A stretch of DNA of 64,000 bases from Geothrix sp. (lineage in GTDB: Bacteria > Acidobacteriota > Holophagae > Holophagales > Holophagaceae): the NCBI RefSeq assembly GCF_020622065.1, contig NZ_JAHRYQ010000001.1, positions 496,001-560,000 on the forward strand, written 5' to 3'. Below the pieces are notes generated by a model. It saw nothing but the letters and a program-made list of their open reading frames with translations. It was not told the DNA's origin and did no database searches. Positions 1 through 64,000 of this stretch are shown here, in pieces. Position 1 is the stretch's first letter, and every line of letters starts with the position of its first letter. Made by a program: the position numbers and the translations under genes.

Positions 1-936
1 GGCCCGGTCGCCGAGCAGGTGGCGGTAGAGGATGCGGTAGCCATCCACCCGCTCGCCCAGGTCGGCCTGGGGATCGGCGGCGCGGTGGCGGACGCCGGCT
101 TCGATGATGAAGGAGAGGGCCCCCAGCGTGCCCATGCCGTTGCGGCCGTCGTCCACTTCCGGCGTGGAGGGCCGGATCTCCTCATCGGGAGGCGGCCCGC
201 CCACGCTGTAGCGGGCGTAGGGGTGTCCGGCCTTCGCCTGGAGGGGCGCAGCGGAGGTCACGGCCGCCAGCCCGGTGGTCTTGAGATACGACGGGATCAG
301 GGGATGATTCGCCGCATCCATGGTGATGACGGGCCAGGCCTCCCAGCCCTTGGCGGCGTAGCTTTCACCGTCCCGTCCGAACTCGTGGCCGTCCACCGCG
401 AGGTGCGGCTGGACGCGGCGGGCCACCCGGTGGAGGGCGCGGGTCTCGGGCTGGGCCAGGAGGAGATGGTCGCGGTTCAGATCCGCCCCCGCCCCGTTGA
501 CCCGCTGGTGGGCCTCGGCCCCGTCGGGATTGAGCATGGGCATCAGGTAGAGGTCCACATCCTCCGGGAGGAGGTGGGGGCGCTCGGCCAGGTCGCGCAC
601 CAGGGTGAGCAGGGCGTCCTTGCCGGCCACCTCGTCCCCATGCTGCTGGGCGTAGAAGAGCACCCGGAAGCGGGCCTTGGCGCCGCCCCGGTTGAGCCGG
701 ACCAACAGGAGCTTGCGGCCCTGGGTGCTCAGGCCCTCCTCGCTGACGGTGATGAAGTCCGGCTTGGCCACGCGTTCGAGAAACGCCAGCATCTCTCCAT
801 AGGTCACCGTCTGGCGCAGGGTCCGATGGTCTTTCGGGAAGGGCGCCTGAAGGGGCGTTGGACGGGACCCGGCCAGCCCCGGCAGCGCCAGCAGCAGGAG
901 GACCGGAACGGAACGCAAGAAGCCCGCGCCGGTCAT
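1..936 (-). CDS. M14-family zinc carboxypeptidase-like protein, secreted (C-terminus cut by window edge)
   Basis: The reverse strand is open from an ATG at 936 to the window edge, giving at least 312 residues of an incomplete protein. An N-terminal hydrophobic signal peptide (about residues 1-23) is followed by M14 peptidase hallmarks: HGDE at 99-102 (first two zinc ligands), NPDG at 136-139, LNRDH at 153-157 and a DGHEFGRD segment near 182-189 with the likely third zinc ligand. It is expected to hydrolyse peptides or peptide-like substrates outside the cytoplasm. Its ATG overlaps the stop of the cyanophycinase-like gene in an ATGA junction (933-936), so the two are almost certainly co-translated. 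The catalytic Glu near the C-terminus lies outside the window. Confidence 0.85.
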   Translation of the reverse strand, partial: MTGAGFLRSVPVLLLLALPGLAGSRPTPLQAPFPKDHRTLRQTVTYGEMLAFLERVAKPDFITVSEEGLSTQGRKLLLVRLNRGGAKARFRVLFYAQQHGDEVAGKDALLTLVRDLAERPHLLPEDVDLYLMPMLNPDGAEAHQRVNGAGADLNRDHLLLAQPETRALHRVARRVQPHLAVDGHEFGRDGESYAAKGWEAWPVITMDAANHPLIPSYLKTTGLAAVTSAAPLQAKAGHPYARYSVGGPPPDEEIRPSTPEVDDGRNGMGTLGALSFIIEAGVRHRAADPQADLGERVDGYRILYRHLLGDRA

Positions 937-1799
937 CGCTGGTAGACCTTGCGCGTGGCCAGGTCGATGGCCTGTCCCGGGCGGAGGAGGTGGATGCGGA
1001 GGTCCCAGAAGGAGGATCCGTCGGCGGTCATGTCCGAAGGGTCGAAGACCATCACGGCCCGCTCGCCCAGGACCACGGCCTTTCCGGCCTTCACCACCAG
1101 GGCCGTGGCCTCGTCGATGCCGAGGCCGAGGTGGTCGCGGCGCTCCATGATGAGGCTGAAGAGGCGGTTCTCCCGGCCCCGGCGCAGGAAGTGCTGATCC
1201 ACGACCACCCGTTCCGGCAGGAATCCCATGCCTTCCCGGGTGCGGTAAGCCCCGGGGCCGAATTCCGTGAGGGCCTCCTTGCCGTTCCGGTCCTCGCCCG
1301 TGAGCATCACCTTCGACATGATGGCGGCGCCGGCGCTGGTGCCGCCCACGCCGGCCCCGGCCGCATAGCGGGCGAGCACGAGCTGCTGGAAGGGAGTGCC
1401 CACGATCTTGTCGCCCACGAGGTTCTGGTCACCCCCCGAGAACCAGAAGCCGGTGCAGCGCCGGGCGCGGTCCAGGAGGGCCGGATCCGAGGCATCCTCC
1501 CGCGTGCGGATGTCGAGGGGGACCATGGTGAGCCCCGCCTGCTCCAGGTCGGCCTTCCACTCCCGGAGGGCGCCATCGGGATCGCTGGTGGAGGTGGGCA
1601 CGATGCCCACCACCCCGCCCTTTCCCCCGGAGGCCTTCAGGAAGGCCTCGAGGATCACCTGGGGCATGCCGCCGCCGCCGACGATGACGAGGGTGCCCTT
1701 GGGAGCTGGGGCCGGGGGAGCCGTGGCCGGGCCCCCGGCCGCCAGGATCGAGCCGGACAGGTCGAAGGCGAGGGCGAGGGCGAGAAGAAGTCGGTTCAT
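933..1799 (-). CDS. Cyanophycinase-like S51 serine peptidase
   Basis: This 288-residue protein has a signal peptide (about 1-21) and the S51 fold signature: SGGDQ at 121-125 and the nucleophile elbow GTSAGA with Ser155. Cyanophycinases cleave beta-Asp-Arg peptides of cyanophycin; related secreted forms act on isoaspartyl peptides. The secretion signal makes an extracellular or periplasmic role likely rather than turnover of an internal storage polymer. It overlaps the downstream M14 peptidase by 4 bp, and the pair forms a two-peptidase operon. The gap to the upstream TonB receptor gene holds a GC-rich hairpin, so that receptor is probably a separate unit. The exact substrate is not readable from sequence. 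Confidence 0.85.
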   Translation of the reverse strand: MNRLLLALALAFDLSGSILAAGGPATAPPAPAPKGTLVIVGGGGMPQVILEAFLKASGGKGGVVGIVPTSTSDPDGALREWKADLEQAGLTMVPLDIRTREDASDPALLDRARRCTGFWFSGGDQNLVGDKIVGTPFQQLVLARYAAGAGVGGTSAGAAIMSKVMLTGEDRNGKEALTEFGPGAYRTREGMGFLPERVVVDQHFLRRGRENRLFSLIMERRDHLGLGIDEATALVVKAGKAVVLGERAVMVFDPSDMTADGSSFWDLRIHLLRPGQAIDLATRKVYQR

Positions 1800-1817
1800 G
1801 GTTCCATCCCATCACAC

Positions 1818-1851
1818 AGCGGCGGGGCGGTTGTCCACGCGCCCCGCCGCT
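1818..1851 (-). terminator. GC-rich hairpin between TonB receptor and peptidase operon
   Basis: A perfect 12-bp inverted repeat (AGCGGCGGGGCG / CGCCCCGCCGCT) with a 10-nt loop lies 27 bp after the stop of the TonB receptor gene. There is no T-tract, so its role as an intrinsic terminator is unproven; it may be an attenuator or an mRNA 3'-end stabiliser. Confidence 0.45.
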
Positions 1852-1878
1852 CAAATCCCGTGCTGGCCGTCCGAAGGA

Positions 1879-4647
1879 TCAGAATAGGAGCTTGGCGCCC
1901 AGACGGAAGGTCCGGGGCGGCTCCTGGTCGAGGACCATGCCGTAGTAGGCGCTGCCGTAGCGTTCGCCGCGGGAGGTCACGGCCGCGTCGTTCAGCACAT
2001 TGAACACATCGCCGAACAACTCGAGCGCGCGCTTGCCGCCGAGGCTGAACTTGTGGGACACGCGGAGGTCGAGCAGGCGCCGGGCGTCGTAGGTGCTGGC
2101 ACCGAGTGGCTCGATGTTGATGTAGTAGCGCTCGCGGTTGCCCAGGCGTGAGGTCTGCATGTACCGGGTGTAGTGGAGGCCGCTGAGGTAGACGAAGCTG
2201 GCGTTGAACCGCGTTCCCCAGGGGGCCTTGTACGAGGTCCGCAGCTTGAGCTCGTCGTCGTTGAACCCGGGCAGGTAGCCGTCGTTGTTGTACATCGTGC
2301 CGACCCACTCCCGGCCCGAGGAATACCCGTTCGACTTCAGGAGGTTGCCCTTGTTGCTGGCCTTGGTGACGCTGAAGGACATGTCCCAGTTCGGTGTGAA
2401 GCGGCCGTCCAGGGAGAAGGTGGTGGCCGAGTAGGTGCGCTTGGCGTCCGGATCGTTGGTGATGTAGTAGTCGTGGGTGCCGTCCGCGTTGACGCCGGGC
2501 CGCTGGAAGGTCAGGGTCTGGCTGGTCAGGGGGTTGGTCACCGAGGTGGTCGAGGCGGACAGGGGCAGCCGGTCGTAGCGGGCCAGCAGATCCTTTCCGT
2601 TCCGGCGCACATAGCTGGCCGCCGCCGTCCAGTTCTTGCCGAGGCGCTGCTCCACGGCGAACTGGATCTCGTCGAAGTAGGGGTGCTTGATGTTCGGATC
2701 GAGGGTGCTCTGCTCCGAGACGCCGTTGCGGTAGTTGTCCGGCGTGAAGGTGGGCAGCGGCACATCGGCGAGCGGGTTGCCGAGGTTGGTCAGGCTGAGC
2801 ACCTGGGCGTCATCGTAGTTCGGCCACCAGTAGCGCTTCTCCAGGGGGTAGGCGCCGGGGATCGCGCGGTCGTAGTTGGCGCCGGAGAGCCCGTCGTAGT
2901 AGCGGCCGATGTGGCCCTTGAGGGCCAGGGTCTTGGAGGCGTTGGGCGTCCAGGTGAATCCGAAGCGGGGCGCCAGCGTGGTGGTCTTCCACAGATCCCC
3001 GCCCTTGAATTCCTCAAAGCGGAGGCCGGGGCGCAGGATCAGCTGGTCGTTGACAGTCCACACATCCTGCACATAGAAGGTGTTCCGCTCCAGCTTGGTG
3101 TCGAAGTCGTAGCCGCCGCCCACCTGGACATAGTCCGTGTAGACCGTGTCCCCGTCCGCGATGGCGTTCAGGGAGATGCCACCGGGATACCAGGCCTTCT
3201 CCTTGTCCTTGGCGCGGTCGATGTCGAGGCCGAACTTCAGGGCGTGGGAGCCATTTCCGGCGGGAATGTACCAGTCGAGGGACGCCAGCAGGCCCAGGCG
3301 GCTGCGGGTGTTCTCGAAGGACTGGTAGGCATTGTTCATCTGGTCGAAGCCGAAGTATTTCGCGTAGCCCGGGATGGCGGCGTTCGCAGGCACGCCTCCA
3401 TCGACATAGAGCGAGTACGATTCGCCGTTGTAGGCCTTGTGATCGTCGATGCCGTTGTAGCCGCTGGCCCGGAGGGTCAGCACCATGTTGCTGTTCAGGG
3501 CCTGCAGCCACTCGAGGCCGAAGGTGAAGTTCGGGCCGTCCTGCTTGCGGGTGGCCTCGGCCGCCAGGGTGCGGCTGGCGCCGCGGTGGTCGGTCTGCAC
3601 GGTGTCGTAGTCCAGGAACAGGGAGAGGGTCGCCGTGGGCGTCGCCTGCAGGGTCACATTGGCCATGGCCCGGGGCGTGGAGCGCTTCTCGGAGACGGGG
3701 CTCCCCACGGGCGTGCGCTCGATGGAGATCGCTTCGATGGAGAAGAAGTACCAGAGCTTGTCCTTGATGATGGGACCGCCGATGTTCAGGGCGAGGTCGG
3801 AGGCGGTGTCGCCCACCTTCCGGACGATGATGTCGGGCAGGGAGGGATCCGCCACATTGCGGTTCGCGCTCCAGCTGTCCTTCTGGTAGTAGCCCGCCAG
3901 GGACCCGGAGAACTGGTTGCCGCCCTTCTTGATCATGCCGTTGAAGTAGGCGCCGGAGAATCCGCCGAACTCCGCGCCGGCGCCGACGCCGCCGATTTGG
4001 ACCTCTTCGAACCAGTCCGGGTTGACCTGCACCCAGGCCTGGCCGGCGGAGGAATCGCCCACATTGATGCCGTTGATCAGGTAGGCGTTGGCATTGTCGC
4101 GATCACCGCCGAACCCCGAGGCCGACACCCGCGCGCCGGAACTGACGGTCAGGTTGACGCCGGGCGTGAGGGCCGCGATGGCGGCGATGTCGCGCTTGAT
4201 GGGCAGGTTCTCGATGTCCTCCGCCTTGAAGTTCCGGGTCGTCGTGGAAACCATTTCCTCGGCGCCGGACCGCCCCACGACCTCGACCACCGCCGAAGCC
4301 TCGGGGGACAACTTGAAGTCCACCACGGTGGTCTTGCCGAGTTCGGCGACCTCCTCGGCCTTCCGGGTGGGGAAGCCCTTGGCCTCCACCGTCATCGCAT
4401 AGCGCCCCGGAGGGAGGATCGGGATGCGGTAGCGTCCGTTTTCGGAGCTGACCGCCGTCCGGCTGCCGCCGATCAGCGATTCGGAAGTCACGCGGACCAC
4501 GGCCCCCTGGATGGGCTTGCCGTTCTGATCCAGGATCGTGCCCGTGAGGGCCGAGCTGGTGGTGCTCTGCCCGATCAGGGCCGCGGGACACGCCACCAGT
4601 GCCAGGACGAGCGCACTGAATCTGGAATTGCCAGAGCCTCTAGCCAT
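1879..4647 (-). CDS. TonB-dependent receptor with N-terminal carboxypeptidase-regulatory domain
   Basis: This 922-residue outer-membrane protein starts with a signal peptide (about 1-27). A carboxypeptidase-regulatory-like domain follows (about 30-120, with the NGKPIQGAVVRV and NGRYRIPILPPGRY segments), then a plug domain (about 130-245) and a long beta-barrel ending in Phe (RLGAKLLF), the usual BAM recognition end. This architecture is the expanded receptor family of Acidobacteriota and Bacteroidota that imports oligosaccharides, peptides or metal complexes. ATG 4647 is preferred over GTG 4650 because GGGAGG sits at a better distance. The RpiR regulator immediately upstream on the same strand hints at control by a sugar or amino-sugar metabolite. 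The substrate is unknown. Confidence 0.9.
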   Translation of the reverse strand: MARGSGNSRFSALVLALVACPAALIGQSTTSSALTGTILDQNGKPIQGAVVRVTSESLIGGSRTAVSSENGRYRIPILPPGRYAMTVEAKGFPTRKAEEVAELGKTTVVDFKLSPEASAVVEVVGRSGAEEMVSTTTRNFKAEDIENLPIKRDIAAIAALTPGVNLTVSSGARVSASGFGGDRDNANAYLINGINVGDSSAGQAWVQVNPDWFEEVQIGGVGAGAEFGGFSGAYFNGMIKKGGNQFSGSLAGYYQKDSWSANRNVADPSLPDIIVRKVGDTASDLALNIGGPIIKDKLWYFFSIEAISIERTPVGSPVSEKRSTPRAMANVTLQATPTATLSLFLDYDTVQTDHRGASRTLAAEATRKQDGPNFTFGLEWLQALNSNMVLTLRASGYNGIDDHKAYNGESYSLYVDGGVPANAAIPGYAKYFGFDQMNNAYQSFENTRSRLGLLASLDWYIPAGNGSHALKFGLDIDRAKDKEKAWYPGGISLNAIADGDTVYTDYVQVGGGYDFDTKLERNTFYVQDVWTVNDQLILRPGLRFEEFKGGDLWKTTTLAPRFGFTWTPNASKTLALKGHIGRYYDGLSGANYDRAIPGAYPLEKRYWWPNYDDAQVLSLTNLGNPLADVPLPTFTPDNYRNGVSEQSTLDPNIKHPYFDEIQFAVEQRLGKNWTAAASYVRRNGKDLLARYDRLPLSASTTSVTNPLTSQTLTFQRPGVNADGTHDYYITNDPDAKRTYSATTFSLDGRFTPNWDMSFSVTKASNKGNLLKSNGYSSGREWVGTMYNNDGYLPGFNDDELKLRTSYKAPWGTRFNASFVYLSGLHYTRYMQTSRLGNRERYYINIEPLGASTYDARRLLDLRVSHKFSLGGKRALELFGDVFNVLNDAAVTSRGERYGSAYYGMVLDQEPPRTFRLGAKLLF

Positions 4648-4650
4648 CAC

Positions 4651-4735
4651 GCCTCCCGAAAAGTTTTGGATTGGTGACGAAAAAGTAATGCTTTTGCTAA
4701 AAGCGAGTCAAGTTTTTTTTCATCGACCCCCGTGG
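4651..4735 (-). promoter_or_regulatory. AT-rich leader of TonB receptor with small palindrome
   Basis: The gap between the RpiR gene and the receptor is AT-rich, unlike its flanks. It contains a perfect palindrome, GCTTTT-gct-AAAAGC (4690-4704), and on the reverse strand a TTGACT hexamer just upstream of it that could be a -35 element. No convincing -10 box was found. The palindrome is a reasonable operator candidate for the adjacent RpiR regulator, but this is inference. Confidence 0.4.
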
Positions 4736-4793
4736 ACCTGTAGCCACCCGCCGCCGGACGGGGGCCGGGCGGATTCAAGCGACCGAGGGGGCC

Positions 4794-5636
4794 TCAGGTC
4801 TTGGCGAACTTCCGCTGGGCCACCCGCTCGACCTCGCGCAGCTTGCTCAGGGCCTTCTGCGGGGCTTGGCTGGCGATGGAAGTGGCGATGGCATGGGCCA
4901 GGACGCCGAAGGCCGTCACGCTGTGGGAGAAGAGGAGGTTCTCGCCGGGGATGGGCAGGGCCAGGGTGGCCGACTTGGCCAGGGGCGAGTTGAGGCTGTC
5001 CGTGAACACCAGGACCGGAATGCCCCGCTTGCGGGCATAGGCGGCGGCGTCGAGGGTCTCCTGCGTGTAGGGGTTGATGCTGATGGCGATGAGCAGGTCC
5101 CGGCCATCAAGCATCCCCACCTGGGTGGCGAAATCAGCAGGGTTGCCCTCCACCACCGGCAGGCCGGTGTTGATCAGGAGGTAGGCCAGTTGCCGGGCCA
5201 TGAGGGCCGAGACGCCATCCCCGATGGCCACGCGGATGCGGCTGCCCTTCAGCTGCTTCACCACGCGCTGGAGGAGATCCTCGTTCACGGCCTGGACGAG
5301 GGTTTCGATGTTCCGCACATCGCGCCGGGCCACCTCCAGGAGCGTGGCGGACGCCTGCCGGGGGGCCTGCAGGAGCTGCTCGCCCCGGCCGTAGTGTTTC
5401 TTGGCGACGCTGACGAGGGCCTTCCGCATCTCCAGATAGCCGGAGTACTCCAGCTTCTTCGCGAATCGCACCACGGTGGCCACGCAGGTCTGCGACTTGG
5501 CGGCCAGCTCCTCCACGCCCCAGAGGGCCGCCTCGTTCATGTGGGCGATGAGGCAGTCGGCGATCTGGCGTTGGCTGGGGGACAACCCCTGGGCACCATG
5601 CAGGCGGTTCAGCAGGGGGGTCTTCGAGGCGGACAT
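4794..5636 (-). CDS. MurR/RpiR-family transcriptional regulator
   Basis: This is a 280-residue DNA-binding regulator. The N-terminal 80 residues form the RpiR helix-turn-helix (SPSQRQIADCLIAH, then VEELAAKSQTCVATVVRFAKKL). The SIS sugar-isomerase fold follows at about 110-260 (IRVAIGDGVSALMARQLAYLL and DLLIAISINPYTQETLDAA). SIS domains bind phosphosugars as effectors. A longer in-frame start is possible, but ATG 5636 gives the canonical N-terminus. It lies directly upstream of, and in the same orientation as, the TonB receptor gene, which is the likeliest target. The effector is unknown. Confidence 0.88.
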   Translation of the reverse strand: MSASKTPLLNRLHGAQGLSPSQRQIADCLIAHMNEAALWGVEELAAKSQTCVATVVRFAKKLEYSGYLEMRKALVSVAKKHYGRGEQLLQAPRQASATLLEVARRDVRNIETLVQAVNEDLLQRVVKQLKGSRIRVAIGDGVSALMARQLAYLLINTGLPVVEGNPADFATQVGMLDGRDLLIAISINPYTQETLDAAAYARKRGIPVLVFTDSLNSPLAKSATLALPIPGENLLFSHSVTAFGVLAHAIATSIASQAPQKALSKLREVERVAQRKFAKT

Positions 5637-5655
5637 GGGGCCAAGAATAGCGTGG

Positions 5656-6843
5656 TCAAGCGGGAAGCTCGATCTGCTCGGCCCCCACGAAGGCCGCCAG
5701 CCGCTCCAGGGCCTCGTCCAAGCCGCGCCGGCGGGCCTTGGTGGCCTTGATCCCGGGCTCCCACCAGAGCCCCTTGATCTCCAAGACGCCGCGGTCGCGG
5801 TGCAGCTTGGGATCGAGGCGGCCCACCAGGCGGCCGCCCTCGAGGATGGGCAGCACGAAGTAGCCGTACTGGCGCTTGGGCTCGGGCACGAAGGCCTCGA
5901 AGCGGTAGTCGAATCCGAAGCGGCGCAGCGCCCTCGTCCGGTCGCGCAGGATGGGGTCGAAGGGGCAGAGCAGGCGGGTGCGGTCCGGAGGGTCGGGCAG
6001 CCGGGCCAGGCGGGTTTCCCAGTCCGCCAGCGCGTAGGCGGGGCGGGTTTCGCCATCGACCCCCTCCACCGCCACGGGCACGATGCGCCCCTCGGCCTCC
6101 GCGGCCCGGCACCAGGCCCGGGCCTCGGGCGCCTCGATCACCGCCCAGAAATCCGCCAGCTCCTTCGGCGTGAAGAGCCAGAGCCGTTCGGCGGCGGTGG
6201 CGCAGGCCCACTCCAGATGTTCGGCCGGGCCGGGGCAGGGCCGGTCGTGATGATCCGGCAGCACGCGCTCGGTGAGGTCGTAGAGCTTCTGGAAGCCTTC
6301 GCGGCGCGGTATCGCCAGTTCGCCGGTGCGCCAGAGGAAATCCAGGGCGGCCTTCTGGGGTTTCCACCCCCACCAGGGACCGCGCTTCTCCGGATGCTCG
6401 AAGTCCGAGGACTTCAGGGGGCCTTCCTGCGTGATGCGGGCTTTCACATCGGCCACCACGCGCCCGCCGTCCGTGCCGCGGAAGTGGTGCTGCCACCAGG
6501 CGTGGGCATGGATGCGCGCCCGGTCCCGCTCGAACCGGGGCTTCCAGTGCGGGAACCAGACCGTGGGGATGGCGGAGGCATCGTGGGTGAAGCCCTCGAA
6601 GAGACTCCGCTTGTCCTCCAGCAGCTTTTTCAGCTGCTCGGGCCGGTAGCCATCCAGGCGGCTGAAGAGCGTCAGATCATGGGCCCGCGCCAGGATGTTG
6701 ATGGTGTCCACCTGCACGAAGCCCAGCCGTTCGATGAGGGCCTGGAGCGAGGGCACGGTGGCCCGGCGGCCGGGATCGTCCAGCAGGCCCTGGGCCCCCA
6801 GGAAGAGGCGCTGGGCGGCGGAAGCGGAGACGAGAGGGAGCAC
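5656..6843 (-). CDS. YcaQ-like winged-helix DNA glycosylase
   Basis: This 395-residue protein matches the YcaQ/AlkX (HTH_42) family, winged-helix DNA glycosylases that unhook interstrand crosslinks and remove bulky alkyl-purines. Family features include an N-terminal LGFVQVDTINILARAHDLTLFSRL segment, a central FEGFTHDASAIPTVWFPHW segment, and a C-terminal LLCPFDPILRDR...RFGFDYRFEAFVPEPKRQYGYFVLPIL block. A QVD near the start matches the conserved catalytic region described for this family. I chose GTG 6843, preceded by AGGTGG; the frame continues further upstream without a good ribosome site. It ends 19 bp from the RpiR start but is probably an independent gene. Confidence 0.85.
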   Translation of the reverse strand: MLPLVSASAAQRLFLGAQGLLDDPGRRATVPSLQALIERLGFVQVDTINILARAHDLTLFSRLDGYRPEQLKKLLEDKRSLFEGFTHDASAIPTVWFPHWKPRFERDRARIHAHAWWQHHFRGTDGGRVVADVKARITQEGPLKSSDFEHPEKRGPWWGWKPQKAALDFLWRTGELAIPRREGFQKLYDLTERVLPDHHDRPCPGPAEHLEWACATAAERLWLFTPKELADFWAVIEAPEARAWCRAAEAEGRIVPVAVEGVDGETRPAYALADWETRLARLPDPPDRTRLLCPFDPILRDRTRALRRFGFDYRFEAFVPEPKRQYGYFVLPILEGGRLVGRLDPKLHRDRGVLEIKGLWWEPGIKATKARRRGLDEALERLAAFVGAEQIELPA

Positions 6844-6862
6844 GGACCACCTGAAAAAAGCC

Positions 6863-7045
6863 AACCGCAGAGGACCAGAGAGCGCTGGGAGAAGAGGCCG
6901 GTTCCAGGATGCCCGGACCCGGGACACCGCAAAAGGACCGGCCTGTGTTTGGGGCCTTTGGGGTCAAGGAAGAACGGGCCCCAAAGAACCCAAAGGGCGC
7001 CCAAATAAACCGCGTTCTCTGCGCGCTCGGGGTTCGCTGTGGTGA
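6863..7045. repeat. Intergenic repeat-like sequence upstream of the YcaQ gene
   Basis: About 210 bp separate the YcaQ start from the FadH gene. The stretch holds CCGCAGAGGACC...AGAGCGC near its left end and CCGCGTTCTCTGCGCGC near its right end, in roughly inverted arrangement, and a perfect 9-bp inverted repeat TTTGGGGCC/GGCCCCAAA (6948-6956 and 6977-6985). No open frame looks coding. The look is that of a dispersed intergenic repeat, but copy number cannot be judged from one window. Confidence 0.35.
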
Positions 7046-7055
7046 ATGGTTGGGT

Positions 7056-9083
<2,028 letters not shown>

Positions 9084-9138
9084 TCAGTGGGGCCAGTGTA
9101 GGGCCTGGACGGACCTACCCGGAGCCAGGGAGCGGGCC

Positions 9139-9795
9139 CTAGCCCCCTGCCGGGGGGTCATGCTTGGTCCGACGATAGTGGCGGCGGGCCTTGGCGCGGT
9201 TGCCGCAGCTGGCCATGGAACACCAGCGCCGGGACCGGCCGCGGCTCTGGTCGAGGAACAGCCAGGTGCAATGGGCCCCGCCGCATTCCCGCACGGGCGC
9301 CGTGGCCTGGGTGAGCAGGTCCGCCGCGGCCCGGGCGATGGGCCAGAGGGGCGAGGTCAGAGCCGCGGCATCGGGTCGCCAATGCCAGACCAGCGTCCTC
9401 CCCTGGAGGCCGAGGCGCAGGTTCGGCAGGGCTTCCCGGAGAGCCGCATTGAGCCGGGCCAGGTCCGGGCCTGGGATCTCCCGGTCCTGGGCCCGGGCGG
9501 AGAAGATGCCGTACAGCGCCTCGCGCAGGCTCCGGGCGGCCTCGATCGCCGCCGCGGCGGCCGGGGCCTTGGCGGCGGCCCGGGTGGCCAACGCCGCCTC
9601 GCCCACGGGGTCGATCAGGCCGGTCTGCCGGGCGAAGGCCACCAGCTGCGGATAGGTCTGCAGCCCGTCCGTCTCGGGCCGGCCGCGGTCACCCCAGGTG
9701 TTCACGAAATCCAGGCAGAGATCGCCCCCCGACAGCTCGAAGGGGCCTTGGGCGGCCAGGGCAGGGGTTTCGTCCACCCCTAGATGATAACCCAA
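9139..9795 (-). CDS. CGNR zinc-finger / ABATE-domain regulator
   Basis: This protein of about 218 residues has an N-terminal ABATE-type domain (FELSGGDLCLDFVNTWGDR) and a C-terminal CGNR zinc finger (CGGAHCTWLFLD then CSMASCGNRAKARRHY), expected to bind DNA. Such proteins are presumed stress or antibiotic-response regulators. The assigned start is a TTG at 9795 with AAGG seven bases upstream; a GTG at 9777 would give 212 residues. It is divergent from the DinB gene, with only about 70 bp between them, and that gap holds an operator-like palindrome, so mutual or auto-regulation is plausible. Confidence 0.85.
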   Translation of the reverse strand: MGYHLGVDETPALAAQGPFELSGGDLCLDFVNTWGDRGRPETDGLQTYPQLVAFARQTGLIDPVGEAALATRAAAKAPAAAAAIEAARSLREALYGIFSARAQDREIPGPDLARLNAALREALPNLRLGLQGRTLVWHWRPDAAALTSPLWPIARAAADLLTQATAPVRECGGAHCTWLFLDQSRGRSRRWCSMASCGNRAKARRHYRRTKHDPPAGG

Positions 9796-9804
9796 AGATC
9801 TACC

Positions 9805-9860
9805 TTGACAGGTTAGAAATGAGCTTCATATTTAACCTCCATTTAGCATCAAGGAGGTTA
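9805..9860 (+). promoter_or_regulatory. Promoter and palindrome overlapping the Shine-Dalgarno of the DinB gene
   Basis: A sigma70-like promoter is visible: TTGACA (9805-9810), an 18-bp spacer and TATTTA (9829-9834). Just downstream lies a perfect 8-bp inverted repeat TAACCTCC (9833-9840) / GGAGGTTA (9853-9860), whose right arm contains the ribosome-binding site of the DinB gene. If transcription starts about 7 bp after the -10 box, the left arm is not transcribed. A DNA operator is then more likely than an RNA hairpin. Confidence 0.55.
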
Positions 9861-9863
9861 TTC

Positions 9864-10364
9864 ATGGCCCAGACCCAAACCTTGACCTCCACCGGTCTGG
9901 CGGACCAGCTTGAGCGCGGTTTCCGAGGCGGCGCCTGGCATGGGCCGGCCGTAATGGAGCTGCTTGCGGGCGCCGATGCGTCGTTGGCCCAGTGGCGACC
10001 GGGCCCCGCCAGCCACTCCATGGCGGAGCTCGCGGGCCATCTGGCGTACTGGCTCGCGGATGCGGAGCGGCAGATCGTCGGCGCCCCCCGTCTGCAGGGT
10101 GGACCGGGTTCCGATTGGGGTCCCGCCGCGATGGACTCCGAAGCCGCCTGGCAGGCGGTCTGCGCAGCCCTGGAGGAGGCCCATGGCCGCTTGAGGACCG
10201 CCGTCCTCCAGTTGGAGGAAAGCCGCTTCGACGAGGCCAGAGCGGGCTCCGACACCACGATCCGCGGCCTTCTGATGGGCACATTGCAGCACAACGCCTA
10301 CCACGCGGGCCAGATCGCCCTGTTGCGGAAGCTGGCGGAGGCGGCCGGCGGGAGGCCGTCGTGA
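9864..10364 (+). CDS. DinB-family protein
   Basis: This 166-residue protein shows the DinB/YfiT-like four-helix layout: a first metal-ligand His in MAELAGHLAYWLADAER and the later HNAYHAGQIALLRKL motif carrying the remaining histidines. DinB-family proteins are metal-binding; many act as thiol-dependent transferases, but most are uncharacterised. The start at ATG 9864 is set by a strong AAGGAGG four to five bases upstream; a longer frame begins at 9819 without a site. The stop overlaps the GTG of the next gene, so the two are translationally coupled. Confidence 0.85.
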   Translation: MAQTQTLTSTGLADQLERGFRGGAWHGPAVMELLAGADASLAQWRPGPASHSMAELAGHLAYWLADAERQIVGAPRLQGGPGSDWGPAAMDSEAAWQAVCAALEEAHGRLRTAVLQLEESRFDEARAGSDTTIRGLLMGTLQHNAYHAGQIALLRKLAEAAGGRPS

Positions 10365-11341
10365 CCCCTCTGGAAACCCGGACCCTCGAACGGCTCATCG
10401 CGCGCCGGGATCACCTGGCCGACCTGACCTCCTCGCGGAAGGAAGGCCAGTGGGTGGATCTGATGCGGCGGGCGGATGCGGCCATCGGCGCCATCGAGAT
10501 CGGCACCTGGGGCACCTGTGCGGTGTGCCACGATCCCATGAGTGCCAGCCGCATGGCCCAGGACCCGCTGCTGACGGTCTGCCTGGAATGCCTGTCCGAG
10601 GCCGAGCGCCGGGGCCTGGAGCGGGACCTCCAATCCGCTGGCAAGGTGCAGCGCACCCTGCTGCCGCCGCCCCACCTGGTGCAGAACGGCTGGGAGGTGG
10701 CCTACCACTGGGAGCCCCGGGGCGTGGTGTCGGGCGACCATGTGGACTTGATCGCACCCGCCGCGCCTGGAGATCCCCTTCACCTGCTGCTGGGCGATGT
10801 GTCGGGGAAGGGGGTGGCCGCTTCCCTGCTGCAGGCCCACCTGCACGCCCTGTTCCGGGCACTGGTGCCCACCGGGCAACCGCTTCCGGACCTGTTCAGG
10901 CGGGCCAACGAGCTCTTCGCGGACGCCACCTCCTCGGTCAGCTATGCGACCCTGGCGGCCCTGCGGCTGGCTTCGGAGGGCCGCTTCTCGATCGCCAATG
11001 CGGGCCATCCCCGGCCGCTCCTCGCCGATGGCCGGGGCGTGCGGCCCATCGAGGGCGGCGGCCTTCCGCTGGGCCTGTTCTGCGATTCCGTCTACGCCGA
11101 ACGGGAGCTGACGCTGCGCCCGGGCCAGACCCTGCTGCTCTACACGGACGGCTGGACGGAGGGCTCCCGGGACGACCGCGAGTTCGGCATCGGCCGGGCC
11201 GCCGCCGCCCTGCGCCGGAGCGCCGGGCTTCCCCTTCCGGACCTGCTGGCCGCCTGCCGGGCGGACCTTGAGCACTACCTGGCGGGATCGCCCTGCGGCG
11301 ACGATCTCACCCTGGTGGCGGTGCGACGCGCCGCCGCCTGA
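10361..11341 (+). CDS. DksA-type zinc ribbon fused to SpoIIE/RsbU phosphatase
   Basis: This 326-residue fusion starts with a GTG that overlaps the DinB stop (GTGA). The N-terminus (1-80) resembles DksA/TraR: a helical segment, then CxxC (C53, C56) and CxxC (C74, C77) separated by 17 residues. A short linker with KVQRTLLPPP leads into a PP2C-like SpoIIE domain (about 100-325) with SGDHVDL, LLLGDVSGKGVAASLL, ANAGHPRPLL, LLYTDGWTEG and CGDDLTLVAVR. These are the metal-binding aspartate motifs of RsbU-type phosphatases, which dephosphorylate anti-anti-sigma or STAS proteins. No sensor, GAF or PAS domain is present; the zinc ribbon takes that place. The target is unknown. Confidence 0.85.
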   Translation: MTPLETRTLERLIARRDHLADLTSSRKEGQWVDLMRRADAAIGAIEIGTWGTCAVCHDPMSASRMAQDPLLTVCLECLSEAERRGLERDLQSAGKVQRTLLPPPHLVQNGWEVAYHWEPRGVVSGDHVDLIAPAAPGDPLHLLLGDVSGKGVAASLLQAHLHALFRALVPTGQPLPDLFRRANELFADATSSVSYATLAALRLASEGRFSIANAGHPRPLLADGRGVRPIEGGGLPLGLFCDSVYAERELTLRPGQTLLLYTDGWTEGSRDDREFGIGRAAAALRRSAGLPLPDLLAACRADLEHYLAGSPCGDDLTLVAVRRAAA

Positions 11342-11351
11342 ACCTCCGCGA

Positions 11352-11621
11352 TCAGTCGCCCTCGGTCTTCTCCACCACGATCACCATGCGCGTGAGCACC
11401 GCGGCCAGGGCCCCCACGGCGGCGAAGATCGGCAGCAGCGCCGCGCCCACCAGGCCCAGGGTCAGCGGGATCTCGATGAGGGTCTTGCCCTCTTCGTTCT
11501 TCAGGATGATCCGCCGGATGTTGCCCTGGTGGATGAGCTCTTTGATCTTGTCGAGGACCTTGCCGCCCTCGAGCTTGAATTCCTCGGTTCGGGTGCGGCC
11601 GGATGCGGCGTCGGTGGGCAT
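11352..11621 (-). CDS. DUF4342 small membrane protein
   Basis: This 89-residue protein has an N-terminal soluble half (EEFKLEGGKVLDKIKELIHQGNIRRIILKNEEGKTL) and a single hydrophobic segment at about 52-75, matching DUF4342. The function is unknown; in this family the soluble part is often compared to a UBA-like helical region. GGAG precedes ATG 11621. It lies just downstream of the sensor-domain membrane protein on the same strand (16-bp gap), so the two are probably co-expressed, and it converges on the phosphatase gene. Confidence 0.8.
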   Translation of the reverse strand: MPTDAASGRTRTEEFKLEGGKVLDKIKELIHQGNIRRIILKNEEGKTLIEIPLTLGLVGAALLPIFAAVGALAAVLTRMVIVVEKTEGD

Positions 11622-11636
11622 GGGGGATCTCCGGGG

Positions 11637-12278
11637 TCAGGCGCAGACCAGCAGATGCCGGGCCAGCCAGGTTTGGAAGCGGCCCAACAGCAGGGCCAGG
11701 TGCAGGGTGAGGGGGACGAGGGTCAGGCCCGCCAGGCCGCAGAGGACCGCCGTCAGGGTCGGATGGGCGGCCAGCCAGGCGGGGCCGCCGAGGTCCACGC
11801 TGGAGGTGCCGGTGGCATGGAGCAGGCTCAGGATCGGGACCGCCACGAGGGCCAGCCCCATGGTGAGGAGGGTGACCAGTACCGTGAAGTAGACGACACC
11901 CAGGGGCATGAGCAGCACGAAGTAGAGCAGGCTGGTCCAGGTGCGGCGGTCGCGGACCAGGACCCCCAGCCGTGCGGCCCAGCCCTCGCCGACGGGCAGC
12001 AGGGGCGGGACCTCGGCCTCCTCACCACCCACCAGGGCCTTCAGCCAATGCCTCTCGGCCACGGCCAGGAAGCGGGTGCCGGACAGGAAGAGCAGCGCCA
12101 CGGGAAGGCCGATGATCAGGATGGCCAGGCCCAGGCTGAGGGAGAGCCCCGTCACCGCGTAGGTGAAGGCGAGGATGCCCGTGGCCAGGGAGAGCAGCAG
12201 GTAGAGCAGGGTGGTGTAGGCGCGGCGGGAACTCAGGATCTCGAAGAAACCGGGATGGGAGGGGGACAACAAGGACAC
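11637..12278 (-). CDS. Putative sensor-domain membrane protein
   Basis: This 213-residue protein has four or more predicted membrane segments (about 22-45, 48-68, 115-145 and 170-195). It matches the stand-alone putative-sensor domain (PF13796 type) often found N-terminal to histidine kinases; here no kinase part follows. The start is a GTG at 12278 with GGAGG upstream. It pairs with the DUF4342 gene downstream. A role in sensing membrane or envelope state is suggested by the family only; nothing in the sequence gives a ligand. Confidence 0.7.
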   Translation of the reverse strand: MSLLSPSHPGFFEILSSRRAYTTLLYLLLSLATGILAFTYAVTGLSLSLGLAILIIGLPVALLFLSGTRFLAVAERHWLKALVGGEEAEVPPLLPVGEGWAARLGVLVRDRRTWTSLLYFVLLMPLGVVYFTVLVTLLTMGLALVAVPILSLLHATGTSSVDLGGPAWLAAHPTLTAVLCGLAGLTLVPLTLHLALLLGRFQTWLARHLLVCA

Positions 12279-12398
12279 GGGGCCTCCGGGACACCCCCAA
12301 TGTACGAGCCGGCGCCGGTTTGGGCGCCTGGAACCGGCGAACGGAAGGCGGGCATCGGCGAAGGAACGGCTGAGTGCGGAAGAGCCCGAGCCGAGGCC

Positions 12399-12755
12399 TC
12401 AATTGTCGTAGCAGGGGCCGACTTCCCGGACCTCGACGGTGGCCCATTCCGCGGCGGGGCAGGTCGCCGCGATGGCGACAGCCTCATCCCGGGTTTGGCA
12501 ATCCAGGTAGAAGAAGCCCCCGACCATTTCCTTGGACTCGGAGAAGGGACCATCCAGGAGGGTGCATCGACCCTCCCGCACCTGCACCCGCACGCCCTCC
12601 CGGTCGGATCGGAGCGAGTTGGTGGCCAGGAGCAGGCCGCGGGCCTGCAGATCCTCCGAGAAACGAACCATCCGGTCATAGACGGCATGCCCCTCCTCTG
12701 GGGTCCGGCTCGGGCGCTGCGCCCGCGATTCCAGGATCAGCAGCATGTAGGGCAT
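12399..12755 (-). CDS. YciI/DGPF-family protein (ECF42-linked)
   Basis: This 118-residue protein has the DGPF signature (LLDGPFSESKEMVGGFFYLDCQTRDEAVAIAATCP), a ferredoxin-like alpha+beta barrel related to YciI. It lies directly downstream (30 bp) of an ECF42 sigma factor; this pairing is a known conserved feature of that sigma group. YciI-like proteins have been proposed to be small enzymes, but the DGPF type has no assigned reaction. AAGGAG precedes ATG 12755. Confidence 0.88.
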   Translation of the reverse strand: MPYMLLILESRAQRPSRTPEEGHAVYDRMVRFSEDLQARGLLLATNSLRSDREGVRVQVREGRCTLLDGPFSESKEMVGGFFYLDCQTRDEAVAIAATCPAAEWATVEVREVGPCYDN

Positions 12756-12785
12756 GGGGATCTCCTTCCGGGTGGGTTGAGAGGC

Positions 12786-14063
12786 TCAGGCGTCGCCGCA
12801 GGCGGCGGCCCGGTCGAGGAGCAGCTTCCGCTCCCGGGCGTTCCGCACGAGACCGGCCGCCCGCTGGAACTCGCTCCGGGCCTCCCTGGCGCGCCCCAGC
12901 TTCGCGAGGAGGTCGCCTCGGATGCTCGGGAGCAGGTGATAGCTCTGGAGCGCCGGCTCAGAGGTGAGCGCGTCGACGATCTCGAGACCCGCCGCGGGAC
13001 CGGAGGCCATGCCCAGTGCCACGGCCCGGTTCAGCTCCACGATGGGCGAGGGGGTGAGGTGGGCGAGCGTCTCGTAGAGGGCGGCGATGCGGGCCCAGTC
13101 GGTGTCGGCGGCCGTACGGGCGCGCGCGTGGCAGCCGGCGATGGTCGCCTGCAGCGCGTAGGGGCCCGGGGGCTCGCCCAGCGCCAGGGCCTGCGCATGG
13201 GCCCGCTCGAGGGCGGCCAGGCCGCGCCGGATGAGGAGCTGGTCCCACCGTCCGCGATCCTGGTCGAGCAGGAGGATGGGTTCGCCGTCGGGCCCCACGC
13301 GCGCGCGCAGCCGGGAGGCCTGGATCTCCAGGAGGGCGACCAGGCCGTGGGCCTCCGGCTCCTGCGGGACCAGCCCGGCCAGGATGCGGCCGAGCCGCAG
13401 GGCCTCTTCGCAGAGCCCGGGCCGGATCCAGTCCTCGCCGGCGGTGGCCGAGTAGCCTTCGTTGAAGATGAGGTAGATCACTTCCAGCACCGAGGCCAGG
13501 CGGTCGCGGAGCTCGGCCCCGTGGGGCCCTTCGAAGGGAACCCGGGCCTCGGCCAGGGTCCGCTTGGCCCGGACGATGCGCTGCGCGACGGTGGGCTCCG
13601 GTACGAGGAAGGCGCGGGCGATCTCCTCGGTCGTCAGGCCCCCCAGCAGGCGCAGGGTGAGCGCGGTCCTGGCCTCGGGCGAGAGCCGCGGATGGCAGGC
13701 GATGAACATGAGCCGCAACAGGTCGTCCCCGATGGGATCATCCAGTCCGGCGTGGAAGGCCTCCATGGCCGTCTCCTGCTGGGCCTCGAGTTCCCGTCCC
13801 AGGGCCTCGTGCTTCAGCTCCATCAGCTTGATTCGCCGCAGCCGGTCGATGGCCCGGTGCTTGGCCGTGGCCATGAGCCAGGCCCCGGGGTTGTCGGGGA
13901 CTCCCGTTCCGGGCCACTGCTCGAGGGCGGCGACGAGGGCATCCTGGGCGAGTTCCTCCGCCAGATCGAGGTCGCGCACCATCCGCAGGAGCCCCGCGAT
14001 GAGCCGGGCGGATTCCATCCGCCAGACGGCGTCGATGGCTCGATGGGCGTCGGATGTCGTCAC
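12786..14063 (-). CDS. ECF42-type RNA polymerase sigma factor
   Basis: This 425-residue protein carries sigma region 2 (ELAQDALVAALEQWP and NPGAWLMATAKHRAIDRLRR) and region 4 (LTTEEIARAFLVPEPTVAQRIVRAKRTL) in its first 200 residues. A long C-terminal helical, TPR-like extension follows (about 200-425), diagnostic of the ECF42 group. These factors lack a classical anti-sigma factor and are thought to be controlled through their own extension. I chose GTG 14063 because it gives the canonical short N-terminus; the frame is open 46 codons further upstream. The next gene is a DGPF protein, and two more DGPF genes lie within 4 kb. Confidence 0.9.
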   Translation of the reverse strand: MTTSDAHRAIDAVWRMESARLIAGLLRMVRDLDLAEELAQDALVAALEQWPGTGVPDNPGAWLMATAKHRAIDRLRRIKLMELKHEALGRELEAQQETAMEAFHAGLDDPIGDDLLRLMFIACHPRLSPEARTALTLRLLGGLTTEEIARAFLVPEPTVAQRIVRAKRTLAEARVPFEGPHGAELRDRLASVLEVIYLIFNEGYSATAGEDWIRPGLCEEALRLGRILAGLVPQEPEAHGLVALLEIQASRLRARVGPDGEPILLLDQDRGRWDQLLIRRGLAALERAHAQALALGEPPGPYALQATIAGCHARARTAADTDWARIAALYETLAHLTPSPIVELNRAVALGMASGPAAGLEIVDALTSEPALQSYHLLPSIRGDLLAKLGRAREARSEFQRAAGLVRNARERKLLLDRAAACGDA

Positions 14064-14178
14064 ATGGGAATCAGACCAGCTTCGCCCGCGGGCCGCAACC
14101 TCCCGCGACGGCCTCGGCCTTGTTGAGCGAGGAGGTTTTGCTCGGCACGCCTCGGCGCAGCTGGCCGGAAGGTGGATA

Positions 14179-14652
14179 TCAACCTCGTATGGCCTCTTCA
14201 ATTGAAGCGATGTCGATTTTCTTCATGGGCATCATGGCCTTGAAGGCACGCTTCGCGACCTGGCCGCCCCTCGCCATCGCCTCGGTCAGAATGCGCGGCG
14301 TGATCTGCCAGCTGACGCCCCACTTGTCCTTGCACCAGCCACATTGGCTTTCCTGGCCATCGTTTCCGACAATCGCGTTCCAATACCGGTCCGTCTCCTC
14401 TTGGTCCTCCGTCGCGATCTGGAACGAAAAGGCCTCGCTGGGTTTGAATTGAGGCCCGCCATTCAAGCCAATGCACGGTATTCCCGCGACAATGAACTCC
14501 ACGACCAAGGTGTCGCCCGTTTTGCCATCCGGATAGTCCGAAGGGGCCTTGTGGATGGCTCCGAGATGGCTCTGCGGGAAGATCCCGGTGTAGAAGCGTG
14601 CCGCTTCTTCTGCGTCACGCTCGTACCACAGACAGATCGTGTTCTTGCTCAT
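14179..14652 (-). CDS. PhnB-like VOC-superfamily protein
   Basis: This 157-residue protein is of the PhnB / 3-demethylubiquinone-methyltransferase-like VOC type. It has paired beta-alpha-beta modules (TICLWYERDAEEAARFYTGIFPQS and LVVEFIVAGIPCIGLNGGPQFKPSEAFSF) and ends with WQITPRILTEAM. Members of this family are metal-dependent or metal-free enzymes of varied function, and the name methyltransferase is historical. GGAG precedes ATG 14652. It sits 15 bp from the RibD-type reductase on the same strand. Codon use here is somewhat less GC-biased than in the preceding sigma gene. Confidence 0.85.
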   Translation of the reverse strand: MSKNTICLWYERDAEEAARFYTGIFPQSHLGAIHKAPSDYPDGKTGDTLVVEFIVAGIPCIGLNGGPQFKPSEAFSFQIATEDQEETDRYWNAIVGNDGQESQCGWCKDKWGVSWQITPRILTEAMARGGQVAKRAFKAMMPMKKIDIASIEEAIRG

Positions 14653-14666
14653 TTGGAAGTCTCCTG

Positions 14667-15257
14667 TCAATGCTTCAAAGGCCGCTTCAAAGGCCCAGAG
14701 GCCTTGTACGAATTGAAGGTGATGCCGGAGGGAAGGGCCTTCGTGCTGACAAGCTCGAACGAAAGGGGTGGGATTCCCTCTGCAAAGAAGCGCTTCCCCG
14801 TGCCCAACAGGACTGGATAGACGGCCAGCAGGACTTCATCCGCAAGCCCGTGTTCGAGGAGCGGGGAAGTCAGGGTGGAGCTGCCCGAGAGGATGAGGTC
14901 CGGGCCGTCTTGCGACTTGATGCGGCGGATGTCGTCCAAGATGTCCGGTCCAAGGCCCTCGAACGGTCCCCACTCAAGGCTTTCCGGATGATGGGTCGCG
15001 ATATGTTTCGTCGCCGCGTTGAGGGCGTCGGCCATCGGACTGCTCGGCGCCTTTGGCCAGAAGCCCGACCAGATATCGTAGGTGCGGCGGCCAAGCAGCA
15101 GATCGAAACGCCCGCCATACGCCGCCAGCATGGCATCCCGGCCAGCAGGCGTCCGATAAGGCGCAGTCCAGTCGCTGTAGGGGAAACCGTCGCCATCGGC
15201 GGAATGCTGGATCACGCCGTCCAGCGACATGTGTTCGATGATTTTGAGCTTTCGCAT
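14667..15257 (-). CDS. RibD C-terminal/dihydrofolate-reductase-fold protein
   Basis: This 196-residue protein has the reductase fold of RibD C-terminal domains: RKLKIIEHMSLDGVIQ at the N-terminus, LLGRRTYDIWSGFWP at about 55-69 and LILSGSSTLTSPLLEHGLADEVLLAVYPVLLGTGKRFF at about 125-165. It probably binds NAD(P)H. Such proteins are common accessory reductases with unknown substrates and should not be taken as true DHFR. GGAGG precedes ATG 15257. It is in the run of small genes (VOC, YciI) that shares one strand with the ECF42 gene. Confidence 0.85.
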   Translation of the reverse strand: MRKLKIIEHMSLDGVIQHSADGDGFPYSDWTAPYRTPAGRDAMLAAYGGRFDLLLGRRTYDIWSGFWPKAPSSPMADALNAATKHIATHHPESLEWGPFEGLGPDILDDIRRIKSQDGPDLILSGSSTLTSPLLEHGLADEVLLAVYPVLLGTGKRFFAEGIPPLSFELVSTKALPSGITFNSYKASGPLKRPLKH

Positions 15258-15363
15258 CGGAGCCTCCAGGACCTGGGGCGGGCGTTTCCAAAACACCGTG
15301 AGGGCCTGGCCCAGGGATGGGCGCGCCCCGGCACCTCACGGCTGCCGAGGCGCCAGCCTCGTT

Positions 15364-15783
15364 TCAACCGGGCTGTTTGCCAGGCGGGACCGCGGACGGA
15401 TCCATCCACATCGGCCCCCAGGTGTGCCCGTCCGGATCGGTGAAATCGCGGCCGTACATGAAACCAAGGTCCTGAATGGGGTTGATGTCAGACACCCCGC
15501 CATTAGCGGCCGCCGCGGTGTTCATCGCATCCACCGCCTCCCGGCTCTCGCAGGAGAGGGTGAGCATCACCTCACTGGAGGTTGATGGCGGAATGGCCCG
15601 TGTCGTGAAGGTGTGCCACTTGGCATGGGTCAAGAGCATCACATAGATGGCCTCGCTCCACACCATGCAGGCCGCAGTCTCGTCCGAGAAGGTGGGATTG
15701 TTGGTAAAGCCAAGGGATGTGTAGAACGCCATCGATTTCTTGAGATCGGTGACGGGCAGGTTCACGAAAATCATTTTGGGCAT
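15364..15783 (-). CDS. VOC-family (glyoxalase-like) protein
   Basis: This 139-residue protein has the VOC pattern: MIFVNLPVTDLKKSMAFYTSLGF at the N-terminus and YGRDFTDPDGHTWGPMWMDPS at the C-terminus. It resembles the subgroup annotated as lactoylglutathione lyase-like, but metal ligands do not clearly match glyoxalase I, so the reaction is open. AAGGAG precedes ATG 15783. The gene is followed in this transcription direction by the reductase gene (107-bp gap) and preceded by a DGPF gene. Confidence 0.83.
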   Translation of the reverse strand: MPKMIFVNLPVTDLKKSMAFYTSLGFTNNPTFSDETAACMVWSEAIYVMLLTHAKWHTFTTRAIPPSTSSEVMLTLSCESREAVDAMNTAAAANGGVSDINPIQDLGFMYGRDFTDPDGHTWGPMWMDPSAVPPGKQPG

Positions 15784-15823
15784 CGAATGCTCTCCTTGTC
15801 GGTGGGTGATGGGGCCGTTGCGT

Positions 15824-16249
15824 CTAGGCCTTCTGGGCGATCTGGGCACGCAGGCTTTCCTCCTGCTCCCGCAATTCGGGGGTGAACTGAGGTCCGAAAT
15901 CCTCAGCTTCGTAGACCTGGCGGAGCTCGATCTCGGCTGCCTCGCCCGTGGGATTGGGGCAGCGCTTGATCCATTCGACGGCCTCCGCCATCGACCGGAC
16001 CTGCCAGAGCCAGAAGCCGGCGATCAGCTCCTTCGTTTCGGTGAAGGGCCCGTCGATCACGGTCCGCGTCGCGCCGGAGAACCGCACCCGCACGCCCTTC
16101 GAGCTGGGGTGGAGCCCCTCCCCCGCGAGCATCACGCCGGCCTTCACCAGTTCATCGTTGTAGCGGCCCATGTCGGTCAGGAGTTTCTCGTCGGGGAGAA
16201 CGCCGGCCTCCGTGTCGTGGGTTGCCTTGATCAGGACCATGACGCGCAT
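15824..16249 (-). CDS. YciI/DGPF-family protein (second copy)
   Basis: This 141-residue DGPF protein carries VIDGPFTETKELIAGFWLWQVRSMAEAVEWIKRCPNP and a C-terminal extension rich in Glu and Gln. AGGAGG precedes ATG 16249, and this start is preferred over an upstream in-frame ATG at 16303. It forms a tandem with another DGPF gene 63 bp upstream; the two are divergent paralogs rather than a recent duplication. The function is unknown; it is associated with ECF42 regulation by family precedent. Confidence 0.87.
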   Translation of the reverse strand: MRVMVLIKATHDTEAGVLPDEKLLTDMGRYNDELVKAGVMLAGEGLHPSSKGVRVRFSGATRTVIDGPFTETKELIAGFWLWQVRSMAEAVEWIKRCPNPTGEAAEIELRQVYEAEDFGPQFTPELREQEESLRAQIAQKA

Positions 16250-16312
16250 GATCACGCCTCCTTGGTAAGGGTTGAGGTTGGAAAAGTGGATCGTCTGGAA
16301 CATGGACTGGGA

Positions 16313-16651
16313 TCAGGGCTCCCAGACTTGGCGGATCTCGCTCTCCCCGTCGCCCGCTGTTCGGAGGAAGCGCTTGGTGTGCTCGATCGCCTCTTCCTTG
16401 GAAGCCACCTGGATCAGCGCATAGCCCCCCACCAGCTCCTTGGACTCTGTGAAGGGGCCGTCGATCACAGCGAACTTCCCGTTTGAGAGGCGGACGCGCA
16501 CGCCGAGGGCACTCGGCAGGCAGCCTTCGGTGGCGAGCAGGACACCGGAAGTCCGCATGTCCTCGATCAGTGCGTCCATCCCCGCCATGTCCTGGTCGCT
16601 GGGTGGCGTACCTTCCGGTCGGCTGGGCTTGTAGAGGCAGAGAAATCGCAT
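16313..16651 (-). CDS. YciI/DGPF-family protein (third copy)
   Basis: This 112-residue protein shows FLCLYKPSRP at the N-terminus and the signature VIDGPFTESKELVGGYALIQVASKEEAIEHTKRFL. A GGAG site precedes ATG 16651. It is the first DGPF gene of the tandem pair and follows a DoxX-type membrane protein by 42 bp. Together with the copies at 12399 and 15824 it makes three DGPF proteins within about 4.3 kb. Confidence 0.87.
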   Translation of the reverse strand: MRFLCLYKPSRPEGTPPSDQDMAGMDALIEDMRTSGVLLATEGCLPSALGVRVRLSNGKFAVIDGPFTESKELVGGYALIQVASKEEAIEHTKRFLRTAGDGESEIRQVWEP

Positions 16652-16693
16652 GGTGGGTCTCCTGAGTTCGTGGGCGGGATTCCGGGGACGGAG

Positions 16694-17125
16694 CTACTTC
16701 CGGAGCGGGAGGAGCGCACCCAACCGTGCCTCGCGCAGGTACAGGCCTCCCCAGACCAGCGCGGCCACATAGGTGGGGAAGAGGATGTGCGAGAACAGGG
16801 GATCGCCGACCCGCACATGGGTGGCGATCGCGCCGCCCAGGTAGCCCGTGAGCAGGATGGCTCCGAGCATGGAGGTCCTGGGAACCGCGTAGAGCGCGAC
16901 GCAGACGAGCAGGGTGATTCCGAGGGGGCCCGCGACATTCTCCGAGTAGCCGAGCTTGGCGAAGGCGTCGAGGACCGGCGGCACCCGCATCGCTTTGGCG
17001 ACACCGTCGAAGGCCAGGAACAGGATCGGCAGGGCACTGAGGATGCGGCCCGCCCAGAGCCATCGGGTTGGGGCGGGGGCCGGGGCGGGGACAGGGGTCG
17101 GGACGGGTGGGGTGTGGGTGGGCAA
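16694..17125 (-). CDS. DoxX-like membrane protein
   Basis: This protein of about 143 residues has four predicted membrane segments and the DoxX-like pattern RILSALPILFLAFDGVAKAM, then LGITLLVCVALYAVPRTSMLGAILLTGYLGGAIATH. A Pro/Ala-rich stretch precedes the first helix. I prefer a TTG start at 17125 because GGAGG lies five bases upstream; an ATG at 17209 would add 28 residues without a ribosome site. DoxX-like proteins are membrane proteins of unclear, possibly redox-related function. It is the first gene of a run with the two DGPF genes. Confidence 0.8.
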   Translation of the reverse strand: MPTHTPPVPTPVPAPAPAPTRWLWAGRILSALPILFLAFDGVAKAMRVPPVLDAFAKLGYSENVAGPLGITLLVCVALYAVPRTSMLGAILLTGYLGGAIATHVRVGDPLFSHILFPTYVAALVWGGLYLREARLGALLPLRK

Positions 17126-17209
17126 GGGGGCCTCCGTGGGACGCGCTTCGGATGGGAACCGCGGGGTGGCTTCCGCACGGGATGGCGGCAGGCCCCGGAT
17201 TCTACTCAT

Positions 17210-17330
17210 GCGTCGAATGGGAGGTGGCGGAATCGACAGGCTTTGAATCTTTTTTTATGATTAATTATTAAGTATTTTATTTGCTGCAAATAAGTTCATA
17301 AGCTGCCCGCCCCCGAAGAAGCCGGAGGCA
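17210..17330 (-). promoter_or_regulatory. AT-rich promoter region of the DoxX/DGPF run
   Basis: This about 100-bp AT-rich block sits between two GC-rich genes. On the reverse strand it has a TTGCAG hexamer with TAATTA about 16 bp downstream. It also holds a 13-bp perfect palindrome, ATTTGC-t-GCAAAT (17279-17291), overlapping the putative -35. No other feature is seen between 17126 and 17365. Confidence 0.4.
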
Positions 17331-17365
17331 CTCATCCACCCTCCCGAAACGGAGACCGGCGGCGG

Positions 17366-18898
17366 TCAGCCCAGGTTCGGCACGCGCCAGAGGGCCAGCT
17401 CCTCACCCAGGGCGGGCACGGGCAGCAGGCCGTTCTCCACGGCCCCGTCGTCGCTCTCGGCCTCGCAGAGGTAGGCGGCGACGGCGCCCAGGGGTTGATC
17501 CGTCGGCACCAGCGACCACCCCGCGGGTGCCTTCCGGGGGCCCCGCCGCCAGGAGACGGACAGTTCGCCCACGGCGGCGGCCTCCAGGATGGCGCGGCCC
17601 TCTTCCGAGCCCAGGGCCTCGACCAGGGGCACCTCCACCTCGAAGGCGCCCAGGGCCTCCTGGAGGGAGAGGCCATGCTGGCGCAGGTGGGCCGCCACGG
17701 AGGGGGGCACCAGATAGGCCGCCGGGCGGTCCACCACGGTGGTGCCCACGAAGCGGCCAAGGTGGGGGATCGTCACGGTGGAGGGCGCGCCCTCCAGGGT
17801 GCGGGGCGTGCGCGTGAGGATCTCCACGGGCCGATCGAAGCGCTCCAGGCCGTAGCGCACGGCGATGCGCTCCCGGGGCGTCTGGCTCTCCGTCACGGTC
17901 TGCAGGACATCGTCCCGATGCGCGGCCACATGCTTGAGCGTCTCCAGCATGAAGGCGTAGGCCGTCCGCACCCGCTCCGAGAACGGGATGTACGAGTAGC
18001 ACTCCAGCAGCAGGTCCATGCGGCTGGTGAGGCCCCGGTAGTTGCTGCCGAAGCGGGGGTGGTGCGGGTAGGTCATCCAGCCTTCGCGCACGGGCGCGCC
18101 GGGCTCGGCGTCGCGGTCCGCATCCAGGGCCCGCTCGTCCTCCACGAAGTTGCCGTACCAGCCCGCGTCCAGTCCGTGGTTCGCCTTGAGCGCGGCGGTG
18201 ACGGGCGGCAGCAGGCGGTTGCGCATGTACTCGATGGGTTCGCCCCGGCCGCTCTCCACCGTGTGGGGGATGTCGTAGGTCATGGAGAAGCGGTGCACCG
18301 AGCCGTTGGTGGCGTGGTTGTCGATGGTGAGGTCCGGCGCCCAGGGCTGGCAGACGCGGGTCTGCAGCAGGCGCATCTCGACGCCCTCCTGCCGCAGGTA
18401 GTCGCGGTTCAGGTTGATCTTGGCGGCGTTCACGCGGGTGCCCACGCCGCTGTCGGGCCCGAGCTGGCCCGTGAGCTTGGGCAGGTGCAGCTTGCGGTTG
18501 CCGGGGTCGATGGCGTCGTTGCCGTCGGGGTTGAAGAGGGGCACCACCACCAGGGTGAGGTCGGCGAGGATCTGGCCCGCGTCCAGGCCGGGCTTGCCGT
18601 CCAGGAGGTCGCGCACCAGCATCAGGCAGCCCTCCTTGCCTTCCACCTCGCCAGCGTGGATGCCGCTGATGACCAGGACCACCGGTCGGCCCAGGCTGCG
18701 GGCCTCCCCGGGAGTCGTCACGCCGTGGGCCGACAGCACCAGCAGGGGCAGCTCCCGGCCCTCAGGGCTCACGCCGAAGGAGGTGACATGCAGGCGCTTG
18801 TCGCCCTTGGCCTCCAACCCGGCGATGAAGGCCATCACATCCGCATGGCGGCTGGTCTCCTCGTAGCGGGTGGCTTCGGCGCGGGTGAGCAGGGACAT
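17366..18898 (-). CDS. M14-family metallopeptidase, cytoplasmic type
   Basis: This 510-residue protein has no signal peptide. M14 motifs are clear: VVLVISGIHAGEVEGKEGCLMLVRDLL (HAGE zinc ligands at about 81-84), PLFNPDGNDAID, INLNRDYLRQEG and LTIDNHATNGS with the third ligand. A long C-terminal region (about 330-510) follows the peptidase domain. It is a carboxypeptidase-like or deacylase-like zinc enzyme of unknown substrate. It is unrelated in length and location to the secreted M14 protein at the window start. GGAG precedes ATG 18898. Confidence 0.88.
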   Translation of the reverse strand: MSLLTRAEATRYEETSRHADVMAFIAGLEAKGDKRLHVTSFGVSPEGRELPLLVLSAHGVTTPGEARSLGRPVVLVISGIHAGEVEGKEGCLMLVRDLLDGKPGLDAGQILADLTLVVVPLFNPDGNDAIDPGNRKLHLPKLTGQLGPDSGVGTRVNAAKINLNRDYLRQEGVEMRLLQTRVCQPWAPDLTIDNHATNGSVHRFSMTYDIPHTVESGRGEPIEYMRNRLLPPVTAALKANHGLDAGWYGNFVEDERALDADRDAEPGAPVREGWMTYPHHPRFGSNYRGLTSRMDLLLECYSYIPFSERVRTAYAFMLETLKHVAAHRDDVLQTVTESQTPRERIAVRYGLERFDRPVEILTRTPRTLEGAPSTVTIPHLGRFVGTTVVDRPAAYLVPPSVAAHLRQHGLSLQEALGAFEVEVPLVEALGSEEGRAILEAAAVGELSVSWRRGPRKAPAGWSLVPTDQPLGAVAAYLCEAESDDGAVENGLLPVPALGEELALWRVPNLG

Positions 18899-18947
18899 GG
18901 AGACTCCGGAAGAGGTTGGGCATTCTCTCGCCGGAGGGGTCCGGCTG

Positions 18948-19340
18948 CTAGCGTTTCGCCACGAGCTCGATCTCCACCGCGGCGCCCAGGGGAAGCTCGG
19001 CCACGGCGACGGTGGTGCGGGCGGGGTAGGGCGCCCGGAACCTGGATTCGTAGGCGGCGTTCATGGCCTGGAAGTGGGCCATGGTCGTGAGGTAGACATT
19101 GACCTTGATGACCTGGTCCATGGTCAGCCCGGCATCGCCCAGCACGGCTTCGAGGTTGTCGAAGGCCCGGTGCGTCTGGGCCCCGATGTCGCCCGGCACC
19201 AGGCGGCCCGTGGCCGGATCGATGGGCGTCTGCCCCGAGAGGTAGAGCAGGTCGCCCGCCCACACGGCACGGGAGTAGGGCCCGATGGGCGCCGGTGAAC
19301 CGGGTGCGGCGACGGGGATGCGGGTCGGGGTGGGGGCCAT
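18948..19340 (-). CDS. RidA-family reactive-intermediate deaminase
   Basis: This 130-residue protein is full length for RidA/YjgF/UK114. Diagnostic segments are GPYSRAVWAGDLLYLSGQ, the mid-protein LEAVLGDAGLTMDQVIKVNVYL and the C-terminal PARTTVAVAELPLGAAVEIELVA, which carries the catalytic Arg that binds the imine/enamine carboxylate. RidA hydrolyses reactive 2-aminoacrylate and related enamines released by PLP enzymes. AGGAG precedes ATG 19340. It lies between the M14 peptidase and a DUF6544-like gene on the same strand. Confidence 0.92.
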   Translation of the reverse strand: MAPTPTRIPVAAPGSPAPIGPYSRAVWAGDLLYLSGQTPIDPATGRLVPGDIGAQTHRAFDNLEAVLGDAGLTMDQVIKVNVYLTTMAHFQAMNAAYESRFRAPYPARTTVAVAELPLGAAVEIELVAKR

Positions 19341-19379
19341 GGGATCTCCTGCTCGGGCCTTCGGGGGGCGTGCTTCAGG

Positions 19380-20126
19380 CTAGCGGAACGCCACCTGCCG
19401 GAGTTCCGCGCGGAAGAACTCGCCCTCCGCGTCGAAGCGCGGCGTGCCTGGATGCCAGCCCACGCGGAGGCGGGTGGGGATGGTCAGGCCCTGGAAGGTC
19501 GCTTCGGCCTCCATGAGGCCGCCGAAGGGCTCTTCGCGGAAGTCCCCGCCGCCGGGGTTCCCCCAGCGGGGCAGGCGCACTTCGCACACGCGCCCCGCCT
19601 CGTCGGTGCGGAGGTGCAGGTCCCCCGGCTCGCCGTCCACCGGCACCTCGGCGCGGAGGCGGTTCTCGCCCTCCTGCGTCCAGGTCACGGCAGGATCCGC
19701 CAGCAGGGAGGGCAGCCAGATGGACTCCGCCCGCAGGCGGCCCCGGGCCGAGCGGGTGATGTCCGGGCCCTCGGCCCTGAGGAGGGGGATCAGGTCGAAG
19801 AGGGCCCAGCGCATGGACCCCCGACCCTCCAGCAGGCGGTCCGAGCCGCGGATGGTCAGGCCCTTCATCCGCACCTTCGCGGCCCAGATCATGCCCCGGC
19901 CCCGCACGATGACCTGTTCGGCCTCGAAGGGATGCCAGCCCTTCAGGCGGATCGTGCCCGTCATGGAGAGGCGCACGGCCTCGGGCAGCCGTGCGCCCGG
20001 GGCCACCGCATGGTTCAGGAAGCGCTGCACCCCGGAGGGCAGGGCCCGCCGCGCGGAGGGATCATAGGCCTCGGTGCCCGGTGCGACCGAGCGCCAGAGA
20101 TCGTCGAGGGACAGGGGCCGGGTCAC
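19380..20126 (-). CDS. DUF6544/DUF6920-like hypothetical protein
   Basis: This 248-residue protein starts at a GTG with AGGAGG upstream. The pattern RLPEAVRLSMTGTIRLKGWHPFEAEQVIVRGRGMIWAAKVRMKGLTIRGSDRLLEGRGSMRWALFDLIPLL is typical of a family of uncharacterised soluble proteins found in many phyla. No signal peptide, membrane segment or catalytic motif is apparent. It ends 39 bp from RidA. The family name is from memory and moderately sure; the function is unknown. Confidence 0.7.
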   Translation of the reverse strand: MTRPLSLDDLWRSVAPGTEAYDPSARRALPSGVQRFLNHAVAPGARLPEAVRLSMTGTIRLKGWHPFEAEQVIVRGRGMIWAAKVRMKGLTIRGSDRLLEGRGSMRWALFDLIPLLRAEGPDITRSARGRLRAESIWLPSLLADPAVTWTQEGENRLRAEVPVDGEPGDLHLRTDEAGRVCEVRLPRWGNPGGGDFREEPFGGLMEAEATFQGLTIPTRLRVGWHPGTPRFDAEGEFFRAELRQVAFR

Positions 20127-20147
20127 GCACTGCCTCCTGGGTCGGGC

Positions 20148-20354
20148 TCAGAGGCTCCGCTTCAGCACTTCCAGGCCCATGTGGGAGACACGATAGCGGC
20201 CGATGGCCCGCTCGCGGATGAGGTCGTGGCGCTCCAGGTAGGCCAGGTCGGCGTCCGTGGCCCCGGCCTTCACCAGGTGGTCCCGCGGCACATCCGGGTG
20301 CTTGGCCACCACCTGGAGCAGGGTGAGTTGGCGGGGGGTGATGGCATCGGCCAC
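20148..20354 (-). CDS. Small winged-helix-like protein
   Basis: This 68-residue protein starts at a GTG with AGGAG upstream. The sequence ITPRQLTLLQVVAKHPDVPRDHLVKAGATDADLAYLERHDLIRERAIGRYRVSHMGLEVL has the helix spacing of a winged helix-turn-helix with a C-terminal wing. It could be a small DNA-binding protein or a protein-interaction module. It is packed between the isomerase and DUF6544 genes (8 and 21 bp gaps), so it is likely part of one transcript. There is no direct functional evidence. Confidence 0.6.
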   Translation of the reverse strand: MADAITPRQLTLLQVVAKHPDVPRDHLVKAGATDADLAYLERHDLIRERAIGRYRVSHMGLEVLKRSL

Positions 20355-20362
20355 GGGGGCTC

Positions 20363-20728
20363 CTAGGGGCTGGTCTGTCGGCGGTAGCTGGGGCGGTGGA
20401 GGTCCGAAATCTGGACCGTGAGGCTGAGCCGCATCTTCCCGGCGGTGAGGGGGAAGGCGGGCTTCAGCACCGCCAGCAGGGCCTCGCTGAGCCCGGCCTT
20501 CACCTCGTCCGGGCGACCGCCGAGGATCTGCAGGTTCAGGGTGACGAAGGCCTGGTCCGGCGCCCCGTCGCCGATGACGAAGGTCTCGTGCCGGATCACG
20601 CGGCTCTTGATGTCGGCCGCCGTGAACAGGCCCGTGTCCGCCAGGGTTCGGTTGACCTCCCGCAACAGGCCCGTCCAGTCGGGCGCGTCCAGGAGGTTGG
20701 CGGAGTGTTCGAGGAGGCAGTGGGGCAC
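20363..20728 (-). CDS. 5-carboxymethyl-2-hydroxymuconate isomerase-like tautomerase
   Basis: This 121-residue protein belongs to the CHMI branch of the tautomerase superfamily. MPHCLLEHSANLL provides the catalytic N-terminal Pro after Met removal, and FVTLNLQILGGRPDEVKAGLSEALLAVL is the conserved body. CHMI acts in homoprotocatechuate degradation, but no other gene of that pathway is nearby, so another tautomerase role is possible. The start is a GTG with a weak ribosome site. The gene belongs to the tight minus-strand run 18948-21027. Confidence 0.85.
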   Translation of the reverse strand: MPHCLLEHSANLLDAPDWTGLLREVNRTLADTGLFTAADIKSRVIRHETFVIGDGAPDQAFVTLNLQILGGRPDEVKAGLSEALLAVLKPAFPLTAGKMRLSLTVQISDLHRPSYRRQTSP

Positions 20729-20736
20729 GGGCCAGT

Positions 20737-21027
20737 CTAGCGCCGGAGGCCGGGTTTCCGCGCGACGCCCTTGCGGCCGCCCTGGTCCCAGTAGCTGGTC
20801 TCCTCCGCGAAGCAGATGTTCTCCAGGTCCGTGACCCGCTCCTGCAGGCAGGCCTGGGCGTCGGCGATGGCCTGGTTGTAGATGGCCGGGCCGAGCTCCT
20901 TCAGGCAGAACGAGAGGAAGGTCCCCGCCCCCAGATCGCCCACGCTCTCACCGTATTCCTCGGCCACGAAGCGCTGGATGGCGCCGTGCAGGCGCTTTTC
21001 GGTGTCGGGGGAGAGCTTGATGTCCAT
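20737..21027 (-). CDS. DUF2164-family protein
   Basis: This 96-residue protein contains the DUF2164 pattern: DTEKRLHGAIQRFVAEEYGESVGDLGAGTFLSFCLKELGPAIYNQAIADAQACLQERVTDLE. The function is unknown. An in-frame start at 21120 would add a poorly conserved extension, so ATG 21027 is preferred. It ends 8 bp before the tautomerase gene and is divergent from the MFS gene. Confidence 0.8.
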   Translation of the reverse strand: MDIKLSPDTEKRLHGAIQRFVAEEYGESVGDLGAGTFLSFCLKELGPAIYNQAIADAQACLQERVTDLENICFAEETSYWDQGGRKGVARKPGLRR

Positions 21028-21194
21028 GGGGGCCTCGCGGATCGCCTCGGGTTCCAGTGTGGCTGCGGTTGACGGGGGGAGGAAACGATGGACAGAGGCC
21101 ACTTGGATGGACAGGGCCACTTGGATGCCCGGGGCCTCCGCGATGGCTCTATCTTGTCGGTGGACCGGCCGGTGGCCGCTGCCCGGGAGACACC

Positions 21195-22463
21195 ATGCCG
21201 CCCCCCCAACCCAGTCAGGCGCCCGGCCAGACGCTCGGCCAGACCCTCGGCCCCGACGGCCGGCTGCTCTTCCTCAGCCGGGCGGCGCGGATGTTCTCGT
21301 ACGGGTTCCTGTCGGTGGTGCTGGTGCTCTACCTGGCGGGCCTGGGTTTCGGCGAGGGGCGCATCGGCCTGCTGCTGACGCTGACCCTGGTGGGCGACAC
21401 GCTCATCTCGCTCTGGATCACGCTCCATGCCGACCGCATCGGCCGCAAGAAGATGCTCGTCCTGGGCGCGGCGCTCATGGTGGTGGCGGGGGTGCCTTTC
21501 GCCCTCAGCGGGGACTTCACGGTGCTGGTGCTGGCGGCCACCTTCGGCGTCATCAGCCCCTCGGGCAACGAGGTGGGGCCCTTCCTGGCCATCGAGCAGG
21601 CGGCCCTCTCCCAGCTGCTGCCCGAGGACCGCCGCACCGGCGTCTTCGCCTGGTACAACCTGGCCGGCTCCTTCGCCACCGCCACCGGCGCGCTGGCCGG
21701 GGGCTGGGCCGCCCAGGCCCTCCAGGCCGCGGGCCTGGCGCCCGTGGCCAGCTACCGCGTGCTGGTGTTCGCCTACGCCGCCGTGGGGCTGATCCTCGCC
21801 CTGCTCTTCGCCAAGATGTCCGGGGCGGTGGAGGCGCCGCCTGCCGCCATCGGCGCCCCCACCAACCGCATGGGCCTGCATGCTTCCAGGGGGGTGGTGC
21901 TGCGGCTGTCAGCGCTGTTCTCGCTGGACGCCTTCGCCGGCGGCTTCGTCATCCAGAGCATCGTGGCCTACTGGTTCCATGTGAAGTTCGGCGTGGCGCC
22001 GGGAACGCTGGGCTCCATCTTCTTCGCGGCCAACATCCTGGCGGGCCTCTCCGCCCTCTACGCCGTGCGGCTGGCCCGCAAGATCGGCCTCGTCCGCACC
22101 ATGGTCTTCACCCATGTCCCCTCGAATGTGCTGCTGATCCTGGTGCCGCTGATGCCGAACCTGCCGCTGGCCATCGCCGTGCTGCTGCTGCGCTTCAGCA
22201 TCTCCCAGATGGATGTGCCCACGCGCCAGGCCTACACCATGGCGGTGGTGGCCCCGGACGAGCGGTCCGCCGCCGCCGGTGTCACCGGCATCGCCCGCAC
22301 CACCGGCGCCGCCATCTCCCCGGTGCTGGCCACGCCCCTCCTGGCCATCCCGGCCCTGGCCGGGGCGCCCTTCCTCATCGCGGGGGGCCTCAAGCTCCTG
22401 TACGACCTGCTGCTGTACCGCAGCTTCCAGGCGTCGGAAGTCGGCAAATCGGAAGGGGCCTGA
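21195..22463 (+). CDS. MFS transporter
   Basis: This 422-residue protein has about twelve hydrophobic helices. The conserved loop after helix 2 is present as HADRIGRKKMLVLGAALM (GxxxDRxGRR/K-type motif), and the second half has LYAVRLARKIGLVRTMVFTHVPSNVLLIL at the equivalent place. The final helices contain GVTGIARTTGAAISPVLATPLLAIPALAGAPFLIAGGLKLLYDLLLY. Transport substrate cannot be told. ATG 21195 is chosen over an upstream frame start because the preceding codons look non-coding. It stands alone. Confidence 0.88.
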   Translation: MPPPQPSQAPGQTLGQTLGPDGRLLFLSRAARMFSYGFLSVVLVLYLAGLGFGEGRIGLLLTLTLVGDTLISLWITLHADRIGRKKMLVLGAALMVVAGVPFALSGDFTVLVLAATFGVISPSGNEVGPFLAIEQAALSQLLPEDRRTGVFAWYNLAGSFATATGALAGGWAAQALQAAGLAPVASYRVLVFAYAAVGLILALLFAKMSGAVEAPPAAIGAPTNRMGLHASRGVVLRLSALFSLDAFAGGFVIQSIVAYWFHVKFGVAPGTLGSIFFAANILAGLSALYAVRLARKIGLVRTMVFTHVPSNVLLILVPLMPNLPLAIAVLLLRFSISQMDVPTRQAYTMAVVAPDERSAAAGVTGIARTTGAAISPVLATPLLAIPALAGAPFLIAGGLKLLYDLLLYRSFQASEVGKSEGA

Positions 22464-22469
22464 ACAGGT

Positions 22470-22560
22470 AATGCACCACAAGGTTTAATATTGGATTAAA
22501 ACGATTAAATTATCATGTTACAACATAAAAAATACTAGACACAAACAATGAATGGGGACC
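22470..22560. promoter_or_regulatory. AT-rich intergenic block with palindrome
   Basis: This approximately 80-bp AT-rich stretch precedes a secreted-protein gene. It holds ATGTT-ac-AACAT (22515-22526), a 5-bp-arm palindrome, and several TAAT-rich segments that could serve as a -10 region. It is the likely promoter of the 22594 gene. No confident -35/-10 pair could be assigned. Confidence 0.35.
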
Positions 22561-22593
22561 ACGCTCGGGACCGCCCTCTGGAGGTGGGCTTCC

Positions 22594-23436
22594 ATGCAGC
22601 AGTCCCTCTTCTCCTCTTCCCTCTGCTTCCGGCTGGCCTTCCTCGTGGCGCCGGCCCTGCTCGCCCAGAGCGGCCCCATGCCGCCGCCCCCCCTGATGCT
22701 CTTCGTCCGCGAGGAGGTCAAGCCCGGCCATGGGGCCGCCCACTCGGTCACGGAATCCGCCTGGACGCGGACGCTCACCAAGGGCAAGTCCGCGGATCAC
22801 TACCTGGGCATGAACGCCCTCACCGGGGCCAGCGAGGCCTGGTTCATCATGGGCTACGCCAGCTTCGCGGACTGGGAGGCCAAGCAGAACGAGTTCGACA
22901 AGAACCCAGCGCTGAAGCACGAGATCGAGAAGATCTCCCAGCAGGACGGCGACCACCTCACCGGCACGCGCACCTTCCTGGGCACCTACCGCAAGGACCT
23001 GAGCTACGGTCCGCCCGTGGAGATCGGCAAGATGCGCTACATGCGGGTGCGGACCTTCCGGATCAAGCAGGGCCAGGGCGGAGCGTTCGAGGAGGGCGTC
23101 AAGACGGCCCTGGCCGCCTACGAGAAGAGCCACTACGCGGCCTCCTTCGCCTTCTACGAGGTGGCCGCCGGCACCGGCTCGCCCACCTTCATCGTGCTGC
23201 GGCCCCTGAAGTCCCTGGCCGAGCTGGACGGCATGGCAGACGCGGAGAAGGCCTTCCAGGGAGCCTTGGGCGAAGAGGGCCGCAAGGGCATGCAGAAGGT
23301 CTTCGCCGAGACGGTGAATGCCGTGGAGAACCAGCTCTTCGCCTTCAACCCCAAGCTGAGCTACCCCGGCCCCGGCGTCGTCGCCAGCGATCCCGGCTTC
23401 TGGACGGTCAAGCCGCCAAAGGAGGGCGCGAAGTAG
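22594..23436 (+). CDS. Secreted hypothetical protein
   Basis: This 280-residue protein has a signal peptide (QSLFSSSLCFRLAFLVAPALLAQS, about 1-25). The rest has two loosely similar halves, each containing an aromatic/charged alpha-beta pattern (EAWFIMGYASFADWEAKQNEFDKNP and YAASFAFYEVAAGTGSPTFIVLRPLKSLAELD). This resembles tandem dimeric ferredoxin-like (ABM/EthD-like) modules. ATG 22594 follows GGAGG at about 11 bases. No catalytic residues can be named. It is followed by a strong intrinsic terminator, so it is a monocistronic unit. Confidence 0.75.
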   Translation: MQQSLFSSSLCFRLAFLVAPALLAQSGPMPPPPLMLFVREEVKPGHGAAHSVTESAWTRTLTKGKSADHYLGMNALTGASEAWFIMGYASFADWEAKQNEFDKNPALKHEIEKISQQDGDHLTGTRTFLGTYRKDLSYGPPVEIGKMRYMRVRTFRIKQGQGGAFEEGVKTALAAYEKSHYAASFAFYEVAAGTGSPTFIVLRPLKSLAELDGMADAEKAFQGALGEEGRKGMQKVFAETVNAVENQLFAFNPKLSYPGPGVVASDPGFWTVKPPKEGAK

Positions 23437-23460
23437 CCCGCCCGGTCCTTAGGCGACACG

Positions 23461-23498
23461 GCTGCGGAGGGCGGGAGGACCGCCCTCCGCAGCTTTAC
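23461..23498 (+). terminator. Intrinsic terminator
   Basis: A perfect 14-bp GC-rich stem (GCTGCGGAGGGCGG / CCGCCCTCCGCAGC) with loop GAGGA is followed by TTTA, 24 bp after the stop of the secreted-protein gene. It is one of the clearest terminators of the window. Confidence 0.8.
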
Positions 23499-23554
23499 CT
23501 TCAGGCTTCCGGCGCGAAGGGATCAGAATGGGGGTTCTCACCCCCGGAGTTCCC

Positions 23555-24088
23555 ATGAAGCGCCTCACCAGCCTGCTGCTCCTGCCCCTCTGCCTGCCCC
23601 TCTCCTTGTCCGCCCAGGAACCGAAACCCGCCGCCCCGGCCAAGGCCGCCGAGAAGGTCAAGGTGGCGCCACCCGCCCGCCGGGACCAGGAACTGGAGAA
23701 GCGCCAGGTCCAGGCCGACCGGCTGGCCCGGGAGGCGCGCCAGCAGAAGCTGCGGGCGACCCAGGAGAAGACCCGGCAGGCGGCGTACAAGCGGGCCGAA
23801 GCCGAGGCCCTGAAGAAGGCCGACGCGGCGAAGCGGCAGGCGGAAGGGCTCCAGAAGCGCGCCGACGCCCACAAGAAGCGGGCCGAGGAACTCCACCGCA
23901 AGGCCGAGGAATCCTGGAAGGCCTACCAGGCCGCTACCAAGCCCGCCGAGGCCGCCAAGCCCAAGGCCGCCGAGGCGCCCAAGACGAAGCCCGCCGAGGT
24001 GGCCAAGGCGAAACCGGCCGAGGCCCCGAAGCCCGAGGCTCCCAAGGCCGAGGAACTGAAGGCCGAGCCCGGCGACAAGAAGGGCTGA
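23555..24088 (+). CDS. Secreted Lys/Ala-rich coiled-coil protein
   Basis: This 177-residue protein has a signal peptide (MKRLTSLLLLPLCLPLSLSAQ) followed by an extended, highly charged alpha-helical region rich in Lys, Ala, Glu and Arg. The last third is histone-H1-like and low-complexity with repeated PAEAxKxKAAEAPKxK units. It is expected to be a periplasmic or cell-surface coiled coil, perhaps binding anionic polymers. GGAG precedes ATG 23555. Composition alone does not allow a functional call, and homology hits would be dominated by low complexity. Confidence 0.7.
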   Translation: MKRLTSLLLLPLCLPLSLSAQEPKPAAPAKAAEKVKVAPPARRDQELEKRQVQADRLAREARQQKLRATQEKTRQAAYKRAEAEALKKADAAKRQAEGLQKRADAHKKRAEELHRKAEESWKAYQAATKPAEAAKPKAAEAPKTKPAEVAKAKPAEAPKPEAPKAEELKAEPGDKKG

Positions 24089-24110
24089 AGCCAAGCCTCG
24101 CCCGGCCGGA

Positions 24111-24662
24111 TCAAGCCGGCGGGTCTCCGCCGGGATCCTTGTCCACGGATTCTGGCTTGGCGAAGCGCTGGGCCCGCAGATGGAAGTCATCGGTGAAGGT
24201 GCGGCGCACGGGCGGCGGCGGGGCGGCCTCGGCCACCTGGCGGGCCCGCCGCACGCGCCAGAGCGCCCAGGCGGCGGGGAGCAGCAGCAGGGCCGGATAC
24301 TCCAGCAGCAGGCGCAGGGGCGTGAGGCGGAACTGCGTGGGGCGCAGCCCGTCGGCGTACCACGCGTCGAGGATCCACACCTCGTCGTCCGCGCGCAGCT
24401 CCGCCGCCTCGGCCTTGGCCATGCGGAGCACCTGCTCCGCGTCGCCCTGCCGGGCCGTGACGAAGTCCGTGAGCTGGCTGTCGGGATCGCGATCCACGCT
24501 GCGCACCGTCATCCACGCGATCCCGGGCCGTTGCACATGGCAGAACGGGTTCAGGATGATGAGGAACACCTGCACCGCCAGGATCCACGCCACCGCGCCC
24601 ACCAGGGCCCAGAGGCCGATGAGGGCGGTCCAGCGGAAGGCGGGGCGCGAGAGGGGTGGCAT
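24111..24662 (-). CDS. Hypothetical protein with two membrane segments
   Basis: This 183-residue protein has a first membrane segment at about 12-37, an extracytoplasmic domain (about 40-115) and a second membrane segment at about 122-140. A charged cytoplasmic tail ends in PPPPVRRTFTDDFHLRAQRF. The layout resembles DUF3592-type proteins, but no signature could be confirmed. It converges on the coiled-coil protein gene with a 22-bp gap. The function is unknown. Confidence 0.65.
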   Translation of the reverse strand: MPPLSRPAFRWTALIGLWALVGAVAWILAVQVFLIILNPFCHVQRPGIAWMTVRSVDRDPDSQLTDFVTARQGDAEQVLRMAKAEAAELRADDEVWILDAWYADGLRPTQFRLTPLRLLLEYPALLLLPAAWALWRVRRARQVAEAAPPPPVRRTFTDDFHLRAQRFAKPESVDKDPGGDPPA

Positions 24663-24751
24663 CAGCCGAGTATCGCTGATTCCGGCCCGGGCCCATTCGC
24701 AGGTTTATGACTCGCTCGCGAATCGGCCCGGGTCTCCCTCCGCGAGGGCGG

Positions 24752-25207
24752 CTACATGTCCACGAGCTTCGGGTGCGTCAGCCGCTCGAAGTCCTGGTAG
24801 GACATGCGGATCAGTTCGGTGTGTGTCCCGGCGTTGAAGGCGATCTCCTTGTCGGCCGCCAGGTGCGGCTCCACGAAGACCGGCATGCCGTAGAGGTTCC
24901 CGAAGGGCGGCATGGCCCCGGGCTCGCACTCCGGGAAGTCGGCGATGAACTCGCGCTCGTCGGCCAGCTCGGCGCGGACCGCCCCGGCGGCCTGGCGCAG
25001 GCGCTCCAGATCCACCTTCCGGTTGGCCGGCACCACGGCCAGGACCAGCCGCCCGTCCAGGTTCACCACCACGGTCTTGGCCATCTCCTTGCCGGGAATG
25101 TGCGCGGCCCCGGCGACCGATGTGGCCGTGAAGGCCACCGGATGTTGGATGACCTGGTGGGCCACCCGGTTCTGGGAGAGGAAATCCTTCAGCAAGGTCG
25201 TGGGCAT
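24752..25207 (-). CDS. YbaK/EbsC-family aminoacyl-tRNA deacylase
   Basis: This 151-residue protein is the length of free-standing YbaK/ProX-like editing domains. It has [45 protein letters not shown] with the conserved Lys, and the C-terminal GNLYGMPVFVEPHLAADKEIAFNAGTHTELIRMSYQDFERL. Proteins of this family hydrolyse mischarged aminoacyl-tRNAs. AGGAGG precedes ATG 25207, which is preferred over the longer frame from 25288. It is a single gene between unrelated neighbours. Confidence 0.88.
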   Translation of the reverse strand: MPTTLLKDFLSQNRVAHQVIQHPVAFTATSVAGAAHIPGKEMAKTVVVNLDGRLVLAVVPANRKVDLERLRQAAGAVRAELADEREFIADFPECEPGAMPPFGNLYGMPVFVEPHLAADKEIAFNAGTHTELIRMSYQDFERLTHPKLVDM

Positions 25208-25302
25208 GGCTGCCTCCTGGGACCGAACCCGGATGGGCGCCGGGGCGGGCGCAGCACAAGGATCGGTCCCAGGAGGGGGAGGCGCCATGAAGGTGAGGGA
25301 AC

Positions 25303-26181
25303 TCAGCCCCGCAGGGCGGCTCTGACGGTCTCCGCCATGGGCGTGGTGGGGCGGCCGATGAGGCGGCTCAGGGTGCGGGAATCGTCGAAGAGGCCACCCT
25401 TGGCGGCGCCCGCGTCGGATTCCGCCAGAAGGCTGGCGATGGGTCCGGGCAGCCCGGCACCCAGGAGGATGGCCAGGTACTCCGCCTCGGGCAGGTTCTG
25501 GTAGGCCACGGCCTGGCCCGACTGGCGGCTGATTTCCGCGGCCAGCTCGCGCAGGGTGTAGGCCGCATCGCCTGCCAATTCATAGACCTGGCCTGCCTGG
25601 TGGTCGCGCAGCAGCACGGCGGCGGCGGCTTCGGCGTAGTCGGCGCGGGCGGCCGAGGCGATCTTCCCGTCGCCCGCGCTGCCCAGGAAGGCCCCGTGCT
25701 GCAGGGCCGAGGGGATGCTGGCCGTGTAGTTCTCCGTGTACCAGCCATTCCGCAGCAGCACGAAGGGCAGGCCCGAGGCCTTGAGGTAGGCTTCTGTCTC
25801 TTGGTGTTCGAGGGCCAGGGGCAGGGGCGAGGTCTCGGCGTGGAGCAGGCTCGTGTAGGCCAGCAGCGGCACTCCGGCTGCCTTGGCCGCGTCCACGGCG
25901 GCGCGGTGCTGGGCGAACCGCTGGCCGATCTCGTTCGAGGAGATGAGCAGCACCTTGGCGGCGCCGCGGAAGGCCTCGACCAGCGTCTCAGGCTGGTCGT
26001 AGTCGGCCTTGCGGACCTGGATGCCCAGGGCGGCCAGATCTTGCGCCTTCTCAGGGGTGCGCACGGCGGCCACCAGCTGGGCGGCGGGCACCCGCTTCAG
26101 GAGGGCGGCCAGCACGAGGCGGCCCAGCTGGCCGGTGGCGCCGGTGACGACGAGGGGGCCGGTGAGGGTGGAGGTGGTCAT
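25303..26181 (-). CDS. qorB: QorB-like NAD(P)H quinone oxidoreductase (NmrA-type SDR)
   Basis: This 292-residue atypical short-chain dehydrogenase matches E. coli QorB closely. VVTGATGQLGRLVLAALLKRV is the dinucleotide-binding motif, and TSLLHAETSPLPLALEHQETEAYLKASGLPFVLLRNGWYTENY is the family-specific central block. QorB reduces quinones with NADPH and lacks the classical catalytic Tyr-Lys of SDRs. The gene is 56 bp downstream of an Rrf2-type regulator on the same strand, so the pair forms an operon preceded by a 39-bp palindrome. Confidence 0.88.
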   Translation of the reverse strand: MTTSTLTGPLVVTGATGQLGRLVLAALLKRVPAAQLVAAVRTPEKAQDLAALGIQVRKADYDQPETLVEAFRGAAKVLLISSNEIGQRFAQHRAAVDAAKAAGVPLLAYTSLLHAETSPLPLALEHQETEAYLKASGLPFVLLRNGWYTENYTASIPSALQHGAFLGSAGDGKIASAARADYAEAAAAVLLRDHQAGQVYELAGDAAYTLRELAAEISRQSGQAVAYQNLPEAEYLAILLGAGLPGPIASLLAESDAGAAKGGLFDDSRTLSRLIGRPTTPMAETVRAALRG

Positions 26182-26237
26182 GGGGTCTCCGGGAAAAAGT
26201 GCAACCGAAATGGTTGCGAATAGGGCCAAAAAAAAGG

Positions 26238-26660
26238 TCAGGCGGATTGGGCCTTCACGCCCCCCACCAGATCGGCGAGGGTGACGCCCGCCAGCTGGCG
26301 CTCCAGGGCTTCCTGGGCGAGGCGGAAGTGGTGGGTGAGCAGCCCCTGGATGGAGCGGCCCACGGGGCACTGCACATTGGGGGCCGCCGCGTGCAGGGGG
26401 AAGGAGGCATCGGCGCCCACGGCCACCAGCACCTGCTGGAGGTGGATGGCCTCCGGCGCCCGGAGCAGCTGCCAGCCGCCCCCGGGGCCGCCCTGCGAGC
26501 GCACCAGCCGGGCCGCCCGCAGGCGGGCCAGGATGCGGCGGATGACCACGGGGTGGGTGTTCACGCTGCCGGCGATGTAGTCGGAGGTGAGCGCCTCGGG
26601 GCCGGCGTAGGCCAGCAGGGTGAGCACATGGATGGCGACGGTGTAGCGGGTGTTGCTCAT
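26238..26660 (-). CDS. Rrf2-family regulator without Fe-S cysteines (YwnA-like)
   Basis: This 140-residue protein has the Rrf2 winged helix (TRYTVAIHVLTLLAYAGPEALTSDYIAGSVNTHPVVIRRILARLRAARLVRSQGGPGGGWQLLR). It has only one Cys (in NVQCPVG) in the region where IscR/NsrR carry three, so it cannot bind a cluster in the standard way and fits the YwnA-like group. It precedes qorB and likely represses the operon in response to electrophiles or quinones, possibly through that Cys. The ATG at 26660 lies 2 bp from a large palindrome. Confidence 0.87.
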   Translation of the reverse strand: MSNTRYTVAIHVLTLLAYAGPEALTSDYIAGSVNTHPVVIRRILARLRAARLVRSQGGPGGGWQLLRAPEAIHLQQVLVAVGADASFPLHAAAPNVQCPVGRSIQGLLTHHFRLAQEALERQLAGVTLADLVGGVKAQSA

Positions 26661-26662
26661 GG

Positions 26663-26701
26663 GGATCCAATCCGTAACCATCGTGGTTTCGGATTGGATC
26701 C
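26663..26701 (-). promoter_or_regulatory. 39-bp near-perfect inverted repeat upstream of the Rrf2-qorB operon
   Basis: GGATCCAATCCGTAACCA (26663-26680), loop TCG, and TGGTTTCGGATTGGATCC (26684-26701) form an 18-bp-arm inverted repeat with a single mismatch. It abuts the start codon of the Rrf2 gene. Size and symmetry suit a dimeric winged-helix regulator, so an autoregulatory operator is the natural reading. In RNA it would fold into a hairpin over the ribosome site. Confidence 0.7.
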
Positions 26702-26738
26702 CTGTCAACGGATTTTCCTCGCAGGCCCCCGGGCCGGC

Positions 26739-28490
26739 CTACTGCAGCTTCAGGGGGGCCGCGATGGTCGCCGGCAGGCCCAGGGCCGCGTTGGTGATGG
26801 TGGTCAGGCGCCAGCCGCTGTTGGAACCGGCGGCGGCGACGCAGTCGGGGTTGTCGATGCCCTGGCTGGTGAAGCCGACCGAGATGCTCATGCCTGAGCC
26901 GTTCACATCCTGCGGGACCATGAAGCTGTTCTTGGACCCCACCCAGTAGGCCGTCTTGCCCCAGATCTTGAGGCCGCCCGCGCCGCCGGCGCCGTCATTC
27001 AGGTAGACCGTGCCGCTGCACACGCCGCCGGAGAAAGTCGTGAACCAGGTCTGGGCGGGATAGGCGGTGCCATCCCAGGACAGGTCCAGCAGGTAGCCGG
27101 TGGAGGTCAGGACGGTGTACCCGTAGCTGTCGGCGCGGGTCACCTTGCCCAGCACGGCATTGGTGTTGTCCAGCACCTGCAGGCCCGCGGCCCCGGAGCC
27201 CGTCGCCCCCTGGGGGATGGTGAAGTTCAGCACCGCGGCACTGGCGGTGCCCGAATTGGTGACGGCGGCGGAGGAGCCCGCCGCACCCGTGGTGACGGTC
27301 CCCACGCTGACGGTGGCGGCCGCGCCCGTCGCCCCGGTCGCGCCGGTCAGGCCCTGGGGCCCGGCGAGACCCTGAGGGCCTGTGGCGCCTTGCGGTCCCG
27401 TGGCCCCGGTCGCCCCAGTCAGACCCTGGGGTCCGGTGAGGCCCTGGGGCCCCTGGGCACCCTGGGGGCCGGTGGCGCCCTGCGGCCCCGTCGCGCCCGA
27501 GGCGCCCGTGGCGCCCGTCGCACCCGTCAAGCCCACGGGCCCCTGGGGCCCGGCGGGCCCGGTCAGTCCCGTGGCCCCGGTGGCGCCAGTCAAACCCGTG
27601 GGTCCCTGGGGGCCGGGAGCCCCGGCCGGGCCCACCAGGCTGGTGCCGGTGGCGGGCCAGGCTCCGGCCGTGAGGGCCCCCTTGGGGCCGTAGAGCACGC
27701 TGGTGGCGGTATTCAGGTAGAAGTCGCCATCCACGCCCTGGCTGGCCACGGGCGCGGTGACGCCGCTGAGGACGGTCCTGCCGGCGGTGCCGGGAAGTCC
27801 CTGGGCGCCGGTGGCTCCCGTGGCTCCAGTGGCACCGGTGGCGCCGGGCAGGCCCATGGGGCCCTGCGGGCCCGTGGCGCCGAGGGGTCCGGCGGGTCCG
27901 GTGGCGCCCTGGGGGCCCACGGGACCGGGCACCCCGACCACCGTCGAGGGGCCCCAGCTCGAGCCGTTGAAGACCAGGGCCTGGCCCGCCGAGGGGGTGG
28001 CGGTCGGATCCAGGGGCACCCCGTGGAGGCGGAGCACCACCGTCGCGTTCTGGGTGCCGCCCACATCCCCGGCAAGCGCGCCGGAGAAGTCGAAGGCGCT
28101 GCGCGCCTGCAGGGCCGGCACCAGGTCCGTGTCCGGCGTCAGCGGCGCCCCGTTGATGGACAGGCGCAGCCGCAGGTTCGCCTTGGCCAGCACGGCCGGG
28201 GGAATGGCGGGCATGCCCGAGCCGCCCAGCGCCACCGCGTAGAGGCCGTTGTTCACCGAGACATCCTGGGGGCCCGAGGTCCAGAGTTCAGCGCCCTGGG
28301 CATCCAGGATCGAGAACGAGAAGCTCCGCGTGCCGGTCACCGGCAGCCCCGCCTCGCTCAGGCGGCCCTGGTAGGCCACCTGGGGGTTGGGCGCGGCCTC
28401 GACCACCGGGGCCGCGGGCGCCACCTGCGCGCTCAGGCCGGGGGACAGGCTGATCAGGGTCAGGGTCAGGAGGGTGGGGCGAAAGCGCAT
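26739..28490 (-). CDS. Secreted collagen-like (Gly-X-Y repeat) protein
   Basis: This 583-residue protein has four parts. A signal peptide (1-21) is followed by an N-terminal beta-rich domain (about 35-185, beginning [28 protein letters not shown]). Two collagen-like blocks come next (about 186-236 and 285-390), built from triplets such as GAT, GPQ, GLT and GPA. A globular C-terminal region (about 395-583) contains two Cys and resembles carboxy-terminal domains of phage-tail or spore collagen proteins. The collagen parts should trimerise and make a surface filament. It is separated by about 100 bp from a lipoprotein gene upstream on the same strand, possibly its anchor or export partner. Confidence 0.88.
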
Positions 28491-28592
28491 GGGTTCTCTC
28501 GAAGAAGGGTGGAGGAGGGACGGGGCCCGGGGTTCAGAGCCTTGAAGGCCGGGCTGGGCCGGGATCAGGGGGCCTGAATCAGGGGGCCGGAA

Positions 28593-29198
28593 TCAGGGGA
28601 TCGGGGTCGAGGGGTCGAAGCCGTGGCGCACGGCGTCGACCTTGGCGGCATCCGTGGCGGTGGTGGCGGCAACGGGCTCCTGGATCAGGGGGGCGTTCGT
28701 CAGGGTTCCCGCCTGCTGCACGCGTCCGCTGGCCTGCACCAAGTCGGAGCGGATGCGGCCCGGGGGCAGGGGCGGCGCGATGGTCAGGTCGAAGGTGGCC
28801 ACGGAGACCGTGCTCCCGCCAGTGGCCAGCACCTGGAGGCCCTGGATCGTCCGGGGGGCCACCGAGGGATCCACCCAGAGCGACAGGGTTCCCGTGGACT
28901 GGTCGGCGGGGATGCTGCCGCTGCCCCGCACCCCGGCGGGGGGGTGATCCAGCGAGAGGGTGAGGGGGCCCTGGTAGTTCAGGTAGTGGGCCAGCGGCCG
29001 GGTGGCTGTCACCGCGACGAAGCCCCCGCCCCCCGCCGGAATGCTCAGGCTCGGGACGCTCACCTGCAGGGGCACGGGGCCGGATCGCTGGGACGACGCG
29101 TTCCCCCCGCCCCCGCCCAGACAGGCCAGCAGAGGGATAACCAGGCTGGCCACAAGGCTTGAGCCCAGAAGATTCTTGGTACGCAGGGGGTTCGGCAT
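28593..29198 (-). CDS. Putative surface lipoprotein
   Basis: This 201-residue protein has an n-region with Arg and Lys, a hydrophobic stretch and a lipobox-like LLAC with Cys26, followed by a Gly-rich linker. The mature part (about 35-160) is a beta-rich, Ig-like sequence (VPLQVSVPSLSIPAGGGGFVAVTATRPLAHYLNYQGPLTLSLD). Lipidation would tether it to a membrane. It lies upstream of the collagen-like gene on the same strand with a 102-bp gap. There is no recognised family beyond general Ig-like character. Confidence 0.7.
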   Translation of the reverse strand: MPNPLRTKNLLGSSLVASLVIPLLACLGGGGGNASSQRSGPVPLQVSVPSLSIPAGGGGFVAVTATRPLAHYLNYQGPLTLSLDHPPAGVRGSGSIPADQSTGTLSLWVDPSVAPRTIQGLQVLATGGSTVSVATFDLTIAPPLPPGRIRSDLVQASGRVQQAGTLTNAPLIQEPVAATTATDAAKVDAVRHGFDPSTPIP

Positions 29199-29260
29199 GG
29201 GTGCTTTCGAAGGAAAGAATTATCCTAAAGCATCATTGCCTCTTTTTTACCAATAAATTT

Positions 29261-29277
29261 CATGTTGAACATGTCAA
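29261..29277 (-). promoter_or_regulatory. Palindrome and -35-like element upstream of the lipoprotein gene
   Basis: CATGTT-g-AACATG (29261-29273) is a perfect 13-bp palindrome. It overlaps a reverse-strand TTGACA (29272-29277) within an AT-rich leader about 60 bp upstream of the lipoprotein start. It is a plausible operator overlapping a -35 box; a matching -10 was not clear. Confidence 0.4.
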
Positions 29278-29351
29278 TAAATGACCTATTCAAACGACTT
29301 GCAGGTCCTTTTGAAACACGAGAACCAGCCCCGGATTCCAGACATCCCCTG

Positions 29352-29405
29352 CATCCCCTTCATCCTGGCTAAAGAAAAACCTATGAAGCCAGGATGAAGG
29401 GGATG
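29352..29405. repeat. Intergenic inverted repeat A
   Basis: This is a perfect 19-bp inverted repeat: CATCCCCTTCATCCTGGCT (29352-29370) and its complement (29387-29405) around a 16-nt AT-rich loop. It is flanked by further CATCCC/GGATGG units. No gene overlaps it. The form suits a dispersed palindromic (REP-like) element. A hairpin terminator role for the lipoprotein side is unlikely because both flanking genes point away or start far off. Confidence 0.7.
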
Positions 29406-29491
29406 GATGGGATGAAAAGCTGTGGCGGTTCCTATCGCCTTGCCCTTCATCACCGGCTAAAGAAGAGCACCGATGCACACCGAGAACTGAA

Positions 29492-29555
29492 TGATAAACA
29501 CCGATGAAAAAACCGTGAGCGCTCGTTCACGCACTGGATTGATCGGTGTTTATCA
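29492..29555. repeat. Intergenic inverted repeat B (ACACCGAT family)
   Basis: This is a perfect 14-bp inverted repeat: TGATAAACACCGAT (29492-29505) and ATCGGTGTTTATCA (29542-29555). It has a 36-nt loop that itself contains CGTGA...TCACG. Partial copies of the core follow (ATCGGTGTTC at about 29562-29571) and precede it (CACCGATGCACACCGA at about 29468-29483). It truncates the 3' end of the DinB-like pseudogene. Confidence 0.7.
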
Positions 29556-29793
29556 GCTTTTATCGGTGTTCTGTTTTGGCTTTTCCAGCGGCCGCAAGCG
29601 GTAGCCCTGCATGTTCTCCGCGTACATGAAGTGCTCCAGCCCCGCAGGGTGGCGGAACAAGTCACCGAAGGTGAAGGCCCCGGGGGACCGGCGCCCACTC
29701 CAGATCCTCGGGCGTCGGCGCCTCCAACGCCTGCACCGTGCGGGACCCGGCGTTGCGCCTGTAGGCGAGGAAGGAGGGGGTGTCTTGGAGCAT
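29553..29793 (-). pseudogene. Frameshifted, truncated DinB-like gene fragment
   Basis: From ATG 29793 the reverse strand reads MLQDTPSFLAYRRNAGSRTV...TPEDLEW and then hits a stop. The adjacent frame continues coherently as AFTFGDLFRHPAGLEHFMYAENMQGYRLRP before running into repeat B. The break falls at a CCCCCGGGG run near 29690, consistent with a one-base indel. The pieces together resemble the N-terminal half of a DinB-family protein (FGDLxRHxAGxExxMYAEN). About half of the gene is missing. The DinB assignment is moderate; the broken state is clear. Confidence 0.6.
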
Positions 29794-29799
29794 GGAAAA

Positions 29800-30000
29800 T
29801 TATGATAAAGGGGAACTTTACTTTGGGAAATTTGACCGACCATGATGGAAGGAATCTCTTCCTGAAGTTTGTCCAGGAAGTAGCAGGCTAGGCGGGCAAC
29901 CGCACAAGGAATGTATTCCCGAGAAACAAATCCTTGCAGTGGCTCTGTACCTAAGGAATATTGAATCAATCTATCAGCTATTTTTATGATAAGGAGCACC
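29800..30000. other. Intergenic junction into the AT-rich cassette
   Basis: Composition drops from GC-rich to AT-rich over this stretch. It contains two mutually exclusive small hairpins: GGAAG/CTTCC (29848-29862) and CTTCCTG/CAGGAAG (29858-29880). TTGAAT followed 18 bp later by TATGAT sits too close to the next ribosome site to be a normal promoter. No coding frame is convincing. Confidence 0.35.
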
Positions 30001-30588
30001 ATGAGCTATACCAATAATGGCCCAATTCTAGGAGTCGACTTGGATGGGGTCTGCGCAGATTTCTACGGGCGAATGCGTGAGATTGCTGCTGAATGGCTGG
30101 AAAGGGATCTGAAAGAACTCCCGACTGAAGTGAGCTATGGGCTTCCTGAATGGGGAATTTCTGGCTCGGATCATTATGAAAAGCTACATAGATTCGCTGT
30201 CACTCAGAGAGGATTGTTTGAGACTTCAAAAATGATCCCTGGGGCTAGAAAATTTCTGAGAATTTTATCGGATGAAGGATATAAAATTAGAATCATCACT
30301 CATCGCCTATTCATTCCATTTTTTCACCAAATTGCAATACAACAAACAGTGAAATGGCTTGATTACAATGGAATCCCTTATTGGGATATTTGCTTTTTAA
30401 AAGAAAAGGAACATGTAAATGCTAATATATATATTGATGATTCACCCAATAATATAGAAAACTTAAGAAATCAAGGCCTATTTGCAATTTGTTTTGCAAA
30501 TAGTACTAATAAAAATTGTGCAAAACCAAGAGCTTTATCTTGGGAAGAGGTATATGATATTATAAATAAAAGAGGCAATTGTGGATAA
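30001..30588 (+). CDS. HAD-superfamily phosphatase, NT5C (deoxy)nucleotidase type
   Basis: This 195-residue protein begins [24 protein letters not shown], with the HAD motif I DLD (D13, D15). It has motif II Thr100 in IRIITHR, a Lys around 134-136 and motif [11 protein letters not shown] (D146, D147). The overall pattern matches the 5'-nucleotidase deoxy (NT5C/PF06941-like) family, which dephosphorylates nucleoside monophosphates; polynucleotide 3'-phosphatases share the fold. AAGGAG sits right before ATG 30001. Its stop overlaps the next gene by 8 bp. Codons are strongly AT-ending, unlike all flanking housekeeping genes, which points to horizontal acquisition with the next two genes. Confidence 0.8.
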
Positions 30589-31549
30589 GGCTATAGATAT
30601 ATTAAAATCACATGCGCGATTGATGGAGAGAGGTAGAATCTCATCTGCTAGGATTGAGGTTTTAAGGCGGGAGATAGCTAGAATAGATATTTTAAATGAT
30701 GATAAAATATCAATATTCTGTGCCGGATCAATCGCTAGAGGCGAGTACGGAGGAAATTCAGATTTAGATATATTGCTGACATTTAATGGCACAATTGATG
30801 TGGCCGAAAAGCTTGAATCAGATGTAAAAAGTGCATTGCATAAAATAAATAATGATTTGGGGTACCCTCCGCTAAGTGATTCTGGTAGATTTCTAAAACT
30901 TCATCCAATTGGTGATTTAGTTTCAAAAACTGGATCGCCGTTGGATGATTCAGAAAACAGGTTTACTGTTAGGTTGTTGTTATTGTTAGAGGGTATTTAT
31001 TTGAGTTCAAATAATTTGTTCGAATCACATAAAAATGAAATATTGAAAAATTATTTTAGAGATCAAAAGGCGGTTAATAATTATATTCCATATTTTTTAA
31101 TTAATGATATATTAAGATATTGGAGAACCTTGTGTTTGAATTATGAAGATTTTAGGTGTGAACGATCCCGTCCCTGGCGAAAAAAGAGCATTAATTTAAA
31201 ATTTAGTCGTATGCTCACCGTATTTGCTACTGTGCTGCCAATAATTAGTACTCCGATTCAAAAAATAGAAGAATGTTTTGAGTTGACGAATTACAAGCCT
31301 TTGGAGCGCATGGCCTTGGGCATAGACGCATTGGGTTCTGAGGCATTAATTAAATCTTGGAAAGCCATTCTCGACCATTATGAATTTTTTTTGAACTGGA
31401 AGGAGTCAAAAGAAATAGATCGAGAAAATTTATCTCTTGAGGACAGAAAAATTATCTCTGGATATTCCACTGGTTTTTCGAATTTTTTATATGATACACT
31501 AACTAATGATAAGATTGATCCTATCCTTCGAAAAGCTCTAATACTCTGA
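30581..31549 (+). CDS. Pol-beta-type nucleotidyltransferase
   Basis: This 322-residue protein starts at a GTG with AGAGG upstream. It carries the nucleotidyltransferase signature [21 protein letters not shown] (G49-S50 then D61-x-D63). A long helical region (about 150-310) follows with [19 protein letters not shown] and [18 protein letters not shown]. The signature resembles minimal nucleotidyltransferases, GlnD-like and CD-NTase enzymes; the helical part is reminiscent of GlnD/DUF294-linked proteins. It should transfer a nucleotide to a protein, RNA or second nucleotide. It overlaps the HAD gene by 8 bp and is 7 bp from the 2H gene, so the three are translationally coupled. The acceptor is unknown. 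Confidence 0.8.
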
Positions 31550-31556
31550 GAGTCCA

Positions 31557-32126
31557 ATGTATTTTTTATTTCTCGAAATATATGATCGTGAAATTAACTA
31601 TTTAATACATAGCATTGAAGAGGCTGTTTATGGTGAAAAATCTCCTTACCTTGCCCATTTGACCATCCGCGGCCCCTACAGGAACAAAATAAATAATGTG
31701 CAAATCAATAAAATTTTAAATACAATAAAAAACGATGTGTTAGAGATTAAAGGTGTTAACAGTTTTTCAAACGAAGAAGAAGAGGTTGTATATTTAAATG
31801 TAAATAGTGTTAACCTTCGAAAGGTTTGGTGGAAACCAAGTTATCCGATAGGGCAGTTCGGATTTTATCCTCATATTTCTGTGTATCGAGGTAAAAATAA
31901 ATTCCTTGCAAATGCATTGTATAGATTATTAAAAAATTATGATTTAGCATTTCTTACGAATCAATTTGATATAATTGAATACGAATCAAAACGGCCAAAG
32001 CTATTATCAGCGCCATTGAACGAAATTGTATATGCCGATCATCTCTATGAGAGTGGTAAACTACCGTCAAACTTTCAAGAAGATTTGACCATGTTGCGGG
32101 CAATGCGAAACGCCCGCATTACTTAA
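31557..32126 (+). CDS. 2H phosphoesterase (LigT/2'-5' RNA ligase-like)
   Basis: This 189-residue protein has the two His motifs of the 2H superfamily: H34-L-T36 in AHLTIRGPY and H106-I-S108 in YPHISVYRG, about 70 residues apart as expected. 2H enzymes open 2',3'-cyclic phosphates or cleave 2'-5' linked or cyclic nucleotides. The protein lies 7 bp after the nucleotidyltransferase stop and ends the AT-rich cassette, convergent with topA (51-bp gap). The family is sure from the paired motifs; the substrate is not. Confidence 0.8.
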   Translation: MYFLFLEIYDREINYLIHSIEEAVYGEKSPYLAHLTIRGPYRNKINNVQINKILNTIKNDVLEIKGVNSFSNEEEEVVYLNVNSVNLRKVWWKPSYPIGQFGFYPHISVYRGKNKFLANALYRLLKNYDLAFLTNQFDIIEYESKRPKLLSAPLNEIVYADHLYESGKLPSNFQEDLTMLRAMRNARIT

Positions 32127-32177
32127 TTTTACGATTATTGATTGCTATCCGCAGAACTTCCTAAGTCGTACGGCAGG

Positions 32178-34712
32178 TCACCCCATCGGCTCTTCATGCC
32201 CGCACTTGGGGCAGAGCAGCACTTGGATGGGGTCCTTGCCGCGCGGCTTGCGGGTCTTTTCGCCCATGCTGGGGTTCTTGCAGGCGGGGCAGGTGACGGG
32301 GACGGGTTTGTCCCAGGCGGTGTAGTCGCACTTGGGGTAGTTGGTGCAGCCGTAGAAGACCTTGCCGAAACGGGTTTTCCGGGGGCTGAGGCCGCCGCCG
32401 CACTTGGGGCAGGGCACGGCCAGGATTTCCTTCTTCACGGTCTTGCAGGTGGGGTAGTCGATGCAGCAGATGAACTCGCCGTAGCGGCCGTGGCGCTTCA
32501 CGAAGCCCTTGCCGCAGTTGGGGCAGGTCTCGCCGGTGGGTTCGTCGGGGGGAACCGGAATGCCTTTCGGATCGGCCTTCACGATGCCCTTGCACTTGGG
32601 GTAGTTGGGGCAGGCCCAGAAGGGGCCCCACTGGCCCTTGCGCAGGTTCATGGGCGTGGTGCCGCAGAGCGGACACTCGGGCGCGTCTTCGGGCTCCTCC
32701 ATCTTCTCGAGGTCCGCGGTGTAGTCGCACTTGTCCTTTTCCAACTCGGCGCTGTAGTTGGTGCAGCCCACGAAGAGCCCGTTGCGGCCGATGCGCTTGA
32801 GCAGCGTGCCGGGGTTCTTCTTGCGGTCGCCGCACTTGGGGCACTTCTCGCCCGTGGGCACGCCGGCCTTGAGGTTCTGCATGTCCTGCCCGGCGGCGGC
32901 CAGGGCCTGCTCGAAGGGGCCGTAGAAGTCCGTCATGGCCTTCTTGAAGGTGAGCTTGCCCACCTCGATGAGATCGAGGTTGCCCTCCATGCCCGAGGTG
33001 TATTTCGTGTCCAGCAGGCGGGGGAAGCCCTGGATGAGCAGGTCGGTGACCACCATGCCCAGCTCCGTGGGCTTGAAGCGGCCCTCGTGCTTCTTCACAT
33101 AGTCGCGGTCCTGGATGGTGCTGATGATGCTGGCGTAGGTGGAGGGGCGGCCGATGCCATCCTCTTCCAGCTCCTTCACCAGGGTGGCTTCGTTGAAGCG
33201 GGCGGGGGGCTTGGTGAACTGCTGGTCGGCGTCGAGCTGCTCGAGCTTCAGGGCCTCGCCCAGCTTGAGGGCGGGCAGCAGGGCCTCGTCCTCGTCCTCC
33301 TCGTCGCCCTTGGTGGCGTCGGCGATGCCCTCGGCATCCACCTCGGTCTTGTCGGCGCGGTAGACCGCCAGCCAGCCGGGGAAGCGCTCGATCTCGCCCT
33401 TGGCCTCGAACAGGGCGGTGTCCTTGCCGACCTCGGTTTCCGTCTGCACCACGGTCTCGTCAAAGCGCGCGGCCTCCATCTGGCAGGCCATGGTGCGCCG
33501 CCAGATGAGGGCGTAGAGGCGGAACTGGTCGGGCTCCAGGTGGCCCCGCAGGCTCTCAGGCGTGCGGGTGATGTCCGTGGGGCGGATGGCCTCGTGGGCA
33601 TCCTGCGCGCCGGCCTTGCCGGTGAAGATGCGGGCCTTGGCGGGCAGGTACTCCTGGCCGTACTTCTCGGCGATGAAGGCGCGGGTGGCCTCCACGGCCT
33701 CGGGGGCCAGGCGGGGCGAATCCGTGCGCATGTAGGTGATGAGGCCCACGGGGCCTTCGCCGAAGTCCACGCCCTCGTACAGGCGCTGGGCGTTCTGCAT
33801 GGTGCGGCTCACGCTCATCTTCAGCTTCTGGGCCGATTCCTGCTGCAGTTTGGCGGTGGTGAAGGGGGCGGCGGGGTTGCGCTTCTTCTCTTTCGTCTCC
33901 AGGCCCGTCACCGTGTAGGCGGCCTTCTCGAGCTGGGCCTTCAGGTCCTTGGCCTGCACGGCATCGGCCACGCGGCGCTTGGTCTCCTTGTTGCCCAGCT
34001 GCAGCGGCTGGCCGCCCAGCTTCACGAGCTTCATCCAGAAGGAGGGCGGCAGCTTGGCGGCGAACCGGCCCTTCAGCACCCAGTACTCCACGGGGTTGAA
34101 GGCCAGGATCTCCCGCTCGCGGTCGACGATGATGCGGGCGGCCACGCTCTGCACGCGGCCCGCGCTGAGGCCGCGGCGCACCTTGTCCCAGAGCACCTGG
34201 CTGACCTTGTAGCCCACCAGGCGGTCCAGCACGCGGCGGGCCCGCTGGGCGTCCACCAGCTTCTTATTAATGATGGTGGGCGCGGCCATGGCCTTGGCGA
34301 TGCCCGCCGGGGTGATCTCGTTGAAGAGCACCCGGCTCACGGGCAGGGATTTCGGCGGCTTGATGGCCTCCAGCAGGTGCCAGCTGATGGCCTCCCCCTC
34401 GCGGTCGGGGTCGGTGGCGAGCACCAGCTCGGTGGCGGTCTTGGCGGCGGCCTTCAGCTCCTTGACCACCTTCTCCTTGGCCGGGCTGATCTCGTATTCC
34501 TCCTGGAACCCGTTCTCGATGTCCACGCCCAGCTTGCGGGGCAGGTCCCGGATGTGGCCCACGGAGGCCATGACCTTGAACCCCTTGCCCAGGTACTTGG
34601 TGATGGTCTTCGCCTTCGACGGGCTTTCGACGATCACGAGCTTCGAGCCCTTGGCGGAGGGTTCGGCGGGGCTTGGTGCACTTGCATCGTCTTGCTTCAG
34701 CTTCCTGGCCAC
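32178..34712 (-). CDS. topA: DNA topoisomerase I
   Basis: This 844-residue type IA topoisomerase relaxes negative supercoils. The TOPRIM domain is at the N-terminus (KLVIVESPSKAKTITKYLGKGFKVMASVGHIRDLP, then ATDPDREGEAISWHL). The active-site Tyr327 lies in ITYMRTDSPRL, and the C-terminus has five four-Cys zinc modules (first CPKCGDRKKN, last CPACKNPSM...CPKCG). More zinc modules than in E. coli is normal for many phyla. Its start overlaps the end of dprA by 16 bp, the common dprA-topA arrangement. Codon use is fully native again after the AT-rich cassette. Confidence 0.97.
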   Translation of the reverse strand: MARKLKQDDASAPSPAEPSAKGSKLVIVESPSKAKTITKYLGKGFKVMASVGHIRDLPRKLGVDIENGFQEEYEISPAKEKVVKELKAAAKTATELVLATDPDREGEAISWHLLEAIKPPKSLPVSRVLFNEITPAGIAKAMAAPTIINKKLVDAQRARRVLDRLVGYKVSQVLWDKVRRGLSAGRVQSVAARIIVDREREILAFNPVEYWVLKGRFAAKLPPSFWMKLVKLGGQPLQLGNKETKRRVADAVQAKDLKAQLEKAAYTVTGLETKEKKRNPAAPFTTAKLQQESAQKLKMSVSRTMQNAQRLYEGVDFGEGPVGLITYMRTDSPRLAPEAVEATRAFIAEKYGQEYLPAKARIFTGKAGAQDAHEAIRPTDITRTPESLRGHLEPDQFRLYALIWRRTMACQMEAARFDETVVQTETEVGKDTALFEAKGEIERFPGWLAVYRADKTEVDAEGIADATKGDEEDEDEALLPALKLGEALKLEQLDADQQFTKPPARFNEATLVKELEEDGIGRPSTYASIISTIQDRDYVKKHEGRFKPTELGMVVTDLLIQGFPRLLDTKYTSGMEGNLDLIEVGKLTFKKAMTDFYGPFEQALAAAGQDMQNLKAGVPTGEKCPKCGDRKKNPGTLLKRIGRNGLFVGCTNYSAELEKDKCDYTADLEKMEEPEDAPECPLCGTTPMNLRKGQWGPFWACPNYPKCKGIVKADPKGIPVPPDEPTGETCPNCGKGFVKRHGRYGEFICCIDYPTCKTVKKEILAVPCPKCGGGLSPRKTRFGKVFYGCTNYPKCDYTAWDKPVPVTCPACKNPSMGEKTRKPRGKDPIQVLLCPKCGHEEPMG

Positions 34713-35638
34713 GGCGGAACTCCTAGGGGGCTAAGGATGGATCCTATGGGCGGAGGTTTGTCAAGTGACCGGGCGGGGGCGAGGTCCTCGAGCAGGTCGG
34801 AAGGCGATAGGCAAATCCTTGCGGCGCCCTCTCTTAGCAAAAAGTTGGGCCCCTCGGCCGAAGGGTCCTCCGGTGATCCGGGACACACCCAGAGCTCCTT
34901 GCCCAGGTCCAGGGCCAGGCGGGCCGTGACCAGGGAGCCGGACTTGAGCCGGGCCTCGGTGACCAGCACCCCGTAGGTCCAGGCCGCCAGCAGCCAGTTC
35001 CGCCGGGGGAAGTGCCAGGCCCGGGGCGGGGCCTCGGGCGGAAAGGGGGTGATCACCCCGCCCCCGGCGGCCACCATGCGGGCCATGAGGGGGACATGCT
35101 CGGGCGGATAGGGGTGGTCGAAGCCCGAGCCCAGGATGCCCCAGGTGCCCGTCAGGCCGGAGGGCCCGGGGACGGCCTCGAGCGCCCCCAGGTGGGCTGC
35201 GCCGTCGATGCCCCGGGCCAGGCCCGACACCACGGCCAGGCCGGCCTCAGTGAAGGCCTTCGCCCAGGCCCGGGTGCGGGCCTTGCCCCGGCTGCTGGCC
35301 TGGCGGCTGCCCACGATGGCCAGGCGGGGGCCGGGGGGCGGCAGGGTGCCGCGCACCCACAGGGCCACGGGGTAGGGCAGGGGCGCCAGCAGGGCCTCCA
35401 CGGCGGCGGTTTCCTGAGGATCGGTTTCCCGATCCCCGGGCAGCAGCAGGCGGGCCTCCCGGTCCCGGGCCTCCTGCCGCCGCCGGGGGAGGTCGGCCTC
35501 CAGGCGGGCCAGGGCCCCGGCCTGCTCGGTGGAGAGGGTCGGCTCCACGCCAGCCTGGAGCGCGGCCCAGGCCTCGGCCTTGTGGCGCTCGGGCCAATCC
35601 AGCACGGTGAAGGCGAGGGCCCAGAGGGGCAGATCCAT
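34697..35638 (-). CDS. dprA: DNA-processing protein DprA
   Basis: This 313-residue protein contains the Rossmann-like DprA core: [100 protein letters not shown]. DprA loads RecA on incoming single-stranded DNA during transformation. A C-terminal winged-helix domain found in many DprAs is not evident; the tail is short and Pro-rich. ATG 35638 is preferred over an upstream ATG. It is upstream of and overlapping topA. Confidence 0.93.
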
Positions 35639-35701
35639 GGGATTCCGGGGGAGTGTGGCTATCCTGGGCAAGGAAGCCAGTCCCGCGCAAGGGCTTTCCC
35701 C

Positions 35702-35729
35702 TTGCGTTATGCATGCGCTTGGCTACACT
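35702..35729 (+). promoter_or_regulatory. Promoter of rpmB
   Basis: TTGCGT (35702-35707), a 16-bp spacer and TACACT (35724-35729) lie about 40 bp upstream of the rpmB start. This is a good fit to a sigma70 promoter in a high-GC genome. Confidence 0.55.
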
Positions 35730-35770
35730 GGTTCTCTTGGCTGTTTTCACCTTTGGTTCGTGAGGTTCCC

Positions 35771-35962
35771 ATGTCTCGTCAGTGCGAAATCTGCGGTAAG
35801 AAGCCCCAGTTCGGGAACAATGTCTCCCACTCCAACAATGTGACCAAGCGTCGCTGGAACCCGAACATCCAGCGCGTCCGCGCCCTGGTGGGCGGCGCCC
35901 CCAAGCGCCTGCGCGTCTGCACCTCCTGCATCCAGGCGGGCAAGGTCCTCAAGGCCTGCTAG
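35771..35962 (+). CDS. rpmB: 50S ribosomal protein L28
   Basis: This 63-residue protein begins [36 protein letters not shown]. It keeps the four-Cys zinc-binding form (CEIC near the N-terminus, CTSC near residue 52) typical of the C+ type of L28. The length is that of the short bacterial family. It is monocistronic, with its own promoter and an intrinsic terminator. The start ATG 35771 is well inside a longer non-coding open frame. Confidence 0.96.
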
Positions 35963-35982
35963 GCCGAGCTCGAAAGTCGAAG

Positions 35983-36008
35983 AGGCGGCCCGAGCGGCCG
36001 CCTTTTTC
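35983..36008 (+). terminator. Intrinsic terminator of rpmB
   Basis: An 8-bp GC-rich stem AGGCGGCC / GGCCGCCT with loop CGAGC is followed by TTTTT, starting 21 bp after the rpmB stop. Confidence 0.88.
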
Positions 36009-36107
36009 TGTGACCAGCCGGCGGGGAGCCGGAGGGCGGGTCTGACGCCCGCGAAGCGGCGGGGCTCCCGCGGTTCGCGGCATCTCTTGGAGCGGTCCTT
36101 GGGCTAC

Positions 36108-36509
36108 ATGGCATGGCAACCCGAGCTGGTCACAGGCCAGGACCAGATCGACGCGGAGCACCGCTCGCTGGTGGACGCGGTGAACCGGCTGCACGCCGCG
36201 TTGGATCAGGGGAAGGACCGGGAGGAGATCGGGAAGATCCTGGGCTTCCTCCGGGACTACGCGGTCACCCATTTCAGCTCCGAGGAGGCCCTGATGATCC
36301 GGGTGGGGTACCCCCGGGCCTCGGCCCACTTCGCGGCCCACGCGGACCTGACCCTGCAGCTGAGCGACCTGCTGGCGGACTTCCGCGCCGGCCGGGCCCG
36401 GGTGACGGAGGCCGTGCTGGCCTTCCTCGAGACCTGGCTGGTGGAGCACATCCTGCGCCAGGACCAGGACCTGGGCGCCTTCGTGCGGCAGCGGAGCCTG
36501 GAGGCCTAG
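36108..36509 (+). CDS. Bacteriohemerythrin
   Basis: This 133-residue protein binds O2 at a non-heme di-iron centre. Ligand motifs are in order: GQDQIDAEHRSLVDAVNRLH, THFSSEEALMIRVGYP (H-x3-E), AHFAAHADLTLQLSDL and TWLVEHILRQDQDLGAFV. The canonical MAWQPELVTG start is ATG 36108; an in-frame TTG 21 bases upstream is not needed. Bacteriohemerythrins deliver or buffer oxygen and are common in microaerophiles and metal reducers. It stands alone, between rpmB and tsaB. Confidence 0.93.
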   Translation: MAWQPELVTGQDQIDAEHRSLVDAVNRLHAALDQGKDREEIGKILGFLRDYAVTHFSSEEALMIRVGYPRASAHFAAHADLTLQLSDLLADFRAGRARVTEAVLAFLETWLVEHILRQDQDLGAFVRQRSLEA

Positions 36510-36564
36510 CGAGGCCGGAGGTCGCCAGAAGCCGTGGACGCCACCGGCCCGATACACTGGCCTC

Positions 36565-37272
36565 ATGCTGCTCGCCCTCGACACCACCACGGAGATCCTG
36601 CACCTGGCGCTGATCCAGGGGGATCGCGCATGGACGCGGCGGGTGGCGTCGGGGGTGGGGCGGGGGCACAGCGAGCGGCTGATCCCCGCGCTGGAGGCGT
36701 TGATGGCCGAGGCCGGCGGCAGGCCGATGGATCTGTCGGGCGTGGCGGCCTGCCTGGGGCCGGGCGGCTTCACGAGCCTGCGCATCGGCGTGGCCACGGC
36801 CGAGGGCCTGGGCCTCACGGGGCTGCCCACCTGGGGCTTCTCGGCCTTCGCCCTGCGGGCCGAAGCGCTGCGCCAGGTCAAGGGCCAGGCTGGCGCGGCG
36901 GGACCATTCTGGATTCTGCTGGACGGCCAGCGCAGCGAGGCCTTCCACCAGCGCTGGGCGGAGGGCCCCACGGAGCCCGCCGCCAAGCACCCGCTGGCCG
37001 CCCTCCCCGAGCGGGTGGGGGCCGAGCCCTGGTGGGCCCCGGAGGCCTTTGCGGCCAAGGTGGAGGCGGTGCTGCCCGCGCACCGGATTTCTCTGTCCGA
37101 TGAGGGGGAAGCCACCCTGGCGGGCCTGGTGGCCCTGGCGCGGCGCGTCTCCCAGGGGCCGCCGGAAGCGCCCCTGGTGCCCTTCTACCTGCGGGAGACC
37201 GATGCCGAGGTGAACTTCCCCCACGCCGCCGCCCACCTGCCGGAGGCCCTGCGGAAGGGCGTGGCGCGGTGA
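36565..37272 (+). CDS. tsaB: tRNA t6A threonylcarbamoyl-transfer protein TsaB
   Basis: This 235-residue ASKHA-fold protein has MLLALDTTTEILHLALIQGD at the N-terminus and CLGPGGFTSLRIGVATAEGLGLTGLPTWGFSAFAL, the TsaB dimerisation and nucleotide loop. It works with TsaC, TsaD and TsaE to make t6A37 on ANN-decoding tRNAs. TsaD is not in the window. The gene overlaps rimI by 4 bp (ATGA-type, 37269-37272); tsaB-rimI is a widely conserved pair. Confidence 0.93.
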   Translation: MLLALDTTTEILHLALIQGDRAWTRRVASGVGRGHSERLIPALEALMAEAGGRPMDLSGVAACLGPGGFTSLRIGVATAEGLGLTGLPTWGFSAFALRAEALRQVKGQAGAAGPFWILLDGQRSEAFHQRWAEGPTEPAAKHPLAALPERVGAEPWWAPEAFAAKVEAVLPAHRISLSDEGEATLAGLVALARRVSQGPPEAPLVPFYLRETDAEVNFPHAAAHLPEALRKGVAR

Positions 37273-37694
37273 GGGAGGGTCCGGAGTCCGGAGTCCGGCG
37301 GCTGGCGGCCGGCGAGCCCCTGCCGGCCTGGGTGACGCGGCTGGACCGCACGGCCTTCGGCTCGGCCTGGAAGGCCCCCGCCGAGCACGAGACCCTGTGG
37401 CTGGTGCCGGAGGTGGCCTTCGCCCGGTGGTCGCGGGTGCCCGCGGCCGGAGAGGCGGAATTGCTGCGCATCGCCGTGGATCCGGCCCACCGGGGCCGGG
37501 GCCTGGGCCAGGTTCTGCTGGAGGCCTGCCAGCGGCAGCTGGCCGAGGAGGGGCTGACCCACCTGTTCCTGGAGGTGCGGCCCTCCAACGCCGCGGCCAT
37601 CCGCCTCTACCGGGCCTGCGGGTGGGAACCCTGCGGGCGGCGGCCCGGCTACTACCCCGATGGGGAAGACGCGGTGCTCTACCGGCGAGGATGA
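37269..37694 (+). CDS. rimI: Ribosomal-protein/N-terminal acetyltransferase RimI
   Basis: This 141-residue GNAT protein has the acetyl-CoA loop LRIAVDPAHRGRGLGQVLLEACQRQLA (R/Q-x-x-G-x-G/A) and LFLEVRPSNAAAIRLYRACGWEPCGRRPGYYPDGEDAVLYRR. RimI acetylates the alpha-amino group of bS18 and other proteins. The start is a GTG inside the tsaB stop overlap, so expression is coupled to tsaB. Confidence 0.92.
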   Translation: MREGPESGVRRLAAGEPLPAWVTRLDRTAFGSAWKAPAEHETLWLVPEVAFARWSRVPAAGEAELLRIAVDPAHRGRGLGQVLLEACQRQLAEEGLTHLFLEVRPSNAAAIRLYRACGWEPCGRRPGYYPDGEDAVLYRRG

Positions 37695-37711
37695 ATCGGT
37701 GGCGACCCGGT

Positions 37712-38560
37712 TCAGGACTGGGTCATGGCCATCAGGGCTTCGCTGATCTTCTTCAGGTCCAGCACCATGTGGGCGATGGCGTTGGTCGCGTTGGTCTGCT
37801 CGTGGGTCTGGGTGGTCAGATCTTTCGAGAAATCGACCACGCGGCCCATGGATTCGTTCAGGTGGGCCTGGGTGACCTTGATGTCCTCGACCGAGGCGCT
37901 GGACTGGTCGGACAGCTTCCGCACGGCCTCGGCCACGATGGCGAAGCCCCGGCCGGCCTCCTTGGCGTGGGCCGCCTCGATGGCCGCGTTCAAGCCGAGC
38001 ATCTGGGTGTTGCTGGCGATGGACTGGATGGTCTCGACCACCTCGCCGGTGGTCTTGATGTCCTCGAAGGAGGCCTGAACCAGCTGCTCCACCTCGTCGA
38101 CCATGCTGGAGACCTTCTCCTGGGAGGCGTTCACCTGCTCCACCGTGGACACGATGGTGGTGATGGCGCTGTCCATCTGCGCCGCGTGGCCCAGCAGAAG
38201 GTCCAGCAGCTCGCGCTCGCGGAGCTCCTTCGAGAACAGGCCCGAGGCCATCTTGGTCACCAGCAGCGTCTTCTCGGGATCGCCGGGGATGCCGATGGAG
38301 CCGATCAGCTCGTCATTGTGCCGGATGGGGAGGTTGATGCCCGCCCGGACGGTTCCGCCCGAGGCTTCCTCTTCGGCGGCCGTGATGATGATGTGGGGCA
38401 GGTTCTCCTGCAGCATCTTCCGCGCGCCGGAGTGCAGGTCGCCGACCCGGGACTTGATCTTGGCGGCGACGATGGTCCCCTCCACATCGCAGACGATCGA
38501 GTTCATGCCCGTGGCGGTGTAGATGAAATCAATGATCTTGTTCGCGATGTCCCGATCCAT
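37712..38560 (-). CDS. Soluble methyl-accepting chemotaxis-like receptor with diacid-recognition domain
   Basis: This 282-residue cytoplasmic protein has no membrane segment. Residues 1 to about 130 match the sugar-diacid recognition (CdaR N-terminal) domain: [49 protein letters not shown] and [24 protein letters not shown]. About 140-280 is a short MCP signalling helix pair including [40 protein letters not shown]. It may sense carboxylates or sugar acids inside the cell and signal to CheA. The signalling domain is short, without obvious methylation helices. GGGGAGG precedes ATG 38560. No che genes are adjacent. Confidence 0.85.
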
Positions 38561-38872
38561 CGGTACCGTCCTCCCCGAGCGCCAGTTTCCACCCTTGTCC
38601 CTGGAGGGACGCCATGCCATCCACGGGGTGGGCCCCAGGACACCCCATCGTCCAGGCCGGCCGGTGCGATTAGCCTTGGCCTGCCTGGTCTTCCAGCCCC
38701 CATCCCGCCCGTCCCGGCCACGGCCCTTCGTCTCGATCCCATCGGCGTCGGGGCGGGAGGCCGATCCCTGTGAATTCAGGCTACAAACAGGTCTATTAAA
38801 TTGATGACTCAATGGTATTGACCAAGGTGACTCTTGAGGTAATGTTATCTCCGCAGTCACCTTCGAGGACCC
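38561..38872 (+). promoter_or_regulatory. Divergent intergenic region with promoter of the Rrf2-cydAB locus
   Basis: This 312-bp gap lies between the divergent chemoreceptor and Rrf2 genes. Near the right end TTGACC (38818-38823), a 16-bp spacer and TAATGT (38840-38845) form a good promoter for the Rrf2 gene. TGACTC occurs twice (around 38805 and 38828), flanking the -35, which could be regulator half-sites. The GC-rich left 200 bp shows no gene. Confidence 0.5.
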
Positions 38873-39349
38873 ATGATCGGCATCTCCAGACAGACGGATT
38901 ACGCGGCGCGGCTGGTGCTCCACCTGGCCTCGTTGCCGGAGGGGACGCGCGCTTCCATCGCGGAGATCGCCGAGGCCCGCCTCCTGCCCGCGCCCTTCGT
39001 CCGCCGCCTCATCGGCGGCCTGGCCAAGGCGGGGATTCTCCAGACGACCCGGGGCACGGGGGGCGGCATCGCCCTGGCCCGGGCCGCGTCGGACATCTCC
39101 CTCCTGGATGTGGTGACCGCCCTCGAAGGCCCCATCGTCCTCAACCAGTGCCTGGACGGACATCACCACTGCCCCCTGGCCCACGGCTGCCCCATCCAGG
39201 CGGCCTGGGCCGAGGCCGCCCGTGCCCTGGAGACCCACCTGGCCGGCGTGCGCTTCGATGCGCTGGCCCGCTCTCCGGAGACCCACCTCGCCGCCCACCT
39301 GCGCTGCCACTCGGCGCTCAGGACCCAGGCGGCGTCGAGCTGTTCCTGA
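38873..39349 (+). CDS. Rrf2-family Fe-S-type regulator upstream of cydAB
   Basis: This 158-residue protein has the Rrf2 winged helix ([66 protein letters not shown]). It has three cysteines in [17 protein letters not shown] (C-x6-C-x5-C), the cluster-ligand region of NsrR/IscR/RsrR types. It should sense NO, O2, redox state or iron via an Fe-S cluster. It is 43 bp upstream of cydA in the same orientation, so it most likely controls the bd oxidase. GAGGA precedes ATG 38873. Confidence 0.9.
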
Positions 39350-39392
39350 TCCCCTAAGCCCCATCCCCAACCCCGACCTGTAGGAGGAGTCC

Positions 39393-40712
39393 GTGGACGC
39401 CTTGACCTTGTCGCGCCTGCAATTCGCGGTGGCGACCTACTTCCACTTCCTGTTCGTGCCCTTGACCCTGGGGCTCTCCATGCTCGTCGCCCTCATGGAG
39501 ACGCAGTATGTGCGCTCGGGTGACGAGGACTACAAGCGCATGGCGAAGTTCTGGGGGAAGCTCTTCCTCATCAACTTCGCCGTGGGCGTGGTGACGGGCC
39601 TGACGCTGGAGTTCCAGTTCGGCACGAACTGGTCGCGCTACTCCGCCTATGTGGGCGACATCTTCGGCTCGCTGCTGGCCATCGAGGCCACGGCGGCCTT
39701 CTTCCTGGAATCCACCTTCATCGCCGTGTGGCACTTCGGCTGGGAGAAGCTGTCGAAGAAGGCCCATGTCACCGCCATCTGGCTCGTGGCCATCGCATCG
39801 AACCTGTCGGCCTTCTGGATCCTCGTGGCCAACGCCTGGATGCAGCACCCCACAGGCTTCGTGCTGCGGAATGGCCGCGCCGAGCTGGCGGACTTCTTCG
39901 CCGTCATCAGCCAGCGCTTCGCCATCCTCGAGTTCATCCACACCCTGGGTGGCGCCTACCTCACGGCGGGCTTCTTCGTGTTGGGCATCTCGGCCTGGCA
40001 CCTGATCCGCAAACGCGAGACCGCCTTCTTCAAAAAGTCCTTCCGCCTGGCGGCGGCCTGGACGCTGATCTTCGCCCTCTTCGAGATGGCCCAGGGCCAC
40101 ATGAACGCCGAGATCCTCAGCACCACCCAGCCCACCAAGCTGGCGGCCATGGAGGCCCACTGGGAGACCGGCCGCCATGTGCCCATGCACCTGCTGGCCT
40201 GGCCCGACGCGGCCAACGAGCGCAACGCCGTGCAATCGCTCTCCGTGCCCAGCGGCCTCAGCCTTCTGGCCACCTACTCTGCCGGCGGAGAGGTCAAGGG
40301 CCTGAAGGACTACCCCGCCTCGGAGCGGCCTCCGGTGCTGCCCGTGTTCCTCAGCTTCCGCGCCATGGTGGGGCTGGGCGTGCTCTTCCTGGCGTTAGGC
40401 TTCTGGGCTTGGCTGAAACGCGACCGCATCGAGGACCAGACCCGGTTCCTGAGGGTGCTGCCCTGGCTCATCCCGCTGCCCTACCTGGCCAACGAGCTGG
40501 GCTGGACCATCGCGGAGCTGGGCCGGCAGCCCTGGATCGTCTACGGCCTGATGAAGACCTCGGACGCGGCCTCGCCCCTGGCGGCCTCGCAGGTGGGGAC
40601 TTCACTCGCGGCCTTCTTCCTGGTCTATGCGCTGCTGGGCGCCGTGGACTTCTACCTGCTGTTCACATTCGCCCGGAAGGGCCCTGATGCCGCCGCCGCG
40701 GCCGCGAAGTGA
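39393..40712 (+). CDS. cydA: Cytochrome bd ubiquinol oxidase subunit I
   Basis: This 439-residue integral membrane protein starts at a GTG with AGGAGG upstream. It begins [28 protein letters not shown] (heme ligand His18). It includes [41 protein letters not shown] and the heme-ligand and quinol-site regions. The length marks the short Q-loop class rather than the E. coli long-loop form. CydA carries hemes b558, b595 and d and reduces O2 with quinol electrons at high affinity. cydB follows 11 bp downstream. Confidence 0.96.
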
Positions 40713-40723
40713 GGGAGGCGACC

Positions 40724-41749
40724 ATGCTGGAATCCATCTGGTTCGTGATCTGGGGCGTGGCCTGGGCCGTCTACTTCATGCTCGACGGCTTCGACCTGGG
40801 CCTGGGCACGCTGTTCCCCTTCCTGGCGAAGAACGAGACCGACAAACGCATCCTCGTGAACGCCATGGGCCCCTTCTGGGACGGCAATGAGGTGTGGCTC
40901 ATCACGGCGGGCGGCGTGACCTTCGCGGCCTTCCCGAGGGCCTACGCCATCATGTTCTCGGGCCTCTACACGCCGCTGATGCTGCTGCTCTTCGCGCTGA
41001 TCCTGCGGGGCGTGGCCTTCGAGTTCCGGGGCAAGGTGGACAGCGCCCGCTGGCGCGCCACCTGGGACGCCTGTCTGGTCGTGGGCTCCTTCCTGCCCGC
41101 GCTGCTGTTGGGCGTGGCCTTCGCCAACATCTTCAAGGGCCTGCCCCTGGATGCCGCCGGGCTCTTCCACGGCGACCTGCTCACGCTGCTCAACCCCTAC
41201 GGCCTGCTGGGCGGCGTGCTCTTTGTGCTGATGTTCGCCGTGCATGGCGCCCTGTGGCTGACCACGCGCACCGAGGGCGAGCTGCAGGCCCGCGCCGGTC
41301 GCATGGCCACCGTCTTGTGGTTGGTCGAGGCCGTGGTGGCCGTGGCCTTCCTGGCCATGACCTGGTTCAGCACTCGGCTCTGGCAGCATGTGCTGGCGAA
41401 GCCCGTCCTCCTGTTCCTGCCGCTGCTGGCCGTCGCGGGACTGCTGCTGACGCGAGTCTTCGCGGCGCAGGCGGCCTGGTGGAAGGCCTGGTTTTCCTCC
41501 TCGGCCCTCATCCTCGGCGCCGTGCTCTTCGGCGTGGCGGGCCTCTTCCCCGACCTGCTGCCCTCCAGCATGGACCCCGCGGCCTCGGTGACGGCCTTCA
41601 ACGCCGCCTCCAGCCCCCTGACGCTCAAGATCATGCTGGGCGTCGTGCTCTGCTTCCTGCCCGTGGTGATCGGCTACCAGTTGTGGGTGTACCTGACCTT
41701 CCGGGACACGGTGACGGCGGAGAGCATCCAGAAGGGCCCTGCGTATTGA
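40724..41749 (+). CDS. cydB: Cytochrome bd ubiquinol oxidase subunit II
   Basis: This 341-residue membrane protein with about eight helices begins MLESIWFVIWGVAWAVYFMLDGFDLGLGTLFPF and contains NAMGPFWDGNEVWLITAGGVTFAAFPRAYAIMFSG, the classic CydB signature. GGGAGG precedes ATG 40724, which is preferred to an in-frame ATG-like start at 40709. It forms the bd heterodimer with CydA. No cydX or cydCD gene is seen adjacent. The operon ends in a strong hairpin at 41821. Confidence 0.96.
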   Translation: MLESIWFVIWGVAWAVYFMLDGFDLGLGTLFPFLAKNETDKRILVNAMGPFWDGNEVWLITAGGVTFAAFPRAYAIMFSGLYTPLMLLLFALILRGVAFEFRGKVDSARWRATWDACLVVGSFLPALLLGVAFANIFKGLPLDAAGLFHGDLLTLLNPYGLLGGVLFVLMFAVHGALWLTTRTEGELQARAGRMATVLWLVEAVVAVAFLAMTWFSTRLWQHVLAKPVLLFLPLLAVAGLLLTRVFAAQAAWWKAWFSSSALILGAVLFGVAGLFPDLLPSSMDPAASVTAFNAASSPLTLKIMLGVVLCFLPVVIGYQLWVYLTFRDTVTAESIQKGPAY

Positions 41750-41820
41750 TGCGGTCCGGGAGCCCTGCGATAGGGTGCCCTCACCGTCCTTTTCCTGACC
41801 TGATCCCTCGCGTGTGAACC

Positions 41821-41855
41821 GGCTCCCCGCCCCGTGGCGGGGCGGGGAGCCTTTA
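41821..41855 (+). terminator. Intrinsic terminator of cydAB
   Basis: A perfect 13-bp stem GGCTCCCCGCCCC / GGGGCGGGGAGCC with loop GTGGC is followed by TTTAT, about 70 bp after the cydB stop. Confidence 0.85.
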
Positions 41856-41898
41856 TGTCCCAGGCCCCGCTTCCGGGGCGATGCCAAGGAGATGTCCC

Positions 41899-42525
41899 AT
41901 GAAGTCCTTCGTCCTGCCGGTGGCCCTGGCCGCCGGACTGCTGAGCTCTGCCCCGCTCCCGGCCCAGGAGGGCCCGCGCCAGGAGAGTCCGTGGATGGTG
42001 CGCCTGCGCGCCGTCTCCCTCCAGCCCGCCGACAAGTCCGACGCGGCCGCCGGCCTCCCGGCGGATGCCATCCATGTCAGCTCGAAGACCATCCCAGAGG
42101 TGGACATCAGCTACTTCTTCACGAAGAATCTCGCCGCGGAGCTGGTGCTGACGGTGCCGCAGAAGCACGATGTCACCCTGGCCGGAGCGAAGATCGGTAC
42201 CTTCAAGGAGCTGCCCCCCACCCTCACGGCCCAGTGGCACTTCCTCCCGGGCCAGACGGTGGATCCCTATGTGGGCCTGGGCCTGAACCTCACCCTGATC
42301 TCGGATGTGAAGCTGGCGGGCGGCGCCCTGGACCTGGACAAGACGAGCGTGGGTCCCGCGGCCCAGGTGGGGGTGGATTTCAAGGTGGCTAAGCAGTGCT
42401 TCATCAATGTCGATGTGAAGTACGCGCAGATTCGCAGCGAGGTGAAGACCGCTGCCGGGGTCAAGGTCACCGAGGTGAAGGTGGATCCGTTCCTCTTCGG
42501 CGTGGGAGTTGGCTACCGGTTCTGA
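41899..42525 (+). CDS. OmpW-family outer-membrane protein
   Basis: This 208-residue protein has a signal peptide (about 1-22, ending SAPLPAQ). It shows the OmpW-type eight-stranded barrel pattern: WMVRLRAVSLQPADKS, IPEVDISYFFTKNLAAELVLTVPQKHDVTL, LPPTLTAQWHFLPGQTVDPYVGLGLNLTLI and the terminal PFLFGVGVGYRF ending in Phe. OmpW proteins form narrow hydrophobic channels for small molecules. AAGGAG precedes ATG 41899. It is a single gene between two hairpins. Confidence 0.92.
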   Translation: MKSFVLPVALAAGLLSSAPLPAQEGPRQESPWMVRLRAVSLQPADKSDAAAGLPADAIHVSSKTIPEVDISYFFTKNLAAELVLTVPQKHDVTLAGAKIGTFKELPPTLTAQWHFLPGQTVDPYVGLGLNLTLISDVKLAGGALDLDKTSVGPAAQVGVDFKVAKQCFINVDVKYAQIRSEVKTAAGVKVTEVKVDPFLFGVGVGYRF

Positions 42526-42546
42526 TCTCGCCCACCACGGGGCAAA

Positions 42547-42584
42547 CCCGGGCGCGGCCAAGTCGTGCCCGGGCCGCGCCCGGG
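42547..42584 (+). terminator. GC-rich hairpin after the OmpW gene
   Basis: A perfect 13-bp inverted repeat (CCCGGGCGCGGCC / GGCCGCGCCCGGG) with a 12-nt loop lies 21 bp after the OmpW stop. It has no T-tract. It lies between convergent features (OmpW and the methyltransferase remnant). Confidence 0.5.
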
Positions 42585-42610
42585 CCGCCTCGGTTTCCTG
42601 GCGGATGGGG

Positions 42611-42750
42611 TCAGGCCCGCTCGAACAGCACGATGCGGTTGCTGTTGGTGCCCTTGGTGTTGTTGCCCACGCCCCAGATGTGCGCAGTCTTGGTGAAGAC
42701 CTGGCTGTTCACCAGCACGCCGTGGGCGCGGAAGCCGGCCCACAAATCGA
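42611..42750 (-). pseudogene. C-terminal remnant of an N4/N6 DNA methyltransferase
   Basis: The reverse strand encodes FRAHGVLVNSQVFTKTAHIW then GVGNNTKGTNSNRIVLFERA and a stop (42611-42613). This matches the C-terminus of the intact methyltransferase encoded at 44677-45963 (GVLIHAQSFTKTAHIWGVGNNQSGTNSHRMVLF); FTKTAHIWGVGNN is identical. The remnant has high-GC native codons, while the intact gene is lower GC. The rest of the older gene is missing: upstream lies the promoter side of the cytosine methyltransferase gene. It reads as the stump of a resident methyltransferase displaced by the incoming system. Confidence 0.8.
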
Positions 42751-42805
42751 ACAGCCTCCCTCAGGGCCGGAGGTAGAATATGAGATATGGAACCGTGGGG
42801 AGCTG

Positions 42806-43909
42806 ATGACATTCAAGGCAATGGACCTTTTCGCGGGGGCCGGTGGATTGGGTCTTGGGCTTCAATGGGCAGGATGGGATGTCATTGCCGCCAACGAATT
42901 TGAACCGGTGTTCGCGGAATCGTATCGAATCAATCACCCACATACCGATGTGATTTGCGGCGATGTCCTCTCACCCGAAGTGCAGGAGAGGCTCTTCTCT
43001 TACGCCGGGAAGGTGGATCTGATCGCTGGAGGTCCGCCGTGCCAGGGGTTCTCGACGGTAGGGAAAAAAGACGAGGATGACCCTCGTAATCGCCTTTTTT
43101 ACACCTTCCTGGATGTGGTTCGGATTGTGAAGCCGAGGGTGGTGCTGTTCGAGAATGTGAGCGGATTCAAGCGAATGTACGAGGGCCGTGCCTATGAACG
43201 GCTGGTGGGGCTGCTTGAGGCTGAAGGCTATACCACTTCTCATAGCATCCTTGATGCCCTGGATTTTGGTGTGCCCCAATCACGGCTCCGGACCTTTGTG
43301 GTTGGCCTAGCGGGTTCGCAGCCGTTTTCCTTTCCAGAACCCAGCCATCTCAAGGGGGTGGGCCTTTTCGGAGGTGAGCAGCAACTCACCCTTCAGGATG
43401 CTTTGTCCGACCTTCCCATCATCCATTCTGGAGAAATCGCGGTTCGATACGCAGCCGCCCCAGCGAACTCGTTCCAGCAACGCATGAGGGCGGGTGCTGG
43501 GGAAATTCTCACGGAACATGAAGGTCCCCATCATGGTGACAAGCTACTCCACATGATTTCCCATGTGCCTAAAGGGGGTTCGATCCAAGACATTCCCGAA
43601 GAACTCAGGCCCCGATCCTACTTCGCGAACACCTATGCCCGCTTGTGGTGGGACCGGCCTGCGCCGACCATCACTCGGAACCTCGGAACGCCCAGCAGTA
43701 GCCGCTGCATCCATCCCTTTGCCGACCGGGGGCTCAGCACCCGGGAAGGTGCGAGATTGCAAAGCTTCCCGGATTCCTACCGATTCAGTGGCACGAGGAG
43801 TGAAAAAAACCTTCAGATCGGAAATGCCGTCCCTCCGCTTCTAGGTGAGGCGATGGGACAGGCGGTGGCCCAATCGCTCTGCTCTCGGCCTTCTGCAGTC
43901 AATGCCTGA
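42806..43909 (+). CDS. DNA (cytosine-5) methyltransferase
   Basis: This 367-residue m5C methyltransferase shows all major motifs in order: I (MDLFAGAGGLGLGL), IV (GGPPCQGFSTVG with catalytic Cys79), VI (ENVSGF), VIII (QSRLRTFVVG), then a target-recognition region and X (QIGNAVPPLLGEAM). It methylates C5 of cytosine in a specific, unreadable target. GGGGAG precedes ATG 42806. Its stop is 20 bp before the putative endonuclease. Codon use is less GC-biased than the surrounding chromosome, suggesting acquisition. Confidence 0.94.
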   Translation: MTFKAMDLFAGAGGLGLGLQWAGWDVIAANEFEPVFAESYRINHPHTDVICGDVLSPEVQERLFSYAGKVDLIAGGPPCQGFSTVGKKDEDDPRNRLFYTFLDVVRIVKPRVVLFENVSGFKRMYEGRAYERLVGLLEAEGYTTSHSILDALDFGVPQSRLRTFVVGLAGSQPFSFPEPSHLKGVGLFGGEQQLTLQDALSDLPIIHSGEIAVRYAAAPANSFQQRMRAGAGEILTEHEGPHHGDKLLHMISHVPKGGSIQDIPEELRPRSYFANTYARLWWDRPAPTITRNLGTPSSSRCIHPFADRGLSTREGARLQSFPDSYRFSGTRSEKNLQIGNAVPPLLGEAMGQAVAQSLCSRPSAVNA

Positions 43910-43929
43910 AGCCTATTACTGGAGTACGA

Positions 43930-44721
43930 ATGTTTGATCCACGGGAGAGCGCCAAGGAATGGCGGAAGCGGATGGGGTTCACGAACCAGTCGCAGTGTCG
44001 CGATTTCCTGAGCGGGAAGGTCGTCATGCCCGGGATTGACGAGGGGTACCTCGAATCGCTCAATACCCACCTTGGGAAACTGGTTCAGGGGCTTCAAGAG
44101 GCGGTCCATCCCTCCTGTGCCCTTCCCGATGGGGAACTCCCGATTTTCCTTGAGAACAATCGAGATGCTGTGCTTGTTCAATTGCGGAGCAACAACTTGT
44201 TGGCGCGATTGAACAACCAGGGCCGCCGGCCCGAGGAAGTCTATTTCAGCTGGATGCGGGGCCATCTCGTTGTCCGGTATTTCCACAGGGCCATCACAGA
44301 GATGTTCCGTCCCCTCGGGAATGAAATCCGGTCCATCGGTGCGGATGATTTTTCTCAGGCGGCTACTTTCCGCCGTTCCGCGACCGCTGACCTTGCCGTG
44401 ATCGATCAGGATGGGCGCTCTGCAGCGAGGCTCGAGGTCCAGAGCGGGTTTACGGGCATCAATGATTTGAAGCGGCACAAGGTTGTTGAGGCCAGGGACA
44501 TCTTCGAGCGAGATGCCATCCGTACTTACCTTGTGGATTTCGACCTGTTCAACGGTTTGGTCGCTGTGTTGGACCTGTGTGAATACTCGGTGGATGACGA
44601 TCGATGGGTGCAGCGACAACAGATGGAGGGGCAGTGGGTTCTGCCCTTGGATTTCAACTGGTTCTCTTGGCGACTGTTAGATCCTGTTCCCGGGGACTTC
44701 AATACTTTGCTTCCGGAATAA
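43930..44721 (+). CDS. Putative type II restriction endonuclease
   Basis: This 263-residue protein does not match a family I can name. Its position, 20 bp after a cytosine methyltransferase with GGAG before ATG 43930, is that of a cognate endonuclease. A candidate PD-(D/E)xK-like core is D154 in TADLAVID followed by E169-V-Q171 in ARLEVQSGF (E-x-Q variant, as seen in some restriction enzymes). Other features are an N-terminal helical region (REWRKRMGF-type, charged) and aromatic-rich C-terminus. Its 3' end overlaps the convergent methyltransferase by 45 bp. Endonuclease identity is inferred from context plus the weak motif. Confidence 0.65.
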   Translation: MFDPRESAKEWRKRMGFTNQSQCRDFLSGKVVMPGIDEGYLESLNTHLGKLVQGLQEAVHPSCALPDGELPIFLENNRDAVLVQLRSNNLLARLNNQGRRPEEVYFSWMRGHLVVRYFHRAITEMFRPLGNEIRSIGADDFSQAATFRRSATADLAVIDQDGRSAARLEVQSGFTGINDLKRHKVVEARDIFERDAIRTYLVDFDLFNGLVAVLDLCEYSVDDDRWVQRQQMEGQWVLPLDFNWFSWRLLDPVPGDFNTLLPE

Positions 44722-45963
44722 CACCATCCGGTGACTGTTGGTTCCCGATTGGTTGTTCCCGACACCCCAGATATGGGCCGTCTTGGTGAAGGACTGGGCG
44801 TGAATCAACACGCCCTGAAGATTAAGTCCGGTGGACTCACCAATAGGCCATAGAAGGTCCTCCATGTGGATGCTCGCCTTCTTGATCTCTCCGACTTCCA
44901 TGACGAACCAGCCTCCCGGTTTCATCACTCGGTGGACCTCCTGGAACGCCCGTTCAATGCGACGAGACCAGCCTTCGATGGTTCTTTCGTAGATGAACGA
45001 GGATTCGACGGACTTTTCATCAATGTCGGCGAACCAATTCCTCATCCAATTGTCCAGGTGGTATTGGACGACATCCAAAAAGGGCGGGCTGGTCACGACG
45101 AGATCGATCTTTCCATCGGGAATGTCCGGCGTCCGGTCGGCACTTCCACAATGTAAGGAGGCGAACTCGCCGATGGATCGAAGGGATGCCAGGTCCTCGG
45201 AGCGGGTGAAATTTTTCAGAAGAGCCTTTGATTTCTTCAGAATGAGCGCATGGGTGTCCCGATAAGGGGGGACCTGTTTTCGGATTAGATTGATCTCGGC
45301 CTGCTTCTTCGCCGGCATGGCTTGATTGGGCGGCAGGGTATATACCGAAAAGAATCCGGCACTATGGCCAGTGAGGCGGTTGAGAGAAACCATCCGGATC
45401 CAATCGTCGACTTCGTCGAAACGACCGGATTTCTGGCGGGATCGAAACCAATCGCGCAACGCTCGAATTTCTGACTCCGTCTCCGCGTGAAAGAACATCG
45501 AGAGGTCGGGCGTTTTGGCCTTCTTGGATATTCGGGGGATCTGCTCAAGGCGATCGGCGATAGCCTCGAGGCTCGGTGGTGCAAGCCGAGGGCGCAGAAG
45601 CATCCCGGAGAGAGGGTTGATGTCGTTTGATGCTGCGTTGCGACCACGAAGTGCCGCCTCAAGCGCGGTCGTACCCCGCCCCCCAAATGGGTCGTAGACC
45701 CAGTCTCCGGGTTGGGTCAGGGCCTCGATGAACAGTGCCGGTAATTCGGATTTGTAGCAGGCGCGGTAGCTGATTTCATGAAGGCTGTGGCCGTTCCTCT
45801 GACCAGGGCCCCAAAATTCGGCCGTGATCTTGGGGATCGGGCCACGGCCCGTCTTCAGCTCCATCACCTCCGTGCCTCCGAGCGGAGGAAACAGGCGTAG
45901 CAGATGGTCTGCTTTTGATTGGAAGGTCTCGTCGTAGGTCGCGGTGTTCTTTACCAATTGCAC
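44677..45963 (-). CDS. DNA amino-methyltransferase (likely N4-cytosine, TSPPF type)
   Basis: This 428-residue methyltransferase has motif I DPFGGRGTT (D91-T99) and motif IV TSPPF (291-295). SPPF-type motif IV favours N4-cytosine over N6-adenine, though not decisively. The order motif I before IV with about 200 residues between is unusual and suggests an inserted recognition domain (about 125-285). The C-terminus FTKTAHIWGVGNN matches the remnant at 42611. It starts at GTG 45963 (GGATGGA upstream), converges on the endonuclease gene and overlaps it. It may be the second methyltransferase for an asymmetric site or a solitary enzyme. Confidence 0.85.
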   Translation of the reverse strand: MQLVKNTATYDETFQSKADHLLRLFPPLGGTEVMELKTGRGPIPKITAEFWGPGQRNGHSLHEISYRACYKSELPALFIEALTQPGDWVYDPFGGRGTTALEAALRGRNAASNDINPLSGMLLRPRLAPPSLEAIADRLEQIPRISKKAKTPDLSMFFHAETESEIRALRDWFRSRQKSGRFDEVDDWIRMVSLNRLTGHSAGFFSVYTLPPNQAMPAKKQAEINLIRKQVPPYRDTHALILKKSKALLKNFTRSEDLASLRSIGEFASLHCGSADRTPDIPDGKIDLVVTSPPFLDVVQYHLDNWMRNWFADIDEKSVESSFIYERTIEGWSRRIERAFQEVHRVMKPGGWFVMEVGEIKKASIHMEDLLWPIGESTGLNLQGVLIHAQSFTKTAHIWGVGNNQSGTNSHRMVLFRKQSIEVPGNRI

Positions 45964-45995
45964 TCCATCCCGATGAGCCAGAGTACTCTGTGGCG

Positions 45996-48077
45996 ATGAG
46001 TTCCGCCCCCAAGCGCCACCCTGAGCTGACGCGCCTCTATGTGGCCGTGGGTCTGGCCGTGCTGATCATCATGACCATCCTGGCCTACAAGGCCGTGGGC
46101 AACCGGGTGGCCGAGGGCGGGCTGGACGCGCCCTCGCGGTGGGCGCTGCTGGCGCTGGGCCTGGCCAATGTGCTCGCCATCGGGGCGCTGCTCTTCATCG
46201 TGGCCCGCAGCGTGGCCAAGCTCTACTTCGAGCGCCGCAGCGGCATCCTGGGCGCCCGCCTGCGCACGCGCCTGGTGCTGACCATCTTCAGCGTGTGCCT
46301 CGTGCCGAGCCTGATCCTCTTCCTGGTGGGGCAGAACTTCATCAACAAGAATGTGGAGCGCTGGTTCAGCCCGGAGACGGAAATCTCGATCCGGGACGGC
46401 CAGCTGGTGGCGGGGGATCTCCGCGCCGCCGCCAAGGCCCGGATGGACTTCGGCGCCGAGCGCCTGCTGGCTTCGCCTTCGGCGGACGCCGCCAGCATCC
46501 GGACGGCCTCGGGCCTCGATCTGGTGGCCTACCTGGGCGTCCGCGTCGGGGAGGGCGTGAAGGCCCTGGACCTGGGCGCCGGCCTGCCGCCGCCGAACCT
46601 TCAGATCCAAGGGACCGAGGCCACGCAGGAGGCCACCGAGGGGCTGTGGCTGCTCCGGCTGGTGCCCCGCGGCGATGGGTTCTGGATGGTGGGCATCTTC
46701 ATGCCGCGGGAGACCCTGAACCGGGTGCTGGCCCTGGAGCAGCGCTTCCGCGAAAGCCAGCAGATGCGGGCCGCCAAGGACACCCTGGAGACGCTGCCGC
46801 AGAACACCTTCCTCTTCCTCACCATGCTGACGCTCTTCTTCGCCGTGTGGTCGGGCCTCGCCCTGGCGAAGTCGCTGAGCGAGCCCATCCGCGCCCTGGC
46901 CAAGGCCGCCCAGCGCGTGGGCAGCGGCGACCTGGAGGTGCAGCTGCCGGAGCTGGGCGAGGACGAACTGGCCTTCCTGGCCCGCACCTTCAACGCCATG
47001 ATCCGGGACCTCAAGGCCAACCGGGCGGCCATCGTGGCGCAGGCCGGCCGGCTGGAGCAGCAGCGGGCCTACCTGGACCAGCTGCTGGCGGCCCTGCCCG
47101 TGGGCGTCATGAGCTGGCGCGCGGACGGCGAGCTGCGCACCTTCAATGCCGCGGCCCGCAGCTGGCTGGGCCTGGAGACCTTCGATCCCACCGAGGCCCG
47201 CTGGGCGACCGTGGAATCGCTGCCGCGCCTGGGCCGCCTGCCCGAGCTGCTGGCCGCCGTGCGCCTATCCGGGCGCGGCGCGCAGGAGGAGCTGCGCCTG
47301 GGCGGCGAAGGCGAGGGCCGCCCTGTGCGCGCGATCTTCGAGCCGCTCCAGGGCGGCGGCGTCCTGGCCGTGCTGGAGGACCTGTCCCTGTTGGCCCAGG
47401 CCGAAAAGCGCGCCGCCTGGCAGGAAGTGGCCCGGCGCATGGCCCACGAGGTGAAGAACCCGCTCACGCCCATCCAGCTCACCGCCCAGCGTCTGCTGCG
47501 CCGCTCCCGCGAGGGCCGCCTGGATCCCGAGGCCGTGCAGGAGGGCGCCGAGACGATCCTGGCGGAGGTGGCCAGCCTCTCGCGCCTGGTGGACAGCTTC
47601 AGCCGCTTCGCCCGGCTGCCCGTACCCCAGTTCGCGCCCTGCGATCCCGCCGAGCTCCTGCGGCAGGTGCTGGCCCTCTACGAGCCGAACCAGCCGGAGA
47701 TCCGCTGGACCCTGAGCTGCCCGCCGGAGTCGCCGGGCGTCCTCTGGGATGGCGACATGGTGAAGCGGGCCCTCATCAACCTGGTGGACAACGCGGTGGC
47801 TGCCGTGGACGGCAAGGGGTCGGTGGCCCTGTCGCTCACGGTGGATCCCGACACCGAGGGCCTGCGCTTCAGCGTGGAGGATGACGGCACGGGGGTGCCC
47901 GAGGGCGATCGCGAACGGCTCTTCGAACCCTACTTCTCCACCAAGCGGAAGGGCACGGGGCTGGGCCTCGCCATCGTGCGCCGCATCGCCCAGGACCATG
48001 GCGGCGACGCGGATTACCAGCCATTGACGCAGGGCAGCCGGTTCAACCTGTGGTTGCCGAAGGGCCCGAAAGGCTGA
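45996..48077 (+). CDS. NtrY-like membrane sensor histidine kinase
   Basis: This 693-residue kinase has two early membrane helices (about 12-33, 46-70), a third at about 90-110, an extracytoplasmic region (about 110-265) and a further helix (about 270-290). Next come HAMP (KSLSEPIRALAKAAQRVGSGDLEVQLPE), PAS (LLAALPVGVMSWRADGELRTFNAAARSWLGLE), the H-box with His484 in MAHEVKNPLTPIQL, and HATPase (NLVDNAVAAVDGKG, DDGTGVPEGDRERLFEPYFSTKRKGTGLGLAIV). This is the NtrY layout. Its usual partner NtrX is not adjacent, but an NtrX-like regulator is encoded at 61107-62486. The start is ATG 45996. Confidence 0.9.
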   Translation: MSSAPKRHPELTRLYVAVGLAVLIIMTILAYKAVGNRVAEGGLDAPSRWALLALGLANVLAIGALLFIVARSVAKLYFERRSGILGARLRTRLVLTIFSVCLVPSLILFLVGQNFINKNVERWFSPETEISIRDGQLVAGDLRAAAKARMDFGAERLLASPSADAASIRTASGLDLVAYLGVRVGEGVKALDLGAGLPPPNLQIQGTEATQEATEGLWLLRLVPRGDGFWMVGIFMPRETLNRVLALEQRFRESQQMRAAKDTLETLPQNTFLFLTMLTLFFAVWSGLALAKSLSEPIRALAKAAQRVGSGDLEVQLPELGEDELAFLARTFNAMIRDLKANRAAIVAQAGRLEQQRAYLDQLLAALPVGVMSWRADGELRTFNAAARSWLGLETFDPTEARWATVESLPRLGRLPELLAAVRLSGRGAQEELRLGGEGEGRPVRAIFEPLQGGGVLAVLEDLSLLAQAEKRAAWQEVARRMAHEVKNPLTPIQLTAQRLLRRSREGRLDPEAVQEGAETILAEVASLSRLVDSFSRFARLPVPQFAPCDPAELLRQVLALYEPNQPEIRWTLSCPPESPGVLWDGDMVKRALINLVDNAVAAVDGKGSVALSLTVDPDTEGLRFSVEDDGTGVPEGDRERLFEPYFSTKRKGTGLGLAIVRRIAQDHGGDADYQPLTQGSRFNLWLPKGPKG

Positions 48078-48179
48078 GCGCCAGGAGGCGGAGGCAAGAA
48101 GTTACAGGGCCGACACCAGGGTGTGATCGGCACGCCTGAGCATGGCTCCAGTTGCCTGAAAACCAACCCTGGAGAATCC

Positions 48180-51020
48180 ATGACGACTCACTTGCGCCTC
48201 GGGCGCCGGGCCCTCTGCCTGGCCCTGCTGGGCGGCCTCGCCTTCTCCCCTTGGGCCGAGGCCCGTCCCGTCCCCCCCTCCGAACGCCCCGGACGAGGGG
48301 CCGAGGGCGACCAGGCTCCCCCATCTGCTCCGGGGAATCAGATCCATAAACCGTCGCACATCCAGATCCTCTCCCAGCCCCTCAGCCAGACAAAGGCGAT
48401 GGGGGACCCGGCCCAGTTCACGGTCGTGGCCGAAGGGAAACCCCGGCGGCTCCATTATCAGTGGTGGAAGGACGGGCAGCGGGTCGGCCAGGACGCGCCC
48501 AGCTACCTGATCCCGGCGACCGAAGCCCGGCACGCCGGGGCCTATGCGGTCACCGTGCGCAATCCCACCGGCAGCGTCACCAGCGATTCCGCGGTCCTGA
48601 CGGTCAACCTCCCGCCGACGATCACGCTCCAGCCCGCGGCCCAGGCCGTCGACCAGGGGATGGGCGTGGCCTTCACGGTGGCCGCGGCGGCCGAAGGGAA
48701 CGCGGCCCTGGGTTACCAGTGGCGCAAGGATGGCGCTCCGATCCCCGGCGCCACCGCCGCCACCTTCAGCCTGGCGGCCGTCACTGCGGCGGACGCGGGC
48801 AGCTACGAGGTCGTGGTCTCCAGCCTCCTGAACGGCACGGTCGCCTCGGTCACCTCGCTGGCGGCGATCCTCAAGGTGAACCTCCCTCCGACCATCCTCG
48901 TGCAGCCCCAGACGCAGACGGTCCGGCCCCCCGATGCGGTGACCTTCACCGTGACGGCCCGGGCGAACAACGGGGGATCGCTGGCCTATGCCTGGAAGAA
49001 GAACGGAGCGGTCCTGGACGGGGCGACTTCGGCTTCCTACACCGTGCCCTCCACCGAGTTCGCCCTGAATGCGGACACCTATTCCGTCTCCGTGAGCGAA
49101 GGCCATCTCGGCACGGAGAGCGAGCCGGTCCAGGCCCTGGCCTCGGTCCCCGCACCCACCTACGCCGGCGACCCCGTTCCGGTGCCGAGCCGGCCCCTGA
49201 CGGTGCTGCCTTCTCTCCATGTGGATCCCGTGCAATTCCCCAACGGGGCCTTCCGGCTCGGCTATGACGAGGCCCTGAAGAATCCCGTGTGGACGGCCTA
49301 TGTGAACTTCCCCGTGAGGGCCCCGTACCCGAATTCGACGGCGGACTACAAGGCGGACGGCCGCCTGGAGGCCCCCCAGGTGGGCAAGGATGACTACACC
49401 GGGATCTACACGGGCGGCGCCGGGTTCCCCGACAGCTATGACCGCGGCCATCAGGTGCCCCGGGCCGATGTGTCCTACCGCTACACCCCGGTGGCGGGCG
49501 ACGACGCGACGATCATGAGCAACCTCGTCCCCCAGATCTCCCAGTTCAACCAGCAGACCTGGCAGAAGCTGGAAGATGCCATCGGCGGCACTCAGGGCGG
49601 CGCCACCAACGGGCTGACCTCCTTCAAGGGGCGAGTCTGGGTCTACACCGGATCCGTGTTTCCGGGCACCCCGGCCTGGTGGAACTCCAAAGTCACGCCC
49701 GGGCTCCGCATCGCGATCCCCGAAGCCTGCTACAAGATCGTCGTCCACGAGAAGACCCCCGGGCACCCCGAGGTGCTCGCCCTGCTGCTGCCCAACACCT
49801 GGGGTCTGACGAACAGCGCCGCCACCCTGACGGGGTATGTGACCTCGGTGGCCCGGATCGAGTCGCTGACAGGGCTCAACTTCTTCCCCAACCTGGCCGC
49901 CGTCGCCCCGGAGCTGGACATCCCCACCTGGAAGGCCACCGTGGATGTGCGCGGCTGGAAGGTCCCCTTCGAGCAGGCGACCGGGCCCAATGTCCACATG
50001 ATCCAGCCCAGCTACGACACCACCGTCGAGGTGGGCAGCACGGTGACCTTCGAAGGTGCGGCCACGCCCGGCACCTCGGCGGGCACGGCCATTGCCGCGG
50101 CTAGCTGGACCTTCGGAGACGCCAGCCCCAGCAGCACGGGATTCTCGACGGCCCACCAGTACGCGAGTGCGGGCTCCTTCCAGGCGACCTTCACGGCCAG
50201 CGATGACCTCGGCACCAGCAACACCCTCACTCGGGTGATCCGGGTCATTCCGCCGGCCTCCAGCAATGGGGCGCCCACGACGATGCCGGCCGTGCTGGAA
50301 AATCAGGCCGCCACCACGGGGCAGGCCCTCACCGTGGCTTTCACGGTGGCCGACGACCGCACCCTGGCCGGCCTCGTCAAGGTGACGGCCACCTCCGACA
50401 ACGCCACGCTGCTTCCGGCCAGCGGCATCCAGTCCGCCAACGCCTCGGGCGCCGTCACCCTGAGGCTCACCCCCGCGGCAGGTCAGGAGGGCGTGGCGAC
50501 CGTCACCGTCACCCTCACGGATGGGGATGGCGCGACCTCGACCCGGACCTTCCTCCTCACGGTCAAGGCCGCGGCCACGAACACCCTGGTGGAAACCTTC
50601 GAGGCCGGGACCAAGACGGCCTACGCCGCCGCCAATGTGACCTTCGCCTCCGGCGTCTGGACCCTGGCCGATGCGCTGGTCGGCACCAGCGCCAGCGACC
50701 CGAAGAGCGACCTCAAGAGCCTCCGGGTGCGCAACGGTGTCGTGACCATGACCTTCGACTGGCCCAAGGGCGCCCAGACGGTGTCCGTCAACCACGCGAA
50801 GTACGGAACGGACGCCAATTCCACCTGGGAGCTGTACTACTCGGTGGATGGCGGAAGCACCTGGACTCTGGCCGGTCCGGCCGTCACGAGCAGCACGACG
50901 ACGCTGTCGCAGGCCGTCTTCGTCCTGAACCAGCCGGGACCCATCCGGTTCGAGTTCCGGAAGGTCGGCGGCACGACCACCCGGTTCAATCTGGACGACT
51001 TCCAGATCCAGGGCTACTGA
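48180..51020 (+). CDS. Secreted Ig/PKD-domain DNA/RNA non-specific endonuclease
   Basis: This 946-residue protein has a signal peptide (about 1-28). Three Ig-like repeats follow (about 58-140, 141-225, 226-315; each with YQWWKDG/YQWRKDG/YAWKKNG and AGxYxVxV). A NUC1-type nuclease domain spans about 350-600, with the DRGHQVP catalytic motif (His424) and a downstream NLVPQISQFNQQTWQKLE (the conserved Asn region). A PKD-like domain (about 605-690), a cadherin/Ig-like stretch, and a C-terminal lectin-like domain (about 805-946, VETFEAGTKTAYAAANVTF) complete it. The nuclease family hydrolyses DNA and RNA with Mg2+. It may serve nutrient acquisition or competition. GGAG precedes ATG 48180. Confidence 0.9.
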   Translation: MTTHLRLGRRALCLALLGGLAFSPWAEARPVPPSERPGRGAEGDQAPPSAPGNQIHKPSHIQILSQPLSQTKAMGDPAQFTVVAEGKPRRLHYQWWKDGQRVGQDAPSYLIPATEARHAGAYAVTVRNPTGSVTSDSAVLTVNLPPTITLQPAAQAVDQGMGVAFTVAAAAEGNAALGYQWRKDGAPIPGATAATFSLAAVTAADAGSYEVVVSSLLNGTVASVTSLAAILKVNLPPTILVQPQTQTVRPPDAVTFTVTARANNGGSLAYAWKKNGAVLDGATSASYTVPSTEFALNADTYSVSVSEGHLGTESEPVQALASVPAPTYAGDPVPVPSRPLTVLPSLHVDPVQFPNGAFRLGYDEALKNPVWTAYVNFPVRAPYPNSTADYKADGRLEAPQVGKDDYTGIYTGGAGFPDSYDRGHQVPRADVSYRYTPVAGDDATIMSNLVPQISQFNQQTWQKLEDAIGGTQGGATNGLTSFKGRVWVYTGSVFPGTPAWWNSKVTPGLRIAIPEACYKIVVHEKTPGHPEVLALLLPNTWGLTNSAATLTGYVTSVARIESLTGLNFFPNLAAVAPELDIPTWKATVDVRGWKVPFEQATGPNVHMIQPSYDTTVEVGSTVTFEGAATPGTSAGTAIAAASWTFGDASPSSTGFSTAHQYASAGSFQATFTASDDLGTSNTLTRVIRVIPPASSNGAPTTMPAVLENQAATTGQALTVAFTVADDRTLAGLVKVTATSDNATLLPASGIQSANASGAVTLRLTPAAGQEGVATVTVTLTDGDGATSTRTFLLTVKAAATNTLVETFEAGTKTAYAAANVTFASGVWTLADALVGTSASDPKSDLKSLRVRNGVVTMTFDWPKGAQTVSVNHAKYGTDANSTWELYYSVDGGSTWTLAGPAVTSSTTTLSQAVFVLNQPGPIRFEFRKVGGTTTRFNLDDFQIQGY

Positions 51021-51037
51021 CCGTCCCGGGTTTCATC

Positions 51038-51068
51038 GGCGAGCGGGATCCAAAGGATCCCGCTCGCC
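51038..51068. terminator. Strong hairpin after the nuclease gene
   Basis: A perfect 14-bp stem GGCGAGCGGGATCC / GGATCCCGCTCGCC with loop AAA begins 18 bp after the nuclease stop. It has no T-tract on either strand but is very stable; it also lies just beyond the end of a small reverse-strand frame, so it may serve both directions. Confidence 0.6.
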
Positions 51069-51083
51069 GTCATTCATGCCCGA

Positions 51084-51176
51084 TCAGCTTCTGTGCCGGG
51101 AGCGCCGGCGCAGCCACAGCCCCACGGGCCCCAGCACCAGCCAGGCCAGCAGCACCATCTTGACGAGCGGGGACAC
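51084..51176 (-). CDS. Possible 30-residue membrane peptide
   Basis: GTG 51176 with CGGAG eight bases upstream opens a 30-residue frame, VSPLVKMVLLAWLVLGPVGL then WLRRRSRHRS. It has one hydrophobic helix followed by a very basic tail, like a small membrane peptide or a sorting-tail fragment. It sits between the nuclease hairpin and the divergent epimerase gene. Coding status is uncertain. Confidence 0.35.
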   Translation of the reverse strand: MSPLVKMVLLAWLVLGPVGLWLRRRSRHRS

Positions 51177-51275
51177 GGGAACTCCGGCGGAGGCTTGCGA
51201 CGCGAGGGATAGCCTCTCACGGGGCGACTTCCGGGAGCGGCCCGGGGGTCCCAAACCACGGGGTATGCTGGCCCC

Positions 51276-52223
51276 ATGGAGAACCGGCAGACGGCATCGA
51301 CGGGCACCTGCCTCATCGCAGGGTGCGGCTACACCGGCGCCCGGCTGGCGCGACGCCTGGCAGGCCGGGGTCCGGTGCTGGCCCTGGTGCGGTCGCAGGC
51401 TTCCGCCGCCGCGCTGACCACTGCGCTGGCCGCCGAGTTGACTCCGGAACTGTCGGCCGGCGGGCTCCAGGTGCAGGCCCTGGATCTGGATGCTCCCGGA
51501 GCCTTCGAGCCTCCCCGGGACCTGGAGTCCGTGCTGTACCTGGCGCCTCCGCCTGGCCAGGGCGAGGGCGATCCCCGGTTCCAGCGGTTCCTGGCGGGAT
51601 TGGGCGGAGTCCGGCCGAAGGTGCTGGTCTACCTGAGCACCACCGGGGTCTATGGCGATGCGCAGGGCCAGGCCGTGGATGAAGCCACGCCCCCGGCGCC
51701 CGGCGATGCGGCCGGCCGTCGCCGCCTGGCGGCAGAGCAGGCGGCCTTCGCCTGGGGCGCAGAGCGCGGCGTCCGCGGTGTGGCGCTGCGCGTGGCCGGG
51801 ATCTACGGGCCGGGTCGCCTGCCCTTGGAGCGGCTGCGGAGCGGCGAGCCGGTCCTGCGGCCCGAAGATTCAGGGCCCGGCAACCGGATCCAGGTGGAGG
51901 ACCTGGTGGCGGCCTGTCTGGCGGCCCTGGACCGGCCCGTCGCCGGGGCGGTCAATGTGACGGATGGGGACCCCCGCAGCATCGGGGCTTTCCTGGAACT
52001 GGTCGCCCGTCTGGCGGGGCTCCCCGCGCCGCGCCGGGTGACCCTGGCGGAGGCGCGCAGGGAATTGAGCCCCGGCATGCTGGCTTTCCTCCAGGCTTCC
52101 CGGAAGGTGCTCAACCGGCGCCTGGTGGAGGACCTGGGCGTGACCCTGCGCTATGCGGACCCCGAGACCGGCGTGCGCGAGAGCCTGCGGGAGATGGGGC
52201 TGATCAGTACCGCAGGACGCTGA
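51276..52223 (+). CDS. NAD(P)-dependent epimerase/dehydratase-family protein (YeeZ-like)
   Basis: This 315-residue extended SDR has the nucleotide-binding motif CLIAGCGYTGARLARRLAGRG near the N-terminus. Other landmarks are VLVYLSTTGVYGDAQGQAVDEATPPAPG (catalytic Ser/Thr and Tyr region, YGD), RVAGIYGPGRLP, and NVTDGDPRSIGAFLELVARLAGLP. The Gly-rich loop GCGYTG is that of YeeZ-like proteins of unknown substrate. ATG 51276 has no strong ribosome site. It converges on apt with a 20-bp overlap (52204-52223). Confidence 0.85.
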   Translation: MENRQTASTGTCLIAGCGYTGARLARRLAGRGPVLALVRSQASAAALTTALAAELTPELSAGGLQVQALDLDAPGAFEPPRDLESVLYLAPPPGQGEGDPRFQRFLAGLGGVRPKVLVYLSTTGVYGDAQGQAVDEATPPAPGDAAGRRRLAAEQAAFAWGAERGVRGVALRVAGIYGPGRLPLERLRSGEPVLRPEDSGPGNRIQVEDLVAACLAALDRPVAGAVNVTDGDPRSIGAFLELVARLAGLPAPRRVTLAEARRELSPGMLAFLQASRKVLNRRLVEDLGVTLRYADPETGVRESLREMGLISTAGR

Positions 52224-52728
52224 AGACCGGCAGCCCCTCGACCTTCTCGCGGCCGGGCAGGGAGGTCAGCTCGATGAACACCGTGAGGGCCACGGGCTGG
52301 GCGCCGGTGCGCTGCACCAGGCGCTGGGCCGCGGCCGCCGTGCCGCCGGTGGCCATGACATCGTCCACGATGAGCACCCGGTCGCCGGGGCCGAAGGCAT
52401 CCGTGTGGATCTCCAAGGCATCGGTGCCGTACTCCAGGCCGTAGCCCTCCTTGTGGGTGGCCATGGGCAGCTTGCCGGGCTTGCGGGCGGGCACGAAGCC
52501 CACGCCGAGCTTCTGCGCCAGGGCGCTGCCGAAGATGAAGCCGCGCGATTCCAGGCCGAGCACATGGGTCGGCTGGAGGGTGAGCACGGGCTGGGCCATG
52601 GCCGCCACGGCCTCGCCGAAGGCCTCGGCGTTCGACAGCAGCGGCGTGATGTCGCGGAAGAGGATCCCCGCTTTCGGAAAATCCGGCACATCGCGGACAT
52701 AGGAGGCAAGGGGGGCTGAGAGGGACAT
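52204..52728 (-). CDS. apt: Adenine phosphoribosyltransferase
   Basis: This 174-residue purine-salvage enzyme makes AMP from adenine and PRPP. It shows VRDVPDFPKAGILFRDITPLL at the N-terminus, GLESRGFIFGSALAQKLGVGFVPARKPGKLP and the PRPP-binding loop RVLIVDDVMATGGTAAAAQRLV. The length is standard. It overlaps the convergent epimerase gene by 20 bp and is preceded on its strand by the acylphosphatase gene with a 2-bp gap, suggesting a surE-acyP-apt operon. Confidence 0.96.
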   Translation of the reverse strand: MSLSAPLASYVRDVPDFPKAGILFRDITPLLSNAEAFGEAVAAMAQPVLTLQPTHVLGLESRGFIFGSALAQKLGVGFVPARKPGKLPMATHKEGYGLEYGTDALEIHTDAFGPGDRVLIVDDVMATGGTAAAAQRLVQRTGAQPVALTVFIELTSLPGREKVEGLPVFSVLRY

Positions 52729-52730
52729 GG

Positions 52731-53003
52731 CTACCTGTAGATCTCAAAAGGATGGGGAAGGGAGGATCGCACATCCAGGCCGTCCCAGTCCAGCCGTCCC
52801 ACGGCGGCGAAGGCCGGACCCTGGGCCAGGCGCGCCCGGAAGGCGGCCAGGGCGGCCTCCGGACCTTCGGCCTCCCCGGCCACGGAGCCGTCCGCCTCGT
52901 TGCGCACCCAGCCCGCCAGACCCAGGGCCTGGGCCTCCCGGGCGGCGAAGCGGCGGTAGCCCACGCCCTGGACCGCCCCGTGGACGCGAAAGGCGATCCG
53001 CAT
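52731..53003 (-). CDS. acyP: Acylphosphatase
   Basis: This 90-residue protein has the acylphosphatase active site: FRVHGAVQGVGYRRFAAREAQALG with the catalytic Arg, and GWVRNEADGSVAGEAEG with the catalytic Asn. It hydrolyses acyl phosphates such as carbamoyl or acetyl phosphate. It is 2 bp from both apt and surE, the middle of a compact operon. Confidence 0.94.
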   Translation of the reverse strand: MRIAFRVHGAVQGVGYRRFAAREAQALGLAGWVRNEADGSVAGEAEGPEAALAAFRARLAQGPAFAAVGRLDWDGLDVRSSLPHPFEIYR

Positions 53004-53005
53004 CG

Positions 53006-53755
53006 CTACCCGTTGAACGCCGAATCGAAGTCGGCCTGCCGCGCCAGGGTTTCCGGGCAGCCGAGGTCGAGCCGCAGCGGCGTCACGCTGGCGAAGCCCT
53101 CGAACACGGCACCGGCGTCGCTGCCGGGGGCCTTGGCGTAGGTGGGGCCCGCATCGCCGCCGATCCAGAAATAGGGTGTGTTGCGGGGGTCGGTGCGCCG
53201 CTCCACCAGGTCGTGGTAGGCGCGGCTGTCCTGGCTCGTGAGGCGGAAACCCTTGGGCTCGCCCTTCGGGAAGTTCACATTCCAGATGCGGTTGCCGGGC
53301 AGGTCCATGGCCTCCCAGCGCTCGAGGAAGCGCCCGATCCAGGGCTCGACCTGCTCCAGCGAGCCCGAGGGGTGGATGGAGAAGGCCGCGGCGCGCGCGC
53401 CCTGGAGGCGGCCCTCGAAGGCCGCGCCCACGGTGCCCGAGTAGAAGACATCCTCCCCCAGGTTGAACCCGTGGTTGATGCCCGACAGCACCCAGTCCGG
53501 CTTGCGGTCGAGCACCTCGCAGACGCCCAGCAGGACGCAGTCCACGGGCGTGCCGTCGCAGGCGTGGCGATCGGGGCCGATCTCATGCAGGCGGAGGATG
53601 TTGTGGAGGCTGAGGGCCGAGGAGATGGCCGAGCGGTTGCGGTCCGGGGCCACGGTGACCACGCGGCCGAAGCGGGAGGCCGCCCGGGCGAGGGCCGACA
53701 GGCCGGGGGCCCAGAGGCCATCATCGTTGGTAAGCAGGATCAGGCGTTCGGACAT
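53006..53755 (-). CDS. surE: 5'/3'-nucleotidase SurE
   Basis: This 249-residue protein starts MSERLILLTNDDGLWAPGLSALARA with the metal-binding DD pair. VAPDRNRSAISSALSL and VLSGINHGFNLGEDVFYSGTVGAAFEG give the Ser and Asn metal ligands. SurE dephosphorylates nucleoside monophosphates and short polyphosphates and is a stationary-phase survival factor. ATG 53755 is chosen; the frame extends further but is shared with the divergent sigma-factor gene. It is the first gene of the surE-acyP-apt operon. Confidence 0.95.
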   Translation of the reverse strand: MSERLILLTNDDGLWAPGLSALARAASRFGRVVTVAPDRNRSAISSALSLHNILRLHEIGPDRHACDGTPVDCVLLGVCEVLDRKPDWVLSGINHGFNLGEDVFYSGTVGAAFEGRLQGARAAAFSIHPSGSLEQVEPWIGRFLERWEAMDLPGNRIWNVNFPKGEPKGFRLTSQDSRAYHDLVERRTDPRNTPYFWIGGDAGPTYAKAPGSDAGAVFEGFASVTPLRLDLGCPETLARQADFDSAFNG

Positions 53756-53809
53756 GCAATCAGTGTATCGCCCGGGATGGAAGAAGGATGCGAGGATGGG
53801 GCCATTCCC

Positions 53810-54400
53810 ATGGATTCCGACCTCCCCCTCGATCCCTTCCCCGCCCTGGCGGCCGCGCGGCCGGACCTGGCCGCCGCCGACGGCCGGGCGGCGATCCTGG
53901 CCCGACTCCGTGAAAGGATCGTGGCCTTCGCGGCATCCCGGTATGCAGGCTCCCAGGCGGAGGACCTGGCCCAGGAGGTGCTGGTGCTGATCCACACGAA
54001 GTACGGCCATCTGGAGCACCTGGAGGATCTGCTGCCCCTGGCCTTCCAGATCCTGCGCTTCAAGCTGGCGGCCGCCCGGCGCAAGGCCGCGCGGCGCGGC
54101 GAATTCGACGCCGTGGATGTGGAGGTCTTCCCGCCGGCCTCCGACGCGCCGGATCCCGCGGCGGTCCTGGAGCGCAAGGAGCTGCTGGCCCGGCTCCTGG
54201 GCGGCATCGGCCGCATGGGGGAGCGCTGCCGGGAGCTGTTCCGCCTCAAGCTGCAGGGGCACAGCTTCCTGGAGATCCAAGGCCTGATGGGCGCCGGCAG
54301 CCTCAACACCATCTACACCTGGGACCACCGCTGCCGGAAACAGCTGCTCGAATCGCTGGGCGGAAGCTGGGACGGATCCGGCGGAAGGGGGACGCCATGA
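53810..54400 (+). CDS. ECF-family RNA polymerase sigma factor
   Basis: This protein of about 196 residues has sigma region 2 (RERIVAFAASRYAGSQAEDLAQEVLVLIHTKYGHLEHLEDLLPLAFQILRFKLAAARRKAARR) and region 4 (LLGGIGRMGERCRELFRLKLQGHSFLEIQGLMGAGSLNTIYTWDHRCRKQLLESL). ATG 53810 has a GAGG about 14 bases upstream; an ATG at 53777 would add 11 residues. It is divergent from surE. The product overlaps by 4 bp with a membrane protein that has anti-sigma character. Its regulon probably includes the VIT/VWA protein downstream. Confidence 0.87.
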   Translation: MDSDLPLDPFPALAAARPDLAAADGRAAILARLRERIVAFAASRYAGSQAEDLAQEVLVLIHTKYGHLEHLEDLLPLAFQILRFKLAAARRKAARRGEFDAVDVEVFPPASDAPDPAAVLERKELLARLLGGIGRMGERCRELFRLKLQGHSFLEIQGLMGAGSLNTIYTWDHRCRKQLLESLGGSWDGSGGRGTP

Positions 54401-55488
54401 AGCACGCCGAGGCCGAAAAGCTGCTGGGCGGCTACGCCATGGGAACCCTCACCGAGACCGAGCGGCGCACGCTGTTCGAGGCGGCCCTCGAGCACCAGGA
54501 TCTCTTCGATGTGCTGGCCGATGAGGAGGCCCTGCGGGAGCTGCTGGCCGACCCGGCGGCCAGGGCCCACCTGCTATCGGCCCTGGCGCCGGGGGCCCCG
54601 CCGAAGGTCGTGCCCTTCTACCGCCATCCGGGACTCATCGGCGCCGCGGCCAGCCTGATCGTCGCGGCCACGGCCGGGCTGGCCTACCTGCGCAGTCCGG
54701 GGACCCCACCCCCGGCAGCGCGGCAGGACACGGCGAAGGCCGCCCCCTCCGGTCCGGCGAAAGCCGTCGAAGGGCCCGTTCCGGCACCGGCCCTAGCTCG
54801 GCCCCCGGCTCAGGCCCAGGCCCTGCTGCCATCCCAGGCGGCACCCGCGCGGAAGGTGGCTCCGGTGGCCGCACCCGATGAGCTGGCCTCCCCGCGCCCG
54901 GTCGCGGCGCCACCGCCCGCTCTGGCGCCAGTCCCAATGCCCGCCTCGCGGGTGGCCCCGGCGGAGGTCCCCGTCGGGAGGGAGGATGCCGCCCGGGAGG
55001 ATCGGGCCAAAAAGGCCGAGCGGGCCCGTCCCGTCGCCACGGCCGCCGCTCCGGCTCCCGCTGCCGCGGTGGTGGAGGTCCTGGGCCAGGCCGCCGGGGC
55101 CCCTGCGATGGCGAAGGCCATGGCCTCGGACCGGGCGGAGCTGAATGCGGTCGAGCGCGCGGGGGCCGGCCCGGCGCCGACCTGGAGCCTGGAGCTCCAG
55201 CCCGACGGAATCACCCGGGTGCTGGTCACGGCCGCGCGGGAGGCGGAAGTTGCGGTCCTGCGGCGGACGGCTTCCAGCGTCGAGGTGCTGAAACTCCGGG
55301 TGATCGAGGACCGACCCCAGGCCCTGGTCCGTTGGGTCGGCCAGGTCCGCCTGGGGCCGGGTGATGCCCTCGACCTGTACCTGACGAAGGGCCCGGTGGC
55401 GGACCCGGCGAAGCTGCCGGAAACGGGCCCCGTCGAGGGTTTCCGGGCGCGGATCCATCCGGCCGAGAAAAAAGATGCGCCCCGCTGA
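54397..55488 (+). CDS. Anti-sigma-like membrane protein with Ala/Pro-rich periplasmic region
   Basis: This 363-residue protein has a short cytoplasmic helical domain (about 1-70, MKHAEAEKLLGGYAMGTLTETERRTLFEAALEHQDLFD) resembling anti-sigma domains but lacking HxxxCxxC zinc ligands. One membrane segment follows (LIGAAASLIVAATAGLAYL, about 77-95). Next are a long low-complexity Ala/Pro-rich stretch and a C-terminal beta-rich domain (about 265-363). It likely sequesters the sigma factor encoded just upstream. A short AVVEVLGQ motif in the periplasmic part recurs as AVVEVLAQ in the next protein. Confidence 0.75.
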   Translation: MKHAEAEKLLGGYAMGTLTETERRTLFEAALEHQDLFDVLADEEALRELLADPAARAHLLSALAPGAPPKVVPFYRHPGLIGAAASLIVAATAGLAYLRSPGTPPPAARQDTAKAAPSGPAKAVEGPVPAPALARPPAQAQALLPSQAAPARKVAPVAAPDELASPRPVAAPPPALAPVPMPASRVAPAEVPVGREDAAREDRAKKAERARPVATAAAPAPAAAVVEVLGQAAGAPAMAKAMASDRAELNAVERAGAGPAPTWSLELQPDGITRVLVTAAREAEVAVLRRTASSVEVLKLRVIEDRPQALVRWVGQVRLGPGDALDLYLTKGPVADPAKLPETGPVEGFRARIHPAEKKDAPR

Positions 55489-55559
55489 AAGGGCGTTCCG
55501 GCTGGCGGCATTCCCCTCTGAACCGCGCCATTCCGGTGCGGCCCATCCGGGAGAACCCC

Positions 55560-57923
55560 ATGTCGCTGCGCCGGTCCACCACCACCCTGCTCGCCTGCTG
55601 CGCCGGGCTCACCGTGTCCGTCCCGGGGGGCGCCCAGGCCCGCAGCCGGCCCTCCTCTGTGCGCCAGAGCCCTCCCCAGGGCGGAGAACCGGCCGAGGCC
55701 ACCCTCTCCCCCTACTTCTTCGTGAAGGGCGAGGGTGGCGCCGTGGATCAGCTGCCGCTGAAGGCCACCTCCGCCAAGGTGGCCATCGCGGGAGTCATCG
55801 CCGAGGTGACGGTGACCCAGGTCTACCGGAACACCGGGACGAAACCCCTGGAGGCCGTCTATGTCTTCCCCGGCTCCACGCGCTCGGCCGTCCACGGCAT
55901 GACCATGCGCATCGGCGAGCGGGTGCTCAAGGCCCAGATCAAGGAACGCGGCCAGGCCCGGGCCGACTACGAGCAGGCGAAGCAGCAGGGCCGCAGCACC
56001 TCCCTGCTGGAGCAGCACCGGCCCAATGTCTTTCAGATGAATGTGGCGAACATCCTGCCTGGCGACGAGATCCGCGTGGAGTTGTCCTACACCGAGCTGC
56101 TGGTCCCCACGGACGGCACCTACCGCTTCGTCTATCCCACGGTGGTGGGCCCGCGCTATGCCGGGAAGGGGGGCACGGATTCAAGCACGGGCGAACGCTG
56201 GGTGGCGAATCCCTACACGCATGCCGGCGAGAAGCCGGCGGCCACCTTCGATCTGGAGCTGAAGCTGTCGGCGGGGCTGCCCATCCAGCGGATGGTCTGC
56301 GGCACCCACAAGACCGCCATCGCCTATGACGGCCGGACCGAGGCCACCCTGAAGCTCGACCCCTCGGAAAGCCAGGGCGGCAACCGCGATGTCATCGTCC
56401 AGTACCAGTTGGCGGGGGGTGCGGTGCAATCCGGGTTGCTGCTGGATCAGGGGAAGGAGGAGAACACTTTCCTGCTCATGGCCCAGCCGCCCAAGCGCGT
56501 GGCTTCCAAGGACATCCCGCCCCGCGAGTTCGTCTTCATCATGGATGTCTCCGGCAGCCAGATGGGTTTTCCCATCGAGATGTCGAAGGTGCTCATGAAG
56601 GAGATGATCCAGGGCCTGCGGCCCCAGGACCTCTTCAATGTGATGGTCTTCGAGGGCAGCTCGGCGTTCTGGTCGCCCTCGGGATCGCTGCACGCCACGC
56701 CTGAAAACGCCCAGCAGGCCCTGGCCTTCGTGCGCTCGCAGAACGGCGGCGGCGGCACGGAGCTCGGCAGCGCCCTGCGGCGCGCCCTGGGCCTGCCCCG
56801 GGTGCCGGGCATCTCGCGCACCTTCGTGGTGTCCACCGACGGCTACATCAGCGCCGACGGCCAGGTGTTCGACCTCATCCGGAAGAACCTCGGCTCGGCC
56901 AACCTCTTCACCTTCGGCATCGGCACCTCCGTCAACCGCCACCTCATCGAGGGCATGGCCCACGCGGGGCAGGGCGAGGCCTTCGTCATCACCCGACCCG
57001 AGCAGGCCGCGGCCGAGGCCGAGCGGTTCCGGGCCTATGTCTCCTCCCCCGTGCTCACCAACCTGAAGCTCACCACGAATGGATTCCACATCCAGGACCT
57101 CGAGCCCCTGCAGCTGCCCGATGTGCTGGCGGACCGGCCTGTGATCTGCCTCGGCAAGTGGACCGGCGAAGCGAAGGGCACGGTCACGCTGTCCGGTATG
57201 AGCGGCGCCGGGCCCTGGAGCCAGACCTTCGAGGTGGGCAAGGTGAAGGGCCGCGAGCACAGCGCCCTGCGCCAGCTCTGGGCCCGCCAGCGCATCCAGA
57301 TGTTGTCGGACTACGACCAGTTCGGCCAGGACGAAGGCCGCAAGGCGGAGGTTACCCGCCTGGGCCTCGCCTACCACCTGCTCACGGCCCACACCTCCTT
57401 CGTGGCCGTGGATACGGTGATCCGGAACGCAGGTGGACCCTCCACCACGGTCACCCAGCCCCTGCCGCTGCCCGAAGGCGTGTCCGACGCCGCCGTGGGG
57501 GGCCTGCAGGCCCAGGCGGTGGCCTACGCGCCCGCGCCCATGATGAAGCTGGCTTCCCCGGCCTCCGCGGTGGTGGAAGTCCTGGCCCAGGACCGGGCCC
57601 GGCGGGAGGTGAAACAGGCCGCTCCCCGTCTTCGCATCCTGGCCTTCTCGGGCTTCACGGGGACTTCGGATCCCAGGAGCCTGCGGGGCGAGCTGGAGGC
57701 CCGGCTGCAGGACCCGGCCCTGGTGGCCGCCCTGGCGGGCCTTCCGGCCGGCACCGAGCTGGCCGTGAAGGTGGACCACGCCGGACAGGTGGTCTCCGTG
57801 ACCTTCGACCAGGCCTTCCCCGGGGCCGCGAAAGCCAAGGCCCTGATTCTGGCCTGGCGCCTGCGGAGCTGGACCGGGGGCCTGGCGGGGAGCCTGGAAC
57901 TCAGCCTCAGCCTGAATCCCTGA
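55560..57923 (+). CDS. VIT and VWA domain-containing secreted protein
   Basis: This 787-residue protein has a signal peptide (about 1-27). A VIT (inter-alpha-trypsin) domain follows (about 45-180, VAIAGVIAEVTVTQVYRNTGTKPLEAVYVFPGSTRSAVHGMTMRIGERV). A von Willebrand A domain comes next (about 320-500) with the metal-ion MIDAS motif DVSGSQMG (from Asp329) and FVVSTDGYISADGQVFDLI. The C-terminus (about 640-787) is a separate beta-rich domain. It is probably an adhesion or scaffold protein at the cell surface. GGGAG precedes ATG 55560; an earlier in-frame GTG at 55536 is less likely. It is downstream of a sigma/anti-sigma pair. Confidence 0.9.
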   Translation: MSLRRSTTTLLACCAGLTVSVPGGAQARSRPSSVRQSPPQGGEPAEATLSPYFFVKGEGGAVDQLPLKATSAKVAIAGVIAEVTVTQVYRNTGTKPLEAVYVFPGSTRSAVHGMTMRIGERVLKAQIKERGQARADYEQAKQQGRSTSLLEQHRPNVFQMNVANILPGDEIRVELSYTELLVPTDGTYRFVYPTVVGPRYAGKGGTDSSTGERWVANPYTHAGEKPAATFDLELKLSAGLPIQRMVCGTHKTAIAYDGRTEATLKLDPSESQGGNRDVIVQYQLAGGAVQSGLLLDQGKEENTFLLMAQPPKRVASKDIPPREFVFIMDVSGSQMGFPIEMSKVLMKEMIQGLRPQDLFNVMVFEGSSAFWSPSGSLHATPENAQQALAFVRSQNGGGGTELGSALRRALGLPRVPGISRTFVVSTDGYISADGQVFDLIRKNLGSANLFTFGIGTSVNRHLIEGMAHAGQGEAFVITRPEQAAAEAERFRAYVSSPVLTNLKLTTNGFHIQDLEPLQLPDVLADRPVICLGKWTGEAKGTVTLSGMSGAGPWSQTFEVGKVKGREHSALRQLWARQRIQMLSDYDQFGQDEGRKAEVTRLGLAYHLLTAHTSFVAVDTVIRNAGGPSTTVTQPLPLPEGVSDAAVGGLQAQAVAYAPAPMMKLASPASAVVEVLAQDRARREVKQAAPRLRILAFSGFTGTSDPRSLRGELEARLQDPALVAALAGLPAGTELAVKVDHAGQVVSVTFDQAFPGAAKAKALILAWRLRSWTGGLAGSLELSLSLNP

Positions 57924-57940
57924 TCAACACCTGTCTACCC

Positions 57941-57967
57941 GCGCCCCCCTGGCCTCCAGGGGGGCGC
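57941..57967 (+). terminator. GC-rich hairpin after the VIT/VWA gene
   Basis: A perfect 12-bp stem GCGCCCCCCTGG / CCAGGGGGGCGC with loop CCT begins 17 bp after the stop. There is no T-tract, so termination efficiency is uncertain. Confidence 0.55.
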
Positions 57968-58003
57968 GCTGGCGTACGGCCCCGAAGGGGGTACCTTCGG
58001 ACC

Positions 58004-58726
58004 ATGCGAAGGCAGCTGGGGGTGCTCTTGATGCTCACCTTCGGGGGTTGCGATCCGGAACCCGCCCGGCCGGCCGTCCCGGCGGAGACGGCCTTCGCCG
58101 AGGCCCGGGTGCGCATGGTGCGCGACCAGATCGCCGCGCGCGGCGTCACGGACGCGCGGGTGCTGGCCGCCATGGCGCGGGTGCCCCGGCATGAGTTCGT
58201 GCCCGCCGGTCAGCGGAGCGAGGCCTACGAGGACTGGCCCCTGCCCATCGGCCATGGCCAGACCATCTCCCAGCCCTACATCGTGGCCTTCATGACGGCG
58301 GCGCTGGCTCCGAAGCCCGGAGACCGCGTGTTGGAGATCGGCACGGGATCGGGCTACCAGGCGGCGGTGCTGTCAGGTCTGGTGGCGGAGGTCTTCACGC
58401 TCGAGATCGTGGTCCCTCTGGCCCGCCGCGCCGAGGCCGACCTCCAGCGACTGGGCTATGGGAATGTGAAGGTCCGGGCTGGAGACGGCTACCTCGGCTG
58501 GCCCGAGGCGGCACCGTTCGACGCCATCATCGTGACCTGCGCGCCCGACCAGGTGCCCCAGACCCTGGTGGACCAGCTCAAGGTGGGCGGCCGGATGATC
58601 ATCCCGGTGGGCCGGGCGCTCGGGGCCCAGGAACTCTACCTGCTGCGCAAGCGGCCCGCCGGGCTCGAAACCCAGGCCGTGCTGCCCGTCCGGTTCGTGC
58701 CGATGGTGCCCGGGGCACCCTCCTGA
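58004..58726 (+). CDS. pcm: Protein-L-isoaspartate O-methyltransferase, lipoprotein form
   Basis: This 240-residue protein matches Pcm. VRMVRDQIAARGVTDARVLAAMARVPRHEFVPAGQRSEAYEDWPLPIGHGQTISQPYIVAFMTAAL is the conserved N-terminal region, and RVLEIGTGSGYQAAVLSGLVAEVFTLEI is SAM motif I. It methylates isoaspartyl residues for repair. The N-terminus MRRQLGVLLMLTFGGC is a lipoprotein-type signal (FGGC lipobox), so it is probably exported and membrane-anchored. That is odd because SAM is cytoplasmic. The only plausible start with the right spacing is ATG 58004. Confidence 0.9.
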   Translation: MRRQLGVLLMLTFGGCDPEPARPAVPAETAFAEARVRMVRDQIAARGVTDARVLAAMARVPRHEFVPAGQRSEAYEDWPLPIGHGQTISQPYIVAFMTAALAPKPGDRVLEIGTGSGYQAAVLSGLVAEVFTLEIVVPLARRAEADLQRLGYGNVKVRAGDGYLGWPEAAPFDAIIVTCAPDQVPQTLVDQLKVGGRMIIPVGRALGAQELYLLRKRPAGLETQAVLPVRFVPMVPGAPS

Positions 58727-58791
58727 GGCGCTTTCGGCGGCCTGGGGAGCATCCGATTGTGGTTTGATCAGAGTCGACCGGGGAGGGCGCA

Positions 58792-59181
58792 ATGCAGGTG
58801 GATGCCGCAGATCAGCTGAGACGGCTCCTCGAAAACATCCCCGGTCTGGAGGTCGAAGTCGGACTGATGACAGTGGGCGGCCGGGTGGAGAGCCTGGCGC
58901 GCCTGATCCGCAAGTACGAGCAGCTGCACGGGGGCGACATCCAGGTTCTGAGAGAGGGCCTTGCTGTCGGGGAGCCCGAGGCCACGCGGAGGCTGGCCCA
59001 CTCCCTGAAGGGGGCCGCCGGATTCCTGGGGTTGACCTCGATCCAGGCCCTCGCCGGAGCGCTCGAGGCGGCGCTCCGCCCGGAGGGGCCCTCCGGTGAG
59101 ATCGAGGGCCTGCTGGCCGCCTTCGAAGGGGAGAATGACCGGGTCTGCGCTGCGATCCGGGCCCTTCCCGCGCCGGAATAG
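58792..59181 (+). CDS. Histidine-phosphotransfer (Hpt) domain protein
   Basis: This 129-residue four-helix bundle has the phosphoaccepting His70 in LAHSLKGAAGFLGL. It lacks a kinase or receiver domain, so it should shuttle phosphate between a hybrid kinase and a response regulator. It is convergent with a receiver-ATPase gene (43-bp gap), a natural candidate partner. Its sequence is otherwise of ordinary high-GC composition. Confidence 0.9.
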   Translation: MQVDAADQLRRLLENIPGLEVEVGLMTVGGRVESLARLIRKYEQLHGGDIQVLREGLAVGEPEATRRLAHSLKGAAGFLGLTSIQALAGALEAALRPEGPSGEIEGLLAAFEGENDRVCAAIRALPAPE

Positions 59182-59224
59182 CTCGGACGCTCGAACGCAG
59201 GGACCCCCGTACGCCGGAGCCGGA

Positions 59225-60115
59225 TTAGAGGCGGATCACCGCCACGACTTCGTTGCCGGTGCCCAGGTAATCCAGGCGATCGAACCAGACCTGCCTGGAC
59301 ATGGCGATCCCCCGGCCATGGAGGTGGAAGGCGCGCTCCGGGCTCAGTTCCAGGTAGTCCCGCCACTCGAACCCCGGGCCCTCGTCGCGGATGCGGAACC
59401 GGATCTCCCCGTCCACCCGCTCAAACGAGATGGTGGCCTGCTTCCCCACATGCTCGGGCAGCGCGAGCCGGTGGGCGATCTCCTCCTTCCAGCGGTCCTC
59501 GGCAAGGAGGCGGGACTTCCCGGCGTAGGTGATGCCGAGGTTGCCGTGTTCGATGGCGTTGAGCATCAGCTCGGAGAGCCCGCCGACGGCCCGCTCCGGA
59601 TTCGGGGTGGCCTTGGCAATCACGGTGGCGAGGTCCCAGGCCTGCTCCGGGGTCTGGAAGGTGAACTGGGCGGTGGCCATGCAGGCCAGGGCCCGGGTGG
59701 CCTGCTGGGCGTCCAGCTGGAGCTTCCGGTAGCCCCGGCGATCCCGGGCCGCGGCGCCGACGATGGCCAGCAGGGCCTGGGCAGTGAAGGGCTTGGTCAA
59801 GTAGTAGTAGGCCCCGGCCCGCAGCCCCTCCACGATGTCCCGGTCGCTGGAGAGCGCGGTCTGCATGATGACCGAGGCGCGGATGGGGGTGGACCGGGCC
59901 TTGAGCCGCCGCAGGATCTCGATGCCGTCCATGTCCGGCATCACCCGGTCGAGGAGGATCACATCGAACTCATCGGGATGCTCGGAGATGGCCCGCCAGG
60001 CCTCCGCGCCGCTCGATACGCCGGTCGTTTCGTAGCCTTCGAATTGGAGGTTCTCGACGAGGGCCTCGAGGTTGATCGGCTCGTCTTCGACGACCAGTAC
60101 GCGGGTGGCTTCCAT
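59225..60115 (-). CDS. Response regulator with C-terminal HATPase anti-sigma-kinase domain
   Basis: This 296-residue protein has an N-terminal receiver domain (VLVVEDEPINLEALVENLQFEGYETTGV, phosphoacceptor Asp56 in DVILLDRVMPDMDG, and TKPFTAQALLAIV). It has a C-terminal HATPase_c_2 domain (about 160-296) with GLSELMLNAIEHGNLG, RIRDEGPGFEWRDYL and HLHGRGIAMSR. Such fusions resemble RsbW-type kinases placed under phosphorelay control. ATG 60115 with AGGA upstream is preferred over ATG 60142. It converges on the Hpt gene. The zinc-ribbon/SpoIIE phosphatase at 10361 is a possible counterpart, although far away. Confidence 0.85.
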   Translation of the reverse strand: MEATRVLVVEDEPINLEALVENLQFEGYETTGVSSGAEAWRAISEHPDEFDVILLDRVMPDMDGIEILRRLKARSTPIRASVIMQTALSSDRDIVEGLRAGAYYYLTKPFTAQALLAIVGAAARDRRGYRKLQLDAQQATRALACMATAQFTFQTPEQAWDLATVIAKATPNPERAVGGLSELMLNAIEHGNLGITYAGKSRLLAEDRWKEEIAHRLALPEHVGKQATISFERVDGEIRFRIRDEGPGFEWRDYLELSPERAFHLHGRGIAMSRQVWFDRLDYLGTGNEVVAVIRL

Positions 60116-60283
60116 AGGGGTGTCCTGATGAGGAGGGTTCATGAAAACACAGAAGATCCGGCTTTCATCCCCTCCTTCTCGGATTCATCCCCGCCCCGGG
60201 TGACAATTGGCGCTCTTTCGGTCGGCTTTTGTCGCCTGGGCCGGGGTAAACGGGGGGGCGGAAAAGGGAACGAGGCGGTATTC
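60116..60283. other. Intergenic region upstream of the response regulator
   Basis: This GC-rich gap shows no open frame with coding character, no clear promoter and no repeat apart from its end, where the duplicated unit begins. Confidence 0.4.
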
Positions 60284-60512
60284 GGCGCCGACCCCCGGGC
60301 GGGATTCGACCGGCATCTGGCTGCGCCAGCCGCCGGTCTCGCTCCGGCGTGCCATCAAGGCACGCCTCCACGATCCCACCCGGAGGTGGATGGTGCTCCG
60401 TATTTGGCGCCGACTCCTCGGGGCGGGGATTCGAACTGCGTCTGGCTATGCCAGCCGCCGGTCTCGCTCCGGCGTGCCATCAAGGCACGCCTCCACGATC
60501 CCACTCGGAGGT
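60284..60512. repeat. Tandem duplication with a 55-bp exact core
   Basis: Two adjacent units of about 122 bp begin with GGCGCCG at 60284 and 60406. Within them a 55-bp stretch is identical (60325-60379 and 60450-60504; period 125). Each core contains GCGTGCC...GGCACGC, an internal hairpin. The second unit is flanked by TTCGAA boxes (60430-60435 and 60512-60517) that mimic tRNA T-arm sequences. The units lie just downstream (transcription sense) of the tRNA-Pro gene and its terminator. Confidence 0.7.
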
Positions 60513-60540
60513 TCGAATCCCTTCGGGCGAAGGGGTAGCA

Positions 60541-60576
60541 CACCAAAAGGGCCCTCTTCCGAGGGCCCCTTTGGTG
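60541..60576 (-). terminator. Terminator of the tRNA-Pro gene
   Basis: On the reverse strand CACCAAAGGGGCCCTC / GAGGGCCCTTTTGGTG with loop GGAA forms a 16-bp stem (one G-U pair), with a T-run in the descending arm. It starts 6 bp after the CCA end of the tRNA. Confidence 0.75.
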
Positions 60577-60581
60577 TGTTT

Positions 60582-60658
<77 letters not shown>

Positions 60659-60668
60659 TGAACTATTG

Positions 60669-60697
60669 ACTGTAGACGCATCTGAGGGGCAGGTCAA
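60669..60697 (-). promoter_or_regulatory. Promoter of the tRNA-Pro gene
   Basis: On the reverse strand TTGACC (60692-60697), a 17-bp spacer and TACAGT (60669-60674) sit 11 bp from the tRNA 5' end. Its -35 overlaps the end of the upstream MerR gene. Confidence 0.7.
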
Positions 60698-61095
60698 CTC
60701 TTCGGTGGCGCGGACAGGCGTTCGTACAGGGCCTTCACGGACTTGAGGATGGGCTGCAGGTCGGAGCTGGTGCGGAGGAGCCTGGGAAAGGCGGCCTTGG
60801 GCTTCTGGACGGGGGCGGCGGGCAGCTCGTCGGCTTCGAGGCCCAGGTCCAGGCGCTGCACCAGGTGGCCGTGGGCCAGCAGCTCGGCGCAGTCGGCCAC
60901 GGTGAGGCCCTCGGCCAGCCAGGCCTTGATGCGCTTCAGGCGCGGCAGCTCGTCGACATGGTAGTAGCGGAGGTTGCCCTTGCTGCGCCGGGGCTTGATG
61001 TCGGGGATGACCTCCTCCCAGTAGCGCAGGTCCTTGGGGCCGACGCCGATCAGGGAAGCCGCTTCGCCGATCTTGAACCACTTCTTGTCCGTCAT
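60694..61095 (-). CDS. MerR-family transcriptional regulator
   Basis: This 133-residue protein has a MerR winged helix ([68 protein letters not shown]). A short C-terminal helix lacks metal-binding cysteines. The Leu-Arg-Tyr-Trp-Glu motif is that of the small MerR type commonly placed next to ihfA or other housekeeping genes. Its end carries the tRNA-Pro promoter. It lies 11 bp from the NtrX-like gene on the same strand and is likely co-transcribed with it. Confidence 0.88.
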
Positions 61096-61106
61096 CGCGG
61101 CACCGC

Positions 61107-62486
61107 CTAGCTCTCCCTGGGCTCGATGCCCAGGGCCTTGAGGCGCTTGTAGAGGTTGGAGCGGTCCACGCCGACGCGCTCAGCCACGCGGGTCATGTTG
61201 CCGTTCTGGAGGCGCATCTCCCGCTGGAGGTATTGGGCCTCGAACCAGTCGCGGGCCTCTTTCAGGCTGGGGAATTCGGGGAAGGAGAAGGGGTCCTGCT
61301 CCGCGAGATGGCGAGCGGCGAGAGGGCCCAGGTCCCGGGGGCCGATCTCGTTGCCGCGGCCCAGGATGACGGCGCGCTCCATGAGGTTCTTCAATTCGCG
61401 CACATTGCCGGGCCAGTCGTGGCGCAGCAGGGTGTCCTTGGCTTCGGGGCCCAAGTGCTTGGGGGGCCGGCCGTACTGGCGGCCGATGCGGCTGATGAAG
61501 GCCTCGGCCAGGGGCAGGATGTCCTCGGGGCGTTCGCGCAGGGCCGGGATGCGCAGGGGCACCACGGCGAGGCGGAAGTAGAGGTCCTCGCGGAAGCGCC
61601 CCCGGGAGATCTCCCCGGGCAGGTCCTTGTTGGTGGCGGCGATGACCCGCACATCCACGCCCACGGCGCCGCCCCCGCCCACCGGTTCCACCCGGCCCTC
61701 CTGGAGGGCGCGCAGCACCTTGGCCTGGGTCTTCAGGGACATGTCGCCGATTTCGTCGAGGAAGAGGGTGCCGCCGTCCGCCTCGCGGAACTTGCCCTTC
61801 TGGTCGCGTACGGCGCCGGTGAAGGCGCCCTTCTGATGGCCGAACAGCTCGCTCTCGATGAGCTCTTCGGGAATGGCCGCACAGTTCACTTCGATGAAGG
61901 GGGCGTCCTTGCGTGGGCTCTGCAGGTGCAGCAGGCGGGCCACCTCCTCCTTGCCGCTGCCGTTCTCGCCCGTGAGGAGCACGCGGCCCTCGGTGGGCGC
62001 CACCAGCGCCACATCGGCCATGAGGCGCTTCATGGCGGGACTGTCTGCCAGGAAGAAACGGCCGCTTTCCACCTCGGCGAGCAGGCGCTGGTTCTCCCGC
62101 TCCAGTTGGGATTGGCGGAGGGCGTTGCCGGTCACCAGGAGCAGGCGGTCCAGGTCGATGGGTTTTTCGAGGAAGTCGAAGGCGCCCAGCTTGGTGGCCT
62201 GCAGGGCCGTGTCGATGCTGGCGTGGCCCGAGATCATCACCACGGGCAGGTCGGGGCGGATCTGCTTGGCCTGCTTCAGCGTCTCCAGGCCATCCTGACC
62301 CGGCAGCCACACATCCAGCAGCATGAACTGGATGCCCTCACCGTCGGGGTTGTGCAGCAGGTCGATGGCCTGTTCGCCGCGTTCGGCCTTCACCACCTGA
62401 TAGCCCTCGTCCTTCAGGGCTTCGCCCAGGGACCGCCGGATTCCCGGCTCGTCATCCACCAGGAGGATGGTGATGGGGGCGCGCAT
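61107..62486 (-). CDS. NtrX-like sigma54-dependent response regulator
   Basis: This 459-residue protein has three parts. The receiver domain spans 1-120 (ITILLVDDEPGIRRSLGEAL, phosphoacceptor Asp58 in FMLLDVWLPGQDG). The AAA+ domain spans about 140-370 (GENGSGKEEVARLLH Walker A, GAFTGA for sigma54 contact, LFLDEIGDM Walker B). A Fis-type HTH lies at the C-terminus (NMTRVAERVGVDRSNLYKRLKALGI). It activates sigma54 promoters upon phosphorylation. The sequence is NtrX-like, and the kinase NtrY is encoded 13 kb away at 45996-48077. ATG 62486 is preferred; a TTG at 62510 also opens the frame. Confidence 0.92.
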   Translation of the reverse strand: MRAPITILLVDDEPGIRRSLGEALKDEGYQVVKAERGEQAIDLLHNPDGEGIQFMLLDVWLPGQDGLETLKQAKQIRPDLPVVMISGHASIDTALQATKLGAFDFLEKPIDLDRLLLVTGNALRQSQLERENQRLLAEVESGRFFLADSPAMKRLMADVALVAPTEGRVLLTGENGSGKEEVARLLHLQSPRKDAPFIEVNCAAIPEELIESELFGHQKGAFTGAVRDQKGKFREADGGTLFLDEIGDMSLKTQAKVLRALQEGRVEPVGGGGAVGVDVRVIAATNKDLPGEISRGRFREDLYFRLAVVPLRIPALRERPEDILPLAEAFISRIGRQYGRPPKHLGPEAKDTLLRHDWPGNVRELKNLMERAVILGRGNEIGPRDLGPLAARHLAEQDPFSFPEFPSLKEARDWFEAQYLQREMRLQNGNMTRVAERVGVDRSNLYKRLKALGIEPRES

Positions 62487-62533
62487 GATTCCATGCTGGA
62501 CGCGGGCCAAGCCTTTGTCCAGCAGCAGGTTGC

Positions 62534-63121
62534 CTAGATTTCTCCCAATGCCCTCTCGGTTTCGGGCAGTAGGGCGGCCGCCAGTTCCCCCGCGGCCAGA
62601 TAGTAGGGGTGGGCGGCCACCTGGGGCAGCTGGTCTGCCACGGCCTGCACGAAGGGACGCAGGTGGACCCGTATGAGACGCTGGGCCAGCGCCACGAACG
62701 GGTCGCGTTCCGCCAGGTCCCCCTCGATCACCTGCCCCAGGAGGAAGCTCAGGCAGGCGAACTCCAGGCCCAGGTGGTCCGGGGGGATGGTGAGATCCTC
62801 CTGGAGGCTGATGTCGGCCTCGTCGTAGAGGGCCTGGAGGGGGCCGAGCACCTCGGGGGCCATGAGGTGCCCCCGGGCCTGGACGGATTCGAAGAGGTGG
62901 ACCGTGTCCGCATCCTTGGCATGGAGGAAGAGCCGCGCATATTCCACGGGCTGTTCCTGGGACGAAAGCGTGTGCTGCGACATCTGCTGCAAGGGGCCTG
63001 CGAGAGAGGGGCCAGGGTCCCGGTTCAACAGGTCTTCCAGGGCTTCCTTCAGGTCCGCCTCGGGCTCCAGGAAGGCCTCGGCGAGGATCTGGGCGAGGTC
63101 TGCCAAGAGGGCGAGCGACAT
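62534..63121 (-). CDS. TorD/DmsD-family molybdoenzyme chaperone
   Basis: This 195-residue all-helical protein has a TorD/NarJ-type sequence: EALEDLLNRDPGPSLAGPLQQ, then PVEYARLFLHAKDADTVHLFESVQARGHLM, and PPDHLGLEFACLSFLL near residue 115. These proteins bind twin-arginine leaders and insert the Mo cofactor into oxidoreductases of the DMSO reductase family. It is 10 bp from an NrfD gene on the same strand, so it belongs to a respiratory molybdoenzyme operon whose other genes lie beyond the right edge. Confidence 0.85.
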   Translation of the reverse strand: MSLALLADLAQILAEAFLEPEADLKEALEDLLNRDPGPSLAGPLQQMSQHTLSSQEQPVEYARLFLHAKDADTVHLFESVQARGHLMAPEVLGPLQALYDEADISLQEDLTIPPDHLGLEFACLSFLLGQVIEGDLAERDPFVALAQRLIRVHLRPFVQAVADQLPQVAAHPYYLAAGELAAALLPETERALGEI

Positions 63122-63131
63122 GGGGGCTCCT

Positions 63132-64000
63132 TCAGTGCAGCATCCCCATCTTGTGGAAGCTGCTCACCTGGCCAGCGTAGACGAAGAGGTAGCGCAGGAG
63201 GAAGCCGCCGAAGAGCACGAGCCCCGAGGCGGCCAGGGCGAGGTTCCGGCTGCCGTGGAAGGCGTGCCCTTTGAGCAGGCTGGGAGCCAGTTCGTAGACC
63301 TCGATGCCCAGGGGCGTGAGGAGCCCCAGGCCCAGGAAGAAGACCCAGAACACCACCGTGTACGGGCCACCCAGAATGAGCCAGAGCGCCTGCTTCACGG
63401 CCAGCACGGAGAGCGTCCCGTGGATGAGGTAGGGGAGGATGATGAAGAGCTCCAGCACGATGAACACGATGTCCAGAGTGATGAGGAACTTGGTCTCGTG
63501 GGTCTCGATGGGGTTCTTCGGGTCGAGCACCATGGCCAGCAGCAGGGCCGCCGCGCCGCTGGAGAGGGCCGAGAACAGGAACATCTGGGCCACCAGGTTG
63601 GTGTTCCAGAACGGGCGTGCGGATACGGCGCCGAGCAGCACACCGGTGTAGATGCCCACGCCGATGGCGAAGGGGAAGCCGATCATGGCGAGGGTCTTGC
63701 GATGGCCTGAGAGATCCACATTCAGCCGGTGGACCTGCTTCCAGGTGGGCGGCACCTTGCTGAACAGCTTCTGCCGCCAGTCCTCGGGCAGCCAGGCGAA
63801 GCCGTAGACGAACGCGATCAGCGTGAAGAGGGTGAGAAGCCAGCTGCCGATGGACATGGGGCTCTCCCAGCGGAAGTGCATGAACAGCTTGTAGAAGCGG
63901 TACCAGTTGCCCAGGTCGAGGATGAGCAGGGCCGAGCCGATGGCCACCGGCCAGGGCGCCAGCAGGGCCCCCATGCGGGCGATGCGGGGGTAGGCGGGCT
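63132..64000 (-). CDS. NrfD/PsrC-family membrane subunit (N-terminus cut by window edge)
   Basis: The frame is open to the window edge; an internal ATG at 63974 would give 280 residues, but the codons before it are also in frame, so the start is probably outside. About seven membrane helices are visible. The conserved NrfD pattern includes ALLLILDLGNWYRFYKLFMHF-like segments (AIGSALLILDLGNWYRFYK), IGFPFAIGVGIYTGVLLGAVSARPFWNT and LALAASGLVLFGGFLLRYLFVYAGQ at the end. NrfD passes quinol electrons to an Fe-S/molybdenum enzyme. It precedes the TorD-type chaperone gene. Confidence 0.88.
   Translation of the reverse strand, partial: PAYPRIARMGALLAPWPVAIGSALLILDLGNWYRFYKLFMHFRWESPMSIGSWLLTLFTLIAFVYGFAWLPEDWRQKLFSKVPPTWKQVHRLNVDLSGHRKTLAMIGFPFAIGVGIYTGVLLGAVSARPFWNTNLVAQMFLFSALSSGAAALLLAMVLDPKNPIETHETKFLITLDIVFIVLELFIILPYLIHGTLSVLAVKQALWLILGGPYTVVFWVFFLGLGLLTPLGIEVYELAPSLLKGHAFHGSRNLALAASGLVLFGGFLLRYLFVYAGQVSSFHKMGMLH

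Follow-up and report, generated by a model that had tools for sequence, protein, structure and literature searches.

The locus lies in a window of 64,000 nucleotides, the whole stretch of DNA that was analysed, from a Geothrix genome of 3.35 Mb in two contigs. A gene in this window encodes a protein in which a complete SpoIIE/PPM phosphatase domain comes after a short helical hairpin, a C4 zinc ribbon and a helical linker, in this order. The gene is preceded by a DinB_2 gene and, on the other strand, by a divergent regulator gene. The features of the region are as follows.

9139–9795, minus strand: divergent ABATE (PF07336)/zf-CGNR (PF11706) regulator gene (Pfam), kept beside the phosphatase gene in Holophagaceae and at loci L079 and L100
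9788–9815, plus strand: operator-like repeat 1, TAACC-N12-TTGACAGGTTA, containing a -35 element TTGACA (9805–9810)
9833–9860, plus strand: operator-like repeat 2, TAACC...GGAGGTTA, overlapping the Shine-Dalgarno sequence of the DinB gene
9864–10364, plus strand: DinB_2 superfamily gene, 166 aa (PF12867, E 1.9e-10), with a GTGA overlap with the phosphatase gene
10361–11341, plus strand: zinc-ribbon/SpoIIE phosphatase fusion gene, 326 aa, GTG start, orthologues known
10367–10498, plus strand: N-terminal helical hairpin, residues 3–46 (predicted helices 3–23 and 28–46; low-confidence AF2 models, alignment)
10511–10609, plus strand: DksA/TraR-type zinc ribbon, residues 51–83, with predicted ligands C53, C56, C74 and C77 (PF01258, hhalign, ligand counts)
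10598–10666, plus strand: helical linker, residues 80–102, ending RDLQSAGKVQRTLLP (AF2 helix 80–100, conservation)
10769–11329, plus strand: SpoIIE/PPM phosphatase domain as matched by Pfam, residues 137–323 (invariant Asp, fold match)

The closest named relatives of the fusion protein were found in Geothrix species (Acidobacteriota). A chance open reading frame, a chance fusion and a frameshift artefact were excluded, because the single frame is intact in the orthologues and the identity to congeners is 80–95%. The earlier note on this DNA had read the protein as an RsbU/SpoIIE phosphatase carrying a DksA-type ribbon at the sensor position, and this domain reading was confirmed by Pfam, hhalign and the homologues. 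The translational coupling to the DinB gene that it had described was also found to be real, as Geothrix, L012, L079 from another family and L100 from a third all preserve the GTGA or ATGA overlap.

The SpoIIE model PF07228 matched residues 137–323 with an E-value of 2.9e-38 and 132.2 bits, against a cut-off of 25. The catalytic aspartates of the window protein are D126, D146, D263 and D315, the first of which lies just before the start of the Pfam match. In the alignment of homologues D126, D146, D263, D314 and D315 were invariant (48/48) and D129 was present in 45 of the 48. Among the NCBIfam models the phosphatase part came nearest to SiaA and the N-terminus nearest to DksA, and phmmer searches of the PDB with the phosphatase part returned SiaA, Rv1364c and RssB. 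The C-terminal part of the AF2 model, with pLDDT mostly 70–93, matched SiaA-PP2C (6k4e) with Z 23.1 and an rmsd of 3.1 over 239 residues, followed by Rv1364c (Z 22.5) and RssB (Z 22.0). As modelled, the protein has the PPM fold of a SpoIIE/PPM serine phosphatase, and its best solved relatives are SiaA 6k4e, Rv1364c 3ke6 and Pseudomonas aeruginosa RssB 3es2/3eq2. With the RsbU/RsbP/SiaA/RssB-type phosphatases it shares the SpoIIE domain at the C-terminus, in which every catalytic Asp is present, and a conserved helical linker ahead of it, but its input is a DksA-type ribbon instead of an RsbU_N, PAS, GAF, receiver or HAMP domain. It also differs from RsbU proper, as Pfam found no RsbT-binding N-terminal domain and its gene neighbours are ABATE, DinB, DUF4342 and Sensor genes rather than those of a stressosome. 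No domain with a ligand-binding pocket was found in the protein by Pfam.

For the window protein alone, zf-dskA_traR (PF01258) matched residues 51–83 with an E-value of 8.4e-4 and 19.7 bits, below the gathering score of 24.9. The same model matched 43 of the 48 homologues (best E 4e-10), and hhalign of 40 family N-termini against stand-alone DksA gave a probability of 98.3 and an E-value of 1.7e-14 over residues 32–84 of the window protein, a segment that corresponds to the second DksA coiled-coil arm through the ribbon. TIGR02420 (dksA) matched the N-terminus with E 3.1e-6, and phmmer against the PDB found DksA 2kq9 for the ribbon. On the strength of the PF01258 matches in the homologues, hhalign and TIGR02420, the ribbon is securely homologous to DksA, despite the sub-threshold score of the single protein. 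The likeness to DksA/TraR extends over the ribbon, CxxC-N17-CxxC, and the preceding segment EVDaAL.rle.G.yG.C. The fusion protein differs in lacking the long coiled coil and the tip motif, in having the ribbon joined to an enzyme, and in a fourth ligand that is often His or Asp in its family. In the source genome, searches with PF01258 and TIGR02420 returned no canonical DksA/TraR protein over the cut-off, and the phosphatase ribbon was the only good match of this type.

C53, C56 and C74 were invariant in all 48 homologues across Acidobacteriota. Position 77 was His in 26 of them, Cys in 14, Asp in 6, and Arg and Glu in one each; the latter two have a Cys one residue earlier. Judged from these alignments, the metal site is kept across the family and the strict four-Cys thiol set is not. 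All four Cys are retained in Geothrix and in the other Holophagaceae orthologues except L027, a diverged homologue of 38% identity in which the last ribbon Cys is replaced by Asp. The genome that carries it, G014, belongs to the Geothrix group and is without the orthologue.

Ahead of the ribbon about 46 residues, predicted as two short helices in low-confidence AF2 models, replace the long DksA coiled coil. The hhalign alignment to DksA starts only past the coiled-coil tip. The loop between the helices, at the tip position, was the least conserved part (column entropy 2.99 bits), D18 and D21 were not conserved, and no conserved acidic tip residue was found among the 48 homologues. The long coiled coil with an acidic tip, the feature by which DksA/TraR proteins enter the RNA polymerase secondary channel, is therefore missing, and a DksA-like entry into the channel is unlikely. 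AF2 of the N-terminus from an 8-sequence alignment reached a pLDDT of 57, and its best fold match, a TetR helix pair, was weak (Z 4.5); so was the match of the low-confidence model to DksA2 4ijj (Z 2.5).

The segment behind the ribbon lies where PPM phosphatases have their alpha-0 coiled-coil linker. AF2 placed a helix at residues 80–100, directly after the ribbon, with low confidence at that place. Mean column entropy in the homologue alignment was 1.49 bits for the linker, 1.46 for the ribbon and 1.70 for the SpoIIE domain; hence the linker is about as conserved as the ribbon, which fits the linker mechanism published for RsbU-type phosphatases. The equivalent linker of RsbU is a crossing coiled coil through which the phosphatase is dimerised and activated, a mechanism that has been proposed to apply generally to the diverse sensor domains of such phosphatases (PMC12143880). 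By analogy, the ribbon may act through the coiled-coil linker.

A survey of the taxonomic range, which the earlier note had proposed, found the fusion in 55 of 396 sampled Acidobacteriota genomes and in 24 of 87 families. The scores of this N-terminal profile search were bimodal, with fusions at 79 bits or more and DksA-like matches below about 56 bits. The fusion matches continued past the ribbon into the linker of the phosphatase, and almost all lay in open frames longer than 300 codons; genomes and families were counted by hand from the profile-search table. A rare oddity was thereby ruled out, and the fusion is a conserved family, not a local accident. Beyond Acidobacteriota the search covered Omnitrophota, plasmids and a peptide-pattern scan for close relatives. 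Of 145 sampled Omnitrophota genomes, 92 had DksA-like matches to the N-terminal profile, and no fusion was found among these; the matches listed comprised the ribbon part only, in frames of about DksA size. No plasmid-borne or viral copies were found, and the full-length plasmid matches look like ordinary SpoIIE matches.

In a tree of phosphatase domains, in which the comparison sequences were mainly from Holophagaceae, 47 of the 49 fusion members fell into one supported group (SH-aLRT 95) and the other two into an unresolved fork. When all 49 were held together, the likelihood was better than that of the free tree and p-AU was 0.70. Because the fusion domains largely group and a single clade is not rejected, the tree, with its mainly Holophagaceae comparisons, supports but does not prove that the ribbon stayed with one phosphatase lineage. 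No paper joining a DksA-type ribbon and SpoIIE was found in a literature search that did not reach most subscription journals. To the question raised earlier, whether the architecture is common and characterised, the answer is divided: it is common across Acidobacteriota, and no characterisation was found. The zinc-ribbon/SpoIIE fusion is thus a widespread and apparently undescribed Acidobacteriota protein family.

No neighbour was conserved across the fusion family, apart from ABATE and DinB in a few lineages. The DinB partner is lineage-specific; L125 and L126 lack it and have the ABATE gene directly opposite the phosphatase gene. STAS, RsbW or sigma genes did not recur beside the fusion. 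Six STAS matches were counted in the source genome, along with two small RsbW-like kinases at C1:1843162 and C2:287471, one of 146 aa and one in a frame of 191 codons. None of these is beside the fusion, and other SpoIIE genes of this genome do adjoin STAS genes. Downstream, at 11352–14201, lie DUF4342, PF13796 Sensor and YCII-like genes and a probable ECF-type sigma gene on the minus strand, a block that is kept beside the operon in six Geothrix loci.

The divergent neighbour carries both domains of the ABATE/CGNR proteins (Jann_2411, DUF1470), which have been proposed as stress-induced transcription regulators (PMC2954205). The passages of that paper that were consulted give no DNA site, whereas here a promoter with two operator-like repeats is predicted. 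The intergenic DNA between the ABATE and DinB genes (9788–9860) reads TAACC-N12-TTGACAGGTTA-N17-TAACC-N18-GGTTA, with the second repeat downstream of a -10-like CATATT (9827–9832). The listed TTG start of the ABATE/CGNR gene overlaps the operator, so that the true start is probably a few codons further in.

The first repeat was found in 12 of 77 Holophagaceae genomes, all of which carry the fusion. Eleven of these have it at the fusion locus, each time with a gap of 12 in a search that allowed 8–30; in the remaining genome, G020, the exact match is elsewhere and a degenerate copy stands at the fusion locus. Another genome, G018, has the fusion with a variant left half-site. In the wider sample the operator pattern occurred in 23 of 396 Acidobacteriota genomes, against 4 with the reversed control. 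Outside Holophagaceae there were 13 loci, 10 of them with a directly divergent ABATE gene (L165, L167–L170, L173–L177, from several Acidobacteriota families). All ten show gaps of 11–13 together with a second repeat, either as such or in a variant form; DinB is also present at six of them and the fusion at two. The remaining three, L166, L171 and L172, with other gaps, have neither an ABATE gene nor a clear second repeat and were judged to be chance matches. Because 10 of these 13 loci have a divergent ABATE gene, the operator goes with the ABATE/CGNR regulators and is a predicted DNA target for them. From the distribution of the sequences, ABATE and DinB look like an older pair that was joined later by the phosphatase.

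Additional copies of the repeats were seen away from the fusion gene. In L159 (G020:C135:3721-3748) both repeats stand immediately ahead of a probable EamA-type transporter gene, with no ABATE gene nearby. In G. fermentans a second operator copy lies beyond the ABATE gene, on its other side, and faces other small genes (L164, G007:C2:51447-51474; L011, about 3347–3374), and the regulon is therefore probably larger in that species.

The joint explanation that we favour, with a probability of roughly 55%, is that the protein is an RsbU-type partner-switching phosphatase with a metal-ribbon input or dimerisation module, whose expression is controlled by the ABATE/CGNR regulator. In the N-terminal module a short helical hairpin would precede the zinc-ribbon half of a DksA-type protein; the helix after the ribbon would continue into the phosphatase linker. 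The ribbon is predicted to bind zinc and may serve for compact dimerisation, as a metal- or thiol-responsive input, or both; by setting the conformation of the coiled-coil linker it would switch the phosphatase. As the pLDDT of the N-terminal AF2 models ranges from 57 to below 50, dimerisation and the continuity of the helix are held only tentatively. The target would probably be a phosphorylated STAS-type antagonist encoded elsewhere; since no STAS, RsbW or sigma gene recurs beside the fusion, this substrate is a guess. In Geothrix the gene would form an operon with DinB behind a promoter flanked by the two TAACC/GGTTA repeats, which are probably bound by the divergent ABATE/CGNR regulator.

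What the ribbon does can be read in several ways. It might be a sensor that works by redox chemistry or zinc release, as has been suggested for DksA: the Cys would be oxidised by oxidants, zinc would leave and the phosphatase would be switched on or off for a stress response. We consider this possible, though somewhat doubtful. The all-Cys ligands of the window protein and of the Holophagaceae orthologues other than L027, the three invariant Cys of the family, the weak match of the DinB_2 partner to a mycothiol-transferase model and the stress role proposed for ABATE proteins (PMC2954205) are consistent with it. The ligand changes at position 77, however, preserve metal binding and not the C4 thiol set, and DinB and ABATE are not beside most fusion members. 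Of the oxidant response through the zinc site suggested earlier, a redox sensor thus stays possible, whereas the four-cysteine switch has to be given up as a family-wide mechanism, because position 77 is His or Asp in so many homologues.

The same exchanges among Cys, His and Asp, which keep the metal but no constant chemistry, would suit a ribbon that may be purely structural: a zinc-stabilised dimerising cap, with regulation left to the ABATE-controlled promoter or another partner. The conservation of the operator where DinB is lost (L125, L126) and the lack of a pocket domain point the same way. We hold this reading tentatively, as conserved residues other than the ligands, G51, P69, L75 and L78 in the ribbon and L34, D39 and A41 in the hairpin arm, suggest an interaction surface, although packing could also explain their conservation. 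The direct contact with RNA polymerase that the earlier note had considered, by which the DksA-like part would bring the phosphatase to the transcription machinery or a sigma-factor complex, appears very improbable. It draws on the homology to DksA and on the source genome having no other convincing ribbon of this type, but the coiled coil is shortened to about 20 residues per arm, the homology begins past the poorly conserved tip, and other carriers of the fusion, e.g. G262, also have separate DksA-sized genes.

The phosphatase belongs to an already known kind, SpoIIE/PPM; new is its unusual ribbon input domain, and the family is uncharacterised. A modular build, with exchangeable sensor domains that act on a shared linker, has been proposed for PPM phosphatases (PMC12143880). 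A metal ribbon at the sensor place, found phylum-wide, is a sensor type outside the examples of that paper, in whose survey of sensor domains the word zinc does not occur, and the ribbon-phosphatase family would be a test of this toolkit idea on a very small module. In addition, the fusion illustrates the reuse of a piece of an RNA polymerase regulator in a protein-phosphorylation pathway, and the operator offers a first concrete DNA target to try for ABATE/CGNR regulators. Tentatively, we picture a phylum-wide family in which a DksA-derived ribbon might read cytosolic zinc or redox state and pass it through the linker as input to the phosphatase, and which in Geothrix would be placed under the control of an ABATE/CGNR regulator and its two-repeat operator.
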